From: Microbacterium sp. Root53
Lineage (GTDB): Bacteria > Actinomycetota > Actinomycetes > Actinomycetales > Microbacteriaceae
Length of the DNA stretch: 64,000 nucleotides
Reading direction: 5' to 3'
Assembly: GCF_001426925.1 (NCBI RefSeq)
Contig: NZ_LMFR01000005.1
Coordinates: forward strand, 1 to 64,000
Shown: piece after piece, positions 1 through 64,000 of the stretch
How the letters are laid out: every line of letters begins with the position of its first letter
How positions within the stretch are numbered: position 1 is the first letter of the stretch
The notes under the pieces: model-generated
Told to the model about the DNA's origin: nothing
What the model saw: the letters and a program-made list of their open reading frames with translations, nothing else
Databases searched by the model: none
Made by a program: the position numbers and the translations under genes

Positions 1-98
1 GGCTGCACTTCTACAATCACCACAGGCCCCACACCGCGATCGGGAAGCTCCCGCCCATCAGCCGGATCTCAAACAACCTGGCTGGGCAGTACAGCTAG
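1..98 (+). mobile_element. IS481-type transposase, C-terminal end (cut by window edge)
   Basis: Reading from base 3 gives 31 residues and a TAG at 96-98, with the stretch LHFYNHHRPHTAIG followed by PPISRI and a NLAGQYS end. The YNHHRPH motif just before the terminus is characteristic of the DDE integrase domain of IS481/IS3-family transposases, in which it lies near the last catalytic residue. Only the tail is visible, so whether the element is intact cannot be judged. Bases 99-211, between this stop and the next gene, show no terminal inverted repeat that I can recognise. Confidence 0.8.
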
Positions 99-211
99 GG
101 CGGCATCCGAATCCGCTTTGACGTGGAGCGGCGTCGAGCGCTATGGTTCGTGTGGTCCAACCACACAGTCGGTGGTGGACGAAGTGCGGATCTCGAAGAG
201 GAGCTGTCCCC

Positions 212-1519
212 GTGACCATCACAGACAAGGCCCGAGCCACGGGCACGCCGCCCGCGGAGCGGCTCAACTACAAGGTGCTGCTCGGCAGCCTCTCCGGCAG
301 CGTGATCGAGTGGTTCGACTTCCTCGTCTACGGGACGGTCGCCGCGCTGGTCTTCAGCAAGACCTATTTCGTGACCGACAGCGAGTTCGTCTCGATGATG
401 TTCTCGATGGCGTCCTTCGCCCTCACGTTCTTCTTCCGTCCCGTGGGCGGCGTGATCTTCGCGCACATCGGCGACCGCATCGGCCGCAAGAAGACGCTGT
501 TCATCACGCTGATGCTGATGGGTGGCGGAACGGTCCTGATCGGACTTCTGCCCGACTACGGCACGATCGGCATCGCGGCGCCCATCCTGCTGATCCTGAT
601 GCGCATCCTGCAGGGCATCGGCATCGGCGGCGAGTGGGGCGGCGCGCTGCTGCTCGCGTACGAGTACGCGCCGCGCAACCGCCGCGGCCTCTACGGCGCC
701 GTGCCGCAGATGGGCATCAGCATCGGTCTGGCGCTCGCATCCGGGGTCGTGGCGCTGCTCACGCTGATGCCCCCGGACCAGTTCCTGTCCTGGGGCTGGC
801 GCATCCCGTTCGTGGGCAGCGTCGTGCTGCTGGCGATCGGCGTCTGGATCCGCTCGAGCCTCGACGAGACCCCCGAGTTCAAGCGCGTGCAGCAGTCGGG
901 CGCGGTCGTGAAGCTCCCGATCGCCGAGGTGTTCCGCAAGCACTGGCGCGCCGTGCTCGTGTCCATCGGCGCCAAGGCGACCGAGACGGGCCCGTTCTAC
1001 ATCTTCGGCACCTACGTGATCGCGTATGCGGCGGGCCTGGGCGTCGAGAACAACGTCGTGCTCACGGCCGTCACGGCGGCCGCCGTGGTCGCGACCGTGT
1101 GGATGCCGCTGTTCGGCCGGATCTCCGACTCGATTCCCCGCGCCCTGCTGTACCGCGTGGTCGCGATCGCGACGATCGTGTACGCGTTCCCGTACTACTG
1201 GATCCTCAACGTGGGGGAGACGTGGGCGGTGTTCCTCGCCACGATGATCGGCTTCGGCCTGCTGTGGGGCAGCGTGAACGCGATCCTCGGCACCCTGATC
1301 GCCGAGAACTTCAGCCCGGAGATCCGCTACTCGGGCGCGACGCTCGGCTACCAGGTGGGCGCCGCGATCTTCGGCGGCACCGCGCCGCTCATCGCGACCG
1401 CGCTCAAGGAGGCGACCGGGGGCGCGTGGTGGCCCATCTCGATCTACGTGATCGTGTGCGCGCTGCTCGGTCTCGTCGCCTCGTTCTTCGTCAAGCACGT
1501 CGCGCACCGCGAGATCTGA
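212..1519 (+). CDS. MFS transporter, metabolite:H+ symporter (MHS) type
   Basis: A 435-residue major facilitator protein, expected to import a small organic acid, betaine or similar solute by proton symport. The MHS subfamily is indicated by EWFDFLVYG in the first membrane segment (residues 33-41), FFFRPVGG (73-80) and the loop 2-3 motif GDRIGRKK (87-94), followed by further hydrophobic segments giving about 12 in total. I chose GTG 212 because GAGGAG precedes it by about 8 bases; an in-frame ATG at 143 would add 23 residues that do not look like this family. The substrate cannot be read from the sequence. It stands alone, directly downstream of a transposase remnant, and ends at a hairpin terminator. 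Confidence 0.88.
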   Translation: MTITDKARATGTPPAERLNYKVLLGSLSGSVIEWFDFLVYGTVAALVFSKTYFVTDSEFVSMMFSMASFALTFFFRPVGGVIFAHIGDRIGRKKTLFITLMLMGGGTVLIGLLPDYGTIGIAAPILLILMRILQGIGIGGEWGGALLLAYEYAPRNRRGLYGAVPQMGISIGLALASGVVALLTLMPPDQFLSWGWRIPFVGSVVLLAIGVWIRSSLDETPEFKRVQQSGAVVKLPIAEVFRKHWRAVLVSIGAKATETGPFYIFGTYVIAYAAGLGVENNVVLTAVTAAAVVATVWMPLFGRISDSIPRALLYRVVAIATIVYAFPYYWILNVGETWAVFLATMIGFGLLWGSVNAILGTLIAENFSPEIRYSGATLGYQVGAAIFGGTAPLIATALKEATGGAWWPISIYVIVCALLGLVASFFVKHVAHREI

Positions 1520-1529
1520 TCCCGCTCAC

Positions 1530-1562
1530 GAGGCCCCGCGCGCATCGCGCCCGGGGCCTCTT
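1530..1562 (+). terminator. Hairpin terminator after the MHS transporter
   Basis: GAGGCCCCG at 1530-1538 pairs perfectly with CGGGGCCTC at 1552-1560, with a GC-rich inner loop and two T residues after it. It lies between the stop of the transporter and the stop of the convergent PPOX gene, so it could serve both. Confidence 0.65.
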
Positions 1563-1577
1563 GCGTGCCGCGACGGC

Positions 1578-2075
1578 TCAGCCGGCGTCCGCGCCCCGGT
1601 ACCCGACGAACCAGGTCGGCTCGATCCGGTACATCCGGATGTCGTCGCCCCAGGTGGTGGGATCCGACCCGTAGTGCGCGGCCCAGTGCGCGATCGTCTC
1701 GTCCCAGGCGGGATCCGCCGGCGTCAGCGCGACCGCGGTGCCGTGGCAGAAGACGCCGATCCGCTCGCCGTCGACGTGCGCCGCGCTGACCGCCGGGCGT
1801 GTGGCCAGGTGACGCGCCTTGGCGGCACGTCCGTCGGTGCCGAAGGTCCAGCGGCCGTGCAGGAAGTGCCCGTCCACCGCGCTCACGCGCGGCTCGCCCT
1901 TCGCGGTCACGGTCGCGAGGCTCAGCACCTTCATGCCGGTGAGCGCGTCGACGATCTGCGGCGCGGTCATCACGTGGTTGCCGGAGATGATCGCGCGCAG
2001 GTGGGGCGTGGCGCCGGCGCGCGAGGAGTCGATCAGCCGCTGCAGCGACTCCACTTCTTCGGGGGTCTCGTACAT
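1578..2075 (-). CDS. PPOX-type (pyridoxamine 5'-phosphate oxidase-like) split-barrel protein
   Basis: 165 residues. The N-terminal helix is followed by a split-barrel core with LSLATVTAKGEPRVSAVDG and a WTFGTDGRAAKARHL stretch, typical of small flavin- or F420-binding PPOX-class proteins. Such proteins often act as F420- or FMN-dependent reductases or as nitrosative-stress proteins; the substrate is unknown here. ATG 2075 (MYETPEEV) is preferred over an upstream in-frame start because the longer form would run into the preceding gene, whose stop is at 2086. The 10-base gap to that gene on the same strand suggests co-transcription. Confidence 0.75.
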   Translation of the reverse strand: MYETPEEVESLQRLIDSSRAGATPHLRAIISGNHVMTAPQIVDALTGMKVLSLATVTAKGEPRVSAVDGHFLHGRWTFGTDGRAAKARHLATRPAVSAAHVDGERIGVFCHGTAVALTPADPAWDETIAHWAAHYGSDPTTWGDDIRMYRIEPTWFVGYRGADAG

Positions 2076-2085
2076 GGCGCCGACG

Positions 2086-2913
2086 CTAGTCGCGGGTGCC
2101 GACATCCGCACCGGCATCGGCTGCGGGCAGCGGGGTGCCCTGATGGTGAAGCAGGCGCCACGCCCCGTCCTCGCGTCGCCACAGCGAGGTGCGGCGGGCG
2201 CGGCGCGCTCCGCGCGTGCTGATCCATTCGGCGAGCACGAGCCCGGGCGCGATCATCCGGCCCTGGAGGTCCTCGACGTCGATCGGGTCGACGCCGTCCG
2301 CCTGGCTCGCCAGCAGCTCCAGGATCTCGTCGCGCCCCCACCGGCGTCCGGATGCGCCGATCTCGACGAAGTCGGCGGACAGCATGTCACGCACCCGGCC
2401 CGGATCACGTCTGGCCTCGGGTGTCTGCAGCTCGCGCTCTCGCCCCAGCACCTCGTCGACGGCCCCGTTCTCGAAGCCCTCGCGTCGCCGGCGCTCCTCG
2501 AGCGTCTCCAGCTCCTGGAACAGGGTGAGCTGGAGCCCGTCCGGCGCCCGGAGGCGCGAGTTGAGCGACCGCCAGGGCGTCTCGCGGGGCGACGCCTCGA
2601 CCGCCGCGCCGCCCTGCTCGAGGCGCCGGGTCATGGCGTCGGCGTCGTCGACCTCGAACGCGACGCGGAGCGGGTCGCTGACGCCGCCGTCGGTCTCCAC
2701 TCGGTCGATCAGGGAGACCTGCGCGCGATTCGAGATCTCGAGCGTCGCCTCGCCGGCGAGCAGGATCGCGACGCGGGCGTCGCCCTCGCCGTTGAACGCG
2801 GCCTGCTCGGTCATGCCGCCGACGTCGCGATAGAAGCCGACGGCCTGATCGAAATCGTCCACGGCCACGACGAGGCGCATCTGGCGGACGGGGGACGGTG
2901 CGTCTTCGCTCAT
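2086..2913 (-). CDS. VOC (glyoxalase-fold) domain fused to a DUF4440/SnoaL-like domain
   Basis: 275 residues with two recognisable halves. Residues about 10-130 form a vicinal-oxygen-chelate fold: MRLVVAVDDFDQAVGFYRDV at the start and LRAPDGLQLTLFQE at the end. After a charged linker, residues about 155-262 resemble a DUF4440/NTF2-like domain, with VRDMLSADFVEIGASGR, GRDEILELLA and WRLLHHQGTPL. Each domain is usually found as a stand-alone small protein; the fusion suggests binding or modification of a small ligand, but no reaction can be assigned. ATG 2913 is used because the residues upstream of it are not family-like. The downstream PPOX gene is 10 bases away. Confidence 0.72.
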   Translation of the reverse strand: MSEDAPSPVRQMRLVVAVDDFDQAVGFYRDVGGMTEQAAFNGEGDARVAILLAGEATLEISNRAQVSLIDRVETDGGVSDPLRVAFEVDDADAMTRRLEQGGAAVEASPRETPWRSLNSRLRAPDGLQLTLFQELETLEERRRREGFENGAVDEVLGRERELQTPEARRDPGRVRDMLSADFVEIGASGRRWGRDEILELLASQADGVDPIDVEDLQGRMIAPGLVLAEWISTRGARRARRTSLWRREDGAWRLLHHQGTPLPAADAGADVGTRD

Positions 2914-3001
2914 GGCGTCCACGCTAGGAGCCGCCGAGGGGGAGTGGGCCCGGATCAGCGACATCGGCCGCACCTCGGTCGACACGGGGGAGGATGGACG
3001 G

Positions 3002-3751
3002 ATGCAGGACATCGAGCTGGCGCGGATCCCGTCGGGCACGGTGATGCTTCACGACGCGCGCCGGAAACTGAGGCGGATGGTGAGTCTCGAGCCGTTCGAG
3101 ATCGGGGTGTTCGCGGTCACGCAGGAGCAGATATCCGAGCTGCTCGGCGAGGGGGAGGAGCACCCGCACCCCCGTCGCCCGGCGGTCGATGTCAGCTGGC
3201 AGCGTGCCATCCGGTTCTGCAACGCGGCCTCGGAGTGGGAGGGGCTCGACCCCGCGTACACGTTCGACGGCGAGGACGTCACCTGGCACGTGGACTCGGA
3301 CGGCTATCGCCTGCCCACCGAGGCGGAGTGGGAGTACGCCTGCCGCGCAGGGTCCACGGGGCCCCACTACGGCCTGTTGCGCGACGTCGCGTGGACGGCG
3401 GCGGATGGGGCCTCCTCGCCCCGGGACGTCGGCGGCAAGATGCCGAACCTGTTCGGCCTGTTCGACACGCTCGGCAACGTGTGGGAGTGGTGCTGGGACC
3501 TGCTCGATCCGGCGCGCTACGGCGACTACCGGGTGTTCCGTGGCGGAGGGTTCGCCGACGAGTCGTACAACGTGCGCGCCTCGGTGCGCCGCGGCGGCGG
3601 ACCCCGCATGCACCACGACGATCTCGGCTTCCGGGTCGCGCGAGGCGGCTTCGACGCGCGCGACGAGGCCCAGGGCTGGTCGGCGGCCGCCGACCGCGAG
3701 CGCGCACTGCAGGACGGGCCGCTCCCGACCGGGTGGACGCCGCTACGCTGA
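3002..3751 (+). CDS. Formylglycine-generating-enzyme-like (FGE-sulfatase fold) protein, catalytic cysteines absent
   Basis: 249 residues with the SUMF1/FGE fold: IPSGTVMLHD near the start, FAVTQEQI, VSWQRAIRFCNA, the core YRLPTEAEWEYACRAG, LFGLFDTLGNVWEWCWD, VFRGGGFADESYN and DDLGFRVARG near the end. True formylglycine-generating enzymes carry a redox cysteine pair in the segment after the RGGSW-like motif; here that segment (ESYNVRASVRRGGG) has none. It is therefore better regarded as one of the many FGE-fold proteins of unknown function. ATG 3002 has GGGGGAGGA 8 bases upstream, which also rules out the longer in-frame start at 2912. It is divergent from the VOC fusion gene. Confidence 0.8.
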   Translation: MQDIELARIPSGTVMLHDARRKLRRMVSLEPFEIGVFAVTQEQISELLGEGEEHPHPRRPAVDVSWQRAIRFCNAASEWEGLDPAYTFDGEDVTWHVDSDGYRLPTEAEWEYACRAGSTGPHYGLLRDVAWTAADGASSPRDVGGKMPNLFGLFDTLGNVWEWCWDLLDPARYGDYRVFRGGGFADESYNVRASVRRGGGPRMHHDDLGFRVARGGFDARDEAQGWSAAADRERALQDGPLPTGWTPLR

Positions 3752-3783
3752 TCGGCGTTGGCCCTGCCGTCGGCGTCAGCGGT

Positions 3784-5166
3784 TCAGAACGGCGCGGTCT
3801 CTTCGACCTCGACCGGGGGCGGATCGGGGTCGGTCGCATCGAGTTCGGCCATGAAGCGTACCGCTGGGCCGGGGCGGTCGGTGATACGGCGTCCGGTGGG
3901 GCTCGTCCAGATCATGACTCCGCCGGGTCCGTGCTCGAGACCCCATGCGCCGTGGTGCTTGAGCATGTGGTGCGCCCGACAGAGCGCCGAGAGGTTGCAC
4001 ACCGCGGTGTGGCCGCCCTCGCTGTGAGCATGGGAGTGGTCGAGGTCGCACCGGTGGATCGGCTGCCGGCAACCCGGGAACCTGCAGTGCTCGTCGCGCG
4101 CGGCGAGGAAGCGGCGCTGGGCGGCGGTCGGCGTGTATGCGTCGACCGTGCGGAGGCACCCGGTGTCGGGATCCATGAACAGCCGAGTCCAGGTCGCGGT
4201 GTCGGCGGCGAGCCGGCGGGCGATGTCGGGGGAGACGGGCCCGTGCCCGGCCAGGAACGCGGCGTCGTCGCCGAGGCCCACGAGCGTCTCGGCGGGGATC
4301 GTGATCTGCACGGAGCCGCGGATCGCCGCCAGCGCGTTGCCGCCGGTCGCATCGGACACGTGCGCGGTGGGGTGCCCGGTGAGCACGAGGTCGGCGAACA
4401 CGTCGGCCCTGATCTGCGCAAGCGTGCGCTCATCGACCGGGTCGCCGTCCTCGACGGCGAGGTCGTCGACGACGGGCCCGTACGCGCGACGCGCCTCGTC
4501 ACGTGCGGCGCGCCGGATCGTGAGCCCCATCTGGGTGAGCCGGTCCTGGATCGCGTGCGCCCGCACCGACTCGACCACCGCGTGGAACTCGCTCATCCCA
4601 TCGCCGAGGTCGTCCACCCAGGTGCACCGCCGCGCGCGGGCGTTCTCGTGCCGCTCGACGACCGACGTGGGCTCCACCCGCTCGGCAACGGCGTGCGCGA
4701 CCGGTCGCAGGCGACCCGGCGTCAGCGACTCGGCGCGATCGAGCACGACCTGCTCGTACCGGGCCCGCGCGCGCTCATCGTCGAGCCGCAGCCCGGCATC
4801 CACGATCACGTCCGCGTGCGCGCGGGAGATCCGCCCCTCCGACAGGGCGGCGTACGTCGCGGGGAAGTCGGTCGTGAGGATCGCGGCACCGTTCATCCGG
4901 CTGCGGATCGTGCCGTCGGCCGCGTTGGTCGCGGTGGCGATGTCGGCCGCGATCGCCCGCAGCGGCAGCGCATGCGACGACGACGGATCGAGCTCGGCCA
5001 TGATCTCCACCGCGATCGCCTGCCCCGCCGCAAGGAAGTGCGCCTTCATCGCCTCGAGCTGCGCGATCATCCGATCCGCGGTCGCCACCCCCGTGATGAC
5101 CGCCTGCAGCGCCTCACGCCGGGCGGGATCCAGGTCCCATCGCTCCGCGAAACTCTGCTTGACCAT
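3784..5166 (-). CDS. DUF222 / HNH endonuclease domain protein
   Basis: 460 residues. A long alpha-helical DUF222 region (the mycobacterial 13E12 repeat family) occupies roughly residues 10-330. It is followed by a zinc-binding HNH domain (about 355-405) with CRFPGC, CDLDHSHAHSEGG and LCRAHHMLKHHG, so the Cys pairs and catalytic His are all present. This family is present in many copies in actinobacteria and its biological role is unsettled; it has the look of a selfish or repair-associated endonuclease. ATG 5166 fits the usual N-terminus. A palindrome lies 24 bases upstream. A second, damaged family member lies at 51303-52718. Confidence 0.88.
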   Translation of the reverse strand: MVKQSFAERWDLDPARREALQAVITGVATADRMIAQLEAMKAHFLAAGQAIAVEIMAELDPSSSHALPLRAIAADIATATNAADGTIRSRMNGAAILTTDFPATYAALSEGRISRAHADVIVDAGLRLDDERARARYEQVVLDRAESLTPGRLRPVAHAVAERVEPTSVVERHENARARRCTWVDDLGDGMSEFHAVVESVRAHAIQDRLTQMGLTIRRAARDEARRAYGPVVDDLAVEDGDPVDERTLAQIRADVFADLVLTGHPTAHVSDATGGNALAAIRGSVQITIPAETLVGLGDDAAFLAGHGPVSPDIARRLAADTATWTRLFMDPDTGCLRTVDAYTPTAAQRRFLAARDEHCRFPGCRQPIHRCDLDHSHAHSEGGHTAVCNLSALCRAHHMLKHHGAWGLEHGPGGVMIWTSPTGRRITDRPGPAVRFMAELDATDPDPPPVEVEETAPF

Positions 5167-5189
5167 GGACCCAGTCTCCCACGAGGGTC

Positions 5190-5209
5190 GGACATCCGTT
5201 CGAATGTCC
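5190..5209. promoter_or_regulatory. Palindromic site upstream of the DUF222/HNH gene
   Basis: GGACAT at 5190-5195 and ATGTCC at 5204-5209 form an inverted repeat around a central TTCGAA. It lies 24 bases before the start of the minus-strand HNH gene. The spacing fits an operator over the promoter. It does not match the mycobacterial LexA box GAAC-N4-GTTC, so the regulator is unknown. Confidence 0.35.
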
Positions 5210-5340
5210 CCGCATTGTGGAGAACTCGACGGGATCCGGTTGAGGCGTTCGGCTTCCGCGTCCGGGCCGCCGGCACGTTCCGACCCGATCGCGAGCAGGC
5301 CTCCGATCGCTGACCCGCTCGCGTCCTCGATGGCGCGCGC

Positions 5341-5796
5341 TCAGTTCGCCGGGATGTCTGCGAGCACTCGATCGATCCATGCGTGGCGGCGGAGGTCGCG
5401 CACCTCAGCGAACGTGAACCAGCGCGTCTCGATCAGTTCCTGCTCTTCAAGCACGATGGCGGTCGTGTCGAGGCGGCATTCGTACGCGGTCGTCACGTAG
5501 GCGACCTCATCGCCGTTCGGATAGACGTTGGTGAGCTCCGGACCGCCGTAGGCGCCGATCACCCGGACGATGGACGGAGCCACACCGAGCTCTTCGCGGA
5601 CTTCGCGCTCCAGCGCTGCTCGGGGATCCTCTCCAGGCTCGACTCCTCCACCGACGAAGCTCCACAACCCGGAGTCGCGGTGGCGCGCCAGCAGCAGCTG
5701 ATCCCCGTGTCGGATGACCGCGGTGACTGCGGGAAGAAGCAGCAGGTCCCGTCCGATCCGATCGCGGATCGCGCGGACGTAGGGCGACATCGGCAT
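5341..5796 (-). CDS. Nudix hydrolase
   Basis: 151 residues. The Nudix box is complete: GGVEPGEDPRAALEREVREE followed by LGV, giving the G-x5-E-x7-REUxEExGU pattern that binds the catalytic Mg2+ (about residues 50-72). It should hydrolyse a nucleoside diphosphate linked to another group; the substrate is not evident. The N-terminal MPMSPYVRAIRDRIG and LLLPAVTAVIR fit the group of Nudix enzymes preceded by a short helix. The start at 5796 has TATGGT exactly six bases upstream, consistent with a leaderless mRNA. It is divergent from the small VOC gene. Confidence 0.88.
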   Translation of the reverse strand: MPMSPYVRAIRDRIGRDLLLLPAVTAVIRHGDQLLLARHRDSGLWSFVGGGVEPGEDPRAALEREVREELGVAPSIVRVIGAYGGPELTNVYPNGDEVAYVTTAYECRLDTTAIVLEEQELIETRWFTFAEVRDLRRHAWIDRVLADIPAN

Positions 5797-5802
5797 TCAT
5801 CG

Positions 5803-5808
5803 ACCATA
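5803..5808 (-). promoter_or_regulatory. -10 element (TATGGT) six bases before the Nudix start
   Basis: On the minus strand TATGGT is followed by six bases and then the ATG at 5796. This spacing puts the transcription start at or next to the start codon, as in leaderless actinobacterial genes. Confidence 0.55.
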
Positions 5809-5860
5809 TGCGCCGCAGGGCGCCAGACGACCACGCCTGGATCGGGACGCGCCGGGGTCC

Positions 5861-5866
5861 TAGCGT
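5861..5866 (+). promoter_or_regulatory. -10 element (TAGCGT) six bases before the VOC gene
   Basis: TAGCGT, then six bases, then ATG 5873. No Shine-Dalgarno sequence is present between them; leaderless expression is inferred. Confidence 0.55.
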
Positions 5867-5872
5867 GGCGAC

Positions 5873-6259
5873 ATGCTCATCGTGGGGTCGATCGTCATCC
5901 GGGTGAGGGACATCGCCGTGCAGACGGAGTTCTGGACCCGGGTCCTCGACTACGAGGTGCGCGACCCATCCGACGACGACTTCGTCGTGCTCATCCCTCG
6001 CCGCGGTGGAGGCCCCAACGTCTCGCTCGACGCCGCGCCGTCGGAGCGGGTGTTGCCGCCTCGCATCCATCTCGACCTCTACGCCGAGGACCAGTCGGCC
6101 GAGGTGCGCCGGCTGATCGGCCTCGGCGCGTCGGAGGTGCGATGGTCGAAGCGCCCCGCCGACGCCGACTACGTCATCCTCGAGGACCCCGAGGGCAATC
6201 GCTTCTGCGTGATCGACGCCGCGGGCTGGCACGGCTGGGCAGCCCACCGCGAGCGGTGA
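5873..6259 (+). CDS. VOC (glyoxalase/bleomycin-resistance fold) family protein
   Basis: 128 residues forming one VOC domain: VGSIVIRVRDIAVQTEFWTR at the start, a central DDDFVVLIPRRGGGPNVSLD, IHLDLYAEDQSAEVRRLIGL, and VILEDPEGNRFCVID at the end. Members of this subgroup are usually annotated as glyoxalase-like enzymes of unknown substrate. The family needs paired domains or dimers for metal binding, so a homodimer is expected. It is followed 46 bases later by the DinB-like polymerase gene on the same strand. The function cannot be given more precisely. Confidence 0.8.
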   Translation: MLIVGSIVIRVRDIAVQTEFWTRVLDYEVRDPSDDDFVVLIPRRGGGPNVSLDAAPSERVLPPRIHLDLYAEDQSAEVRRLIGLGASEVRWSKRPADADYVILEDPEGNRFCVIDAAGWHGWAAHRER

Positions 6260-6305
6260 GCGGAGCGCAGGTGACAACCGGCGCGGGAGCCGCGACACTC
6301 GACTC

Positions 6306-7385
6306 ATGGGTGCCAGCGCGTGGGTGCTGCATGTCGACATGGACCAGTTCATCGCCGCAGTCGAGGTGCTGCGTCACCCGGAGCTCGCGGGCCGGCCCGT
6401 GATCGTCGGCGGGCGCGGCGATCCGACCGAGCGAGCCGTCGTGTCGACGGCGTCGTACGAAGCACGCGCATACGGCATCGGCTCCGGGATGCCGCTGAAG
6501 ATCGCGGCGCGCAAGGCGCCCCCGGACGCCGTGTTTCTCCCGGTCGATCATGAGGCCTACGAACGCGCGTCGACCGAGGTGATGGACACGCTGCGCGCGC
6601 TGCCCGGCGTCGTGCTCGAGGTGCTCGGATGGGACGAGTGCTTCCTCGGCGTGACGACCGCCGATCCCGAGTCCGTCGCGCATGACGCGCAGCGGGCCGT
6701 GCTCGCGGCGACGCGGCTGCACTGCTCCGTGGGCATCGGCGACAACAAGGTCCGCGCGAAGATCGCGACGGGCTTCGGCAAGCCGAGAGGGATGTTCCGC
6801 CTCACCGAGGAGAACTGGTTCGACGTGATGGGCGAACGGCCCACGCGCGAGCTCTGGGGAGTCGGCACCAAGGTGCACAAGCGCCTCGCGGCTCACGGCA
6901 TCGACACCGTGCGGCAGCTCGCGGACGCCGACCCCGCCGTGCTCGTCGCGGAGTTCGGCCCGCGGATGGGCGTCTGGTACCGCGAGCTCGGCCACGGAAT
7001 CGGACCGCGCGTGGTGGACGACTCGCCGTGGATCGCGCGCAGCCACAGCCGGGAGACGACCTACCAGCAGAACCTCACGGGGCCGGATGCGGTGCACACG
7101 GCGGTCGCCGAGCTGGCCCATCAGGTCTGGGATGACTGCGCGACGGACGGACGAGCGGTGGTGCGCGTGCACCTGAAGGTCCGGTACGCGCCGTTCGAGA
7201 CGAAGACCATCGGGCGAAAGCTCGCGGAGCCCGCGCGCAGCGAGCACGTCCTGGTGGACGCCGCGCTCGCGCTCGCGCAACGGATCGACTCCGAGCGCGA
7301 GATCCGCCTGCTCGGAGTGCGCGCGGAGATGGCGATGCCGGCGGGTGACGAGATCGAGCGCACACCGGTGCGCGGGCGGATCTGA
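6306..7385 (+). CDS. dinB: Y-family DNA polymerase IV, DinB2-like
   Basis: 359-residue translesion DNA polymerase. The palm begins with LHVDMDQFIAAVE (residues 8-20), with metal-binding Asp11. The second catalytic motif is GWDECFLG, supplying the Asp-Glu pair near residue 115. Later regions include the HhH segment ELWGVGTKVHKRLAAHGI and a little-finger domain ending in LLGVRAEMAM. The LGWDE form of the catalytic motif matches mycobacterial DinB2 rather than E. coli DinB. The steric-gate position is Ile16, not the usual Phe or Tyr. The protein lacks an obvious C-terminal beta-clamp motif of the QLxLF type. No LexA box is visible upstream. Confidence 0.88.
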   Translation: MGASAWVLHVDMDQFIAAVEVLRHPELAGRPVIVGGRGDPTERAVVSTASYEARAYGIGSGMPLKIAARKAPPDAVFLPVDHEAYERASTEVMDTLRALPGVVLEVLGWDECFLGVTTADPESVAHDAQRAVLAATRLHCSVGIGDNKVRAKIATGFGKPRGMFRLTEENWFDVMGERPTRELWGVGTKVHKRLAAHGIDTVRQLADADPAVLVAEFGPRMGVWYRELGHGIGPRVVDDSPWIARSHSRETTYQQNLTGPDAVHTAVAELAHQVWDDCATDGRAVVRVHLKVRYAPFETKTIGRKLAEPARSEHVLVDAALALAQRIDSEREIRLLGVRAEMAMPAGDEIERTPVRGRI

Positions 7386-7397
7386 CCCCGCGGCAGG

Positions 7398-8087
7398 TCA
7401 GTGCGCGGCGTGCCCGTGCGCGTGCTCGGCCATCGCAGCGACCTCGCCGACCACCCTCGGATGGGCCAGCACGCGGAAATGCCCGCCGGTCTCCAGGCGC
7501 ACGTTCTTCGCGCCTGCGAGCTCGCTTCCCCCGGGGATGTGCGGGTCGAAGGCCGCGTACACCGATGTGATGCGGGCGTTGATCGCGGTCTCCCTCGCGA
7601 GCGCGAGGATCGTGGCGTTGCGAGGGGAGAAGCTGCGCAGAGTGGCCGACACCATGAGCGCCGCGTATCGCGAGCCGCCGAACGGAGAGGCCACCGCGAC
7701 CATTCCGCGCACGCGAGCCGCTCCGGCGCCGAACGCCATGAGGTGCTTGCCGATCAGTCCGCCCTTGCTGTGCGCCACGAGGATGACGTCATGCAGGTCG
7801 TGCGCGACCAGGTGCTGCTCGACGAGGCGCGCCGCACGGTCCACCGGGATGCGGTTGTTCTGAAGCGGATCGACCACATGCACCGGATGTCCGCGCTCGT
7901 GAAGCGCGACGATGAGCGGCTGCAGGAACTTCCACGTCTCATAGACGCCCGGGATCACGACGATCGGCACGCCGCCGCCCGTCCAGAAGGCCGACGGCCG
8001 CGTGCGGTTCAGGAACGCCCGCGCCTGCCAGACTCCCGCGTACGCGTAGTCGAGCGTCCACCAGACCCACCGCCGGAGGAGGCTCAT
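7398..8087 (-). CDS. Alpha/beta hydrolase, lipase-like
   Basis: 229 residues. An amphipathic N-terminus (MSLLRRWVWWTLDYAYAGVW) is followed by IVVIPGVYETW, a lipase-type oxyanion region, and the nucleophile elbow VAHSKGG, in which Ser sits in an A-H-S-K-G variant of GxSxG. A later VASPFGGS and an SVYAAFDPHIPGG strand probably hold the acidic residue, and GHFRVL the catalytic His. It resembles esterases/lipases acting on membrane-associated substrates. Its ATG overlaps the stop of the upstream hydrolase gene by one base (TGATG), so the two are translationally coupled. Confidence 0.8.
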   Translation of the reverse strand: MSLLRRWVWWTLDYAYAGVWQARAFLNRTRPSAFWTGGGVPIVVIPGVYETWKFLQPLIVALHERGHPVHVVDPLQNNRIPVDRAARLVEQHLVAHDLHDVILVAHSKGGLIGKHLMAFGAGAARVRGMVAVASPFGGSRYAALMVSATLRSFSPRNATILALARETAINARITSVYAAFDPHIPGGSELAGAKNVRLETGGHFRVLAHPRVVGEVAAMAEHAHGHAAH

Positions 8088-8836
8088 CACGGCTCGCCGA
8101 CCCCCAGGAACCAGTCCAGCGCCGACGCGACCGCGCGGGGCGCGGTGTGCTGCACCAGGTGCGGATGGCCCGGGACCGTGACCGAGCGGGACCGCTGTGC
8201 GCGGCGCGTCAGCTTCGCGCACCAGTCCGCACCGGCGATCGGATCGCGGCCGCCGCGCAGCACGAGCAGCGGCTGCGTGAGATCCCCGACGCGCTCCTCC
8301 ATCGGGTATTCCAGCATGTGCGGCAGCTGACGGAGGTACCACCGGGGGCCGCAGCGCAGATACTCGGTGAGCACTCGGACGTTGGCGGACGGGGTCTCGC
8401 GGGTGCTGTCCACGCCGAGCGCGAGGGCCTGCGCGAACGCGGTGCGGTGTCGGTCGTCGACCACCGGGCCGATCGTGGCCACGTGCGAGACGAGATCGGG
8501 GCGCTGCGCGCCGAGCTCGACCACCCACTGCGTCCCCATCGAGTCACCTACCGCGACCGCCGCCTCCTCGCCGAGGTCGCCGACCACCCCGCCCAGCATC
8601 TCGGCCATGCGGGCGACGTCCGGCGACGAGGCCGGCTTGGGCAGCCCTCCGAAGCCGGGCAGGTCGACCGTGTGCACGGAGTGGTGCCGCGCCAGGACGC
8701 CGTGCAGGCGCGAGAACAGGCGGTGCGAGATCCCGATCCCGTGCACCAGGAGGAACGCGCGTCCGCTGCCCGGCCGTTCGGTCGAGAACACCCGGAAGAC
8801 GTGCCCATCCAGGTCGACGACGCGCGTGATCGGCAT
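8087..8836 (-). CDS. Alpha/beta fold hydrolase
   Basis: 249 residues of the classical alpha/beta hydrolase fold. The oxyanion strand reads FLLVHGIGIS, the nucleophile elbow is VGDSMGTQW (GxSxG, Ser in the middle), the acid loop is LVLRGGRDPI and the catalytic His lies in PGHPHLVQH. The substrate is unknown. ATG 8836 (MPITRVV) was chosen because the upstream in-frame residues are not family-like; CACAAT lies six bases before it. It is the first gene of a two-hydrolase operon. Confidence 0.82.
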   Translation of the reverse strand: MPITRVVDLDGHVFRVFSTERPGSGRAFLLVHGIGISHRLFSRLHGVLARHHSVHTVDLPGFGGLPKPASSPDVARMAEMLGGVVGDLGEEAAVAVGDSMGTQWVVELGAQRPDLVSHVATIGPVVDDRHRTAFAQALALGVDSTRETPSANVRVLTEYLRCGPRWYLRQLPHMLEYPMEERVGDLTQPLLVLRGGRDPIAGADWCAKLTRRAQRSRSVTVPGHPHLVQHTAPRAVASALDWFLGVGEP

Positions 8837-8894
8837 GCCCCCATTGTGCGCGACCGCTCCGGCGCGCACCCGAGGCTTGACGTTGTCGGGGCGA

Positions 8895-8900
8895 TAGCGT
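8895..8900 (+). promoter_or_regulatory. -10 element (TAGCGT) six bases before the GNAT gene
   Basis: TAGCGT followed by six bases and ATG 8907, identical in hexamer and spacing to the element before the VOC gene at 5873. Leaderless transcription is inferred. Confidence 0.55.
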
Positions 8901-8906
8901 GACGGG

Positions 8907-9410
8907 ATGGGCTTCTCGATACGAACGGTCCGCGCCTCCGACTGGCAGGCGTTCCGCGACCTGCGTCTGCGGATGCTGCGCGACACCCCCATCGCGTACA
9001 ACGAGACCTATGCGCACGCCGCCGCGCTGCCCGAGTCGGAGTGGCGCGAGCGTGCAGGCCGCGGCCAGGAGCCCGGCAACATCTCCCTCGTCGCCGTCGC
9101 CGACGACGGCACCTGGATCGGCATCATGCGGGGGTTCGTCTCGGCCCGCCGCGGGGCGATGCTCGTGGGCGTGTACGTCGACCCGGCATGGCGGGGCGGT
9201 GAGGGCGGGGTCGCGGATGCCCTGCTCGAGGGGATCGTCGACTGGGCCCGCATGCGCGGCGACGCGCTCGTCCTCGAGGTGCACGAGGACAACCCGCGCG
9301 CGATCGCGTTCTACCGGCGCCACGGCTTCGAGCCCACCGGGAACGTGACGCCCTACAACCTCGAGCCGTATGGCGACGAGATCGAGATGCGACTCGATCT
9401 GACGCGCTGA
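8907..9410 (+). CDS. GNAT-family N-acetyltransferase
   Basis: 167 residues. The GNAT acetyl-CoA-binding core is seen as GVYVDPAWRGGEGGVADAL, where the R/Q-x-x-G-x-G/A pyrophosphate loop appears as RGGEGG (about residues 97-102). The strand-turn NPRAIAFYRRHGFEPTGN is typical of motif B. It transfers an acetyl group from acetyl-CoA to an amine; the acceptor is not predictable. It is divergent from the hydrolase pair and is followed 11 bases later by a lipoprotein gene. Confidence 0.85.
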   Translation: MGFSIRTVRASDWQAFRDLRLRMLRDTPIAYNETYAHAAALPESEWRERAGRGQEPGNISLVAVADDGTWIGIMRGFVSARRGAMLVGVYVDPAWRGGEGGVADALLEGIVDWARMRGDALVLEVHEDNPRAIAFYRRHGFEPTGNVTPYNLEPYGDEIEMRLDLTR

Positions 9411-9421
9411 GGGAGGGGATC

Positions 9422-10294
9422 GTGGATCGCAGACGCTCACGGGTCGGCGCGGTCCTCGTGTCGCTCCTGGCCTGCGGCGCGCTCCCGGCGTGCGCGGCAT
9501 CGGCCATCGAGGTCGGCGGGATCGAGGGCGCGGTGAGCCAGTCCCGTACCCAGTACGCCGACCGCGTCGTCTCGCTGGTCGTGCGCGCGGCGGGGGAGGC
9601 CCTCACGCTGACCGCAGCGGAGCTCCGCGCCGACGGCTTCACGGATTCGAGCGTGGACGGCCTCGAGATGAGGATCGGGCCCGACCGACCCCGCGGCGTG
9701 GCCGTTCCCGTCCCGCTGGGCCAGGCCGTGTGCGGCCCGGGCGACGGAGCGGTCGCGCTCGACCCGAGCGCCTCCGAGGAGTCGGCCCGGGTGTCGCTCA
9801 CCGTGCAGCAGGACGGCTTCGGAGCCACCGTCCTGGAGGTGGCGGCGACGGATCCTCTCGACCGGCTCGCGGTGATCCCCAAGGAGGACTGCGCCGCGGC
9901 CGCCGTGGCGGGTGCGGCCGCTCTGACGATCGAGGACCGGGTCGAGGATCTCGGAGACGGCACCGCACAGCTCCGGCTGCGCATCGCGCCGGTTCCGGGC
10001 GGACCGGAGGTGCGGATCGAGGAGATCCAGGCGACCACGCTGTTCTCCCGCGCGGACGGCGCCACCTGGACGGGGAGCGCGCTCGAGAGCCAGAGCAGCG
10101 GGGAGGTCCCGCTGCGCATCATCCCCTCGCGCTGCGACGCGCACGTGCTGGCCGAGGACAAGCGCGGCACGTTCGTCCCGGTGCACGCGAGCGTCGACGG
10201 CGTCCGCCAGGCGCCGATGTACGTCCCGGTGCCGGATGCCGCACGCCGCGCGCTGATCGAGTTCATCACGCGGACGTGCGGGCTGGGGGAGTGA
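9422..10294 (+). CDS. Predicted lipoprotein of unknown function
   Basis: 290 residues starting at GTG 9422, with GGGAGGGGA immediately upstream. The N-terminus has a positively charged MDRRRSR, a hydrophobic stretch and the lipobox ALPAC, so Cys24 would be lipidated and the protein anchored outside the membrane. The rest is an extracellular, Asp/Glu-rich, beta-rich region with four further Cys residues and no family I recognise. It lies 11 bases after the GNAT gene and is likely co-transcribed with it. No function can be assigned. Confidence 0.75.
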   Translation: MDRRRSRVGAVLVSLLACGALPACAASAIEVGGIEGAVSQSRTQYADRVVSLVVRAAGEALTLTAAELRADGFTDSSVDGLEMRIGPDRPRGVAVPVPLGQAVCGPGDGAVALDPSASEESARVSLTVQQDGFGATVLEVAATDPLDRLAVIPKEDCAAAAVAGAAALTIEDRVEDLGDGTAQLRLRIAPVPGGPEVRIEEIQATTLFSRADGATWTGSALESQSSGEVPLRIIPSRCDAHVLAEDKRGTFVPVHASVDGVRQAPMYVPVPDAARRALIEFITRTCGLGE

Positions 10295-10298
10295 CGGC

Positions 10299-11154
10299 TC
10301 AGCCGCGCTCGACCGGCAGCCAGAGGTCGCAGGTCGCCGTCGAGAAGTCCTCGGCGCGCTCGATCACCGCGACGATCGAGGGCCCCGGACGCAGCCGCCA
10401 CTCCGTGGCCGTGGCCGCCCAGGTGTCCTGCAGCGCCTTGGGGTGTGCGCCGGTCGTGCGGAAGACCGCCCACGCGCCGGCGGGGACCTCGATGCACTCG
10501 AGGTCGTGGGGCGGCGCGGTGGCCTCATCGACCGCCACGCCGTGGAGATAGGTGAGCTCGCTGCCCTCGGCGTCGTCCGGGTCGAGGTCGGCGCTCACCT
10601 GGAGAAGGCCGGCGGGCTCGGTGGAGCTCAGCTCCTTCAGGCGGGCGTGCTCGGCGATCGGCAACGACGCGATGTGCTCACGCCGCGGTGGATGAGCGGC
10701 ACGCGCGCGGCGCGGCCGATCAGGCGGAACGCGGGTCGATCGAGGATGCGGGCGTCCATGGGGGAGCTCCCTTCTACGGTCAGGCGGAACCTGAGCTGCG
10801 GTTGTGTGCGAAGGGGACCCCCGGTTGTGTGCGAAGGGGACCCCCGGCGCGGCGCACATCGGCGGGTGCGACCCCGTGCACGGCCCGGAACGCCCGGCCG
10901 AACGCCTCGGTGGACCCGTAGCCGTATCGAACGGCGATGCCGAGCAGATCGCGGCCCGCGATCACGTCGGCTGCCGCCATGGTCATCCGGCGGCGACGAA
11001 CGTATTCCGACAGCGGCATGCCCGCGAGCGACGAGAACATCCGCCGCAGGTGGTACTCGGTGGTGCCGAGGCGCGCGGCGAAGAGCTCCAGATCCATGTC
11101 CTGCGTCAGGTGACGGTCGACATGGTCGACCAGCTGGTTGAGTGCACCGATCAC
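10299..11154 (-). pseudogene. AraC-type regulator with GyrI-like effector domain, broken by a tandem duplication and a second frameshift
   Basis: The 5' part, from GTG 11154 (preceded by GGAAGGGAG), encodes an AraC HTH: LNQLVDHVDRHLTQDMDLE, the recognition region VRYGYGSTEAFGRAFRAVHG and VAPADV. The 3' part (about 10299-10680) encodes the C-terminal GyrI-like effector-binding domain, with YLHGVAVDEA, IEVPAGAWAVF and WLPVERG. The link is in a third frame (MDARILDRPAFRLIGRAARV, then PLIHRG). A perfect 23-bp tandem repeat at 10801-10846 breaks the first junction; removing one copy restores the frame into the effector domain start. A second shift near 10680-10690, probably a small deletion, breaks the next. 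One of the common AraC plus effector-domain regulators has therefore been inactivated. Confidence 0.82.
10801..10846. repeat. Perfect 23-bp tandem duplication inside the AraC gene
   Basis: Bases 10801-10823 and 10824-10846 are identical. The unit begins GTTGTGTGCG and ends ACCCCCG. Since 23 is not a multiple of three, the duplication shifts the reading frame of the AraC-type gene. Confidence 0.95.
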
Positions 11155-11309
11155 GAGGATCTCCCTTCCTCGATGAGCCTCCCGGAAAGCGGGTCGCATG
11201 GCCCGATGATCCCGGACCGATTCAATCGGATGAGCGCAGCGCGAGCACCGGACGCCTATGACCTCGCTGGCAGGTCCCTGAGTGCACTGTTACCTTTTCG
11301 TGATCTTGA

Positions 11310-12128
<819 letters not shown>

Positions 12129-12137
12129 CCGCGAGCG

Positions 12138-12180
12138 ACCCTGTGGGCGGGGTGCCGGCGACGGCCCCCGCCCACGGGGT
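12138..12180. terminator. Bidirectional hairpin between rpf-like gene and ABM gene
   Basis: A 15-bp stem (12138-12152 with 12166-12180) contains one G-T pair and encloses a 13-base loop. It lies between convergent genes and probably ends transcription from both sides. Confidence 0.65.
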
Positions 12181-12464
12181 CAGCCGGCCAGCCCGTCGAC
12201 GGAGTAACGCCTCTCGATCCCGGCGGTGAGACGACCCCACTCGCTCGCCGCGACGCGCACCTGATGCGCTCGGAAGGCGGGTTCGTCGGCGAATCGCTCG
12301 GCAACCGTCCAGACCAGGGGATCGGCAGTCGGTGCCACCTCGAACGAGAGGCAGCCGGGCTCGGCGCGAGTCAGCGCCACGTGGCCCGGCAGGTGCTCCG
12401 CGACAAGTCGCGCCTCGTCAGCATCCGCACACCGCAGTTCACCCGTCAATCGCACCTCGACCAT
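12180..12464 (-). CDS. Antibiotic biosynthesis monooxygenase-like (ABM/YgiN) protein
   Basis: A 94-residue dimeric ferredoxin-like fold protein. The pattern VEVRLTGELRC, HVALTRAEPGCLSFEVA and WTVAERFADEPAFRAHQ is typical of the ABM family, which includes quinol monooxygenases and small heme or polyketide oxygenases. The motif AERFADEPAFRAH corresponds to the conserved E-x-(W/F)-x-D-x-x-A-x-x-x-H region. The start at ATG 12464 is supported by TACTGT seven bases upstream; a GTG at 12473 is possible. Substrate unknown. Confidence 0.78.
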   Translation of the reverse strand: MVEVRLTGELRCADADEARLVAEHLPGHVALTRAEPGCLSFEVAPTADPLVWTVAERFADEPAFRAHQVRVAASEWGRLTAGIERRYSVDGLAG

Positions 12465-12609
12465 GAACCTCACAGTAGAGCGCGTCGGGCTGCCGGGCGG
12501 CAGGCGGTCGATGCCCGGCGCAATGGGGGACGGCGACGAAGGGCGCGCCTCAGCGAACTGACATAATGTGCATTATCGGCGTGTGGTCGATCCCGCGAGA
12601 CAGCCCCTC

Positions 12610-13020
12610 TCAGAGGCCGAACGATGCAGACACCAGGAAGCGCTCCACGTCGATCCGCAGCGCGACGCGCTCCGGATTCGGCCTCGGCGTCCGGTAGCGC
12701 GCCGCGTACTGCTCCTCAGCGCGTCGCACGGACTCGGCGTAGCTCAGCACCTGCGCCGTTCCCTCGAGCGTCGACCAGTGACGTCCGTCGACCTGACAGG
12801 CGGCCACGCGCGGGTCCGCGGCGGCGAGACGCGCCTTCAGGGACGACCCGGACGTGATGACCCACGCGCAGCGCTGCTCGAGGTCCAGGGCGACGCCGAC
12901 CGGCGTGACGTGCGGTCGTCCGTCGCGACGCAGTGTCGTCAGCGTGCACAGGTGCCGCTCGGTCCAGAACTCGAGAAGTGCCGGCGGGAACTCGCTCCAG
13001 CCCGGGCGCCAGGATGCCAT
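12610..13020 (-). CDS. PPOX-class F420-dependent-type oxidoreductase
   Basis: 136 residues of split-barrel fold: LLEFWTERHLCTLTTLRRDG, RPHVTPVGVALDLE, WVITSGSSLKARLAAADPRV and HWSTLEGTAQV. The pattern is that of the actinobacterial PPOX proteins that bind F420 (or FMN) and reduce small organic substrates; the precise cofactor cannot be told from sequence alone. GAGGAT lies six bases before the ATG. It belongs to the same superfamily as the gene at 1578 but is not closely similar to it. Confidence 0.78.
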   Translation of the reverse strand: MASWRPGWSEFPPALLEFWTERHLCTLTTLRRDGRPHVTPVGVALDLEQRCAWVITSGSSLKARLAAADPRVAACQVDGRHWSTLEGTAQVLSYAESVRRAEEQYAARYRTPRPNPERVALRIDVERFLVSASFGL

Positions 13021-13096
13021 TCGGTCATCCTCGCACCGTGCGCGGCGTGACGCGGCCTGATTCTCCCCCGAGGACCAATATATCGTTACGCGCGGC

Positions 13097-15442
<2,346 letters not shown>

Positions 15443-15500
15443 CGGCGCTCCTTCGATTCGGGGATGTGGCGGGTCTGAGATGCGGGACGGATGAGAGCGC

Positions 15501-15922
15501 TCAGCGCTGCTGGACGCGGATGGCGTTCCCGGCGGGATCGCGGAGGGCGAAGTCGCGCACGCCGTAGTCCTGGTCGATCGGCTCCTGGATGATGTCGACG
15601 TCCGGGGCGTCCTGCACCCTCTCGAACACGGCGTCGACGTCGGGGGTGGCGAGCACGATGCCGGCGTAGGTGCCCTTCGCCATCATCTCGGCGATCGTCT
15701 GGCGCTCGGTGTCGGTCAGGCCGGGATCGATCGCGGGCGGCGTGAGCACGATCGACGTGTCGGGCTGCCCGGCGGGGCCGACGGTGATCCAGCGCATGGC
15801 GCCCTGGTCCACGTCGAGGCGCACCTCGAAGCCGAGCACGTCGCGGTAGAAGGCGAGCGACGCCTCGGAGTCGGTGTGCGGCAGGAAGCTGGCGTTGATG
15901 GTGAGTCGGTTGTCCATGTCCG

Positions 15923-15926
<4 letters not shown>
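15501..15926 (-). CDS. VOC family protein
   Basis: 141 residues of glyoxalase fold: RLTINASFLPHTDSEASLAF, YRDVLGFEVRLDVD and, at the end, YGVRDFALRDPAGNAIRVQQ. The start is GTG 15926, whose GTGA overlaps the stop of the upstream AraC gene by four bases; ATG 15917 is the alternative. The pairing with an AraC-type regulator suggests the VOC protein detoxifies or binds the compound that the regulator senses, but this is inference. Confidence 0.82.
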
Positions 15927-16384
<458 letters not shown>

Positions 16385-16416
16385 AGGGGATATCGTGCCA
16401 CGCCCTCCCGACGATC

Positions 16417-17037
16417 TCAGCCCTCGACGCCGGTGTCGCTCACCCACTTCGGCGCGGGCGGCTCCCACTCCTCCAGACCGCGGATGAGGTCGCGCGGGGT
16501 CGAGGCGACGAGGAGCGACTCACGGAACGCGGATGCGACGAATCCCTCCTCGACCATCCGGTCGACCATGGTCAGCATCGGGCGCCAGAACCCCCGCACG
16601 TCGTACACCGCGACCGGCTTGCGGTGGATCCCGAGCTGCAGCCACGTCCACACCTCGAAGAACTCCTCGAGCGTGCCGATGCCGCCGGGCAGGGCCACGA
16701 ACGCGTCGCCGAGCTCCGCCATCCGGAGCTTGCGCGCGTGCATGTCGGGCACGACCTCGAACGTGGTGAGGTCCGGGTGCGCGATCTCCTTGTCGACCAG
16801 CGCCTGCGGCATGACGCCGTGCACCGGCGCCCCCGCCTCGCGCGCCGCGGTCGACACCGCTCCCATGAGACCGACGTTCCCGCCGCCGTAGACCACGCCG
16901 ATCCCCCGGGCGGCGAACGCCTGCCCGATGTCCACCGCAGCGCGGAGGTAGGCGGGGTCGTGACCGGGCGAGGAACCCGTGAAGACGGTGACGCGGCGGA
17001 TGTGCGCCGGCCCGTCGCTCGGAGGCGTTGCGTGCAT
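16417..17037 (-). CDS. LOG family protein (cytokinin riboside 5'-monophosphate phosphoribohydrolase type)
   Basis: 206 residues with the Rossmann-like LOG fold. The signature PGGIGTLEEFFEVWTW (PGGxGTxxE) and VVYGGGNVGLMGAV are intact. Proteins of this family cleave nucleoside 5'-monophosphates to the free base and ribose 5-phosphate; in actinobacteria they are often annotated as TIGR00730 proteins. The physiological nucleotide is unknown. TAGGGT lies exactly six bases before the ATG, sharing a 34-base divergent interval with the tricorn-type protease gene. Confidence 0.85.
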   Translation of the reverse strand: MHATPPSDGPAHIRRVTVFTGSSPGHDPAYLRAAVDIGQAFAARGIGVVYGGGNVGLMGAVSTAAREAGAPVHGVMPQALVDKEIAHPDLTTFEVVPDMHARKLRMAELGDAFVALPGGIGTLEEFFEVWTWLQLGIHRKPVAVYDVRGFWRPMLTMVDRMVEEGFVASAFRESLLVASTPRDLIRGLEEWEPPAPKWVSDTGVEG

Positions 17038-17043
17038 GCCTCC

Positions 17044-17065
17044 ACCCTACGGACGTGGCTAGGTT
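17044..17065. promoter_or_regulatory. Divergent leaderless promoter pair (LOG gene / tricorn-type protease)
   Basis: On the minus strand TAGGGT (17049-17044) lies six bases before ATG 17037. On the plus strand TAGGTT (17060-17065) lies six bases before GTG 17072. The two -10 elements are only 10 bases apart, so their -35 regions must extend into the opposite gene's 5' end. Confidence 0.6.
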
Positions 17066-17071
17066 GAAGAG

Positions 17072-20000
17072 GTGAGCTCGACAGAGGACGCCTATCTGCG
17101 CTACCCCCACCTCCACGGCGAGCTCGTGACGTTCACGGCGGCGGACGACGTCTGGGTCGCTCCGGTCGCCGGCGGGCGCGCATGGCGCGTGACGAGCGAC
17201 ATCGCTCCGGTGCGCCAGCCCCGCTTCTCTCCGGACGGCAGCGTGATCGCCTACGTGTCGCACAGGGACGGCCATCCCGAGGTCATGGTGGCGGAGGTCT
17301 CCGGCGGCGGGGTGCGCCGGCTCACGTACTGGGGCGCGCAGAGCACGATCCTGCTCGGCTGGACGCAAGACGGCCGCATCCTCGTCGCGTCGAGCGGCGG
17401 CGAGTCGAACACGCGCCACACGGTCGTGAAGGCCGTCGCCCTGGACGGCTCGTGGGAGCGCCTGGACCTCGGGATGGCCTCGGGCGTCGCCCTGCGCGCG
17501 GACGGGCGCGTCGCCCTGGCGACGCCCGGCAGCCGCCCGCCCGCTCATTGGAAGCGCTACCGCGGCGGCACCGCTCCTCGTCTGTGGCTGCGCGAGGCCG
17601 ACGGCGACTGGAGCCGGCTGCTGCCGGACGAGACCGCCGGGATCACCGACCCGCTCTGGGTCGGCGACGCGCTGGTGTTCGCGTCCGACCGGGCTGCCGC
17701 GTTCCCCGACCGTGCCGACGAGCAGGCGAACCTGTGGATCTGGGACGTCCCGGGCGAGGGCGAGCCGCGCCGGCTCACACATCAGGGCCCCGACGAGGGC
17801 TATGTCCGCGACCCGAGCACCGACGGGTCGCGGATCGTGTGGCACAGCCGGGGTCGGCTGCGGATCCTCGATGCGCTGGACGCCCGGCCCCGCACGATCG
17901 AGGTCACTCTGCCCGGCACGGCGCCGGAGTCCCTGGTCCTGGGCGGGAACCGCCGCCTCGACGCCTTCGCGCCCGACCACGACGCCTCGGGCAGCCTGGT
18001 CGCGTGGCGCGGCAAGGCCTTCTGGGTCGCACACCGCGAGGGCCCGGCCCGCGCGCTGCTCGCCGACTCCGGCATCCGCGCGCGTGAGCCGATCGTGCTG
18101 GGCCGCACCGGCCTCGGCGCGGTCGTGAGCGACGCGACCGGCGAGGACGGCATCGACGTGCTCGCGCTCGACGGATCGGAGCCGCCGCGGCGCATCCTGT
18201 CCGGGGAGCTCGGCCGGGTGCTGCACCTCGCGGCCTCGCCCGCGGGCGACAGGATCGCGACCATCTCGCACGACGGCGCGATCCGCGTGATCGACCCCGT
18301 GGCGGGCACGGCCCGGCAGATCGGCCGCTCCGGACGCGGCGAGGCGCTCACGCCCCGCTTCTCCCCCGACGGCCGGTACCTGGCGTGGTCGCAGCCGGTC
18401 GACGCGGGCGGCGACCTGCACGCGATCTGGATCGCCGAGGCCGATGGATCGGCGCCGGCGGTGCGCCTGACCACCGGTCAGTACAACGACCGCTCCCCCG
18501 ACTTCACGCACGACGGCAGGCACCTCGTGTTCCTGTCCGACCGCACGTTCGATCCGCACTACAACAAGCACGCGTTCGACCTCGCGTTCATCGGCGCGAC
18601 CCGGCCCTGGCTGATCCCCCTGTCCGCGACCGAGCCGGCCCCGTTCGGCCCGAGCGTCGACGGCTGGCCGCTCTCCGCGCCGAGGAAGGCGGAGGACGGC
18701 GCCGTGGCGTGTCCCGACCTGGACGCCGAGGCCGCCGAGGAGCGGATCGTGCCGTTCCCGGTGCCGTCCGCGGAGTACCGCGACCTCACGTGCGCCGATG
18801 GCGGCGTGCTGTGGGTCGCCGTGCACCCCGAGCAGGGTGTGCTCGGCTCGCGGCGCGCGGGCGTACGGGACGAGGCCACGCCCGACAGCCTCGAGCGCTG
18901 GTCCTTCGCCGATCGCAAGGTCGAGACCCTGGTCGACGCCGTCGACGCATACGCGGTCTCGGGCGACGGAGAGCGCGTCGTGGTGCGCCACCGCGACGCG
19001 GTCACGGTCGTCCCCGCCACCCGGCCCGCCAAGGATGACGCGGTGCGCGTGGACCTGTCCCGCCTGCGCTTCAGCGTCGACCCGCGCGCCGAATGGCGCC
19101 AGATGTTCGACGAGAACGCGCGCATCATGCGCGATCACTTCTGGCGCGCCGACATGGACGGCGTCGACTGGGCCGCCGTGACCGACCGCTGGCGCCCCGT
19201 CCTCGAGCGCGCCCTCACGCACGACGACGTCGTGGACATCCTGTGGGAGACGGTGGGCGAGCTGAACACCTCGCACGCGTACGTGACTCCCCCGTCGCCG
19301 CTCGGGAACCAGGGCCGGCGTCTGGGCTTCCTGGGCGCTGATCTCTCCCCCGCGGCGGACGGCTGGCGCATCGACCGGATCCTGCCGGGCGAGTCCAGCG
19401 ACCCGCACGCCCGCTCCCCGCTGCGGCAGGCGGGCGTCGGGGCGCGTGCGGGCGACGTGATCGTCGCGGTGGACGGCGCCCCGGTGGACCCGGTGGCGGG
19501 CCCGTCGGCGCTGCTGATCGGGGCGGCCGAGCGCCCGGTCGAGCTCACGCTCCGCCGTGATGGCGAGGACCGCCGGGTGGTGGTGGTCCCGCTGGCGGAC
19601 GAGGAGGTGCTGCGGTACCAGGACTGGGTGCGCTCCCGCCGTGCATACGTCGCCGAGCGCAGCGGCGGACGCCTGGGCTACGTCCACGTCCCCGACATGC
19701 AGAGCTACGGATGGGCGCAGCTGCACCGCGATCTGCGCATCGCGACGGACGCCGAGGGCGTCATCGCGGACGTGCGCTACAACCGCGGCGGCCACACGAG
19801 CCAGCTCGTCGTGGAGCGGCTCGCGTCCCGCGTGATCGCGTGGACGGCCGCGCGGCAGTTCGACGACATGATGCCGGATCCGGATCGCCCCCCGCGCGGT
19901 CCGGTCGTGCTGGTCGCCAACGAGTTCTCCGGTTCCGACGGCGACATCGTCAACGCGCGCGCCCAGGCGCTCGGCGTGGGACCTGTCGTCGGCGTGCGCA

Positions 20001-20281
20001 CGTGGGGCGGCGTGGTGGGCATCGACAGCCGCTTCGCCCTCGTCGACGGCACGAAGATCACCCAGCCCCGGTACGCCTACTGGTTGCAGGGCAAGGGCTG
20101 GGGCGTCGAGAACCACGGCGTCGACCCCGACATCGAGGTCGTGCACAGCCCGGCGCAGATCCTCCGCGCGGACGATCCGCAGCTCGACCGCGCGATCGAC
20201 GAGGCGCTCGCCCGGCTGGCCGCGACCCCCGCCGCCGCACCGCCCGAGCTCCCGGCGCCCAGGGTGCGCCCGAGCCGGTGA
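17072..20281 (+). CDS. Tricorn-type S41 serine protease
   Basis: 1069 residues, the usual length of tricorn homologues. Two beta-propellers come first (WD40-like blades such as RQPRFSPDGSVIAYVSHRDG and APRFSPDGRYLAWSQPVD-type repeats). The catalytic part carries His in LNTSHAYV, a PDZ-like domain near residues 760-860, and the nucleophile Ser in EFSGSDGD, with VRYNRGGHTSQL in the core domain. Tricorn degrades peptides released by the proteasome or Clp proteases in the cytosol; no signal peptide is present here. The GTG start has TAGGTT six bases upstream. Its stop overlaps the start of the AEC transporter gene. Confidence 0.87.
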   Translation: MSSTEDAYLRYPHLHGELVTFTAADDVWVAPVAGGRAWRVTSDIAPVRQPRFSPDGSVIAYVSHRDGHPEVMVAEVSGGGVRRLTYWGAQSTILLGWTQDGRILVASSGGESNTRHTVVKAVALDGSWERLDLGMASGVALRADGRVALATPGSRPPAHWKRYRGGTAPRLWLREADGDWSRLLPDETAGITDPLWVGDALVFASDRAAAFPDRADEQANLWIWDVPGEGEPRRLTHQGPDEGYVRDPSTDGSRIVWHSRGRLRILDALDARPRTIEVTLPGTAPESLVLGGNRRLDAFAPDHDASGSLVAWRGKAFWVAHREGPARALLADSGIRAREPIVLGRTGLGAVVSDATGEDGIDVLALDGSEPPRRILSGELGRVLHLAASPAGDRIATISHDGAIRVIDPVAGTARQIGRSGRGEALTPRFSPDGRYLAWSQPVDAGGDLHAIWIAEADGSAPAVRLTTGQYNDRSPDFTHDGRHLVFLSDRTFDPHYNKHAFDLAFIGATRPWLIPLSATEPAPFGPSVDGWPLSAPRKAEDGAVACPDLDAEAAEERIVPFPVPSAEYRDLTCADGGVLWVAVHPEQGVLGSRRAGVRDEATPDSLERWSFADRKVETLVDAVDAYAVSGDGERVVVRHRDAVTVVPATRPAKDDAVRVDLSRLRFSVDPRAEWRQMFDENARIMRDHFWRADMDGVDWAAVTDRWRPVLERALTHDDVVDILWETVGELNTSHAYVTPPSPLGNQGRRLGFLGADLSPAADGWRIDRILPGESSDPHARSPLRQAGVGARAGDVIVAVDGAPVDPVAGPSALLIGAAERPVELTLRRDGEDRRVVVVPLADEEVLRYQDWVRSRRAYVAERSGGRLGYVHVPDMQSYGWAQLHRDLRIATDAEGVIADVRYNRGGHTSQLVVERLASRVIAWTAARQFDDMMPDPDRPPRGPVVLVANEFSGSDGDIVNARAQALGVGPVVGVRTWGGVVGIDSRFALVDGTKITQPRYAYWLQGKGWGVENHGVDPDIEVVHSPAQILRADDPQLDRAIDEALARLAATPAAAPPELPAPRVRPSR

Positions 20282-21210
20282 TCGGGGTCCTGACCGGCTT
20301 CGCGGTCGTCGGCCTCGCCATCGTCACCGGTTACATCGTCGCGCGCATCGACCTGCTGGGAGAGCACGCGCGGTACGTCCTGAGCCGGCTGACGTTCTTC
20401 GTCCTCAACCCGTTCCTGCTGTTCGCGGTGCTGTCGGACGCCGACCTCACGCTGCTCTTCTCCGCGCTGCTGCCGGTGTCCATGCTCGCCGCGTTCGCGA
20501 TCTTCCTCGTGTACGCGCTCGTCGCGCGCCTGGTCTGGAGGCGCTCGACGGGCGAGATCGTGCTCGGCGCGCTCGGCGCGGGCTACGTCAACGCGAACAA
20601 CATCGGCATCCCGATCTCCACCTACCTGCTCGGCAACGGCGCCTACTCCGCGCCGATCATCCTGGTGCAGATGCTGGTCATCACGCCGATCGTGCTCGCG
20701 ATCCTCGACGCGGTGTCGTCGGGCGGCGTCGCGGGGCCCCGCGAGCTCGGGCGCGTGATGCGCCGCACGCTGCGCAACCCCATGATCATCGGCGCGGCAC
20801 TCGGGGTTCTCGTGGCGGTCACGGGTGTCGACCTCCCGCCGCTCGTCATGGAGCCCGTGGGCCTGCTCGCCGGCGCCGCGGTCCCGGTCCTGCTGCTCAG
20901 CTTCGGGATGTCCCTGCACGGCCAGCGCGTGCTGACCACCCGAGCGTCGCGCCCCGACGTGCTGCTCGCCACCGCCATGAAGCTGCTGGTGATGCCCGTG
21001 GTCGCGTGGGCGTTCGGGCTGCTGTTCCAGCTCGACGGCCACGCCATGCTGGTCGTGGTGGTGCTGGCCGCCCTGCCCAGCGCGCAGAACGTGTTCAACT
21101 ACGCGCAGCGCTACGGCGTGGGCGAGGTGCTCGCGCGCGACGTCGTCTTCCTCACCACGTTCTGCTGCGTCCCCGTCGTCTTCGCCGCCGCGATGATCTT
21201 CGGCACCTGA
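20278..21210 (+). CDS. AEC (auxin efflux carrier) family transporter
   Basis: 310-residue integral membrane protein with about 10 hydrophobic segments. The family features are FFVLNPFLLFAVLSDAD in the N-terminal half, GYVNANNIGIPISTYLLG, and LVVVVLAALPSAQNVFNYAQ in the C-terminal half, where the conserved crossover motifs lie. Bacterial AEC members export or import dicarboxylates such as malate; the substrate here is not known. GTG 20278 overlaps the protease stop as GTGA, so the two are translationally coupled. Confidence 0.85.
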   Translation: MIGVLTGFAVVGLAIVTGYIVARIDLLGEHARYVLSRLTFFVLNPFLLFAVLSDADLTLLFSALLPVSMLAAFAIFLVYALVARLVWRRSTGEIVLGALGAGYVNANNIGIPISTYLLGNGAYSAPIILVQMLVITPIVLAILDAVSSGGVAGPRELGRVMRRTLRNPMIIGAALGVLVAVTGVDLPPLVMEPVGLLAGAAVPVLLLSFGMSLHGQRVLTTRASRPDVLLATAMKLLVMPVVAWAFGLLFQLDGHAMLVVVVLAALPSAQNVFNYAQRYGVGEVLARDVVFLTTFCCVPVVFAAAMIFGT

Positions 21211-21220
21211 CCTCGGCGGG

Positions 21221-22429
21221 TCACACGCGCAGGGCGCGCAGGAGGCGCTCCGCCTTCCAGCGGGACTCGGCGTACTCGTCGTCGGCGTCCGACTGCACAG
21301 TGATCCCGCCGCCGGTTCCGAGCACGTACTCGCCGCCGCCGTCGGTCAGGAGCGTCCGGATGATCACGCCGAGGTCCGCGCGCCCGTCGGCGGCGATCCA
21401 GCCCATGGCGCCGGCGTACGCACCCCGCGGGGTGGGCTCGACCTCGTCGATGATCTGCATCGTGCGCAGCTTGGGCGCGCCCGTCATGGACCCGGCCGGG
21501 AACAGCGCCCGCAGCGCCTCGACCGTCCCGACGTCACCGCGGAGCGTGCCGCGCACGGTCGAGACCAGCTGGTGCACCGACGCGTACGACTCGACCGCCA
21601 TCAGGGAGGGCACCTCGACCGTGCCGACCTCGCACACCTGCGACAGGTCGTGCCGCAGCAGGTCGACGATCATGAGGTTCTCCGATCGGAACTTCGGATC
21701 CGTGGCGAGGCGCCGGGCTGCCGCCGCGTCGTCGGCGGGCGTCGCGGCGCGCGGCGTGGTCCCCTTGATGGGCTTCGCCTCGATCGTGCGCGCTCCCCCG
21801 TCCACATCGATCCGCGCGTAGCGCTCGGGCGAGGATCCCAGGACGAACGCCCGCGCGCCCGGGACGTCGTGCTGCAGATACGCCGCGTAGGGCGCGGGAT
21901 TCAGGGCGCGCAGGCGCTCGAACGCCTCGGCGGGAGCGAGCACGCTCCGCACGCTCGCCCGGTGGGTGAGGTTCACCTCGTAGGAGTTGCCGGCGTGGAG
22001 GTGCTCCTGCACGGCGTCGAACGCGTCCCGGTACCAGCCGGGGGTCGGCTCGGGCGGGAGCGAGCCGAGCACGTCCGCGGCGGGAGCGGCCGGCAGGTCG
22101 AGACGCTCGATGTGCGAGGGCCGCATCCACACCGCATCCGGAAGCCGCGTGTCGGAGCGCGCGGGCAGGTCGGGGCGCGACGCGTAGCCGAAGTAGCCGT
22201 ACCAGCGGTCATCCGCCGCGCCCCCGGCCAGCTCCGCTGCGAGCACCGCGAACACATCGTCGCCGACGACCTCGGCGCGCCCGTCGACGTGGCGGGTGAC
22301 CTCGCGGCGGGCCGCGGAGTACGTCAGGGAGACGTCGGACGGCTCCAGCCACGCCAGCTGCGGCCCGCCGTCGCCCGCCTGCAGCCAGACGCACCGGGCG
22401 GCCGTCGTCGCGGCCGGGAACGCGCCCAT
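21221..22429 (-). CDS. pabB: Aminodeoxychorismate synthase component I
   Basis: 402 residues of the chorismate-binding (anthranilate synthase I / PabB) family. The conserved core is EAKPIKGTTPR, SENLMIVDLLRHDLSQVC, VHQLVSTVRGTL, LFPAGSMTGAPKLRTMQIID and YAGAMGWIAADG. PIKGTTPR (not PIAGTR) favours PabB over TrpE, because the Lys is the nucleophile of aminodeoxychorismate synthase. It makes 4-amino-4-deoxychorismate for folate. Its ATG overlaps the pabA stop by one base (TGATG). No pabC lyase is adjacent. Confidence 0.88.
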   Translation of the reverse strand: MGAFPAATTAARCVWLQAGDGGPQLAWLEPSDVSLTYSAARREVTRHVDGRAEVVGDDVFAVLAAELAGGAADDRWYGYFGYASRPDLPARSDTRLPDAVWMRPSHIERLDLPAAPAADVLGSLPPEPTPGWYRDAFDAVQEHLHAGNSYEVNLTHRASVRSVLAPAEAFERLRALNPAPYAAYLQHDVPGARAFVLGSSPERYARIDVDGGARTIEAKPIKGTTPRAATPADDAAAARRLATDPKFRSENLMIVDLLRHDLSQVCEVGTVEVPSLMAVESYASVHQLVSTVRGTLRGDVGTVEALRALFPAGSMTGAPKLRTMQIIDEVEPTPRGAYAGAMGWIAADGRADLGVIIRTLLTDGGGEYVLGTGGGITVQSDADDEYAESRWKAERLLRALRV

Positions 22430-23001
22430 CACGCGGCGCCGAGGAAGTTGCGCACGATGTCCTCGCCGTGCTCGGTCAGGATCGACTCCGGATGGAACTG
22501 CACGCCCGCGATCGGCAGCGTCCGGTGCGCGACGCCCATCACGAGGCCCGTGCGCTCGTCCGTCGCGGTCACCCGCACGTCGTCCGGCAGCGCGAGCGCC
22601 GCGAGCGAGTGGTAGCGGATGGCGCGGAAGCCGTCGGGAAGGCCCGCGAACAGGCCGAATCCGTCGTGACGCACGGTCGCGTCGACGCCGTGACCGGGGT
22701 CGACCCGCTCCACCACTCCCCCGAAGGCCGTGACGATGCCCTGCATGCCGAGGCACACCCCGAGCACCGGCCGCTCCCCCGCGCGCAGGATCTCCCGCCC
22801 GACCGCGAAGTCGTGCGGATCCGCCGGATGTCCCGGCCCCGGCGAGAGCACCACGAAGTCGTGGCTCAGCACGTCCGCCGCGGTGCACTCATCGTGCTCG
22901 ACGACGCGCGGCAGCCCACCGGTGACCCGTGCGATCAGATGCACGAGGTTCCCGGTGTAGCTGTCGTGGTGGTCCACGACCACGACGTCATGCGAGGGCA
23001 T
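22429..23001 (-). CDS. pabA: Aminodeoxychorismate/anthranilate synthase glutamine amidotransferase component
   Basis: 190-residue class I glutamine amidotransferase that supplies ammonia to component I. The triad is visible: Cys in PVLGVCLGMQGI, His and Glu in GVQFHPESIL. VVVDHHDSYTGNLVHLIARV and VLSPGPGHPAD complete the family pattern. It is the first gene of a pabA-pabB operon, with a one-base stop-start overlap. TrpG and PabA can be interchangeable; PabB next door argues for folate rather than tryptophan. Confidence 0.88.
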   Translation of the reverse strand: MPSHDVVVVDHHDSYTGNLVHLIARVTGGLPRVVEHDECTAADVLSHDFVVLSPGPGHPADPHDFAVGREILRAGERPVLGVCLGMQGIVTAFGGVVERVDPGHGVDATVRHDGFGLFAGLPDGFRAIRYHSLAALALPDDVRVTATDERTGLVMGVAHRTLPIAGVQFHPESILTEHGEDIVRNFLGAA

Positions 23002-23051
23002 GGATCTATTGTGCGGGCCGCGGACCTCGCCGCGGCCGCGACCGCCGCCCG

Positions 23052-23828
23052 TTACTCGCCCGCGAAGGCGCTCACGTCGCCGACGAGGCGCGTGTTGTCG
23101 GCGGGCACGGGGTCCACGGCCGCGCGGGCCACCTCGGCCGCGAACTCCGACACGTTGTACAGCTTGCCGGCCGACTCGCGGCGCTGGGCGATCGCGCCGG
23201 GGTTGGCGCGCTCGAGCAGGGTCGCCGTGATGGTGCCCTCGATCATGTCGCCCGAGACCACGGTGAAGCCGATGCCCTTCTCCTCGAGCGACGGGATGAG
23301 CTCGCGCAGCGCGTCCTCGCCGGCCCGCTTGGAGAGCGCGACCGGCTCGTACTCCGGCATGGTCGGCGTGGTGCGGATGAAGTGCGCCTGGTGGCTCGTG
23401 ACGAAGACCACGCGCGAACCCTCGCGCAGCAGCGGCAGCGCCGCCTGCAGCGCGCCCACCTGCGCGTCGCGGTTGAGCTTCAGGGCGTAGTCCTCCTCCA
23501 TACCGGACTCCATGCCGCCCGAGGCGTTCAGCACGAGGATGTCGAGGCCGCCGAACTCCTCCTGGACCGCCTCGAACATCGCCTGCACGGTGGACGTGTC
23601 CGTGAGGTCGGCGCCGACCACGAGCGCCTTCACGCCCAGCTCGCGCACCTCGTTCGCCAGCTTCTCGGCGCGAGGGGCCTTGTTGCGGTAGTTGATGACG
23701 ACGTCCGCACCGGCCTGGGCGAAGTAGCGCACGGTGTCGGCGCCGATGCCGCGGGACGAGCCGGTCACGAGCGCGACCTTGCCGGTCAGGGTGCCGGGGG
23801 CGATGGGCTGCGACGGGGCGTCGGTCAC
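23052..23828 (-). CDS. Short-chain dehydrogenase/reductase family protein, catalytic Tyr replaced
   Basis: 258 residues with an SDR Rossmann fold: KVALVTGSSRGIGADTVRYF gives the TGxxxGxG nucleotide site, GADLTD and LVLNASGGME the next conserved positions. The usual YxxxK motif reads EYEPVALSKRAGED, where Val occupies the expected Tyr position before ALSK, although a Tyr lies three residues earlier. It may bind NAD(P) without classical catalysis or use a shifted Tyr. GTG 23828 has AGGAGT upstream. Nearby genes give no clue to the substrate. Confidence 0.8.
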   Translation of the reverse strand: MTDAPSQPIAPGTLTGKVALVTGSSRGIGADTVRYFAQAGADVVINYRNKAPRAEKLANEVRELGVKALVVGADLTDTSTVQAMFEAVQEEFGGLDILVLNASGGMESGMEEDYALKLNRDAQVGALQAALPLLREGSRVVFVTSHQAHFIRTTPTMPEYEPVALSKRAGEDALRELIPSLEEKGIGFTVVSGDMIEGTITATLLERANPGAIAQRRESAGKLYNVSEFAAEVARAAVDPVPADNTRLVGDVSAFAGE

Positions 23829-24004
23829 GGGGACTCCTGGGGTTCGAGCGGGATCCGGATGGGCGCGGCGATGCGCGCCCGGGTCTGTTCGACAGTACCA
23901 ACGCGGTCGCGCGCGCCTGTGTGCCGAGCCTCCAATGTCGTGGGCGCGCCGTTGTCCATGCCCGCGTCGCACGGCGCTGGTATGGTGCGGAAAAGGAGGG
24001 CCGC

Positions 24005-24472
24005 ATGGAGTTCATCGAGCAGTGGGCCTGGGTCGGCTGGGTGGCGCTGATCGCCCTGTTCCTGGCGATCGAGATCATGTCGGGCGAGCTGACGTTCCTC
24101 ATGCTGGGCCTCGGATCCACGGCCGGCATGATCGCGGCGTTCGCCGATGCTCCGCTGTGGCTGCAGGTGATCATCGCGGCCGTAGCCGCGGTCGCCTTCC
24201 TCCTCCTGCTGCGGCCCCCGCTCCTGCGCCGCCTGCGCAAGGGCTCCGACCCGCAGAAGTTCAACGTCGACGCGCTGGTCGGTCGCCGCGGCGTGGTGAC
24301 CGAGACCGTCACGGCGCTCTCCGGCCGCGTGAAGCTGGTCAACGGCGACTCCTGGTCGGCTCGCGTGCGCGAGGGCGCCGACCTGCCGCCGCAGACCCCG
24401 ATCGTCGTCGAGTCGATCCAGGGCGCCACCGCCGTCGTGGCACCCGCGCCCACCCCCGCACAGGAGGCCTGA
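24005..24472 (+). CDS. NfeD-like membrane protein
   Basis: 155 residues: two to three hydrophobic segments in the first 75 residues (WVALIALFLAIEIMSGELT and VIIAAVAAVAFLLLL), then a soluble OB-fold domain with LVGRRGVVTETVTALSGRVK and VNGDSWSARV. This is the short NfeD form that pairs with SPFH/stomatin proteins. AAGGAGG precedes the ATG by about 7 bases. It lies three bases before the SPFH gene and probably works with it in organising membrane microdomains; the exact role is not established in actinobacteria. Confidence 0.87.
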   Translation: MEFIEQWAWVGWVALIALFLAIEIMSGELTFLMLGLGSTAGMIAAFADAPLWLQVIIAAVAAVAFLLLLRPPLLRRLRKGSDPQKFNVDALVGRRGVVTETVTALSGRVKLVNGDSWSARVREGADLPPQTPIVVESIQGATAVVAPAPTPAQEA

Positions 24473-24475
24473 ATC

Positions 24476-25372
24476 ATGGAGCTCATCGGAACGGTCCTGC
24501 TGTGGATCCTCGCCGCCGCGGTGGTGGTCGTCGTCATCACGATCCTGGTGCAGGCGATCCGCATCGTCCCGCAGAGCGAGGCGTTCATCATCGAACGGCT
24601 CGGGCGCTACCACCGGACGCTGTTCGGCGGCCCTCACCTCCTCTTCCCGATCATCGACCGGCCGCGGGCCCGGGTCGACCTGCGCGAGCAGGTCGTGTCG
24701 TTCCCGCCGCAGCAGGTCATCACCGAGGACAACCTGTCGGTCGCGGTCGACGTGGTCGTGTACTTCCGCGTCACCGATCCTCGCGCGGCGACGTACGAGA
24801 TCGCCAACTACCTCGGCGCGGTCGAGCAGCTGTCGATCACGACGCTGCGCAACGTCGTCGGCGGGCTGAACCTCGAGGAGGCGCTGGTCAGCCGCGACGT
24901 CATCAACGCCAAGCTCAGCGCGACGCTCGACGAGGCGACCGGGCAGTGGGGCATCAAGGTCGGCCGCGTGGAGCTCAAGGCGATCGATCCGCCCGCGACG
25001 CTCCAGGACGCGATGGAGAAGCAGATGCGCGCCGAGCGCGACCGCCGCGCCGCGATCCTGACCGCCGAGGGGCACAAGCAGTCGCAGATCCTCGTCGCCG
25101 AGGGCGCACGGCAGGCCGAGATCCTCAAGGCCGAGGGCGACAAGCAGGCCCAGGTCCTGCGCGCCGAGGGCGAGTCGCAGGCGATCCAGACCGTGTTCCA
25201 CGCCATCCACGCCGGAGCGCCGGACGACAAGCTGCTCGCCTACCAGTACCTGCAGGCGCTGCCGAAGATCGCCGAGGGCGAGGCGAGCAAGCTCTGGCTC
25301 ATCCCCAGCGAGCTCACCGAGGCGCTCAAGGGCATCGCGGGCGGCTTCGCGCGCCCCGCCGACAGGGCGTGA
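24476..25372 (+). CDS. SPFH/Band 7 protein (stomatin/paraslipin type)
   Basis: 298 residues. One N-terminal membrane segment (VLLWILAAAVVVVVITILV) is followed by the SPFH domain: PQSEAFIIERLGRYHRTL, DLREQVVSFPPQQVITEDN, VDVVVYFRVTDPRAATYEI and ALVSRDVINAKLSATLDEAT. A long Glu/Ala-rich coiled coil follows, with repeated QILVAEGARQAEILKAEG-type units. Such proteins oligomerise into cages on the membrane. The gene follows nfeD by three bases and overlaps the GDPD gene by four (GTGA), so the three are an operon. Confidence 0.9.
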   Translation: MELIGTVLLWILAAAVVVVVITILVQAIRIVPQSEAFIIERLGRYHRTLFGGPHLLFPIIDRPRARVDLREQVVSFPPQQVITEDNLSVAVDVVVYFRVTDPRAATYEIANYLGAVEQLSITTLRNVVGGLNLEEALVSRDVINAKLSATLDEATGQWGIKVGRVELKAIDPPATLQDAMEKQMRAERDRRAAILTAEGHKQSQILVAEGARQAEILKAEGDKQAQVLRAEGESQAIQTVFHAIHAGAPDDKLLAYQYLQALPKIAEGEASKLWLIPSELTEALKGIAGGFARPADRA

Positions 25373-26142
25373 CGCACCCGTACCTGGTGGGCACGGCCCA
25401 CCCGCGCGTCCTCGCCCATCGGGGCCTGGTCCACCGCGGACCTCTGCACGACGACGAGTTCGTGGTCGAGAACTCCTTCGCGGCGATCGCCGCCGCGCAC
25501 GCCGCAGGGGCCGACTACGTCGAGTCCGACTGCCACCTCACGGCCGACGGCCATGTCGTGCTCTTCCACGACGACACGCTCGAACGCGTGACCGGCGACC
25601 CGCGGCCGCTCGCGGACGTGACGCTGCGCGAGCTCGAGCTGCTGATGGCCGACCGCGGCGGGCTCGCGACCCTCGCGCAGACGCTCGAGGCGTTCCCGAC
25701 GACGCGCTTCAACCTCGACGTGAAGGCGCCGGCGGCGGCCGTGCCGCTCGGACGGATGATCGCCGAGCACGCCGATCGGGTGCTCGTCACGAGCTTCTCG
25801 GATGCGCGCCGCCGTGCGGCCCTCGCCGCGGCGGCGCCCGCACTGCCCGCCACCTCCCCCGGCACGGGCACGGTCGCCCTCCTCGTGACGGCGGTCGCCC
25901 TGCGCCTCAAGCCGCTCGCGACCCGGCTGCTGCGCGGCCTCGACGCCTTGCAGATCCCCGAGCGCCGGGGCGCGGTCCGCGTCCTGACGCCGCGCCTCAT
26001 CGCGTGGGCGCACGAGAACGGCGTGGAGGTCCACGTCTGGACCGTGAACGACCCCGAGCGCATGCGCGAGCTGGTCGCGATGGGCGTGGACGGGATCGTC
26101 ACGGACGTCGCCGACGTCGCCCTCGAGACGCTCGCGCGCTGA
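25369..26142 (+). CDS. Glycerophosphodiester phosphodiesterase
   Basis: 257 residues of the GDPD TIM-barrel. The metal- and acid-base residues are in VLAHRGLV (His-Arg), ENSFAAI, VESDCHLTADGHVVLFHDDT (E-x-D, HDD) and FNLDVK. HVWTVNDPERMRELVAMGVDG is the usual C-terminal signature. It releases sn-glycerol 3-phosphate and an alcohol from glycerophosphodiesters; no signal peptide is seen, so it is cytoplasmic. GTG 25369 overlaps the SPFH stop, suggesting coupled synthesis with the membrane-domain proteins. Confidence 0.87.
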   Translation: MTHPYLVGTAHPRVLAHRGLVHRGPLHDDEFVVENSFAAIAAAHAAGADYVESDCHLTADGHVVLFHDDTLERVTGDPRPLADVTLRELELLMADRGGLATLAQTLEAFPTTRFNLDVKAPAAAVPLGRMIAEHADRVLVTSFSDARRRAALAAAAPALPATSPGTGTVALLVTAVALRLKPLATRLLRGLDALQIPERRGAVRVLTPRLIAWAHENGVEVHVWTVNDPERMRELVAMGVDGIVTDVADVALETLAR

Positions 26143-26220
26143 CCGCGCCATCCCGCTGGGATTCCGCTGGGAAAGGCGGATGGCGGCGTCCGCTTCGGAT
26201 GATGTGCACAGGCGGGGACG

Positions 26221-26226
26221 TTATAC
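26221..26226 (+). promoter_or_regulatory. Possible -10 element (TTATAC) upstream of rbpA
   Basis: TTATAC, the most AT-rich hexamer in the 110-base leader, lies 25 bases before the rbpA ATG. No convincing -35 is seen at 16-18 bases, and I found no SigR-type GGGAAT/GTT pair. Confidence 0.35.
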
Positions 26227-26251
26227 CTGTCACCGACGAGAGGACCACACA

Positions 26252-26632
26252 ATGGCAGATCGCAGCCTTCGCGGAATCCGACTCGGCGCCCAGAGCCTCC
26301 AGAGCGAAGAGGGCGTCGTTTTCATGGAGCGGACCCAGTACACGTACCACTGTGCTGCCTGCGACCGCGACACCACCCTGACGTTCGCGGCCGACGCCGA
26401 GGCCCCCGAGACGTGGGAGTGCCGCGGCTGCGGCGGCGAGGCGCTTCTGAAGGTCGACGGCAGCACGGTCGAGGTCGACCACAGCGGCGACAAGGCGCCC
26501 CGCACGCACTGGGACATGCTCCTGGAGCGCCGCACCATCCCGGAGCTCGAGGAGATCCTGGCGGAGCGTCTGGAGTTCATCCGCGCGCGCCGCGGCGCGG
26601 GCGAGGACCCCACGCGCGCCAAGTCGGCCTGA
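26252..26632 (+). CDS. rbpA: RNA polymerase-binding protein RbpA
   Basis: 126 residues. RbpA is the actinobacterial activator that binds RNA polymerase and the principal sigma factor and stabilises the open complex. The N-terminal RSLRGIRLGAQSLQSEEGV, the RbpA core with CAACDRDTTLTFAADAE and CRGCGGEALL (four Cys forming the zinc site), and the C-terminal sigma-interaction helix RTIPELEEILAERLEFIRAR are all visible. The length is a few residues above typical. The ATG is preceded by AGAGGA at about 8 bases. A terminator follows. Confidence 0.95.
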   Translation: MADRSLRGIRLGAQSLQSEEGVVFMERTQYTYHCAACDRDTTLTFAADAEAPETWECRGCGGEALLKVDGSTVEVDHSGDKAPRTHWDMLLERRTIPELEEILAERLEFIRARRGAGEDPTRAKSA

Positions 26633-26648
26633 CCGACTCCCCCACGAC

Positions 26649-26676
26649 GACGCCGGCCCGCGTGGCCGGCGTCTTT
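26649..26676 (+). terminator. Rho-independent-type terminator of rbpA
   Basis: GACGCCGGCC (26649-26658) pairs perfectly with GGCCGGCGTC (26664-26673) around a five-base loop, followed by TTT. Confidence 0.75.
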
Positions 26677-26730
26677 CGTGTGCCCGCCGTCGCGGGACGT
26701 CATGCGTCATCGGCGTGCTCGCCGCTCCAA

Positions 26731-26736
26731 TAGGCT
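26731..26736 (+). promoter_or_regulatory. -10 element (TAGGCT) six bases before ppgK
   Basis: TAGGCT followed by six bases and ATG 26743, with no Shine-Dalgarno sequence between them. Leaderless transcription of ppgK is inferred. Confidence 0.55.
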
Positions 26737-26742
26737 GAGCGC

Positions 26743-27495
26743 ATGGCGAACAGCGTGGATCGAGCCGTCGGCATCGACATCGGCGGCACCGGCATGAAGG
26801 CCGGCATCGTGGACCTCGGCAAGGGCGAGCTTGTCAGCGACCGGGTCCGCATCCCCACTCCCAAGGGCGCGAAGCCGAAGGACGTCCTGGCGACCGTCAC
26901 GGAGCTCATCGAGCTGCTCGGCCCCGACGCCGAGGAGCTCCCGGTCGGCATCTGCTTCCCGACGATCGTGAAGCACGGCCGCACCATGTCGGCGTCGAAC
27001 GTGTCGAAGAAGTGGATCGACTTCGAGGCCGAGAAGTTCTTCGAGGAGGGCCTCGGCCGCAGCATCCATTTCGTGAACGACGCGGACGCGGCGGGCCTGG
27101 CCGAGCTGCGCTTCGGCGGGGCCAAGGACCAGCCGGGCCTCACGATCCTGACGACGCTCGGCACCGGCATCGGCTCCGCGTTCCTGTTCGAGGGTGCCCT
27201 CGTGCCGAACACCGAGCTCGGGCACCTGCAGTGGAACGGCGAGAAGATCGAGGCCTACGCGGCGCCGACCGCGCGCGAGCGCGAGGACCTGTCCTGGGAG
27301 GACTGGGCCGGTCGCCTGCAGGAGTTCTACGACCACGTCGAGTTCCTGTTCTCCCCCGACCTGATCCTCGTCGGCGGCGGCGTGTCCAAGAACCCCGAGA
27401 AGTTCATGCCGCTGCTGAAGACGCGCGCGCCCATGCGCACGGCGACGCACCTGAACAACGCCGGCATCATCGGCGCCGCCTCCCTGGCCCTCTGA
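26743..27495 (+). CDS. ppgK: Polyphosphate glucokinase
   Basis: 250-residue ROK-family sugar kinase that phosphorylates glucose with polyphosphate (or ATP) to feed glycolysis, as usual in actinobacteria. AVGIDIGGTGMKAGIVDL is the phosphate-binding loop, NDADAAGLAELRFG holds the catalytic Asp, and LTTLGTGIGSAF the second phosphate region. The segment TELGHLQWNGEKIEAYA is characteristic of PpgK and replaces the zinc-binding cysteines of other ROK kinases. It is transcribed towards the RNase P RNA gene and ends at a perfect hairpin. Confidence 0.93.
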   Translation: MANSVDRAVGIDIGGTGMKAGIVDLGKGELVSDRVRIPTPKGAKPKDVLATVTELIELLGPDAEELPVGICFPTIVKHGRTMSASNVSKKWIDFEAEKFFEEGLGRSIHFVNDADAAGLAELRFGGAKDQPGLTILTTLGTGIGSAFLFEGALVPNTELGHLQWNGEKIEAYAAPTAREREDLSWEDWAGRLQEFYDHVEFLFSPDLILVGGGVSKNPEKFMPLLKTRAPMRTATHLNNAGIIGAASLAL

Positions 27496-27502
27496 CCTGA
27501 GA

Positions 27503-27541
27503 CAGAAGCGCCCGGATCCTTCACGGATCCGGGCGCTTCTG
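27503..27541. terminator. Perfect 17-bp hairpin shared by ppgK and rnpB
   Basis: Bases 27503-27519 pair perfectly with 27525-27541 around a five-base loop (TTCAC). It sits between convergent ppgK and rnpB and is symmetric, so it should act on both strands. Neither side has a strong T-run. Confidence 0.8.
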
Positions 27542-27548
27542 CATGGGA

Positions 27549-27923
27549 CGAATGGGCCGGCCTGTACGCCGGGTTCTGTTCAGGGGCTCGCGCCCCCTTG
27601 ACGGCCATCTCTCTCGGCGACACGTTGCCGTGACGCTCCAGCGACCTACCCGAGGACTCGGCGGGCCGCGTCAACATCCTCTGTCTGGTCTTGCTCCGGG
27701 CGAGGTTTACCGAGCGGATCGCGTCACCGCGACCCCTGGTGGTCTCTTACACCGCCGTTTCACCCTTACCAGGACGAGGTCCTGGCGGTCTGCTTTCTGT
27801 GGCACTGTCTCGCGGATCACTCCGGGTGGGTGTTACCCACCGCCCTGCCCTGTGGAGCCCGGACGTTCCTCGGCGCGCGGCGGCGGACCGCCCGCGACGC
27901 GGCCGTCCGGCCGACCCATTCGC
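27549..27923 (-). ncRNA. rnpB: RNase P RNA (M1 RNA), bacterial type A
   Basis: The catalytic RNA that trims tRNA 5' ends. On the minus strand the 5' end CGAATGGGTCGGCC pairs with the 3' end GGCCGGCCCATTCG (plus-strand 27549-27562) to form helix P1. The conserved core is evident on the plus strand as GGATCACTCCGGGTG near 27815, GGTTTACCGAGC near 27705, CACCGCCGTTTCACCCTTACC-like sequence (27750-27773) and GCCGGGTTCTGTTC near 27570. About 375 nucleotides fits the family. Short open frames across it are spurious. A TACACT hexamer lies just upstream of the predicted 5' end. Confidence 0.95.
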
Positions 27924-27930
27924 ACGTTCC

Positions 27931-27936
27931 AGTGTA
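27931..27936 (-). promoter_or_regulatory. -10 element (TACACT) of rnpB
   Basis: On the minus strand TACACT ends eight bases before the predicted first nucleotide of the RNase P RNA, the right distance for its transcription start. No clear -35 is seen. Confidence 0.55.
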
Positions 27937-27960
27937 GGCGTCGCGCCTGTGAGCGCCGCG

Positions 27961-29415
27961 TCAGGCCCTGGGGGCGTGCGCCTGAAGGAACGCATACACC
28001 TCGGTGGTGTCGACCCCGGGGAACGAGCCCGTCGGGAGCGTGGCGAGGAGAGTGCGGGGCGTGGCCGCGTTGGGCCAGGCCCTGTCGCGCCAGGCTGCCT
28101 CGAGCTCCGCCGGCGGGCGTCGGCAGCACGTCTCCACCGCGTGCCTCGACACGCCGCGATGGGGCGTGTCGCGCCCCACGAACCACTTCGTGTCGTCGAA
28201 GCGCACGCCCACGCTGACCGAGTGGGCCCCCTGACTCGAGTGCTCGACGCGCGCGGTGCACCAGTAGGTGCCGTTTCCCGTGTCGGTGTACTGGTAGTAG
28301 GGGTTGAACCGGTCGTCGATGTCGAACACGACCCGGCTCGTCCACCGGCGGCAGCACAGCTGACCCTCGATCGACCCCAGCCGATCGGTCGGGAAGTTCA
28401 CGTCGTCGTTCTCGTAGGCCTTCGTGATCGTCCCCGACTCGTGCACCTTGAGGAAGTGCACGGCGATGTCCAGGTGGCGCGTCGCGAGGTTGGTGAACCG
28501 GTGCGCGGCGCTCTCGTACGAGACGGCGTACGCGTCTCGCAGATCCTCGATCGAGATCGCTCGCCGCGCCTTCGCCTCGCGCAGGAACGGAACCGCGTGA
28601 TCCTCCGGGATCAGCAGAGCCCCTGCGAGGTAGTTCTGCTCCACCCGCTGACGCAGGAACTCCGTGTAGTCGGCGGGCTCCGCATGCCCCAGCACACGGC
28701 TGGCGAGCGCCTGCAGGACGGCGGTGCGCGGATCGCCGCTCACCCGCTCCGGCAGGTAGATCCTCCGGTGGCGCAGGTCCGCGACGCTTCGCGTGGTCTG
28801 CGGGAGGTCCGGTGCGTAGTGCAGCGTGAATCCCAGATGGGCCGCGATGTCGCTCGCGGCACGCTGAGTCAGCGGCCCACCGGGGTGCCCGACCGCCGCG
28901 AGCAGGTCGCGCGCGTGCTGCTCGAGCTCGGCGAAGTAGTTGTGCTGGCGTCGCATGAGCCTGCGCAGCTCGAGGTTCGCCCGCCGCGCCTGCTCCGGTG
29001 TCGCGGCGCGCTCGTCGTGGAGCCGGTCGACCTCGGCCGCGAGCGACAGGATCGCCCGGAGCGCGTGATCCGGCACGGACTTGGAGATCCGGAACGGCTC
29101 CAGCCCCAGCGACTGCAGCCGGGGAGAGCGCAGCGCGCGCTCGACCGCCAGCTCCAAGCCCGCGCGCTCGTCCAGCGCTTCGGTCTCGAGCAGGGCGTCC
29201 AGCCCGGTGCCCAGCGCCTTCGCGATCGCCCGCAGCATCGACAGGCGCGGCTCCCGGCGCCCGTTCTCGAGCATCGACAGCTGGCTCGGCGCACGCCCGA
29301 CCGCCGCCGCGAGGGCATCCAGGGTCATGCCGCGCTCGGCGCGGAGCTGCCGGATGCGGCGCCCCACCGCGAGAGCATCGGGACCGTCTTCGTCGAGAAG
29401 TTCCGCCGTGGTCAT
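27961..29415 (-). CDS. ramB: RamB-like transcriptional regulator of acetate metabolism
   Basis: 484 residues. The N-terminal XRE helix-turn-helix is [20 protein letters not shown] with [20 protein letters not shown] (residues 17-56). The middle has an ImmA/IrrE-like (DUF955) region with [11 protein letters not shown] and [17 protein letters not shown]. The C-terminal DUF2083 part contains Cys-rich QLCCRRW and ETCCRRP. This layout matches corynebacterial RamB and mycobacterial Rv0465c-type proteins, which control isocitrate lyase and malate synthase genes. Its divergence from aceA-aceB strongly supports that role. ATG 29415 is the family-like start; CATGAT lies six bases before it. Confidence 0.85.
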
Positions 29416-29447
29416 GCCGGGATCATGCCACAGAACGTCCGCAGAAC

Positions 29448-29467
29448 AGAAGATCTGGCGATCTTCT
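29448..29467. promoter_or_regulatory. Inverted repeat between the RamB-like gene and aceA: candidate operator
   Basis: AGAAGATC (29448-29455) and GATCTTCT (29460-29467) are perfect 8-bp arms around TGGC. It is the most symmetric sequence in the 131-base divergent interval. It does not look like the published corynebacterial RamB motif, so the binding protein is open. Confidence 0.5.
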
Positions 29468-29546
29468 CCCGGCGAACTTGGTCTACGCGCGCTTCTCTTC
29501 ACAGATCGTGGACCTCAAGAAGTCCCCCGAGACGAGGAGCACGACG

Positions 29547-30860
29547 ATGAGCACTCTCGATCAGCACCCCATGCCCGCCCGCCCCGGCGATCAGACGCAG
29601 ACCGCGGACGACCTGCGCCTGGAGTGGAGCGCCGACCCGCGCTGGAGCGGGATCGCGCGCGACTACACGGCCGAGGACGTCATCCGGCTGCGCGGAACGG
29701 TCCGCGAGGACGCGACGCTCGCCCGGCGGGGCGCGCAGACCCTCTGGCAGCGCCTGGCCGACGCCGAGCCGGTGCGCGCCCTCGGCGCGATGACCGGGAA
29801 CCAGGCGGTCCAGCAGGTCCGCGCCGGTCTGAAGGCCATCTATCTCTCCGGCTGGCAGGTCGCGGCCGACGCCAACCTGTCGGGCCAGACCTACCCCGAC
29901 CAGTCGCTGTACCCGGCCAACTCCGTTCCGGCTGTGGTGCGCCGCATCAACAATGCGCTGCTGCGCCAGGATCAGCTCGAGCACGCCGAGGGCGGCACGA
30001 CGCGCGACTGGATGGCACCGATCGTCGCGGACGCGGAGGCCGGGTTCGGCGGTCCGCTCAACGCCTATGAGCTGGCGCACGCGATGATCCAGGCCGGCGC
30101 CGCCGGCATCCACTGGGAGGACCAGCTCGCGAGCGAGAAGAAGTGCGGCCACCTCGGCGGCAAGGTGCTCGTGCCGACGCAGCAGCACATCCGCACCCTC
30201 AACGCCGCGCGCCTCGCTGCCGACGTCGCGGGCGTCCCGACCATCCAGATCGCCCGCACCGACGCCCTGGCGGCCGATCTGCTGACCAGCGACGTCGACG
30301 AGCGCGACCGCCCGTTCCTGACCGGCGGGCGCACGAGCGAGGGGTTCTACCGCGTGCGGAACGGCATCGAGCCGGTCATCTCCCGCGGCCTGGCGTACGC
30401 GCCGTACGCCGACCTGCTGTGGGTGGAGACCGGCACGCCCGACGTGGAGCTCGCCCGAGAGTTCGCCGCAGCGATCCACGCGGAGCACCCGGGCAAGATG
30501 CTCGCCTACAACTGCTCGCCCAGCTTCAACTGGCGGCGGGCGCTCTCGGACGCCGAGATCGCCTCGTTCCAGGACGAGCTCGCCGCGCTGGGCTACCGGT
30601 TCCAGTTCATCACCCTCGCGGGGTTCCACGCTCTGAACCACTCGATGTTCCAGCTCGCGCGCGGCTACGCCGAGAACGCCATGACGGCGTACGTCGACCT
30701 GCAGGAGGCGGAGTTCGCCGCCGAGAAGGACGGGTACACCGCGACGAAGCATCAGCGCGAGGTGGGCACCGGCTACTTCGACCACGTCTCCACGGCGCTC
30801 AACCCCGACAGCGCCACCCTCGCCCTCGTGGGCTCCACCGAGTCCGAGCAGTTCCATTGA
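29547..30860 (+). CDS. aceA: Isocitrate lyase
   Basis: 437 residues; splits isocitrate into succinate and glyoxylate in the glyoxylate shunt for growth on acetate or fatty acids. The active-site signature [11 protein letters not shown] is present with the catalytic Cys, along with [25 protein letters not shown] and YNCSPSFNW. The length and pattern match the short (type I) actinobacterial enzyme. ATG 29547 (MSTLDQHP) is preceded by ACGAGGAGC. It is divergent from the RamB-like gene and 49 bases ahead of aceB, with which it forms an operon. Confidence 0.96.
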
Positions 30861-30909
30861 GCGCCCACCCCGCGCGCCACCGCATTCACTCCAGCGCAAG
30901 GAGAGCAGC

Positions 30910-32571
30910 ATGACCATCATCGACACCGCCCCGACGAGGACGGACTTCCCCACGCCCGAACCCACCGCTCCTTCCATCGAGGTGGTGGGCGCCATCCACC
31001 CCCGGTTCGAGGAGATCCTCACGCCGGAAGCGCTCGCGTTCCTGGCGCAGCTCCACGAGCTGTTCGCCGCCGCGCGGTACGCCCGGCTCGCCGATCGTCT
31101 GCGTCGTGGCTATGAGATCGGCACCGGCCGGGATCTGCGGTTCCGCGACGACACCGCGCGCATCCGGGACGACGACGGCTGGCGCGTCGCCGGGCCCGGC
31201 CCCGGACTGGAGAACCGGCGCGTCGAGATCACGGGTCCGACCGATCCCCGGATGACCGTCAACGCGCTCAACTCCGGCGCCGACGTGTGGCTCGCCGACC
31301 AGGAGGACGCCACCAGCCCCACCTGGCGGAACGTGATCGGCGGACAGCTGTCGCTGCGCGACGCCATCCGCGGGCGGCTCATCCACACGACCCCGGAGGG
31401 CAAGCGCTACGAGGTCACGGCGGCACGCACGCCCACCATCGTGATGCGCCCCCGCGGCTGGCACCTCGAGGAGCACCACCTGCGGTTCACCGACCGTCAC
31501 GGCCGCAACCGCCCGGCATCCGGCTCGCTCGTGGACTTCGGGCTCTACTTCTTCCACAACGCCGAGGAGCTCATCGCCCGCGGCGCGGGGCCCTACTTCT
31601 ACCTGCCGAAACTGGAGTCGGCCGAGGAGGCCCGCCTCTGGGACGACGTGTTCAGCTTCGCGGAGCAGTACGTCGGCATCCCCCGCGGCACCATCCGCGC
31701 GACGGTGCTGATCGAGACGCTCCCCGCGGCGTTCGAGATGGAGGAGATCCTGTACGAGCTGCGCCACCACGCGGCGGGCCTGAACGCCGGGCGATGGGAC
31801 TACATCTTCTCGGCGATCAAGACCTACCGGGGCCGTGGCGCACGGTTCGTGCTGCCGGACCGCAACGAGGTCACGATGACCGTGGGGTTCATGCGCGCCT
31901 ACACCGAGCTGCTGGTCAAGACGGCGCATCGGCGCGGCGCGTACGCCATCGGCGGCATGAGCGCGTTCATCCCGAGCCGGCACGACGCCGAGATCAACGC
32001 GCGCGCTCTCGAGAAGGTGGCCGCCGACAAGCGCCGGGAGGCCGGCGACGGCTTCGACGGCACCTGGGTCGCGCATCCCGACCTCATCCCTGTCGCCCGC
32101 GCCGAGTTCGACGCCGTGCTCGGCGACCGGCCGAACCAGCTGGAGCGCACGCGCGACGACGTCACCGTGTTCCCCCGCCAGCTGCTCGATCTGTGGATCG
32201 GTCGTCCCATCACGGACGAGGGCGTGCGCGGCAACGTCTCGGTGGCGATCCGGTACATCGAGGCGTGGCTGCGCGGCATCGGGGCCGTCGCGATCGACGG
32301 GCTCATGGAGGACGCGGCGACGGCCGAGATCTCGCGGTCGCAGGTCTGGCAGTGGATCCGGCAGGAGCGCAGCACCGAAGAGGGCACGCCCATCACGCGC
32401 GAGCACGTGTCACGCCTGGTCGACGAAGTGCTCGCCGCCTCGCCGCGCCACGACGGCGACCGCTTCGACGAGGCCGCCGCGGTGTTCCGCGACGTCGCAC
32501 TGAGCGAGACGTTCCCGGCCTTCCTCACCGTGAAGGCGTACGCCGAGCACCTGGTCGAGCTCGACCGCTGA
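30910..32571 (+). CDS. aceB: Malate synthase A
   Basis: 553 residues; condenses glyoxylate with acetyl-CoA to malate, the second step of the glyoxylate shunt. The family pattern is complete: DFEDATSPTW-like LADQEDATSPTWRN, MRPRGWHLEEHHL, YFYLPKLESAEEARLW, RATVLIETLPAAFEMEEIL, GRWDYIFSAIKT and MSAFIPSRHD, with catalytic Arg and Asp in MRPRGW and MEDAATAE regions. It is the A form, not the long GlcB form found in mycobacteria. AAGGAGAG precedes the ATG. A hairpin terminator follows. Confidence 0.95.
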   Translation: MTIIDTAPTRTDFPTPEPTAPSIEVVGAIHPRFEEILTPEALAFLAQLHELFAAARYARLADRLRRGYEIGTGRDLRFRDDTARIRDDDGWRVAGPGPGLENRRVEITGPTDPRMTVNALNSGADVWLADQEDATSPTWRNVIGGQLSLRDAIRGRLIHTTPEGKRYEVTAARTPTIVMRPRGWHLEEHHLRFTDRHGRNRPASGSLVDFGLYFFHNAEELIARGAGPYFYLPKLESAEEARLWDDVFSFAEQYVGIPRGTIRATVLIETLPAAFEMEEILYELRHHAAGLNAGRWDYIFSAIKTYRGRGARFVLPDRNEVTMTVGFMRAYTELLVKTAHRRGAYAIGGMSAFIPSRHDAEINARALEKVAADKRREAGDGFDGTWVAHPDLIPVARAEFDAVLGDRPNQLERTRDDVTVFPRQLLDLWIGRPITDEGVRGNVSVAIRYIEAWLRGIGAVAIDGLMEDAATAEISRSQVWQWIRQERSTEEGTPITREHVSRLVDEVLAASPRHDGDRFDEAAAVFRDVALSETFPAFLTVKAYAEHLVELDR

Positions 32572-32579
32572 ATCGGCAA

Positions 32580-32612
32580 CCGGGGCCGCCCGTCTCGCTC
32601 GGGCGGCCCCGG
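32580..32612. terminator. Hairpin terminator between aceB and the polymerase gene
   Basis: CCGGGGCCGCCCG (32580-32592) pairs perfectly with CGGGCGGCCCCGG (32600-32612) around a seven-base loop. Lying between convergent genes, it may work both ways. Confidence 0.75.
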
Positions 32613-32617
32613 TGGCG

Positions 32618-34396
32618 TCAGTCCTTCGCGGCGCTGCCGGAGATCCGCAGGTCCAGCCGGAAGTCCACGGGGAAGGTCCCGAACAGGAGGCGGCCGGCCG
32701 AGGCGGCCGAGGCGCGCATGGCCTCGGCCGCCTCCTCCGCCTGCTCGGCCGGCGCGTGCACGAGGACCTCGTCGTGGAGGAAGAAGGCGATGTGCGCGCG
32801 CCGGGCGAACGCCGGCCCGGACCGCGGCGCCGCCCGATCGGCCGCGACCGGGGGCAGCTGCGCGAGGCGCAGGCGCAGGTCGGCGAGCCACGCGAGCGCC
32901 CACTCCGCCGCGGTCCCCTGCACCACGAAGTTCCGCGTGAACCGGCCGCGGTCGCGCGCGATGCGACGGGCGCGGCTCTCGTCGGCGGCGGATGCGGCGG
33001 GCCCGGACGCCCGCTCCTGGGCCGCGCGCCACGCCGCCTCGGGCGGTGGCGAGGTGCGGCCGAGCCAGGTGGCGACCACGCCGCCCTCCTCCCCCATGCG
33101 CGCGGCGGCGTCGACCAGCCCCATCGCCTGCGGGAAGACCTTGCGCAGCCGAGGCACGAGGCGACCGGAGTCGCCGGTCGTCGCGCCGTACATCGCGCCC
33201 AGCACCGCGATCTTCGCCTCGGCGCGCGTCGCGACCGCCCCGCTCGCGACGATGCCCTCGTAGAGGTCGCGGCCTCGTGCGGCGTCGGCCATCCGCTCGT
33301 CTCGCGCCATGGCGGCGAGCACGCGCGGCTCGAGCTGCGCGACGTCCGCCCCGACGATGCGCCAGCCCGGATCCGCCCGCAGCGCCCCGCGCAGCTGGCG
33401 CGGGAGCTGCAGCGCGCCGCCGCCGGACGACGCCCAGCGCCCGGTGACGACGCCGCCGGGCACGTAGACGGGGCGGAAGCGCCCGTCGTGCACCCACTCG
33501 TCGAGCCACGCCCACCCGTTCGCCGTGAGCAGGCGCGCGAGGCGCTTGTACTCGAGCAGGGGCGGGATGGCGGGGTGATCGATCTGGCCGAGCTCCCACT
33601 TGCTCGTGGACTCCACGAGGATCCCCGCGTCGTGCAGCGACTTCAGCAGGCGCGGCGGGGAATCGATCGAGACCGTCGGGTCGTCCAGGGCCTCCCGCAC
33701 CTCCGCCGCGAGACGCGCCATCCGCTCGGGGACGCCGCCCACCCGGCGGGGGCCCAGCACGTCGGCGAGGATGGCGGCGTGGTGCTCCGCGTCCCAGGGA
33801 ACGCCGGCCACGCGCATCTCGCAGGCGACCAGAGCACCGGCCGACTCCGCGGCCAGCAGGAGGCGCATCCGCCCGGGATCCGCGGCGCGCGCCGCGGCGT
33901 CATCCTGGCGCGCGAGCTCCGCCACGATCTCGCGCAGGTCGTCCCGACGCGGCGCCGACGGCCCCGCATCGAGGTCGAAGAGGGCCTCCGCGCGGTCCGC
34001 CGTCGCGTCGTCGGGTGCATCCCAGGCCGTCGCGGCCCGCAGCTCCGCCGCGCCGGGGACCGCGTCGCGGAGGATCGCGTGACACAGGCGCAGGTCGTGG
34101 CAGCGCCCGACGCGCACGCCGGCCGCGAGCAGTGCGGGGTACCACGCGGCGGTGCTTGACCAGACCCAGCGCACCCCTCGCCCCGAGGCGGACGCCTCCG
34201 ACTCGCGCTCGGCGACCCAGGCGGGCAGCTCCGCGGTGGTCAGCGGCCGTCGGCCGCGCTCGCGGTCCCGGTCCAGCGCGATCGCGACGACTCCCCCGCC
34301 GGGCGTGCGTCCCAGCGCGATCCGGTCGGCATCCGCCCACGGCGACATGTCCGCGCCCATGGACGCGGTCGCGACCGGATCAGAAGAGGACGTCAC
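32618..34396 (-). CDS. Family A DNA polymerase-like protein (stand-alone Pol I-type)
   Basis: 592 residues from GTG 34396 (ATG 34360 would remove the overlap with rnhA and is equally possible). It has the polymerase fold without a 5' nuclease domain. Motif A is GADVAQLEPRVLAAMARDE, motif B is RAEAKIAVLGAMYG, QGTAAEWAL follows, and motif C is FFLHDEVLVHAP, so the catalytic Asp and the Arg, Lys and Tyr of the O helix are present. The position of the E. coli Phe762 is Leu. The N-terminal 200 residues correspond to the 3'-5' exonuclease, but no DxE motif is visible. It overlaps rnhA by 17 bases. Confidence 0.82.
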   Translation of the reverse strand: MTSSSDPVATASMGADMSPWADADRIALGRTPGGGVVAIALDRDRERGRRPLTTAELPAWVAERESEASASGRGVRWVWSSTAAWYPALLAAGVRVGRCHDLRLCHAILRDAVPGAAELRAATAWDAPDDATADRAEALFDLDAGPSAPRRDDLREIVAELARQDDAAARAADPGRMRLLLAAESAGALVACEMRVAGVPWDAEHHAAILADVLGPRRVGGVPERMARLAAEVREALDDPTVSIDSPPRLLKSLHDAGILVESTSKWELGQIDHPAIPPLLEYKRLARLLTANGWAWLDEWVHDGRFRPVYVPGGVVTGRWASSGGGALQLPRQLRGALRADPGWRIVGADVAQLEPRVLAAMARDERMADAARGRDLYEGIVASGAVATRAEAKIAVLGAMYGATTGDSGRLVPRLRKVFPQAMGLVDAAARMGEEGGVVATWLGRTSPPPEAAWRAAQERASGPAASAADESRARRIARDRGRFTRNFVVQGTAAEWALAWLADLRLRLAQLPPVAADRAAPRSGPAFARRAHIAFFLHDEVLVHAPAEQAEEAAEAMRASAASAGRLLFGTFPVDFRLDLRISGSAAKD

Positions 34397-34862
34397 CGCC
34401 GACCGCGTCCGGCGCCGGCGCCGACGAGTGCGCGTCGAGGTCGCGGCGGAAGCTCGCGCGCGCGTCCATCGACTCGTTGGCCGCCGCGTCGGCGAGCTTG
34501 TTCGCGTTGCGCGGCACCCACTCGAACGTGACGGTGCGCCCGCCGATCAGCTCGTGCGCGCGGCGCGCCAGCACCTGCATGTCGGGGTGCTTGATCTTCC
34601 AGCGGCCGGTCATCTGCTCGACCACCAGCTTGGAGTCCATGCGCACGTGGATCGCCTTCGGGTCGCGCTCGAGCGCGGCCTGGATGCCCGCGATCATGCC
34701 GTTGTACTCGGCGACGTTGTTGGTGGCCACGCCCACGTAGACACCGAGTTCGCTGATGACCTCGCCCGTCGCGGGGTCGATCACGACCGCGCCGCCCGCC
34801 GCGACGCCGGGGTTGCCGCGGGATCCGCCGTCGGCCTCGACGATGAGCGCCCCCGCGCTCAC
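34380..34862 (-). CDS. rnhA: Ribonuclease HI family protein
   Basis: 160 residues. The RNase H catalytic carboxylates are seen as VEADGGSRGNPG (Asp), NNVAEYNGMIAGIQAAL (Glu) and VRMDSKLVVEQMTGRWKIK (Asp), with a final Asp in ANKLADAAANESMD. It removes RNA from RNA-DNA hybrids, for example R-loops. GTG 34862 overlaps the stop of the zinc-ribbon gene (GTGA), so both are translationally coupled. The C-terminal 25 residues are a divergent acidic tail. The pairing of the zinc-ribbon protein with an RNase H is common in actinobacteria. Confidence 0.88.
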   Translation of the reverse strand: MSAGALIVEADGGSRGNPGVAAGGAVVIDPATGEVISELGVYVGVATNNVAEYNGMIAGIQAALERDPKAIHVRMDSKLVVEQMTGRWKIKHPDMQVLARRAHELIGGRTVTFEWVPRNANKLADAAANESMDARASFRRDLDAHSSAPAPDAVGGDVLF

Positions 34863-35626
34863 TCGGCGCCCTCCGTGAACCGCACGCCGCCCGGGGTGAG
34901 GCCGGACTCCGCCGTCCGCACCGCGATCGTGCCGCACTCGGGGCAGTGCGCGACCTCGTCGGCGGGGGTGTCGCGCAGCTTCTGCAGATCGCTCGGCGGC
35001 AGCACCATGTTGCACGCGCCGCACATGCCGCGCGTGAACAGGGCCGCGCCGACGCCGCGGGCCGCGATCCGCTCGTACAGCCCGAGCAGGTCGGCCGGGA
35101 GGCGCCCGGCGACGGCCGCGCGGTCGCGCGTGAGCGACTCGATGTCGCTCGTCGCCTTCGCCACGAGCGCCTTGGCCTCGGCGCTGAGCCGCTGGCCCTC
35201 CGACGTCGTCTCGTCCATGAGCGCCTGCTGCTCGGCCAGCGCGGCCTCGGCCTGCTCGAGCTTCTCCATGAGCTCCAGCTCGGCGTCCTCGAGATCGCTG
35301 CGGCGGCGGTCGAGGCTCGCGATCTCGTGCTCGAGGCCCTGCGCGTCCTTCGCGCTGGAGGTCGAGGCGAGCCGCTCGGCGTCGCGCGCCCGGCGCGCCG
35401 ACACGACCTCGACGTCGGCCTCGATGCGCTTGAGCTCGGTCCGCAGGTCGTCGCGAGCGCCGGCGCGCGCGGCCAGCTCGCGGCCGAGCGTCGTGCGCTG
35501 CGCGATCAGCTCCTGCACGCGGGCCGCCTGCGGTGGGTTCTTCCGCGCGTGCTCGGCCTGCGCCAGGCGGCGGTCGATGTCGGCGACGTCGAGCAGGAGC
35601 AGCTGGGCGGAGGGGTTGGCTTTCAT
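34859..35626 (-). CDS. Zinc-ribbon coiled-coil protein (CT398/CdsZ-like)
   Basis: 255 residues: a long coiled coil rich in Glu, Ala and Arg (about 10-190, for example ELKRIEADVEVVSARRARDA) followed by a C4 zinc ribbon, GMCGACNMVLPP and AHCPECGTIAV. The family is conserved in actinobacteria upstream of RNase H genes but its role is not firmly known. The N-terminus MKANPSAQLLLLDVADIDRR is family-like, so ATG 35626 is right even though it lies one base after the 3' end of tRNA-Val and has no ribosome-binding site of its own. Confidence 0.85.
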   Translation of the reverse strand: MKANPSAQLLLLDVADIDRRLAQAEHARKNPPQAARVQELIAQRTTLGRELAARAGARDDLRTELKRIEADVEVVSARRARDAERLASTSSAKDAQGLEHEIASLDRRRSDLEDAELELMEKLEQAEAALAEQQALMDETTSEGQRLSAEAKALVAKATSDIESLTRDRAAVAGRLPADLLGLYERIAARGVGAALFTRGMCGACNMVLPPSDLQKLRDTPADEVAHCPECGTIAVRTAESGLTPGGVRFTEGAE

Positions 35627-35627
35627 G

Positions 35628-35700
35628 TGGGCCCTGCCGGGATCGAACCGACGACACCCTGGGTGTAAACCAGGTGCTCTACCAGCTGAGCTAAAGGCCC
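35628..35700 (-). tRNA. tRNA-Val (anticodon UAC)
   Basis: 73 nucleotides on the minus strand folding into a complete cloverleaf: acceptor GGGCCTT with AGGGCCC, D arm GCTC/GAGC, anticodon stem CCTGG/CCAGG around TTTACAC (anticodon TAC), and T arm with loop TTCGATC. The CCA end is not encoded; the sequence after the discriminator A is C and then the ATG of the zinc-ribbon gene. Confidence 0.95.
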
Positions 35701-35748
35701 GTTCCTCGAGTCTACGGGGCGGCCGTGCGCCATCCGCGACGAGGAGAG

Positions 35749-36543
35749 TCAGCCGAGCCGGACGGGATCCCCGACGCGGATCTCGCCCCCGGCGGCCTCG
35801 GGCAGCAGCAGGATGCCGAGCGTCGGCTCGGCCTGCGCGAACTCGCGGGTGAGGATCCGGAGGAGCCCCGCGTCCCGCTCCCCGGTGTCGGGGTTGGCGT
35901 GGATGGCGAGGCAGCGTCCGATCGGCCCCTGCACGCGGAAGGCGACCGCGCCGATCGTGACGCCGCCGGCCCAGGACAGCTCCGCCCAGGCATCGGTCCC
36001 GCCGATCACGATGTTGGATCGGAACCGCCGGTCGTCCACCGGCGCGTCGACCGCGGCGTCCAGGGCCGCGACCGACGCCGCGGCGTGCAGCGACACGAAG
36101 CCCCGCGGGCGGTCCTGGAACCGCGCCGTCGCCCCGTCGCCGACCAGCCGCAGCGGGAGCCGCCCCTCGCCCCGCAGCCGACGGGCGTCCGGGCCGTCCA
36201 GGACCCAGGCGGCGACCGCCTCCGAGATCCGTTCGCGGCCCGCCTCGTCCAGCACGTCCTCTGCGAGCACGTCGGCCTCGTCCGCGACCCGCAGGCGCCC
36301 CGGCTCCTCGTCGTACGCCACGTGCAGGCGCGCGAGCGAGGGGAAGTCCACGAGCGCGAGGCCGCGGCTCTTGGGCCAGTGGTCCAGGCCGTCCCGGTCC
36401 TCCGGCGTCGCGGCGTCGGCGAACCGGAGCGCGAGCACGCGGTCCCCCACCACCCGGCCGTCCGGCCCGACGACCAGCGATTCGCGCCGCTCGGGCGTGA
36501 ACCCCTTGACAGGATGGCGGTACAGGGACTGCACGAATTGCAC
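35749..36543 (-). CDS. MOSC domain-containing protein (YiiM/MOCO-sulfurase C-terminal type)
   Basis: 264 residues. The N-terminal beta-barrel is marked by LYRHPVKGFTPERRESLVVG and GDRVLALRF. The MOSC domain proper follows, with FRSNIVIGGTDAWAELSW, VQGPIGRCLAIHANPDTGER and LLRILTREFAQAEPTLGILL; the conserved Cys is in GRCLAI. MOSC proteins carry sulfur for metal-sulfur clusters or reduce N-hydroxylated compounds. GTG 36543 is used. It is not linked to molybdenum-cofactor genes here, and its partner is unknown. Confidence 0.85.
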   Translation of the reverse strand: MQFVQSLYRHPVKGFTPERRESLVVGPDGRVVGDRVLALRFADAATPEDRDGLDHWPKSRGLALVDFPSLARLHVAYDEEPGRLRVADEADVLAEDVLDEAGRERISEAVAAWVLDGPDARRLRGEGRLPLRLVGDGATARFQDRPRGFVSLHAAASVAALDAAVDAPVDDRRFRSNIVIGGTDAWAELSWAGGVTIGAVAFRVQGPIGRCLAIHANPDTGERDAGLLRILTREFAQAEPTLGILLLPEAAGGEIRVGDPVRLG

Positions 36544-36672
36544 GCTTCCATCCTGCCTCTCCGCGTGGGGCTAGGCTGATGGGCGATCACGCGTGCGCAC
36601 CCGACCCGTCGGCGCACGCGCAGGCACGTTTTCGCGAGGCACGACCTGCCCCGCTCGACGAAAGGGCATCCG

Positions 36673-39399
36673 GTGGCTGTTCACGACCAGGATCCGTACT
36701 CGCAGGGACCCCTCGACAGCGATCCCGAAGAGACCAGCGAGTGGCAGCAGTCACTGGATGAGCTCGTCGACGCGAAGGGGCACCAGCGCGGTCGCGAGAT
36801 CATGCTGAGCCTCCTCAAGCGCTCGAAGGACCTGCACCTCGGCGTCCCGATGGTGCCGACCACGGACTACGTCAACACCATCGCCCCCGAGGACGAGCCC
36901 GAGTTCCCGGGTGACGAGGAGCTCGAGCGCCGCTACCGCTCGTGGATCCGCTGGAACGCGGCCCTCACCGTGCACCGCGCGCAGCGCCCCGGCATCGGCG
37001 TCGGCGGCCACATCTCGACCTACGCGTCGTCGGCGTCGCTGTACGAGGTCGGCTTCAACCACTTCTTCCGCGGCCAGGACCACCCCTCCGGCGGCGACCA
37101 GATCTTCATCCAGGGTCACGCGTCCCCCGGCACCTACGCCCGCGCGTTCCTCGAGGGCCGCCTGTCCGAGGGCCAGCTCGACGGCTTCCGCCAGGAGAAG
37201 TCGGCCGGCGCGAACGGCCTGTCGTCGTACCCGCACCCGCGCCTCATGCCGGAGTTCTGGCAGTTCCCGACCGTGTCGATGGGCCTCGGCCCGATCAACG
37301 CGATCTACCAGGCGCTCACCAACAAGTACCTCACCAACCGCGGCATCAAGGACGTCTCCGACAGCCGCGTATGGGCGTTCCTCGGCGACGGCGAGATGGA
37401 TGAGGTCGAGAGCCGCGGCCAGCTGCAGGTCGCCGCGAACGAGGGCCTCGACAACCTGACGTTCGTGGTCAACTGCAACCTGCAGCGCCTCGACGGCCCC
37501 GTGCGCGGCAACGGCAAGATCGTGCAGGAGCTCGAGAGCTTCTTCCGCGGCGCCGGCTGGAACGTCATCAAGGTCATCTGGGGCCGCGAGTGGGACGACC
37601 TGCTCGCCCGCGACACCGAGGGCGCGCTGCTCAACCTGATGAACAGCACGCCGGACGGCGACTTCCAGACCTACAAGGCCGAGTCGGGCGCCTACGTGCG
37701 CGAGAACTTCTTCGGCCGCGACCCGCGCGCGCTCGAGCTCGTCAAGGACTACACGGACGAGCAGATCTGGGGCCTGCGCCGCGGCGGTCACGACTACCGC
37801 AAGGTGTACGCGGCGTTCAAGGCCGCGATGGAGCACAAGGGCCAGCCGACCGTCATCCTCGCCCACACCATCAAGGGCTACGGCCTCGGGCCGCACTTCG
37901 AGGGCCGCAACGCGACCCACCAGATGAAGAAGATGACGCTGGACGACCTCAAGCTGTTCCGCGACACCATGCACATCCCGGTGACCGACAAGCAGCTGGA
38001 GGAGAACCCCTACCAGCCGCCGTACTACCACCCGGGTGAGAACGACGAGACGATCCAGTACATGCTGGAGCGCCGTCGTCAGCTGGGCGGCTTCCTGCCC
38101 GAGCGCCGCAGCAAGTACACGCAGATCCCGCTGCCGCAGGACAAGGACTACGCGCTGCTGAAGAAAGGCTCCGGCACGCAGGAGGTCGCCACCACGATGA
38201 CGTTCGTGCGTCTCGTGAAGGACCTGCTCAAGGTCGACGGCTTCGGCAACCGCATCGTCCCGGTCATCCCGGACGAGGCGCGCACGTTCGGCATGGACTC
38301 GTACTTCCCGACCGCGAAGATCTACAACCCGCACGGCCAGAACTACACGTCGGTCGACCGCGAGCTGCTCCTGGCCTACAAGGAGAGCCCGCAGGGCCAG
38401 ATCATCCACGTCGGCATCAACGAGGCCGGCGCCCTCGCGGCCTTCACGGGCACCGGCACGTCGTACGCGACGCACGGCGAGCCCCTGATCCCGATCTACA
38501 TCTTCTATTCGATGTTCGGCTTCCAGCGCACGGGCGACGCCCAGTGGGCGGCCGGCGACCAGATGGCGCGCGGCTTCATCATCGGCGCGACGGCCGGCCG
38601 CACCACCCTGACGGGCGAGGGCCTGCAGCACGCCGACGGCCACTCGCACCTGCTCGCCGCCACCAACCCCGCGACGGTCTCGTACGACCCCGCCTACGGC
38701 TACGAGATCGCGCACATCGTGCGCTCGGGCATCGAGCGGATGTACGGCGGCCAGCACGAGGACCCGGACGTGATGTACTACATCACCGTCTACAACGAGC
38801 CGATCGTGATGCCGGCCGAGCCGGAGAACGTGGACGTCGACGGCATCGTCCGCGGCATCCACCGCATCTCGGAGGGCCAGGGCGACGGTCCGCGCGTGCA
38901 GCTGCTCGCGTCGGGCGTCGGCGTGCCGTGGGCGCTCGAGGCGCAGGAGCTGCTCAAGAACGACTGGGGCGTGATCGCCGACGTGTGGTCCGTCACCAGC
39001 TGGACCGAGCTGCGCCGCGACGGCCTCGCGGTCGACGAGCACAACTTCCTGCACCCGGAGGCCGAGCCGAAGACCGCGTACATCACGGAGAAGCTGCGCG
39101 GCGCCGAGGGGCCCGTGATCGCGGTCAGCGACTTCATGCACGCCGTGCAGGATCAGATCCGCCCGTGGGTTCCGCAGCGCTACCTGACGCTCGGCGCCGA
39201 CGGCTTCGGCTTCTCGGACACCCGCGCCGCGGCCCGTCGCTTCTTCAAGATCGACGGCCCGTCGATGGCGGTCCGCGCGCTCCAGGGTCTCGCCGACGAG
39301 GGCAAGGTCGACCGCTCGGTCATCGGCCAGGCCATCGAGAAGTACCGCCTCCACGACGTCAACGCCGGCACGTCCGGCAACGCCGGCGGGGAGAGCTGA
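36673..39399 (+). CDS. aceE: Pyruvate dehydrogenase E1 component, homodimeric type
   Basis: 908 residues, the full-length single-chain E1 that decarboxylates pyruvate with thiamine diphosphate and hands the acetyl group to E2, making acetyl-CoA. The TPP site is [21 protein letters not shown], with the Mg2+ ligand region [40 protein letters not shown]-like sequence (38415-38480) and [17 protein letters not shown] belong to the transketolase-like second domain. GTG 36673 ([10 protein letters not shown]) fits the family; a TAGGCT about 90 bases upstream may be its -10. The gene directly precedes the PucR-type regulator and fatty-acid synthase genes. Confidence 0.95.
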
Positions 39400-39407
39400 G
39401 CGCGGTC

Positions 39408-40631
39408 GTGGCGAACGCTCAGGACGCCACGCCCCCGCTCGACAAGACCGCGACGCTGGCATGGCTGCGCCGGATCTCCGGGGATCTGGCGACGGCCACC
39501 ACGACGCGGCTCGAGCAGTCGCTGTCGTGGTACTCCGACATGCCGCCTGCGCGACGATCGGCCGTCGGCCTCGTCGCGCAGGCGGGCATCACGTCGTTCA
39601 TCCAGTGGTACGACGACCCGACGTCCACCCCGTGGATCGCGGCGGACATCTTCGCGGCCGCGCCGCGTGAGCTGCTGCGCAGCGTCAGCCTCCAGCAGAC
39701 GCTGCAGCTGATCCGGATCACGGTGGAGGTCGTCGAGGAGCGGGTCGCGTCCAAGAGCGATGACCTGCGCGAGGCGATCCTGCTGTACTCGCGCGAGGTC
39801 GCGTTCACCGCGGCGGACGTGTACGCGCGCGCCGCCGAGTCCCGCGGGCTGTGGGACGCGCGCCTCGAGGCTCTGGTCGTCGACTCGATCCTGACCGGCG
39901 AGGCCGATGAGGAGCTGCCGAGCCGCATCGCGGCGCTCGGGTGGCACGGCCACGGCGAGGTCTGCGTGCTCGTGGGCACGGCCCCGCAGCTGTTCGACGT
40001 GGACCAGGTGCGCCGCACGGCGCGCAAGCTCGGCGTGGACGTGCTGGTGGGCGTGCAGGGATCCCGGCTCGTCGTCGTGATCGGCCGGGCGCAGCCCGCC
40101 GGCGAGGAGCCCGACGCGGACTGCATGCCGTTCGGCGAGATCGCCACGCACCTGGAGCCGTCGTTCGGCGAGGGCTACCTCGTGCTGGGTCCGACCGTGC
40201 CCGCGCTGGTCGACGCGAGCCAGAGCGCCCGGGCGGCGCTCGCGGGCTTTGCCGTCGCGCGCGGCTGGCGTCATGCGCCCCGACCCGTCGAGGCGGACGA
40301 CCTGCTGCCCGAGCGCGCCCTCGCGGGCGACCCGGTCGCGAAGCAGACGCTCGTCGACCGGATCTACCGCCCGCTCGCGGCGCACTCCACGGACCTCGTC
40401 ACGACGCTGTGGAGCTACCTCGACAACGGACGGTCGCTCGAGGCAACGGCGCGCGAGCTCTTCGTCCACCCGAACACCGTGCGCTACCGCCTCAAGCGCG
40501 TCAGCGACGTGATCGGATGGGACGCCACGGGTCCGCGTGAGGCGCTCATCCTGCAGACCGCGCTGATCCTCGGGTCGATCGGATCGGCCGACGCCGGCCG
40601 GCGCCGCGCCGCGGTCCGCCGCCCGCGCTGA
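39408..40631 (+). CDS. PucR-type transcriptional regulator of fatty-acid synthesis (FasR-like)
   Basis: 407 residues. The C-terminal PucR helix-turn-helix is LWSYLDNGRSLEATARELFV and HPNTVRYRLKRVSDVIGWDA (about 335-375). The N-terminal and middle parts hold a GGDEF-like/PucR sensing region with ALVVDSILTGEADEELPSRI and LVVVIGR. In Streptomyces a PucR-type protein, FasR, sits directly upstream of fabD-fabH-acpP-fabF and activates it; the same order here makes that role likely. GTG 39408 is 8 bases after the aceE stop, suggesting read-through from aceE. Confidence 0.85.
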   Translation: MANAQDATPPLDKTATLAWLRRISGDLATATTTRLEQSLSWYSDMPPARRSAVGLVAQAGITSFIQWYDDPTSTPWIAADIFAAAPRELLRSVSLQQTLQLIRITVEVVEERVASKSDDLREAILLYSREVAFTAADVYARAAESRGLWDARLEALVVDSILTGEADEELPSRIAALGWHGHGEVCVLVGTAPQLFDVDQVRRTARKLGVDVLVGVQGSRLVVVIGRAQPAGEEPDADCMPFGEIATHLEPSFGEGYLVLGPTVPALVDASQSARAALAGFAVARGWRHAPRPVEADDLLPERALAGDPVAKQTLVDRIYRPLAAHSTDLVTTLWSYLDNGRSLEATARELFVHPNTVRYRLKRVSDVIGWDATGPREALILQTALILGSIGSADAGRRRAAVRRPR

Positions 40632-40704
40632 TCGTTACACGACACATACAACTGTTCGCGGGAATCTTGTGAGGCCCCCGCCAGCGGTCGCCCGTGAAGG
40701 TTGG

Positions 40705-40710
40705 CAGACT
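40705..40710 (+). promoter_or_regulatory. Possible -10 element (CAGACT) before fabD
   Basis: CAGACT lies six bases before GTG 40717, the same spacing as the TANNNT elements elsewhere in the window. It could give fabD a leaderless promoter independent of aceE. Confidence 0.4.
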
Positions 40711-40716
40711 GGTCGG

Positions 40717-41628
40717 GTGATCGTCGTCGTCTGCCCTGGACAGGGCTCGCAGACCCCTGGCTTCCTCTCCCCCTGGCTCGAGCTGGACGGCGCCCGCGAG
40801 CGCCTCGCCGCGTTCTCCGAGGCCGCCGGCGTGGACCTCGTCGCGCACGGCACGGAATCGGACGCGGACACCATCCGCGACACCCGCATCGCGCAGCCGC
40901 TCATCGTCGCGGCCAGCGTGCTGGCGTGGGAGCAGCTGACCGCGAGCGGCGCCCGCCCGGACGGCGTCGCCGGACACTCGGTCGGCGAGGTCGCCGCGCT
41001 CGTAGCCGCCGGCGTGATCGATGCCGAGTCCGGCATGCGACTGGTGGGCGTGCGCGGCCGCGCGATGGCCGACGCCGCGGCGCAGGTCGAGACCGGCATG
41101 AGCGCGGTCGTCGGCGGCGACGAGGCCGAGGTCCTCCAGGCGATCGCAGACAACGGCCTCACCCCCGCGAACTACAACGGCGCCGGCCAGATCGTCGCGG
41201 CGGGCGAGCTGCCCGGCCTCGCGGCGCTCGCGGAGAACGCCCCTCGCGGCAGCCGCGTCATCCCGCTCCAGGTTGCCGGCGCGTTCCACACGCGTTTCAT
41301 GGCGCCGGCCAAGGACGCCCTGCAGGCGGCGGTCGACGCGATCGAGGACATCGCCGACCCCGCCCTGCGCCTGTGGACCAACAGCGACGGCGGCACGGTG
41401 GGCTTCGGCCCGCGCGCGCTCGAGCTGATCGTGCACCAGGTCGCGGCGCCCGTGCGCTGGGACCTCTGCATGGCCTCGTTCGCGGACCGGGGCATCACCG
41501 GCCTGATCGAGCTCGCGCCCGCCGGCGCGCTCACGGGGCTCGCCAAGCGCGGCCTGCGTGGCGTGCCCACGGTGGCCGTGAAGACGCCGGACGACCTCGC
41601 GGCAGCCCTCGAGCTGCTCGCGGCCTGA
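40717..41628 (+). CDS. fabD: Malonyl-CoA:ACP acyltransferase
   Basis: 303 residues; moves malonyl from CoA to acyl carrier protein. VCPGQGSQTPGFLSPWLE is the N-terminal acyltransferase signature, VAGHSVGEVAALV holds the catalytic Ser and VAGAFHTRFMAP the catalytic His. NYNGAGQIVAAG is also conserved. The GTG 40717 (VIVVVCPGQ) start matches the family better than an ATG 48 bases upstream. It is the first gene of the fabD-fabH-acpP-fabF cluster. Confidence 0.93.
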   Translation: MIVVVCPGQGSQTPGFLSPWLELDGARERLAAFSEAAGVDLVAHGTESDADTIRDTRIAQPLIVAASVLAWEQLTASGARPDGVAGHSVGEVAALVAAGVIDAESGMRLVGVRGRAMADAAAQVETGMSAVVGGDEAEVLQAIADNGLTPANYNGAGQIVAAGELPGLAALAENAPRGSRVIPLQVAGAFHTRFMAPAKDALQAAVDAIEDIADPALRLWTNSDGGTVGFGPRALELIVHQVAAPVRWDLCMASFADRGITGLIELAPAGALTGLAKRGLRGVPTVAVKTPDDLAAALELLAA

Positions 41629-41648
41629 AGAAGAACGGATAACGCAGG

Positions 41649-42650
41649 ATGACCGTCACGCTCAAGGAGGCCGTCGGGGCCCCGCACTCCCGCATCTACG
41701 CTCTCGGGGCCGCGCGCGGCGAGAACGCCGTGCCCAACGAGGACCTGATCGGACCGATCGACTCGAGCGACGAGTGGATCCGCCAGCGCACCGGCATCGT
41801 CACGCGCGTCCGCGCCACCGCCGAGACCGACGCGATCGACCTCGCCAGCGCGGCCGCGCAGCAGGCGATCGAGCGCGCGGGCGTCGACCCGGCCGAGGTC
41901 GACCTCGTCATCGTCGCGACCATCAGCAACCCGAAGCAGACGCCCTCGGTGTCGGCGATCGTCGCGGACCGCGTGGGCGCCAACCCCGCCGCGGCATACG
42001 ACGTCAACGCCGCGTGCGCCGGCTACTGCTACAGCATCGCGCAGGCCGACGCGCTCATCCGCGCGGGCGCCGCCCGCTACGCGCTGGTCGTCGGCGCCGA
42101 GAAGCTCAGCGACATCGTCGACCCGGCCGACCGCAGCATCTCGTTCCTGCTGGGCGACGGCGCGGGCGCCGCGCTGCTCGGCCCGAGCGACACCCCCGGC
42201 GTGTCGGCCTCGATCTGGGGCTCGGACGGCTCGAAGGCCGGTGCCGTGGGCATGAACCACACGCTCACGGAGTTCCGCGACGGCGTGTCGGAGTGGCCCA
42301 CGCTCCGACAGGAGGGCCAGACCGTCTTCCGCTGGGCCGTCTGGGAGATGGCCAAGGTCGCCAAGCAGGCGCTCGGGGCCGCTGGCGTGCAGCCGGAGGA
42401 CCTGGCCGCGTTCATCCCCCATCAGGCGAACATGCGCATCATCGACGAGTTCGCGAAGCAGCTCGGGCTGCCGGACACCGTCAAGATCGCGCGCGACATC
42501 GAGACGACGGGCAACACGTCGGCCGCATCGATCCCCCTCGCCACCCACCGGCTGCTCGAGGAGAACCCCGAGCTCAGCGGCGGGCTCGCCCTGCAGATCG
42601 GCTTCGGCGCCGGCCTCGTCTTCGCGGCGCAGGTCGTCGTCCTCCCGTGA
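41649..42650 (+). CDS. fabH: Beta-ketoacyl-ACP synthase III
   Basis: 333 residues; starts fatty-acid synthesis by condensing acyl-CoA with malonyl-ACP. The Cys-His-Asn triad is visible: VNAACAGYCYS, AFIPHQANMRI and TTGNTSAASIPLA. DSSDEWIRQRTGI is the usual N-terminal signature. It lies 20 bases after fabD. In this group the substrate is often a branched-chain acyl-CoA, matching the branched fatty acids of Microbacteriaceae, but specificity is not readable from sequence alone. Confidence 0.95.
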   Translation: MTVTLKEAVGAPHSRIYALGAARGENAVPNEDLIGPIDSSDEWIRQRTGIVTRVRATAETDAIDLASAAAQQAIERAGVDPAEVDLVIVATISNPKQTPSVSAIVADRVGANPAAAYDVNAACAGYCYSIAQADALIRAGAARYALVVGAEKLSDIVDPADRSISFLLGDGAGAALLGPSDTPGVSASIWGSDGSKAGAVGMNHTLTEFRDGVSEWPTLRQEGQTVFRWAVWEMAKVAKQALGAAGVQPEDLAAFIPHQANMRIIDEFAKQLGLPDTVKIARDIETTGNTSAASIPLATHRLLEENPELSGGLALQIGFGAGLVFAAQVVVLP

Positions 42651-42668
42651 CGGCGCGCGCCGCGACCC

Positions 42669-42674
42669 TAGACT
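42669..42674 (+). promoter_or_regulatory. Possible -10 element (TAGACT) upstream of acpP
   Basis: TAGACT lies 50 bases before the acpP ATG in the fabH-acpP gap of 74 bases. It may supply extra acpP transcription, as acyl carrier protein is needed in excess. Confidence 0.4.
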
Positions 42675-42724
42675 GAACCACGGTTCCGTCGTCCGATAAC
42701 CCGAGAAACCCTAGGAGAAACCCC

Positions 42725-42970
42725 ATGGCATACACCAGCGACGAGGTCCTCGCCGGCCTGGCCGAGCTGATCACCGACGAGACGGGCATCGCCGCCGAGG
42801 AGGTCGCGCTCGAGAAGTCGTTCACCGACGACCTCGACATCGACTCCATCTCGATGATGACGATCGTCGTGAACGCCGAGGAGAAGTTCGGCGTCACGAT
42901 CCCCGACGACGAGGTCAAGAACCTCAAGACGGTGAAGGACGCCGTCGACTTCATCACGTCGAACCAGTGA
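42725..42970 (+). CDS. acpP: Acyl carrier protein
   Basis: 81 residues, acidic and helical. The 4'-phosphopantetheine attachment site is Ser in DLDIDSISMMTIVVNAEE, the family DSL/DSI motif. FGVTIPDDEV and LKTVKDAVDFI form helices III and IV. It carries the growing acyl chain for the fatty-acid synthase. TAGGAGAAA precedes the ATG at a good distance. Confidence 0.96.
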   Translation: MAYTSDEVLAGLAELITDETGIAAEEVALEKSFTDDLDIDSISMMTIVVNAEEKFGVTIPDDEVKNLKTVKDAVDFITSNQ

Positions 42971-43046
42971 GTCGTGGGGTGCCGCATCGCCGCTCGGCGG
43001 TGCGGCACCCGCGTCCGCATCACCTAACGGAGTACGAGGAACCAGC

Positions 43047-44288
43047 ATGACCAAGAGCATCGTGGTCACCGGCATCGGAGCGACCTCCGCCCTGGGCGGC
43101 ACCGCCCCCGAGAACTGGCGCAACCTGCTCGACGGCGTCTCGGGCGCGCGCGCCCTCGAGCACGAGTGGGTCAAGACCTACGACCTGCCCGTGACGTTCG
43201 CCGCCGAGGCGTCCGTCCGGCCGGAGGAGGTGCTCGAGCGCCCCGTCGCGAAGCGCCTGGACAAGTCCGCGCAGTTCGCGCTGATCGCGGCCATGGAGGC
43301 GTGGGCCGACGCCGGCTCCCCCGAGGTCGAGCCCGAGCGGCTCGGCGTCGACTTCGCGACCGGCATCGGCGGCGTCTGGACGCTGCTGGACGCGTGGGAC
43401 ACGCTGCGCGAGAAGGGCCCGCGCCGCGTCATGCCGATGACCGTGCCGATGCTCATGCCGAACGCGGCGGCCGGAAACCTCTCCCTTCACTTCAACGCAC
43501 GTGCCTTCGCGCGCACGGTCGCGTCGGCCTGCGCCTCGAGCGTCGAGTCGATCGCGAGCGCGTACGAGCACCTGCAGCTCGGCCTCGCCGACGTGGTGAT
43601 CGCCGGTGGTGCCGAGTCGGCGATCCACCCCATCACGATCGCGTCCTTCGCGTCGATGCAGGCGCTGTCGCGCCGCAACGACTCCCCCGAGACCGCCTCG
43701 CGGCCGTTCTCCGTGGACCGCGACGGCTTCGTCATGGGCGAGGGTGCGGCCGTGCTCATCCTCGAGACGGAGGAGCACGCCGTCGCCCGCGGCGCGGAGA
43801 TCTATGCGCGCCTGGTGGGATCGGCCGTCACAGCCGACGCGCACCACATCACCGCCAACGACCCGAGCGGCGCCGGCGCGGCCCGTGCCGTGCGCCAGGC
43901 GCTCGAGCAGGCGGGACGCTCCGCCGACGATGTCACCCACATCAACGCGCACGCGACGTCGACCCCGGTCGGCGACCCGTCCGAGTACAAGGCCCTGCAG
44001 GCCGTCTTCGGCGACCGCGTGCACGACATCCCCGTGTCTGCCACCAAGGCGTCGACCGGCCACCTGCTCGGCGGCACGGGCGCGATCGAGTCGGTGTTCA
44101 CGATCCTCGCGCTGCGCGATCGCGTCGCTCCCCCGACGATCAACCTCGTCGATCAGGACCCGGAGATCCCGCTCAAGGCGTCGAGCAGCCCGCAGCCGCT
44201 CGGCGACGGCCCGCAGCTGGCGATCTGCAACTCGTTCGGCTTCGGCGGCCACAACGCCGTCGCGGCGTTCGCGTCGTACGACGACTGA
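43047..44288 (+). CDS. fabF: Beta-ketoacyl-ACP synthase II
   Basis: 413 residues; elongates acyl-ACP. The triad is Cys in TVASACASSVESIA, His in INAHATSTPVGDP and His in SVSATKASTGHLLGG-like sequence (TKASTGHLLGGTGAIE). SFGFGGHNAVAAF is the C-terminal signature. ACGGAGTACGAGGA precedes the ATG. It is the last gene of the cluster and is followed by a strong terminator. Confidence 0.95.
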   Translation: MTKSIVVTGIGATSALGGTAPENWRNLLDGVSGARALEHEWVKTYDLPVTFAAEASVRPEEVLERPVAKRLDKSAQFALIAAMEAWADAGSPEVEPERLGVDFATGIGGVWTLLDAWDTLREKGPRRVMPMTVPMLMPNAAAGNLSLHFNARAFARTVASACASSVESIASAYEHLQLGLADVVIAGGAESAIHPITIASFASMQALSRRNDSPETASRPFSVDRDGFVMGEGAAVLILETEEHAVARGAEIYARLVGSAVTADAHHITANDPSGAGAARAVRQALEQAGRSADDVTHINAHATSTPVGDPSEYKALQAVFGDRVHDIPVSATKASTGHLLGGTGAIESVFTILALRDRVAPPTINLVDQDPEIPLKASSSPQPLGDGPQLAICNSFGFGGHNAVAAFASYDD

Positions 44289-44313
44289 GTCGTCGCGCCC
44301 CGGTGGCGCACAC

Positions 44314-44347
44314 GAAAGAGGCCCCTGGTTCTCCAGGGGCCTCTTTC
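44314..44347 (+). terminator. Strong hairpin terminator after fabF
   Basis: A perfect 15-bp stem pairs 44314-44328 with 44333-44347 around the loop TTCT. It closes the aceE-fab cluster and separates it from the convergent DUF3145 gene. Confidence 0.85.
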
Positions 44348-44432
44348 CTGTCTCCGGAGTGACGCCTTCTCACCCGCCGGGAATGCTCACCGACAGCCGG
44401 TACCGACGCCGCTCCGTGGTCTCAGGGGCGGT

Positions 44433-44936
44433 TCATCCCACCTTGTGCAGCCACACGACGGGCGCGTCGTCGCTCGCGTGGCGGAAGGGCTCGAGCTCCT
44501 CGTCCCACGCGGAGCCGAGCGCGATGTCGAGCTCGCGCTGCAGCTCGATCGGGTCGCCCGCGGCGAGCTCCATCGCGTAGCGGATCCGGTCCTCGGGCAC
44601 GACGACATTGCCGGAGGTGTCCATCTGCGCGTAGTGGATGCCGAGGTCGGGAGTGTGCATCCAGCGGCCGCCGTCGCTGCGGGGCGTGGGGTCCTCTGTC
44701 ACCTCGAAGCGCAGGTGCTCCCAGCCGCGGATGCCCGTGGCCAGGGCCGCGCCGGTGCCGGCGGGGCCCTCCCAGTAGAACTCCGCGCGTCGTGATCCGG
44801 ACAGCACAGGCTGATCCGCCCACTCGAAGTTCACGGCCCGGCCGAGCGAACGACCGACCGCCCACTCCAGGTGGGGGCACAACGCACGTGGCGCTGAGTG
44901 GATGTACACCACTCCGCGCGCCATTGGTGTCGCCAT
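44433..44936 (-). CDS. DUF3145 family protein
   Basis: 167 residues. MARGVVYIHSAPRALCPHLE, WAVGRSLGRAVNFEWADQP, RAEFYWEGPAGTGAALA, LRFEVTEDPTP and DLGIHYAQMDTSGNVVVPED are the pattern of DUF3145, a family known only from actinobacteria and of unknown function. It contains one Cys and no membrane segment. GGAGAGATC directly precedes the ATG. It sits next to the fatty-acid cluster, convergent with it, as in many relatives; this context suggests, but does not show, a link to lipid synthesis. It has its own well-defined promoter. Confidence 0.88.
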   Translation of the reverse strand: MATPMARGVVYIHSAPRALCPHLEWAVGRSLGRAVNFEWADQPVLSGSRRAEFYWEGPAGTGAALATGIRGWEHLRFEVTEDPTPRSDGGRWMHTPDLGIHYAQMDTSGNVVVPEDRIRYAMELAAGDPIELQRELDIALGSAWDEELEPFRHASDDAPVVWLHKVG

Positions 44937-45016
44937 GATCTCTCCGTTTCGTCAGGTGCGTCTTCCCCTACGACCTGACCGGCGGATCCGGCTGACATCT
45001 CTTCAGTTCTCCCAGC

Positions 45017-45045
45017 ATTATGACCGGCGCGCCCTCGAATCACAA
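45017..45045 (-). promoter_or_regulatory. Sigma-70-type promoter of the DUF3145 gene
   Basis: On the minus strand TTGTGA (45045-45040), a 17-base spacer and CATAAT (45022-45017) form the best -35/-10 pair I see in the window. It gives a leader of roughly 75 bases before ATG 44936. Confidence 0.7.
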
Positions 45046-45076
45046 GCGTGTCATTCGCTCCTCTTCTCCGGCGGTG

Positions 45077-46573
45077 TCATCCGCCCGGGGTGTAGATCCA
45101 CACGGCGTCGCTGCGCGTGCCGTCCATGCCGTGCTCGCCGCCCCAGTCCGTGCCGCCGAGCAGCACAAGCCGGTCGCCCGCCCACACTGCGTCGCCGGGC
45201 GTGGTCGGGAGGCCGTCGGGCTGCGGCAGCGCCGTCCACGTGCCCTGGCGGTCGTCGAACACGTATCCGTCGGCGACCGAGTACCGTCCGCCCTCGACTC
45301 GGTGCAGCCATCCCGAGAACGCCTCGGCGTCGGGCGGGTCCGGAAGGAGGGACCAGACGCCTCCGGGGAGGTCGACGACGCCGCCGTACGGCAGCACCTC
45401 GCCGAAGCCGTCCACCTCTCCCCCGTCGGAGCCGCCGAGCGCGGGATCCACCAGCCGCTCGCCGGTCCAGACCCAGCCCTCGGGATGGATGGACCCGGTC
45501 GTCGGCAGCTCGCGCCAGGCCTCGGCACCGGGCTCGAGGAGCGCGAGACGCTCGAAGCCTGGCGCGCTCTCGGCGACGTCCGAGATCGGGACGCCCGAGA
45601 GCACGACGCCGAAGGGCGTGGAGACCGCGTGCCGCGAGAACGACGACGGGAACGGGTCGTCCGCCAGGGCCGACCAGCTTCGGGCATCGAGGTCGTACGC
45701 CTGGTCAGGGCGCTCACCGTGCTCATCGTCGGGCGAGACGAACAGCACCCGTTCGCCGTCGGCGACCGGCATCATGCCGCGCAGGTCGGGAACGTCGCGC
45801 AGCTCGGTCCAAGCGTCCTCGGCGAGGTCGTAGACCAGCACGGCGGAGCCCTCGGATGTGCCGACGTTGACGAAGACCTGCCCCGCCGCGAAGGCCGCGT
45901 CGGGCACGCGGAGCTCCATCGGTGCCGGCGCGAGCGTTCGCCACGTCCCGCTGTCGGGGTTCAGCGCGGTCCCGTCGGCCGCCCAGCCCTCCATCACGCA
46001 GTCCGCGGTCGGCGGGCACGGCGGGCCGACGTAGCCGCCGAGCACGAGCAGCTCCTCCCCCGTCCAGGCTGTGACCGCGTGCTCGCGCGGTTCCAGCGGG
46101 AAGTCGTCGGCCTGCGTCCATCCGGCGGCGACGGCCGGGACCTGGAAGATCGCCTCGCGTTCCAGAGCGGACAGCACGGACTGCCACATCGCGCCCTCGG
46201 CTCCCACGCCGCACTCCTCCGGGGCATCGGGGATCGGCACCCAACCCCCGCCGCCGAGGATCAGATCGCCGATGCGCACGGTGCCGTGCCCCGGCACGTC
46301 CACGCTCTCGCCATCGTCGGCGAGGATCGAGCCGAACGGGAACTGCAGCGGCGTCTCGCGCCCGCCGACTGTCAGGCCCAGGCACCCCCCGTCAAGACGG
46401 GTCAGGGTGCCGGTGATGATCGCATCCATCCCCATCGCCGGCTTCGACGGAGCCGCCATCATGATCGACGCGCCCGCGCGCTGGACACCGGATCCGGGGC
46501 CGCTCGCGCATCCGGAGACGAGCGCGACGGCCAGCACGCAGGCGGCGGCCGCCAGGAACCGCGATGTCCTCAT
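45077..46573 (-). CDS. Lipoprotein with kelch/galactose-oxidase-like beta-propeller
   Basis: 498 residues. A signal peptide with lipobox VSGC makes Cys22 the lipidated residue, so it is outside the membrane. The rest has recurring beta-propeller-like blades: AVTAWTGEELLVLGGYVG, DSGTWRTLAPAPMELRVPDA, AWTELRDVPDLRGMM, GWVWTGERLVDPALGG and DAVWAGDRLVLLGG. Each contains the W-T/G-x-x-L-L-V-L-G-G pattern of kelch repeats. No catalytic residues are identifiable, and a binding role is likely. It follows the YbdK-type gene by 31 bases on the same strand. Confidence 0.75.
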   Translation of the reverse strand: MRTSRFLAAAACVLAVALVSGCASGPGSGVQRAGASIMMAAPSKPAMGMDAIITGTLTRLDGGCLGLTVGGRETPLQFPFGSILADDGESVDVPGHGTVRIGDLILGGGGWVPIPDAPEECGVGAEGAMWQSVLSALEREAIFQVPAVAAGWTQADDFPLEPREHAVTAWTGEELLVLGGYVGPPCPPTADCVMEGWAADGTALNPDSGTWRTLAPAPMELRVPDAAFAAGQVFVNVGTSEGSAVLVYDLAEDAWTELRDVPDLRGMMPVADGERVLFVSPDDEHGERPDQAYDLDARSWSALADDPFPSSFSRHAVSTPFGVVLSGVPISDVAESAPGFERLALLEPGAEAWRELPTTGSIHPEGWVWTGERLVDPALGGSDGGEVDGFGEVLPYGGVVDLPGGVWSLLPDPPDAEAFSGWLHRVEGGRYSVADGYVFDDRQGTWTALPQPDGLPTTPGDAVWAGDRLVLLGGTDWGGEHGMDGTRSDAVWIYTPGG

Positions 46574-46604
46574 GACCGAGAGTGTCGCGCGCGGCGCGAT
46601 CGTC

Positions 46605-47705
46605 TCAACCGCGCGATTCGCCGATCGTCGCCGCGGCCGCCGCCGCGATCACCGCGTCGATGGATCCCGTCTCCTGGTGCACCGCCCGCAGCCGGTCCGA
46701 GCCCGTGCCTCGTCGCAGGATGTCCGCGACGCCGCACTCCACGAAATCCTCGTCGCCGTTGCGCCGCAGCTCGGGGCGCACGGTGTCGATCATCCGCGCG
46801 ATCACGTCTCGTGCCGCGCACGGACGCCCGGTCGTGGGATCGACGAGCCGGTCGGTCACGCCGTGCCGGGCGGCCTGCCACGACGCGAGCCGGATCACCG
46901 GGGTCGGCACGTCCGGCGGCGGCACGCCGCGCCGCCACTCGTCCGCCGCGTGGTCGACCAGCGCGCGGATGAGGCAGGCCAGCGTGGCGCCGTCCTCGGC
47001 CGTGAGGCACACGTCCGCGATGCGCGTCTCGACCGTGTCGTGGCGGTGCGACAGGCGCGCGTCGAAGTAGAGCATGCCCGTGTCGAGGATCGCGCCCGTG
47101 TCGACCAGCGCCCGCTCCAGCGCGCGGTACGCCTCGACCGATCCGAACACGTCGTTGGGGCCCGCGGTCGGCCAGTGATGCCACACCACGAACCGGAAGC
47201 TCGCGTAGCCCGTGTCCTCGCCCTCGCGGAACGCGGAGTTCGCGGAGAGCGCCAGAAAGAGGGGCAGCCACACGCGGATGCGGTCGAGCACCGCGACGCC
47301 CTCATCTGGGCTGTCTATGCCGGTGTGGACATGGAAGCCGCACTCGAGCGTCGCGCGGGCCATGCCGGCGTAGCCATCCTCGATGGCCTTGTACCGCTCC
47401 TTCACTGTGACGTGCGGGCGCACGCTCAGCGGCGAGGCAGCCAGGGCGATCGCCCGGCCTCCCTGTTCGCGGGCGAGCGCGTCGGCCGTGCGACGACCGT
47501 CCCGCATGCAGTGCAGGAGGTCGTCGCGCTCGGTGCAGGGCCGCGAGATGACCTCGATCATCTCCTGCTGCATCTCGGCCTCGAGCGTGAAGCCGCGGAT
47601 CGGCGCTTCGCCGGCCTTCCGGAGGATCGCGGGGGCGATCGCGCGCGGCACCCCGCTGCGCTCATCCACGAGCAGCAGCTCCTCCTCGACGCCGAACGTG
47701 CGCAT
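46605..47705 (-). CDS. YbdK-type carboxylate-amine ligase (glutamate-cysteine ligase 2 family)
   Basis: 366 residues. The GCS2 pattern is clear: MRTFGVEEELLLVDE (FGVEEE), FTLEAEMQQEMIEVISRPC, LAASPLSVRPHVTVKERYKA, HVHTGIDSPDEG and FRFVVWHHWPT. YbdK proteins have weak glutamate-cysteine ligase activity; in actinobacteria they may make ergothioneine precursors or other small dipeptides. The ATG 47705 is the family N-terminus. No ergothioneine genes are adjacent. Confidence 0.85.
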   Translation of the reverse strand: MRTFGVEEELLLVDERSGVPRAIAPAILRKAGEAPIRGFTLEAEMQQEMIEVISRPCTERDDLLHCMRDGRRTADALAREQGGRAIALAASPLSVRPHVTVKERYKAIEDGYAGMARATLECGFHVHTGIDSPDEGVAVLDRIRVWLPLFLALSANSAFREGEDTGYASFRFVVWHHWPTAGPNDVFGSVEAYRALERALVDTGAILDTGMLYFDARLSHRHDTVETRIADVCLTAEDGATLACLIRALVDHAADEWRRGVPPPDVPTPVIRLASWQAARHGVTDRLVDPTTGRPCAARDVIARMIDTVRPELRRNGDEDFVECGVADILRRGTGSDRLRAVHQETGSIDAVIAAAAAATIGESRG

Positions 47706-47809
47706 ACTCCACCATGCGCACGCCGCGGGCGCCGACGAAAGGCTCTTCCCCGCAGGGCCGCGCTCCGCTATAGACGCAGCGGCCCGCTCATCGGGATGAA
47801 CCGGACCGA

Positions 47810-47830
47810 GAACCTGCCGGTCAACAGCCG
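47810..47830. repeat. tRNA-Asn anticodon-arm-like fragment next to the CAU tRNA
   Basis: These 21 bases match the anticodon arm of the tRNA-Asn gene at 53578-53598 with one mismatch (GAACCTGCCGG, then TC for TT, then AACAGCCG). They lie directly downstream of the 3' end of the CAU tRNA. The rest of a tRNA-Asn is absent, so this is a remnant or a chance match. Confidence 0.4.
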
Positions 47831-47837
47831 AGCGGTG

Positions 47838-47915
47838 TGGTGGGGCGGGTGGGACTCGAACCCACGCATCGTCGGGTTATGAGCCCGCTGCCTTGACCAT
47901 CTTGGCCACCGCCCC
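47838..47915 (-). tRNA. tRNA with CAU anticodon (Met or Ile2)
   Basis: 75 nucleotides plus an encoded CCA (47838-47840). Acceptor GGGGCGG pairs with CCGCCCC, the T arm is GTGGG/CCCAC with loop TTCGAGT, and the anticodon loop is CTCATAA. The D arm (GCC/GGC) is short, the anticodon stem has a mismatch at its top pair (G-A) and the variable loop has six bases. A CAU tRNA can be elongator Met or, with lysidine, Ile2; I cannot decide from sequence. It is not the initiator type. Confidence 0.85.
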
Positions 47916-47969
47916 GTGTGGATACGAGCCTAACGCGGAGCGGCGCGACCGCCTGCGCGCCGAGGGGTG

Positions 47970-48164
47970 TCAGCGGCGACGCCCGCGCCCGATCGACCTC
48001 GTGAACCAGCCCTCGGTGGCGATCGCCTGTTCGACCGTGCCGCCGGCCATGTATCCCGCTGCGAGTCCAGAGAAGCTCGCGAAGCAGTCGTCGCAGAGGG
48101 TCCTGGTGGCCGTCTTTCTTCCCGGTCCGGGGAAGCGCTTGCGGCATTGATCGCACGTGGCCAT
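47970..48164 (-). CDS. Small zinc-ribbon protein
   Basis: 64 residues. MATCDQCRKRFPGPGRKTAT followed by TLCDDCFASF gives two CxxC pairs 18 residues apart, enough for a zinc knuckle. A Gly/Ala-rich helix and a basic tail (GRGRRR) follow. The small size, Cys pattern and basic end suggest nucleic-acid or protein binding, but no role is known. It lies downstream of the DMT transporter on the same strand, 75 bases after it. Confidence 0.72.
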   Translation of the reverse strand: MATCDQCRKRFPGPGRKTATRTLCDDCFASFSGLAAGYMAGGTVEQAIATEGWFTRSIGRGRRR

Positions 48165-48238
48165 GCGGTCACTCTCGCAGACGCGCCGGGAGGCGCACAA
48201 CGGCCGCGCCGCCATGGGAACAGCCGCCGGATGTCGCT

Positions 48239-49354
48239 CTAGCGCGATGCGTCGTCGGACTCGTCGTCCGGCGGCATGCGCCGGGTCAGGAGGTCGTCCG
48301 GATCCCGCATCGCGCGCAGCTCGTCGAGCGCCGTCGCGCCCCGCTGATCCCCCGTCTGACGGGCGGCCCGGTCGATGCCCTCGTCGCGGCCGCGGGCGAT
48401 CCCGAGCTCCTGGCTCTCGCTGACGACCTGCGGGTGGTGCCGTGCGAGCAGGAACACGCCGTAGGAGGCGATCGCGCCCGCGATCACGAACACGACCAGC
48501 GCCCACACGGGCGCGTGCGAGGCCTCGCCGAGCACGATGGCGCCGATCAGGACCGCGACGATGGGGTCGATCACGGTCAGGCCTGCGATCACGAGGTCCG
48601 GCGGCCCGGACGAGTAGGCCGTCTGCACGAAGTACCCGCCTGCTGCGGCCGCGGCGAGCAGCGCCACCAGGCACACGATCGTGATCCATTCGAAGTCGCC
48701 GGACTTGATCCGGACGATCACGACCTTCGCGAGCGTGGCGACGAAGCCGTAGAGCACGCCAGCGGCGGAGATGTAGAACAGGGCGCTCATCCTGTGGCGC
48801 AGCATGACCCACGTGGTGATGAGCAGGATCGTCACGATCAGAAGGATCGCCAGCACCGTGAGCAGCTCGAAGTCGCTCAGCGGCCGCTCGGTCGCGTACA
48901 GGGCGGCGACGATCACGAACAGGAAGATGCCGCCCACGCACAGACCGATGGACCCGAGCGATGCGCGCGTGGGGATGTGGCCGGTCATCTGCGCGTTCAG
49001 GAGCGTCGTGATCACCAGCGACACCGCGCCGAGCGGCTGCACCACGATGAGCGGCGCGACCGAGAGGGCGCTGAGCTGACAGATGATCGCGACGGCCAGC
49101 AGGATCGTGCCTATCACCCAGGACGGACGCGTGAGCAGGCGCCAGAGGTGCGAGATTCCGAGACCCGTCTCGCCCGTCTCGCCCGAGATGCGCTCGACCT
49201 TGCGAACGCCTTGGCTCTGATACTGCGCGCCGAGCGACATGAACACCGCGCCCGCGAGCGCGAGCGGGATGCCGAGCAGCAGCCCGGGGTTCTGGAACGC
49301 TCCGACGAGCACCTCGCCGACGCCGTCCACTCCGGCCAGAGTCCCCCACTGCAC
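48239..49354 (-). CDS. DMT-superfamily (EamA-like) permease
   Basis: 371 residues with about nine to ten hydrophobic segments, for example LLGIPLALAGAVFMSLGAQY, GTILLAVAIICQLSALSVAP and FEWITIVCLVALLAAAAAGG. The paired halves and LIVVQPLGAVSLVITTLLNA fit the DMT/EamA group, and a charged C-terminal tail of about 55 residues extends into the cytoplasm. Substrate unknown. The start is GTG 49354, divergent from def. Confidence 0.82.
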   Translation of the reverse strand: MQWGTLAGVDGVGEVLVGAFQNPGLLLGIPLALAGAVFMSLGAQYQSQGVRKVERISGETGETGLGISHLWRLLTRPSWVIGTILLAVAIICQLSALSVAPLIVVQPLGAVSLVITTLLNAQMTGHIPTRASLGSIGLCVGGIFLFVIVAALYATERPLSDFELLTVLAILLIVTILLITTWVMLRHRMSALFYISAAGVLYGFVATLAKVVIVRIKSGDFEWITIVCLVALLAAAAAGGYFVQTAYSSGPPDLVIAGLTVIDPIVAVLIGAIVLGEASHAPVWALVVFVIAGAIASYGVFLLARHHPQVVSESQELGIARGRDEGIDRAARQTGDQRGATALDELRAMRDPDDLLTRRMPPDDESDDASR

Positions 49355-49383
49355 GGTCCCACGGTACCCGCCGACCCCCGCAT

Positions 49384-49389
49384 TACGCT
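49384..49389 (+). promoter_or_regulatory. -10 element (TACGCT) six bases before def
   Basis: TACGCT, six bases (GGAGGC) and ATG 49396. The GGAGG is too close to the ATG to be an effective Shine-Dalgarno sequence. Leaderless expression is inferred. Confidence 0.5.
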
Positions 49390-49395
49390 GGAGGC

Positions 49396-49962
49396 ATGGC
49401 CGTGCTCCCGATCCGCATCATGGGCGATCCCGTCCTCCACGCTCCCGCATCCCCCGTCGAGGAGATCACGGACGAGATCCGCGCACTGGTCGCGGACATG
49501 TTCGAGACCATGGATGCCGCCCCCGGGGTCGGGCTGGCCGCGCCGCAGGTCGGCGTCCCGCTGCGGATCTTCACGTACTCGTACGAGGACGACGAGGGCG
49601 CGCCGTGGCGCGGGGTCATCCTGAACCCCGAACTCTGGATGACGCCGCTCGTCCCGGGCGAGCCGGACGAGGATGAGGAGTCCGAGGGGTGCCTGTCGTT
49701 CCCCGGGGAGCGGTTCGCGCTGCGCCGCTCGGAGCGGGTCGTCGTGACGGGCACCGACCTCGACGGCGAGTCCGTCCGCATCGAGGTCGACGGCTGGCGC
49801 GCCCGCATCATGCAGCACGAGTTCGATCACCTGGACGGCGTGCTGTACATCGACCGGCTCACCGGATCGGACGCGAAGCTGGTGGCGAAGATCGCGCGCA
49901 AGCGCGGATGGGGACGCCCGGGCGCCAGCTGGATGCCGGGCATCGACGACCTCGAGAGCTGA
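49396..49962 (+). CDS. def: Peptide deformylase
   Basis: 188 residues. It removes the formyl group from nascent proteins. The three conserved motifs are GVGLAAPQVGV (motif 1), EGCLSFPGE (motif 2, Cys metal ligand) and MQHEFDHLDGVLY (motif 3, HExxH metal site). The C-terminal extension is longer than in E. coli, as usual in actinobacteria. It is followed by two lipoprotein/cupin genes but with a 106-base gap. Confidence 0.95.
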   Translation: MAVLPIRIMGDPVLHAPASPVEEITDEIRALVADMFETMDAAPGVGLAAPQVGVPLRIFTYSYEDDEGAPWRGVILNPELWMTPLVPGEPDEDEESEGCLSFPGERFALRRSERVVVTGTDLDGESVRIEVDGWRARIMQHEFDHLDGVLYIDRLTGSDAKLVAKIARKRGWGRPGASWMPGIDDLES

Positions 49963-50068
49963 TCCGCCCGTTGGGCGGGGCCGGCGCTGGCACCGCCGCC
50001 GCGGACCGGTCTACTGTGAGCCGCAGAGGCGGCGGCACGCCTGCCCCGGACCCGATCGGAGGCGGACC

Positions 50069-50596
50069 ATGGTCCAGACGCACCGGGCGCGAACGATCGC
50101 GGCGGCGGGCATCCTGACGACGACGCTCGCGATCGGCGGCTGTGCGACGATCGGACAGCTGTTCGGCGGCGGAGCGCCGCAGCGTGACGACGAGACCAAC
50201 CAGGTGACCGAGTCGGCGGACGTCGACGTGTTCCAGCTCCAGGTGGGCGATTGCCTGAGCCTCGGTGACGACAGCCAGTTGTCGTCGGCGTCGGTGGTCC
50301 CGTGCTCCGAGCCGCACACCGACGAGATCTACCACGAGTTCGAGCTGCCCGACGGCGACTGGCCCGGCGAGGAGGCGGTCCAGCAGGCCGCGGACGAGGG
50401 CTGCTACAAAGCGTTCGAGCCGTTCGTCGGCAAGGCCTACGAGGAGTCCGTTCTCGAGTACATCTACCTCACGCCGACCGAGGCCGGATGGACCGACACC
50501 GGCCTGCAGGACCGGCTCATCCAGTGCGTCGTCTATGAGCCGGGCGATGGCGCCCCGGTCGAGATCGAAGGGTCCCTCGAGGGATCCGCCCGCTGA
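50069..50596 (+). CDS. Septum formation-like lipoprotein
   Basis: 175 residues. The N-terminus MVQTHRARTIAAAGILTTTL and lipobox IGGC make Cys25 the lipid anchor. The rest matches the septum-formation family (PF13845): FQLQVGDCLSLGD, VPCSEPHTDEIYHEFELPDG and DRLIQCVVYEP, with the paired Cys of CLSL and VPC forming a probable disulfide. The family is extracellular and found in actinobacteria next to cell-envelope genes; its function is unclear. The cupin gene follows after 29 bases. Confidence 0.82.
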   Translation: MVQTHRARTIAAAGILTTTLAIGGCATIGQLFGGGAPQRDDETNQVTESADVDVFQLQVGDCLSLGDDSQLSSASVVPCSEPHTDEIYHEFELPDGDWPGEEAVQQAADEGCYKAFEPFVGKAYEESVLEYIYLTPTEAGWTDTGLQDRLIQCVVYEPGDGAPVEIEGSLEGSAR

Positions 50597-50625
50597 AGCC
50601 GCAACGACAGGAGGGATCCGCCGCC

Positions 50626-51102
50626 ATGACCATCGAGGACAACGGCCCACGTCCGAACGCGTTCGACATCGAGACCGCCACCATCGAGAACGACACCTAC
50701 CGGACGGTCGCGTGGACCGGCCGCTACCTGCAGGTGACGCTCATGTCGATCCCCGTCGGCGAGTCGATCGGCCTCGAGGCGCATCCCGAGACCGACCAGT
50801 TCCTGCGCATCGACGCGGGCCGCGGACGGTGCGTCATGGGGCCGGCCGAGGACCGGCTCGACTTCGAGCAGGACGTCGAGGACGGCTGGTCGATCCAGGT
50901 GCCGGCCGGCACGTGGCACGACGTCATCAACACGGGTGACGAGCCGCTGCGGCTCTACACCGTCTACGCGCCGGTGCATCACGCGAGCGGAATCGTGCAG
51001 GAGACGAGCGAGGACGCCGAGCGCGACGAGTCCTCGGGCGCCGACGAGCCGCCCGCCTGGACCGTGCAGCCCTCCGAGGACGCGCCGGATCAGCACGCCT
51101 GA
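50626..51102 (+). CDS. Cupin-domain protein
   Basis: 158 residues with one cupin barrel: YLQVTLMSIPVGESIGLEAH, PETDQFLRIDAGRGRCVMGP and WSIQVPAGTWHDVINTGDEP, so the first motif supplies His and Glu-type ligands and the second the His of PAGTWHDV. A disordered acidic tail follows. Cupins bind metals or small ligands; the role is unknown. AGGAGGGA precedes the ATG, and the gene is probably co-transcribed with the lipoprotein. Confidence 0.84.
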   Translation: MTIEDNGPRPNAFDIETATIENDTYRTVAWTGRYLQVTLMSIPVGESIGLEAHPETDQFLRIDAGRGRCVMGPAEDRLDFEQDVEDGWSIQVPAGTWHDVINTGDEPLRLYTVYAPVHHASGIVQETSEDAERDESSGADEPPAWTVQPSEDAPDQHA

Positions 51103-51123
51103 CGCGGGTTCACCCTCCGCCCC

Positions 51124-51163
51124 GGTCGTTGAGCGGAGGGGCGCCAGCGCCGGAGTCGAAACG
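51124..51163. repeat. Extragenic repeat of the GGTCGTTGAGCG...GTCGAAACG type
   Basis: GGTCGTTGAGCGGAGG at 51124 leads to GTCGAAACG at 51163 with GC-rich inverted structure between. I recognise this as resembling an extragenic repeat common in Microbacteriaceae genomes. It is the only copy I found in the window. Confidence 0.4.
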
Positions 51164-51302
51164 TCACCGAGCCTCCCCTCCGGGCCGCGCCCTTCGTCCA
51201 CAGGATGCGCGTTCGCGGAGTTATCCACTGAAGTTGCGGTTTTCACTTTGGACCTGGGATTCCCGGGGTCCGGATGTCGGTGGCCCGGAGGATGATCGGG
51301 GT

Positions 51303-52718
51303 ATGACGTTCCTCGATGACTTCCAGGCGCATGTGGACGCGATCGCCACGCTCGTGCCCTCGGACGTCGCGCAGGTCGCAGCGATGTCGGATGACGATGC
51401 GCTGCGGTTCATGGACCTGTCGGCCGCGTTGCGCAAACACGGCGACCGGTTCAGTGTGATCGCGGCCGGGGTGGTCGCTTCGCGGTCCTCGCGGGATGCC
51501 GGCCATGGCGGGCTGGCGCAGGGGCGCGGGCACCGGAACGCGGTCGCGCTGGTGCAGGAGGTGGCCGGGACCTCGCGCGGCGAAGCAGCGCGGCAGGTGC
51601 GGCTGGGGCAGTCGCTGCTCGAGACCGCACAGACGGAGGGGCCGGATGTCGCCGACGCACCGGATGTGCCCGTCGCCGTGCCGTGGCATGCGCCGCTGGA
51701 CCGCGCGCTCCTCGACGGCGCGCTGACCTCGGCTCAGATGGATGCCATCACCCGCGGGCTGGGCGCCCCGCCGGAAGGAGCCGAGGAGGCGTGGCGGCTC
51801 GCCGCCGAACAGCTGGTCACGGCGGTGTCGGAGTACACGGTCGAGGACCTCGCAGCCACGGCACGGGCAGTGCGGGACCGGCTGGACCCCGAGGGGGCGG
51901 AAGAGAGGTTCCTGGCCCGGTACGAGGCACGCGGGTTCCGGATGTGGACCGACGCCCACGGCGGCAAACACGCCCGCTTGGACTTCGACGACGAAGGCGC
52001 CGCGTGGGTGCAGTCCCTCATCGCCGCCGGGCTCCGACCCCGACTCGGCGGACCCCGCTTCGTCGACAGCGAGGAGGCCGCGAAGGCGCAGTCGCTGGTG
52101 GAGGACCCGCGCTCGAACGAGCAGCTCCAGTACGACCTGCTCATGGATGCGCTCCGGGCCGGCGCGCTCGCCGATGCCGAGCAGGTGTTCGGCGCGCGGC
52201 AGCCCGGGGTGCGGCTCGTGTCGGTGCTCGAGGACAGCAAGCCCGGGCCCGGGCACACCGAGGACGGCGGGCACTCCCTGCCCGCCCCCGCGATCGAGCA
52301 GGCCATCTGCAACACCGGGTACACCCCCGTGACCGTCGACGCGTGCGGGAACCCGCTCGACGTCGGCCGGGAACAGCGCCTGTTCACCCCGAAACAGCGC
52401 ATCGCCCTCGCCGTCCGCGACGGCGGATGCATGTGGCACGGCTGCGGCATGCCCGCCTCCTACTGCGAAGCCCACCACGACCGGGGCATACTCCTCTGTC
52501 GGTTCCATCACATGAACCTGCACCACCACGGACACCGCATCACCCGAGAGCGGGGCGGGCCGTTCGTCCTGCACCCACCCGGCGGGGAACCGGTTCCCCT
52601 CCATTCCAGATCACCGCTGCGATGGATGTGGGACCCACCACCGAGGGCAGTTCAGTCGCCAGGCCTGTCGGCCGCGATCGCCGCGACAGCCTCGATCTCG
52701 ACGAGCTGGTCCTCGTAG
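51303..52718 (+). CDS. DUF222 / HNH protein, HNH motif shortened; 3' end runs into a RidA remnant
   Basis: 471 residues. The DUF222 helical region fills most of the protein, with DDDALRFMDLSAALRKHGDR near the start. The HNH part reads CMWHGCGMPASYCEAHHDRG and then LLCRFHHMNLHHH. Between the HH and the next LC there are only 5 residues, where the family member at 3784 has about 17, so the loop of the zinc-beta-beta-alpha fold is missing. The last 24 residues, after WMWDPPPRA, are translated from DNA that is antisense to a RidA gene fragment. The protein may be inactive. Confidence 0.75.
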   Translation: MTFLDDFQAHVDAIATLVPSDVAQVAAMSDDDALRFMDLSAALRKHGDRFSVIAAGVVASRSSRDAGHGGLAQGRGHRNAVALVQEVAGTSRGEAARQVRLGQSLLETAQTEGPDVADAPDVPVAVPWHAPLDRALLDGALTSAQMDAITRGLGAPPEGAEEAWRLAAEQLVTAVSEYTVEDLAATARAVRDRLDPEGAEERFLARYEARGFRMWTDAHGGKHARLDFDDEGAAWVQSLIAAGLRPRLGGPRFVDSEEAAKAQSLVEDPRSNEQLQYDLLMDALRAGALADAEQVFGARQPGVRLVSVLEDSKPGPGHTEDGGHSLPAPAIEQAICNTGYTPVTVDACGNPLDVGREQRLFTPKQRIALAVRDGGCMWHGCGMPASYCEAHHDRGILLCRFHHMNLHHHGHRITRERGGPFVLHPPGGEPVPLHSRSPLRWMWDPPPRAVQSPGLSAAIAATASISTSWSS

Positions 52719-52830
52719 CCCAGCACGGTCACGCCCACCAGTGCGCTCGGCACGTCGTGATCGCCGAACGCGTCCTGGCCACGTCCGTGATCGTCGCCTC
52801 CGCGGCGCGCACCGCTCAGGCCCAGGCCCC
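52652..52830 (-). pseudogene. RidA/YjgF-family remnant
   Basis: The minus strand encodes a C-terminal RidA-like end, AFGDHDVPSALVGVTVLG followed by YEDQLVEIEAVAAI and a TGA at 52652. Upstream in another frame is AVRAAEATITDVARTR, which resembles the preceding RidA helix, and a stop codon lies before that. The N-terminal half is absent and the join needs a frameshift. The 3' 67 bases overlap the HNH gene on the other strand. Confidence 0.6.
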
Positions 52831-52877
52831 GCAGACATCGCGGCGAGACGCCCAGCGGCCGCGGGCCGCGGCATCCG

Positions 52878-53429
52878 TCATCGCAGGAAGTCGGCGGGGT
52901 CGAACTCCTCGATGGGGATGACGCGCACGCGCGGCAGCGGAGCGTCGAATGCACGGGCGTCGTACTCGAGGTCGAACAGCTCGAGTCCCGGGATGCCGGA
53001 GAACTCAGCGCTGCGGAACTCATGGAAAGCGAGCACGCCGACGCGCCGATCGCCGACGAGCCGCGCGACGTCGTCGACGAAGTCGCGGTCGTGGCTGACG
53101 AGGACCACGTCACCCTCGCGGTCGGCGAGCGCGCGCAGGGTGCGCTGGATGCCGATGTCCACGACCTTCGCGTCAGCCGCGCCGGACAGCGGAACCGGCT
53201 GGTAACCGAGAGCGAGCAGCGCCTGAACGAAGGGCATGGGCAGATTCGTGCTGGCGTTCAGGAAGAAGAGTCCGTTGGCTGGGTTGCCCCACCGTTCCGC
53301 GACGAATGTGAGCAGGCGGTCCCACCGCGGTCGCTCGTCGGGCTGCGGCCGACGCCCCAGAATCGAGCCGCCGAGGGTTGCGTCGATGTTCTCGCCGTCG
53401 ACCAGGACCCAGGTCCTGCGTTCCGCCAC
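52878..53429 (-). CDS. NYN-domain (PIN-like) nuclease
   Basis: 183 residues. The Nedd4-BP1/YacP-type nuclease fold is shown by TWVLVDGENIDATLGGSIL, with the first Asp, GNPANGLFFLNASTN, AKVVDIGIQRTLRAL and VVLVSHDRDFVDDVARLVGD, where SHDRDF supplies the second acidic pair. It is expected to cleave or process RNA. GTG 53429 with GGGGGA eight bases upstream is chosen over a longer in-frame start at 53576 that would enter the tRNA region. It lies just downstream of tRNA-Asn. Confidence 0.85.
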   Translation of the reverse strand: MAERRTWVLVDGENIDATLGGSILGRRPQPDERPRWDRLLTFVAERWGNPANGLFFLNASTNLPMPFVQALLALGYQPVPLSGAADAKVVDIGIQRTLRALADREGDVVLVSHDRDFVDDVARLVGDRRVGVLAFHEFRSAEFSGIPGLELFDLEYDARAFDAPLPRVRVIPIEEFDPADFLR

Positions 53430-53515
53430 TGGCCATCCCCCGTTCGTCCGACGGCCGGAGGCCGCTGACCCCGACCGTAGCAGGGTGCCACGGGCCGCGG
53501 CATGAGCACAGACGA

Positions 53516-53546
53516 CGAAAGCCCCGTCGCGAGGACGGGGCTTTCG
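53516..53546 (-). terminator. Hairpin terminator downstream of tRNA-Asn
   Basis: CGAAAGCCCCGTC (53516-53528) pairs perfectly with GACGGGGCTTTCG (53534-53546) around GCGAG. It lies four bases beyond the CCA of tRNA-Asn on the minus strand. Confidence 0.75.
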
Positions 53547-53549
53547 GAG

Positions 53550-53625
53550 TGGCTCCCCGGCTTGGACTCGAACCAAGAACCTGCCGGTTAACAGCCGGCT
53601 GCTCTGCCAATTGAGCTACCGAGGA
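53550..53625 (-). tRNA. tRNA-Asn (anticodon GUU) with encoded CCA
   Basis: 73 nucleotides (53553-53625) plus CCA at 53550-53552. Acceptor TCCTCGG pairs with CCGGGGA, the anticodon stem CCGGC/GCCGG-type encloses CTGTTAA (anticodon GTT), and the T loop is TTCGAGT. A normal cloverleaf. Confidence 0.95.
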
Positions 53626-53680
53626 TCACTGTCGCCCGCATCGGGGCAACCAGACGATATTAGCAAACGCCGGAGCGTGC

Positions 53681-54463
53681 TCACGACACGGGCGTGCGCC
53701 CTGGCGTGTCGGGCGTCCACAGCACCTGTCCCCCGGCCGTCTGGGCGACGACATGCCCCGCGTGCAGGCGCAGCTGAGCTGCGCCGAGCTCCCGGATGAA
53801 TGCCTCGTCGTTGGTCGCGATCACCGCCGCCATGCCCCATTCGCGGCGGCGGCGCACGATCGCGTCGTAGACGACGTGCCGCACCTCGAGGTCGATGTTG
53901 GCGAGCGGCTCGTCCGCGACCAGCACGCGCGGATCCAGCACGAGCGCCCGGGCGAAGACCACGCGCTGACGCATGCCGGCGCTGAGCTCGAACGGGAACT
54001 TCTCGGCCGCGCCGAGGGGCAGGTGCATCTCGTCCAGCAGCGCCGCGACGCGCACGGCGACCGCCCGGGCGTTGACGCGCCGGTCGCGCGACGTGATCGG
54101 CTCGGCGATCGTCTCGCCGACCGTGAGCCGTGCGGGCAGGATGGCCGCGGCCCCCTGCGGCACGTGCCCCACGCGGTAGGTCAGCACCCGCCGGTCCCGG
54201 CCCTTGCGGCGCACGTCGATGCCGGTGACCTTCGCGCGCCCGCCCGACACCACGAGTGAGTCGTCCGTCACACCGGCCAGCACCGACAGCAGGCTGGACT
54301 TGCCCGATCCGGTGGGGCCCGACACGCACAGCGTCTCGCCCGCCGGGAGGGTGAACGTCACCCCGTCCACCGCCCGGGTCTCGGGACCGCGGCCGCGGCG
54401 GCTCACGCTCAGGTCGCTGCAGACGACTGCGTTGGCGGGGTCATCCGGGACGCGGAACATCAT
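53681..54463 (-). CDS. ABC transporter ATPase subunit without a permease partner nearby
   Basis: 260 residues. Walker A is VSGPTGSGKSSLLSVLAG, the signature is ELSAGMRQRVVFARAL and Walker B VLVADEPLANIDLEV, with LSAGMRQ as the ABC signature variant and the H-loop absent or shifted (IATNDEAF). It resembles the ATPases of peptide/nickel (Dpp/Opp) or lipoprotein-export type importers and exporters. There is no membrane subunit next to it. ATG 54463 is used; ATG 54460 is also possible. Confidence 0.85.
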   Translation of the reverse strand: MMFRVPDDPANAVVCSDLSVSRRGRGPETRAVDGVTFTLPAGETLCVSGPTGSGKSSLLSVLAGVTDDSLVVSGGRAKVTGIDVRRKGRDRRVLTYRVGHVPQGAAAILPARLTVGETIAEPITSRDRRVNARAVAVRVAALLDEMHLPLGAAEKFPFELSAGMRQRVVFARALVLDPRVLVADEPLANIDLEVRHVVYDAIVRRRREWGMAAVIATNDEAFIRELGAAQLRLHAGHVVAQTAGGQVLWTPDTPGRTPVS

Positions 54464-54511
54464 CCCATCCTGCCCGCCGCAGGGCGGCCGGGCCAGCACC
54501 AGTCCCGCTGG

Positions 54512-56437
54512 TCAGTCGACCTCGATGAGCGCGCGGCGCTCGGCATCGATGTCGCGGAGCCGCACCCGCAGCGCTCGGCCCTCGTCCGACGTGGGCGACG
54601 TGCGCTGCACGGCGCCGAGCAGCTCGGTCTTCTCCTGATCCAGCGCGCGCAGCACCAGGCGGCGGCAGATGTCGGTGACCGATGCGACCGCGTGGTCGTC
54701 GTCGCGCGCCGGGAAGTCCCGCGCCAGCAGCTGGCCCGCGAGCAGACGGTAGGGCTCGCGCACGGCCTCGATCGCCGCCATGGCCCAGCCCGGGCGCGTG
54801 CGGTCCGCGGCTGCGGCCACGCTCGCGCGGACGGCCTCAAGGGCGGTGGTGCGGAACGGGATCGCGAGCGCGCGAGCGAGGATGCCCGGATCGATCCGGT
54901 GGCCGTACAGCAGGACGCCCGTGAGCGCATCCCGCTCGAGCGCCACGTCGGTGGTGCGCGGCAGCGTCTCGAGGGTGACCCGCTGCATCGGCTGCTCAGG
55001 CGGGGCCGCCGGCTCCGAGCCCGGCATGGGCCGGGGCCCGTCGCCGCGCGGTGCCGGGCTGTCGCCGCGACCGCCGGCACGATCGCCGGAGCCGCCGGCC
55101 CGGTCGCCGCCTGCGCGCCGCGCAGCGCTCTCGACCTCGCCGTGCACGTCGCGGGGCTCCATGCCGAGCTTGCGGGCGAGCACGCGCTCGTAGCCGGCGC
55201 GCACCATCCGGTCCCGGATGGCCGCCACGATCGGTGCGGCGGACCGCAGCGCGCCGATCCGTCCCTCCACGCTCCCGAGGTCGAAGCCCGCGATGCGCCG
55301 ATCGATCACGAACTCGAACATCGGCACGCGGTGGTCAAGGAGGCCGCGCACGGCGCCGTCCCCGCGCTGCAGACGAAGGTCACACGGGTCGAGCCCGTCG
55401 GGCGCGACCGCCACGTAGGTCTGCGCATTGAAGCGGCCGTCCTCGGCGAACGCCCGGATCGCCGCCTTCTGGCCCGCCTCGTCGCCGTCGAACGTGAACA
55501 CGACCTCGCCCGACGCCGACTCGTCGCCCATGATGCGTCGCAGGACCGTCACATGCTCCGAGCCGAAGGCCGTGCCGCACGTCGCGATCGCGGTGGTCAC
55601 GCCCGCGAGGTGACAGGCCATGACGTCGGTGTAGCCCTCGACGACCACGACGCGTTTCGGGTCGCCGCGCGAGATGTCGCGCTTGGCGAGGTCGAGCCCG
55701 TACAGCACCTGCGCCTTCTTGTAGATCGGCGTCTCGGGGGTGTTCAGGTACTTCGGTCCCTGGTCGTCGTCGTAGAGCTTGCGCGCGCCGAACCCGACGG
55801 TCTGGCCGGTGACGTCGCGGATGGGCCACACGAGCCGGCCGCGGAAGCGGTCGTACACGCCGCCGCGCTGATTGGTCGACACGAGGCCTGCTGTGGTGAG
55901 CTCCTCGCGCGTGAAGCCCTGCGCCGACAACGCCTTGAGCATGCTGTCCCAGCCCTTGGGCGCGTACCCCACGGCGAAGTGCGCCGCGGCGCCCGCGTCG
56001 AAGCCCCGCTCCCCCAGGAACCGTCTCGCCGCCTCCGCCTCCGGCGACATCAGCTGCGCGCGGAAGAACTCCGCTGCCGCCGCGTTGGCGGCGAACAGGC
56101 GCGAGCGGCCGCTCGTCTCGGGCGCGGGCCCGCCGTCCTCGTAGTGCAGCGTGTATCCGATCCGGGCCGCCAGGCGTTCGACGGCCTCGGTGAACGTGAC
56201 GTGGTCCATCTCGCGCAGGAACGTGTACACGTCGCCCGACTCGCCGCATCCGAAGCAGTGGTAGTAGCCGACCTGGGGCCGAACGTGGAAGCTCGGGCTC
56301 TTCTCGTCGTGGAACGGGCAGAGGCCCTTCAACGACCCGACTCCCGCCGAGCGCAGGGCGACCCGCTCCCCCACGATGTCGGCGATGTTCGTGCGCGCCT
56401 TGACCTCTTCGACGTCGGCCTGGCGGATGCGCGGCAT
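54512..56437 (-). CDS. dnaG: DNA primase
   Basis: 641 residues; synthesises RNA primers for replication. The CHC2 zinc domain is [14 protein letters not shown] and [16 protein letters not shown] (residues 40-75). The TOPRIM core has [16 protein letters not shown] and [19 protein letters not shown] low-complexity Arg/Gly/Asp-rich linker ([19 protein letters not shown]) separates the catalytic part from the C-terminal DnaB-interacting domain, which begins about residue 500. Its ATG overlaps the dgt stop by one base (TGATG). Confidence 0.95.
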
Positions 56438-57834
56438 CAGCGGGCCCCGGCGTCCACGGGCTCCGGAGCGCCCGGCCGGGTGCGGGTGCCGTGCGAGCGG
56501 TCGACGGGACGCGCGTGGCGCGGCGTCCAGATGCCCACCTCGGCGGGGTCGATCTCGCCGACCAGACGGTTGTGCCAGTCGACCGCGGTCTGGTCGGTCA
56601 GGCTCGCGACCTGGTCGACCACGACGCGCGCGCGCTCGGCGTCGGTCTCGGCGGCCAGGAAGTCGGCCGCGAAGGCGGGCTCCAGCACGTCGGCGCCCGC
56701 CGACCACAGCGCGTCGGTGGACCAGAGCGCGTCCGCGAGGCACTTGAGCACGCGGCGCTGCTCCTTGTAGACGCCCTTGCGCGCGTCGATCGTGACGATC
56801 GCCGAGCCCATGATGCCCTTGAGCACCGCGATCTCGACGTCGATCACGCGGGGCACGATCACGTGCGCGCCGTAGCGGGCCAGCGACGGCCCGCCGTAGG
56901 CCTCGCGCGTGGCCGCGACCGCCGCGCGGGCGAAGCGGCCGATCAGGTCGCTCGTGAGGTTCTTCAGGCGCGCGAGATCCTGCCGGGACCGGTCGAACGT
57001 CTTCAGCCACATCGGCTGCTGCGTCAGCCGGTACAGGCCGTCGGCGAGCTCCTCGCGCGAGTAGTCGTAGCCCACCCACTGCTGGATCCGGCCGATCAGC
57101 GGGTGATGCTCGACCGGGTCCGACAGGATCTGCAGGTCGACGTAGCCGTTCACGACCGCGTCCTCGAAGTCGTGCACCGAGTACGCGATGTCGTCGGAGA
57201 GGTCCATGACCTCCGCCTCGATGCAGCGCAGCCGGCCCGGCGCGCCCTCGCGCATCCAGTGGAACACCGCCTCGTCCTCGGGGTAGACGCCGAACTTCAG
57301 CCGTCCCCCCGGGTCCGGGATGGGGTTGTCGACCGTCCACGGGTACTTGCACGTGGCGTCGAGGCTGGCGCGGGTCAGGTTGAGCCCCACGGAGTGGTCG
57401 CGATCGTCGAGCACCTTGGCCTCGAGCCGCGTCAGGATGCGCAGCGACTGCGCGTTGCCCTCGAAGCCGCCGATGTGCTCGGCCCACTCGTTCAGCGCGC
57501 GCTCGCCGTTGTGGCCGAACGGCGGGTGACCCAGGTCGTGGCTGAGGCACGCCGTGTCGACCACGTCGGCCGACAGGCCGAGCGCGATCGCCAGCTCCCG
57601 GCCGACCTGCGCCACCTCGAGCGAGTGCGTGAGCCGGTTGCGTGCGAAGTCCGCCGTGCTCGCCGGGCTGAGCACCTGCGTCTTGGCGGCCAGGCGGCGC
57701 AGACCCGCGGAGTGGAGCACGCGGGCGCGGTCGCGTGCGAAGTCGTCGCGCTCGGAGCGGTGCTTCTCGGCGAAGAAGCGCTCGGCGTCGGCCTCGCCGT
57801 ACCCGCCCGGGCGCGTCCCGTCAGCCGCCACTGG
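56437..57834 (-). CDS. dgt: Deoxyguanosinetriphosphate triphosphohydrolase
   Basis: 465 residues of the HD family; hydrolyses dGTP (or other dNTPs) to the nucleoside and triphosphate, balancing nucleotide pools. The HD motif is [18 protein letters not shown], with [30 protein letters not shown] and [15 protein letters not shown] supplying other metal ligands. GTG 57834 is used because it follows the family N-terminus ([17 protein letters not shown]); it overlaps dusB by 14 bases. The dusB-dgt-dnaG order is a conserved actinobacterial operon. Confidence 0.93.
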
Positions 57835-58999
57835 TGTCCAGCTCCGCGTCCTGGAGCTCGCAGCTCGCATCCTCGCCGATCTCGCGCGAGTCGAGCCATC
57901 CCTGCGGCAGGACCGGGCGCTTGGGCGTGCCGGCGCGCCCGCGCTGCCCCTCGGCCGCGGCGCCGGGGTATGGGGCGCTGTGGTCGAGCTGGGCCAGGAG
58001 GTCGTCGATCTCGGCGAGGCTCGAGGCGGTCGCGAGGCTGGCGCGCAGGTCGCCGCCGACCGGATAGCCCTTGAAGTACCAGGCGACGTGCTTGCGGATG
58101 TCGCGGCAGCCGCGGTCCTCGTTCTCGAAGAACTCGGTCAGGAGCTCGGCGTGGCGGCGGAAGGCCGTGGCGACGAAGCCGAGCGTGGCGTCCACGACGG
58201 GCGCTTCGGCGCCGAACGCCGAGGCGAGCTCGCCGAACAGCCACGGGCGGCCGAGGCAGCCGCGCCCGACCACGACGCCGTCGCAGCCGGTCTCGTCCAT
58301 CATCCGGACCGCGTCCGCCGCGCTCCAGATGTCGCCGTTGCCGAGCACCGGGATGCTCGTGACGGCCTCCTTGAGCTTCGCGATCGCCGACCAGTCGGCG
58401 GTGCCCGAGTAGAACTCCGCCGCCGTGCGCGCGTGCAGCGCGACCGCGGCCGCGCCCGCGTCCTCGGCGATCTTCCCCGCGTCGAGGTACGTGATGTGGT
58501 CGGCGTCGATGCCCTTGCGCATCTTGACCGTGACCGGGACGTCGCCGGCGGCCTTGACGGCGCCCTCGACGATGTCGCGGAACAGGCCGAGCTTCCACGG
58601 CAGCGCCGATCCGCCGCCCTTGCGCGTCACCTTGGGGACGGGGCAGCCGAAGTTCAGGTCGATGTGGTCGGCCCGGTCCTCCTCCGCGATGATCCGTGCG
58701 GCCTCGGCCGTGACGACGGGGTCGACGCCGTAGAGCTGGATCGATCGCGGCGTCTCCGACTCGTGGTGCCGGATGAGGCGCATGGTCGCCTCGTTGCGCT
58801 CGACCAGCGCGCGCGTGGTGATCATCTCGCTGACGTAGAGGCCCGCGCCGTACTCGCGGCACAGGCGGCGGAACGCGGTGTTGGTGATCCCCGCCATCGG
58901 GGCGAGCACGACGGGCACGTCGAGGTCGATCGGACCGATGCTCAGCGTGCGCCGCTCGCCAGTGGCGACGGAAGCGGCAGGAGCGAGTACGGAGGTCAC
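57821..58999 (-). CDS. dusB: tRNA-dihydrouridine synthase B
   Basis: 392 residues. The FMN TIM-barrel begins with VVLAPMAGITNTAFRRLCRE; the substrate region carries HIDLNFGCPVPKVTRKGGGS with the catalytic Cys in GCPVPK, and VALHARTAAEFYSGTADW. GNGDIWSAADAVRMM and VVVGRGCLGRPWLF end the barrel. It reduces uridines in the tRNA D-loop. It is the first gene of the dusB-dgt-dnaG operon and GAGAAT lies six bases before the GTG start. Confidence 0.93.
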   Translation of the reverse strand: MTSVLAPAASVATGERRTLSIGPIDLDVPVVLAPMAGITNTAFRRLCREYGAGLYVSEMITTRALVERNEATMRLIRHHESETPRSIQLYGVDPVVTAEAARIIAEEDRADHIDLNFGCPVPKVTRKGGGSALPWKLGLFRDIVEGAVKAAGDVPVTVKMRKGIDADHITYLDAGKIAEDAGAAAVALHARTAAEFYSGTADWSAIAKLKEAVTSIPVLGNGDIWSAADAVRMMDETGCDGVVVGRGCLGRPWLFGELASAFGAEAPVVDATLGFVATAFRRHAELLTEFFENEDRGCRDIRKHVAWYFKGYPVGGDLRASLATASSLAEIDDLLAQLDHSAPYPGAAAEGQRGRAGTPKRPVLPQGWLDSREIGEDASCELQDAELDTSGG

Positions 59000-59043
59000 G
59001 GCTCCATTCTCACAGACTCGCCTTGGGTGATCGCCGAGCGGCC

Positions 59044-59049
59044 TAACCT
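59044..59049 (+). promoter_or_regulatory. -10 element (TAACCT) six bases before the glutathione peroxidase gene
   Basis: TAACCT, six bases (GGGGAT) and ATG 59056. The spacing is the leaderless pattern seen at several genes here. Confidence 0.55.
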
Positions 59050-59055
59050 GGGGAT

Positions 59056-59550
59056 ATGAGCGACGCCGTCCCCTCGCTGCGCGACATCCCCTTCACCGAC
59101 GCGAACGGCGCCGAGCGCACGCTCGCCGAGTTCGACGGCCCCGTCCTCGTGGTCAACGTGGCGTCGAAGTGCGGCCTGACGCCGCAGTACGAGCAGCTCG
59201 AGCAGCTTCAGCGCACGTACGGCGACCGCGGCTTCACCGTGCTCGGGTTCCCGTGCAACCAGTTCATGGGCCAGGAGCCCGGCTCGATCGAGGAGATCCT
59301 CGACTACTGCGCCATGACATGGGGCGTCTCGTTCCCCGTGAACGACAAGATCAAGGTGAACGGGCCGAACGCGCACCCGCTCTACAAGGCGCTCAAGAAG
59401 ACCCCGGACCACGGCGGCAAGGCCGGCCGCGTCGCGTGGAACTTCGAGAAGTTCCTGGTGCTCCCGGACGGCACCGTCCAGCGGTTCCGCCCGCCGCAGA
59501 AGCCGGACGACCCCGAGATCGTCGCCGCGATCGAGAAGGCGCTGAGCTAG
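59056..59550 (+). CDS. Glutathione peroxidase-family (thiol peroxidase)
   Basis: 164 residues. The peroxidatic Cys is in NVASKCGLTPQYEQLEQL, and the second conserved motif is GFPCNQFMGQEPGS; WNFEKFLVLPDG completes the family. Actinobacteria lack glutathione, so it probably uses thioredoxin, like most bacterial members. A leaderless promoter precedes it. Its TAG overlaps the stop of the convergent DsbA-type gene (CTAG). Confidence 0.9.
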   Translation: MSDAVPSLRDIPFTDANGAERTLAEFDGPVLVVNVASKCGLTPQYEQLEQLQRTYGDRGFTVLGFPCNQFMGQEPGSIEEILDYCAMTWGVSFPVNDKIKVNGPNAHPLYKALKKTPDHGGKAGRVAWNFEKFLVLPDGTVQRFRPPQKPDDPEIVAAIEKALS

Positions 59551-60242
59551 CTCGCGGGCTGCTCGCCGCGGTGCTCGGCCCAGACCTGGCGGGCGACCTG
59601 GGCGAAGGCCTCGGGCGGCTGGGCGCCGCTGACGCCGTACTTGCCGTCGATCACGAAGAACGGCACGCCGTTGATGCCGAACGCGCGGGCCTGGGCCTGG
59701 TCCTGACGGACGGCGGGCAGGTAGTGGTCGCTCTCGAGCGCGTCGCGTGCGGCGTCGGCGTCGAGGCCCACCTCGCCCGCGAGCTCGACCAGCTCGTCGA
59801 CGCGGCCCACGTGCCGGCCCTCGACGAAGTACGCCGACATCAGCCGCTCGGTCATCTCGACCTGGCGGCCGTGCTCCTTCGCGAAGTGGATGAGCTCGTG
59901 CGCCTTGACCGTGTTGGTGTGCTGCTGCAGGTCGAAGCGGTAGTGCAGGCCCGCCTGCTGCTCGGCGATCTTCGCCACGCGGTCGTTCATCTGCTTGGCC
60001 TGCTCGCGCGTGATGCCCTTGTGCTGCGCCAGGAAGTCCTCGCTCGAGCCGTGGAAGTCGACCGGCGTGTCGGGCGACAGCTCGAACGAGTGATACGTGA
60101 TCTCCACCTGCGGCGCGTCCGCGTCGCCCGCCAGCGAGGCCAGCCCGTTCTCGAGGTTGCGCTTGCCGATGTAGCACCAGGGGCAGGCGATGTCGCTCCA
60201 GATGTCGATCCGGATGGGCGCGGGCGTCGAGGCGTCGGTCAC
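59547..60242 (-). CDS. DsbA/FrnE-like oxidoreductase
   Basis: 231 residues of thioredoxin fold with an insert. The active site is IWSDIACPWCYIGKRNLENG (CPWC), and EITYHSFELSPDTPVDFHGS and NGVPFFVIDGKYGVSGAQPP are typical of FrnE/2-hydroxychromene-2-carboxylate isomerase-like DsbA proteins. No signal peptide is present, so it acts in the cytoplasm, perhaps in redox control or polyketide-like chemistry. It lies downstream of uppS on the same strand with a 42-base gap. Confidence 0.88.
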   Translation of the reverse strand: MTDASTPAPIRIDIWSDIACPWCYIGKRNLENGLASLAGDADAPQVEITYHSFELSPDTPVDFHGSSEDFLAQHKGITREQAKQMNDRVAKIAEQQAGLHYRFDLQQHTNTVKAHELIHFAKEHGRQVEMTERLMSAYFVEGRHVGRVDELVELAGEVGLDADAARDALESDHYLPAVRQDQAQARAFGINGVPFFVIDGKYGVSGAQPPEAFAQVARQVWAEHRGEQPAS

Positions 60243-60284
60243 GGCGTCCTCAACGCGTCGCGCCGGCGGCGTATTCCGCGCGGG

Positions 60285-61106
60285 TCATGAACCGGCGGCC
60301 GCGTCGGGCGCGTCGGGCGCGTCCACCGCACCGCCGAACCGTCGCTCGCGGCCGAGGTAGAGGTCGATCGCGCGCCACAGGTCCGCGCGGCTGAAGTCGG
60401 GCCACAGCGTGTCGAGGAACACCATCTCGGCGTACGCCGCCTGCCAGAGCAGGAAGTTGGACGTGCGCTGCTCGCCGCTCGAGCGGACGAACAGGTCGAC
60501 GTCGGGCATGTCCGGCACGTAGAAGTGCCGCCGCAGCGTCTTCTCCGTGATGCCCGAGGGCTTCAGCCGCCCCGCGGCGACGTCCTCCGCGACCGCGCGC
60601 ACGGCGTCGAGGATCTCGTTGCGGCCGCCGTAGTTGATGCACATCGTGAGCGTCAGCACGTCGTTCCCGGCCGTCAGCCGCTCCGCGTACCGGAGCTCCT
60701 TGATCACCGAGCCCCACAGGCGCGGCGTGCGGCCCGCCCACCGGATGCGCACGCCCCATTCGTTCAGCTGGTCGCGTCGGCGGTGCAGGACGTCGCGGTT
60801 GTAGCCCATCAGGAAGCGCACCTCGTCGGGCGAGCGCCGCCAGTTCTCGGTCGAGAAGGCATACACCGACAGGTGCTTCACGCCGGCCTGGATGGCCCCC
60901 GCGACCACGTCGAGGAGCACCTCCTCCCCCGCCTTGTGCCCCTCGATCCGGGACAGCCCACGGCGGTTCGCCCAGCGGCCGTTGCCGTCCATCACGATCG
61001 CGACGTGCCCGGGCGCGTCCCTGCCGTAGTCCGGCGCCTGCAGGCCCGTCCAGTCGATCGGTCGGTACGGCACCGCGTCGCGATGCGTGTAGGGCTTGGG
61101 GGTCAT
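60285..61106 (-). CDS. uppS: Isoprenyl transferase (undecaprenyl/decaprenyl diphosphate synthase)
   Basis: 273 residues; elongates farnesyl diphosphate to the lipid carrier for cell-wall synthesis. [20 protein letters not shown] has the catalytic Asp-Gly-N-G motif, [12 protein letters not shown] and [14 protein letters not shown] follow, and [20 protein letters not shown] is the C-terminal signature. ATG 61106 overlaps the recO stop by four bases (ATGA), so the two are translationally coupled. It has an Ala/Asp-rich tail. Confidence 0.94.
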
Positions 61107-61849
61107 CGCCGTCCTCGGTCGGGCAGACCGCGGGTCTGCGAGAGCGCGCGGATGCCGCGCTCCATAGTCCACTGCACGTACGCCGACACGAGGCCGGACG
61201 CCTGATCCGCGTCGCGCGGCGAGGCCGCCTCCACGACCTGCCAGTCCCCCGCCAGGAGCGCCCGCAGCAGCGCGAGCACCGACGCGCTGACGCGCGGCGT
61301 GCCGGCCGGGGCGCAGCGCGCGCAGACCGTGCCGCCCAGCTGCGCGAGGAACGTCTCGTGGGGTCCGCGCGCGCCGCAGCGCCCGCAGTCCTCGAGCGCC
61401 GGCGCCCATCCCGCGAGCGACAGCGCGCGCAGGAGGTACGAGTCGAGCGTGCCGCGCGGCGCGTGCTCGCCGCGGGACAGGGAGCGCAGCGCGCCGACGA
61501 GCAGGTAGTACTGGTTCGGCGCCGCCTCGTCGTGCGTGAGCCGGTCGGCCGCCTCGACCATCGCGCTGGCCGCCGTGTAGCGGTCGTAGTCGGCAGCGAT
61601 GTCGGCACCGTAGGTGCCGAGCGACTCGGCCTGCTGCACGATGTCGAGCGAGCGCCCCTCATACAGCTGCACGTCCGCCACCATGAACGGCTCGAGCCGC
61701 GCGCCGAACTTCGACGACGTGCGGCGCACGCCCTTCGCGACCGCGCGGACCTTGCCGTGGCCGCGGCTCAGCATCGTGACGATCCGGTCGGCCTCGCCCA
61801 GCTTGTGGGTGCGCAGCACGACGGCTTCGTCTCGATAGGTGGGCACCAT
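61103..61849 (-). CDS. recO: DNA repair protein RecO
   Basis: 248 residues. The OB-fold N-terminus [20 protein letters not shown] and [20 protein letters not shown] lead into a helical domain and a zinc finger, [17 protein letters not shown] with GTVCARC (four Cys). RecO loads RecA on gapped DNA. ATG 61849 is the family start, divergent from the TRIC channel gene. It is the first gene of a recO-uppS operon. Confidence 0.9.
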
Positions 61850-61934
61850 CCAAGTATCCGCCGCGCGACCTCCGAATCGGCTCAGGCGCGGCTCCTCTCC
61901 CCGACCGCCGGCGCCGGATGCCACGATGGGAGGC

Positions 61935-62738
61935 GTGACCGCCCCGACCTTCGTCCTGCCCCTGTGGGCCGACCTCGTGGCCGTCGGCGTCGGCGGGGTG
62001 CAGGGCGCGGTCTTCGCGTCGGGCTTCCAGGGCCAGCGGCGCCTCGACCTGCTCGGCGTCGCGCTGATCGGGATCATCGTGGGGCTGGGCGGCGGCCTGA
62101 TCCGCGACATCCTGCTGGGGGTCACCCCCGCCGCGATGCAGTCGAACTGGTACCTGCCGACCGCCGTCCTCGCCTCGCTGGCCGGGATGCTGCTGGCCGG
62201 CCTGTTCCAGCGGCTCAACAGGCTCATCGTGGCGCTCGACGCGGTGCTGATCGGCCTGTACGGCGCATTCGGCACGAGCAAGGCGCTCGCCGCCGGGCTG
62301 CCCCTCGTCCCGTCGATCTTCATCGGAGCGCTCGCCGCGGTCGGCGGCGGCGTCGCGCGCGACATCGCGATGGGCCTGCCCATCGCGATCATGCACGTGG
62401 GGTCGCTGTACGCCGTCGCCGCCGCCGCCGGATGCACCGTGCTGGGCGTGAGCTACGAGCTCGGGCTCCCCATCGTGCCCGCCGCCGTGGCGGGCATCGT
62501 CGTCACCACCGTCATCCGGCTGCTCGCCGTGATCTTCGACGTCTCCCTGCCGGAGCAGCGCAGGATCCACCGACGCCGCGTGCTGCTCGAGACCTCGGCC
62601 ATCCCGGTCATCTCATCCGAGATGCTCGCGCAGGCCGAGGCCGCCGCCGAGCGCGCGGAGGAGGCCGCCGAGCAGGCGCAAGCCGCGGCGGAGCAGGCCG
62701 GGGAGGCCGCCGGCGACGACGACCTCCCCGATCGCTGA
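61935..62738 (+). CDS. TRIC/UPF0126-family membrane channel with coiled-coil tail
   Basis: 267 residues. Two UPF0126 (trimeric intracellular cation) repeats are seen: [20 protein letters not shown] with [20 protein letters not shown], then [20 protein letters not shown] and [20 protein letters not shown], giving about seven membrane segments. The GG-R-D-I-L motif of each repeat is the family signature. An [20 protein letters not shown] tail adds a coiled coil. It probably conducts K+ or another cation. GTG 61935 is used; ATG 61926 is also possible. Confidence 0.85.
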
Positions 62739-62756
62739 GCATCCGGCCGGGAGGGC

Positions 62757-64000
<1,244 letters not shown>

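Follow-up and report, generated by a model that had tools for sequence, protein, structure and literature searches.

A DinB2-like DNA polymerase of Microbacterium sp. Root53 with an isoleucine steric gate and a threonine polar filter, and the distribution of both residues among its relatives

The window analysed here is a stretch of 64,000 nucleotides from Microbacterium sp. Root53 (NZ_LMFR01000005.1, positions 1 to 64,000). It contains a full-length open reading frame with an ATG start, whose product is a Y-family DNA polymerase of 359 amino acids; this gene, its key residues, its neighbours and the other Y-family matches of the genome are presented in Table 1. The protein begins with HVDMDQFIAAVE, which includes D11-M12-D13-Q14-F15-I16. 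Based on Pfam, it contains the IMS catalytic domain (PF00817, 131.7 bits, cut-off 23.2) and the IMS_C little-finger domain (PF11799, 65.5 bits, cut-off 20.7). The NCBIfam DNA polymerase IV equivalog PRK03352 is matched at 531.7 bits (cut-off 330), and the second-best NCBIfam model reaches 256.4 bits, below its own cut-off. The top PDB sequences are the four MsDpo4/DinB2 chains of Mycobacterium smegmatis (335–338.5 bits), followed by the next sequence at 148.7 bits. An AlphaFold model, for which the window protein was combined with 53 related loci as input, has a mean pLDDT of 95.7. The structures closest to this model are the MsDpo4 complexes 6jun, 6jul, 6juo and 6jum (Z 39.5–39.7, 51% identity; best 6jun, Z 39.7), while the match to E. 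coli DinB is weaker (Z about 33, 28% identity).

Table 1. Positions of the polymerase gene, its key residues, its neighbours and further PF00817 matches of the genome
Feature	Position	Strand	Basis or remark
DinB2-like Y-family DNA polymerase, 359 aa	6306..7385	+	ORF; PF00817, PF11799; PRK03352; AlphaFold model
Asp11, first catalytic metal ligand	6336..6338	+	Asp in 192/193 DinB2-like rows, 1 gap
Ile16, steric-gate position (Leu14 M. smegmatis DinB2, Phe13 E. coli DinB)	6351..6353	+	codon ATC; alignment; position named in PMC4176160
Thr48, 'polar filter' position (Cys47 M. smegmatis DinB2, Thr43 E. coli DinB)	6447..6449	+	alignment
Asp110-Glu111, catalytic acidic pair within GWDE motif	6633..6638	+	D and E in 192/193 DinB2-like rows
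DUF222 protein	3784-5166	-	neighbour of polymerase gene
NUDIX hydrolase	5341-5796	-	neighbour; beside DinB2-like gene in the window's own locus only
Glyoxalase-like protein	5873-6259	+	neighbour of polymerase gene
Second Y-family gene, same genome, PF00817	contig 20, 142848-143285		Tyr gate, Ser filter; outside DinB2 clade
Third PF00817 match, same genome	contig 21, 141380-141745		47.4 bits to PF00817

In trees computed after masking of the gate and filter columns, the DinB2-like rows are split from the aromatic-gated rows at an SH-aLRT of 100, and the window protein falls on the side of M. smegmatis DinB2 and not on that of aromatic-gated DinB; these trees are quick searches with SH-aLRT support and no bootstrap, containing 22 (first tree) and 11 (second tree) rows from outside the clade. 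The window protein is thus a member of the DinB2 clade, and the kinship with DinB2 proposed in a first-pass annotation is borne out by the PRK03352 score, the structural match to MsDpo4 and the tree split. Within this known actinobacterial group of repair polymerases it is an ordinary enzyme. The PF00817 match on contig 21 was not recovered by phmmer as a homologue of the window protein.

Among named relatives the nearest belong to Microbacterium, mostly at 73–80% identity (63% for locus L059). Searches of the genus found an Ile gate in nine of the nine other DinB2-like loci, and no DinB2-like match at E<=1e-60 in two of 12 genomes. The nine Ile gates, like the PRK03352 score, speak against a chance resemblance. 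Named Microbacterium loci retain the gate and filter residues wherever these are readable, L009 being the unreadable one; in this locus, from a Microbacterium metagenome-assembled genome, the best open stretch is without the N-terminal part which carries gate and filter, perhaps through a frameshift or an assembly error. The genus also appears to contain two lineages of DinB2-like genes, one 74–79% identical to the window protein (L086, L115–L117) and one 64–65% identical (L090, L122–L124, L130); L117 and L090, L122–L124 are placed apart on the tree. Two diverged DinB2-like genes per genome are also present in three genomes (G458, G509, G502) of one genus (g279).

Concerning the genomic context, the seven neighbouring ORFs tested are each found beside DinB2-like genes in one to nine of 134 loci, a count which includes the window's own locus where the flank reaches; the flanks extended over 4 kb or 1.5 kb, with some truncated at contig ends. 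The DUF222, NUDIX and glyoxalase-like neighbours are each linked to DinB2 in at most one other examined locus. The NUDIX gene was rejected as a MutT-like partner on the basis of its distribution (Table 1). An operon or shared regulation was likewise rejected, as there is no conserved neighbour and no LexA-like box of the patterns tried was found between positions 3000 and 9000. A simple search for the clamp-binding motif Q[LMI]xx[LF], which a divergent motif could escape, found none in the 359 residues, so that this DinB1-type trait is not seen. A mobile origin was also rejected: 276 plasmid records match at E<=1e-30 and 33 phage records at E<=1e-15, none of them reaching 60% identity (34.8% for the best phage match among those listed), and this comparison gave no sign of mobility of the window copy. 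The first three plasmid matches among those listed are all actinobacterial and DinB2-like, with gate and filter Leu/Thr in Tsukamurella, Ile/Thr in Nonomuraea and Gln/Cys in Nocardia. In the first of these (Tsukamurella tyrosinosolvens, NZ_LR134447.1) the gene adjoins uvrA and the genes of two hypothetical proteins and an MBL-fold hydrolase; the group may be a DNA repair cassette carried on the plasmid.

The catalytic acids D11, D13, D110 and E111 are all present and conserved, and G108 and W109 are each kept in 190 of 193 DinB2-like rows. The first-pass annotation had described the LGWDE motif as matching DinB2; GWDE is indeed common to both proteins, but M. smegmatis DinB2 has WGWDE, and E. 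coli DinB has SLDE. It is hardly credible that the protein is inactive or unexpressed. Such a view could draw on the patchy presence of the gene in the genus, and on the missing neighbour and LexA-like box; the catalytic residues are nevertheless intact, the ORF is full length, and gate and filter are kept in the named Microbacterium loci.

In a MAFFT alignment the column of Ile16 contains Leu in M. smegmatis DinB2 (PDB 4dez chain) and Phe in E. coli K-12 DinB, and these residues, Leu14 and Phe13, are named as the steric gates of the two enzymes in PMC4176160 (papers given by PMC number are cited from the available part of their text). The aliphatic gate which the first-pass annotation had read from the sequence therefore stands, and the alignment places no aromatic residue of the window protein at this position. 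Among DinB2-like enzymes an Ile gate is not new: in 2014, M. smegmatis DinB2 was described as founding a clade which occurs in many Actinobacteria and whose gates are Leu, Ile or Val, with nine Ile taxa listed (PMC4176160), and Ile16 fits this description. The Ile-gated polymerases listed there (Kribbella, Amycolatopsis, Arthrobacter, Beutenbergia and others) share with the window protein the gate residue and, by description, the clade, and as far as their sequences tell differ from it in genus only; 'Microbacterium' was not found in the available text of that paper. All seven Kribbella loci examined (L076, L078–L083) are Ile/Thr, though they come from a scan biased towards Ile. A 2026 survey describes DinP/DinB2 as a group of actinobacterial enzymes that incorporate ribonucleotides with ease, and the words 'steric' and 'gate' were not found in its main text (PMC12926913).

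At the second sugar determinant, the 'polar filter', the alignments place Thr48 of the window protein opposite Cys47 of M. smegmatis DinB2, so that the Cys-for-Thr replacement of the M. smegmatis type, in which both determinants are absent, is not present here. The residue numbers Cys47 of DinB2 and Thr43 of E. coli Pol IV, which we take to be those of the filter, are consistent with the alignments. Work by Johnson in 2019 reportedly identified Thr43 of Pol IV as the filter, with Cys47 in its place in MsDpo4, and a Cys47-to-Thr change is said to reduce rNTP use strongly. The filter residue of Sulfolobus Dpo4 is presumably also Thr. The MsDpo4 sequences in the PDB are L14/C47 (wild type, 4dez), L14/T47 (6jum), Y14/T47 (6jun) and Y14/C47 (6juo), and these variants indicate that the gate and filter pair was engineered in this enzyme; with Thr48 opposite Cys47, the pair of the window protein resembles that of 6jum and not that of wild-type DinB2. 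The two enzymes are otherwise alike in their Y-family fold (51% identity, rmsd 1.4–1.6 Å over 343 residues; 4dez, 6jul), in the GWDE motif and the non-aromatic gate, and in being without a C-terminal clamp-binding extension (for DinB2: PMC4176160). They differ in Leu14 and Cys47 against Ile16 and Thr48, DinB2 belonging to a clade with Cys filters. E. coli DinB shares the fold and the filter Thr and differs in its Phe13 gate and in SLDE in place of GWDE.

It might be thought that the aliphatic gate alone decides, the window enzyme then using rNTPs with the ease of M. smegmatis DinB2 and laying down 'ribo patches' when dNTPs are scarce. This is in line with the loss of RNA polymerase activity in DinB2 L14F and its gain in DinB1 F23L (PMC4176160), and with the E. 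coli DinB gate mutant, in which ribonucleotide incorporation rises from <1e-5 to 1e-3 (PMC3901139, a review). The genome also encodes RNase HII and Ku, so embedded ribonucleotides would be removable and end joining is likely present. We nevertheless consider this unlikely: Thr48 restores the determinant missing from DinB2, the 1e-3 of the E. coli mutant is below the 1/297 to 1/100 of DinB2 (in different assays), and RNase HII, present in 14 of 14 control genomes, is unspecific, so that the two genes are compatible with a 'ribo patch' role without pointing to it. The first-pass claim that this enzyme may insert rNTPs as DinB2 does is therefore only partly supported. Some rNTP use is likely, because the E. 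coli gate mutant gains it with Thr43 presumably intact; a proficiency like that of DinB2 does not follow from the gate, since the argument overlooks the second determinant.

The reading we favour, and think probable, is that of an active DinB2-clade gap-filling or lesion-bypass polymerase with intermediate sugar selectivity. With Ile16 the gate would be open, the 2'-OH of an rNTP meeting no aromatic ring, and the retained Thr48 would keep the sugar of the incoming nucleotide in place against the fingers, to the disadvantage of rNTPs. As it keeps this second sugar-excluding residue, the window enzyme is probably pickier about the sugar than its mycobacterial relative. The sugar selectivity in magnesium is 100–297-fold for DinB2 and 3400–20500-fold for other Y-family enzymes (PMC4176160); bracketed by these figures and by the E. 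coli gate mutant, a value of about 1e3 is predicted for the window enzyme, stricter than M. smegmatis DinB2 and looser than aromatic-gated enzymes. The rNTP use of an Ile/Thr enzyme should thus be intermediate rather than absent. The patchy presence in the genus and the lack of a clamp-like motif, of conserved neighbours and of a LexA-like box of the patterns tried would fit an accessory role in gap filling or translesion synthesis, as proposed for DinB2 (PMC4176160, PMC10159617).

Of the two causes given for rNTP use by DinB2, one is the absence of the polar filter (PMC10159617), but several observations count against a simple two-residue rule. The hydrogen-bond mechanism of the filter is disputed, as only three of 20 proposed bonds were strict when structures were re-examined (PMC10639073); gate mutants of other Y-family polymerases, Sulfolobus Dpo4 among those cited, gain rNTP use (PMC4176160); and Rev1 has both residues with a discrimination of only 280-fold (PMC9130138), so that selectivity is not determined by the identity of the residues alone. 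In addition, the genus with the DinB2-like proteins nearest to M. smegmatis DinB2 also has DinB1-looking loci, which in the alignment combine a Phe gate with Gly at the filter; because M. smegmatis DinB1 is strict on sugar (PMC4176160), an enzyme with a closed gate can seemingly do without the filter.

For the distribution of both residues, the window protein was searched against two partly overlapping sets, 396 genomes from the phylum and 394 from the class, and a mycobacterial-type DinB2-like protein against 201 genomes of its family. Together these searches yielded 200 distinct DinB2-like places, spread over 197 genomes, 54 genera and 15 families: 113 from the phylum and class searches and 87 from the family-aimed search, which raises the share of Cys, so that the proportions depend on sampling. 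Rows below 230 bits, which were treated as lying outside the clade, repeats of one place and G062 (match from residue 38, two stops, gate unreadable) were dropped before counting, and the window's own copy and three plasmid places stand outside the 200. A contig scan, in which 79 of 80 loci were Ile/Thr (L009 unreadable), was left out of the tally because HVDMDQFI, one of its six search patterns, is biased towards Ile.

The gate/filter pairs of the 200 places are Ile/Thr (79), Gln/Cys (53), Leu/Thr (31), Leu/Cys (22), Val/Thr (14) and Leu/Ser (1); an Ile, Leu or Val gate is thus combined with a Thr filter in 124 places, the other 76 having Cys (75) or Ser (1). In the 113 phylum and class places the pairs are Ile/Thr (52), Leu/Thr (25), Leu/Cys (16), Gln/Cys (11) and Val/Thr (9). 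The Leu/Cys pair of the studied DinB2 is a minority, in 22 of 200 places or in 16 of 113 before the family-aimed search. Thr is the filter in all 84 places outside one family (f6), which holds all 76 Cys/Ser cases among its 116 places; those put in the tree form one clade (57 rows, SH-aLRT 98). Our literature search, which left most subscription papers outside its scope, found no report of the filter residue across the DinB2 clade in the available texts.

A Gln gate with a Cys filter is found in 53 places of family f6 and in Nocardia farcinica (NZ_LN868939.1). The gates listed in the available text of PMC4176160 are Leu, Ile and Val only, and the same literature search found no paper joining DinB2, glutamine and the steric gate.

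No aromatic gate was found among the 200 DinB2-like places. This rests partly on the 230-bit limit, which falls between a Gln-gated row at 237.2 bits and a Phe-gated row at 215.2 bits; the trees agree with the limit, the 22 outside-clade rows of the first tree being few of many available. Counting those that involve Gln, the clade has seen at least 15 (first tree) or 16 (second tree) changes of the gate, and at least one change of the filter, or two with the Ser row counted. On the simplest reading, with the direction of change inferred, the non-aromatic gate is old and has drifted for the most part between Ile, Leu and Val, and the Thr filter was lost later and only once, in the lineage to which the studied enzyme belongs.

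So many gate changes without an aromatic residue would also suit a gate selected for lesion or mismatch preference (e.g. 8-oxoguanine or slippage), with rNTP use as a side effect. Overexpressed DinB2 L14F is more harmful than the wild type in M. smegmatis (PMC10159617), and E. coli DinB variants of the aromatic triad, F13 included, survive DNA damage poorly (PMC3096655), which agrees with such tuning; yet the clade's studied enzyme uses rNTPs readily, and we regard this explanation as quite improbable.

The window protein itself being ordinary, the gate-by-filter map is a useful by-product of the analysis. It raises the possibility, which we hold with some doubt, that the two sugar filters are naturally separated: most DinB2-like enzymes, the window's included, would have the gate open and the polar filter closed, and one mycobacterial-type lineage would then have lost the filter and also given rise to the Gln-gated enzymes. 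If so, the statement that DinB2 inserts ribonucleotides would be valid only for a derived subset, and the Ile/Thr enzymes would form a distinct class of intermediate selectivity. To our knowledge, tests of the two filters have used engineered substitutions. In the available texts of the literature searched, the rNTP-using reputation of the clade rests on one mycobacterial enzyme with a minority residue pair; the window enzyme, together with a Thr-to-Cys change, could apportion the contribution of each filter in a natural background.
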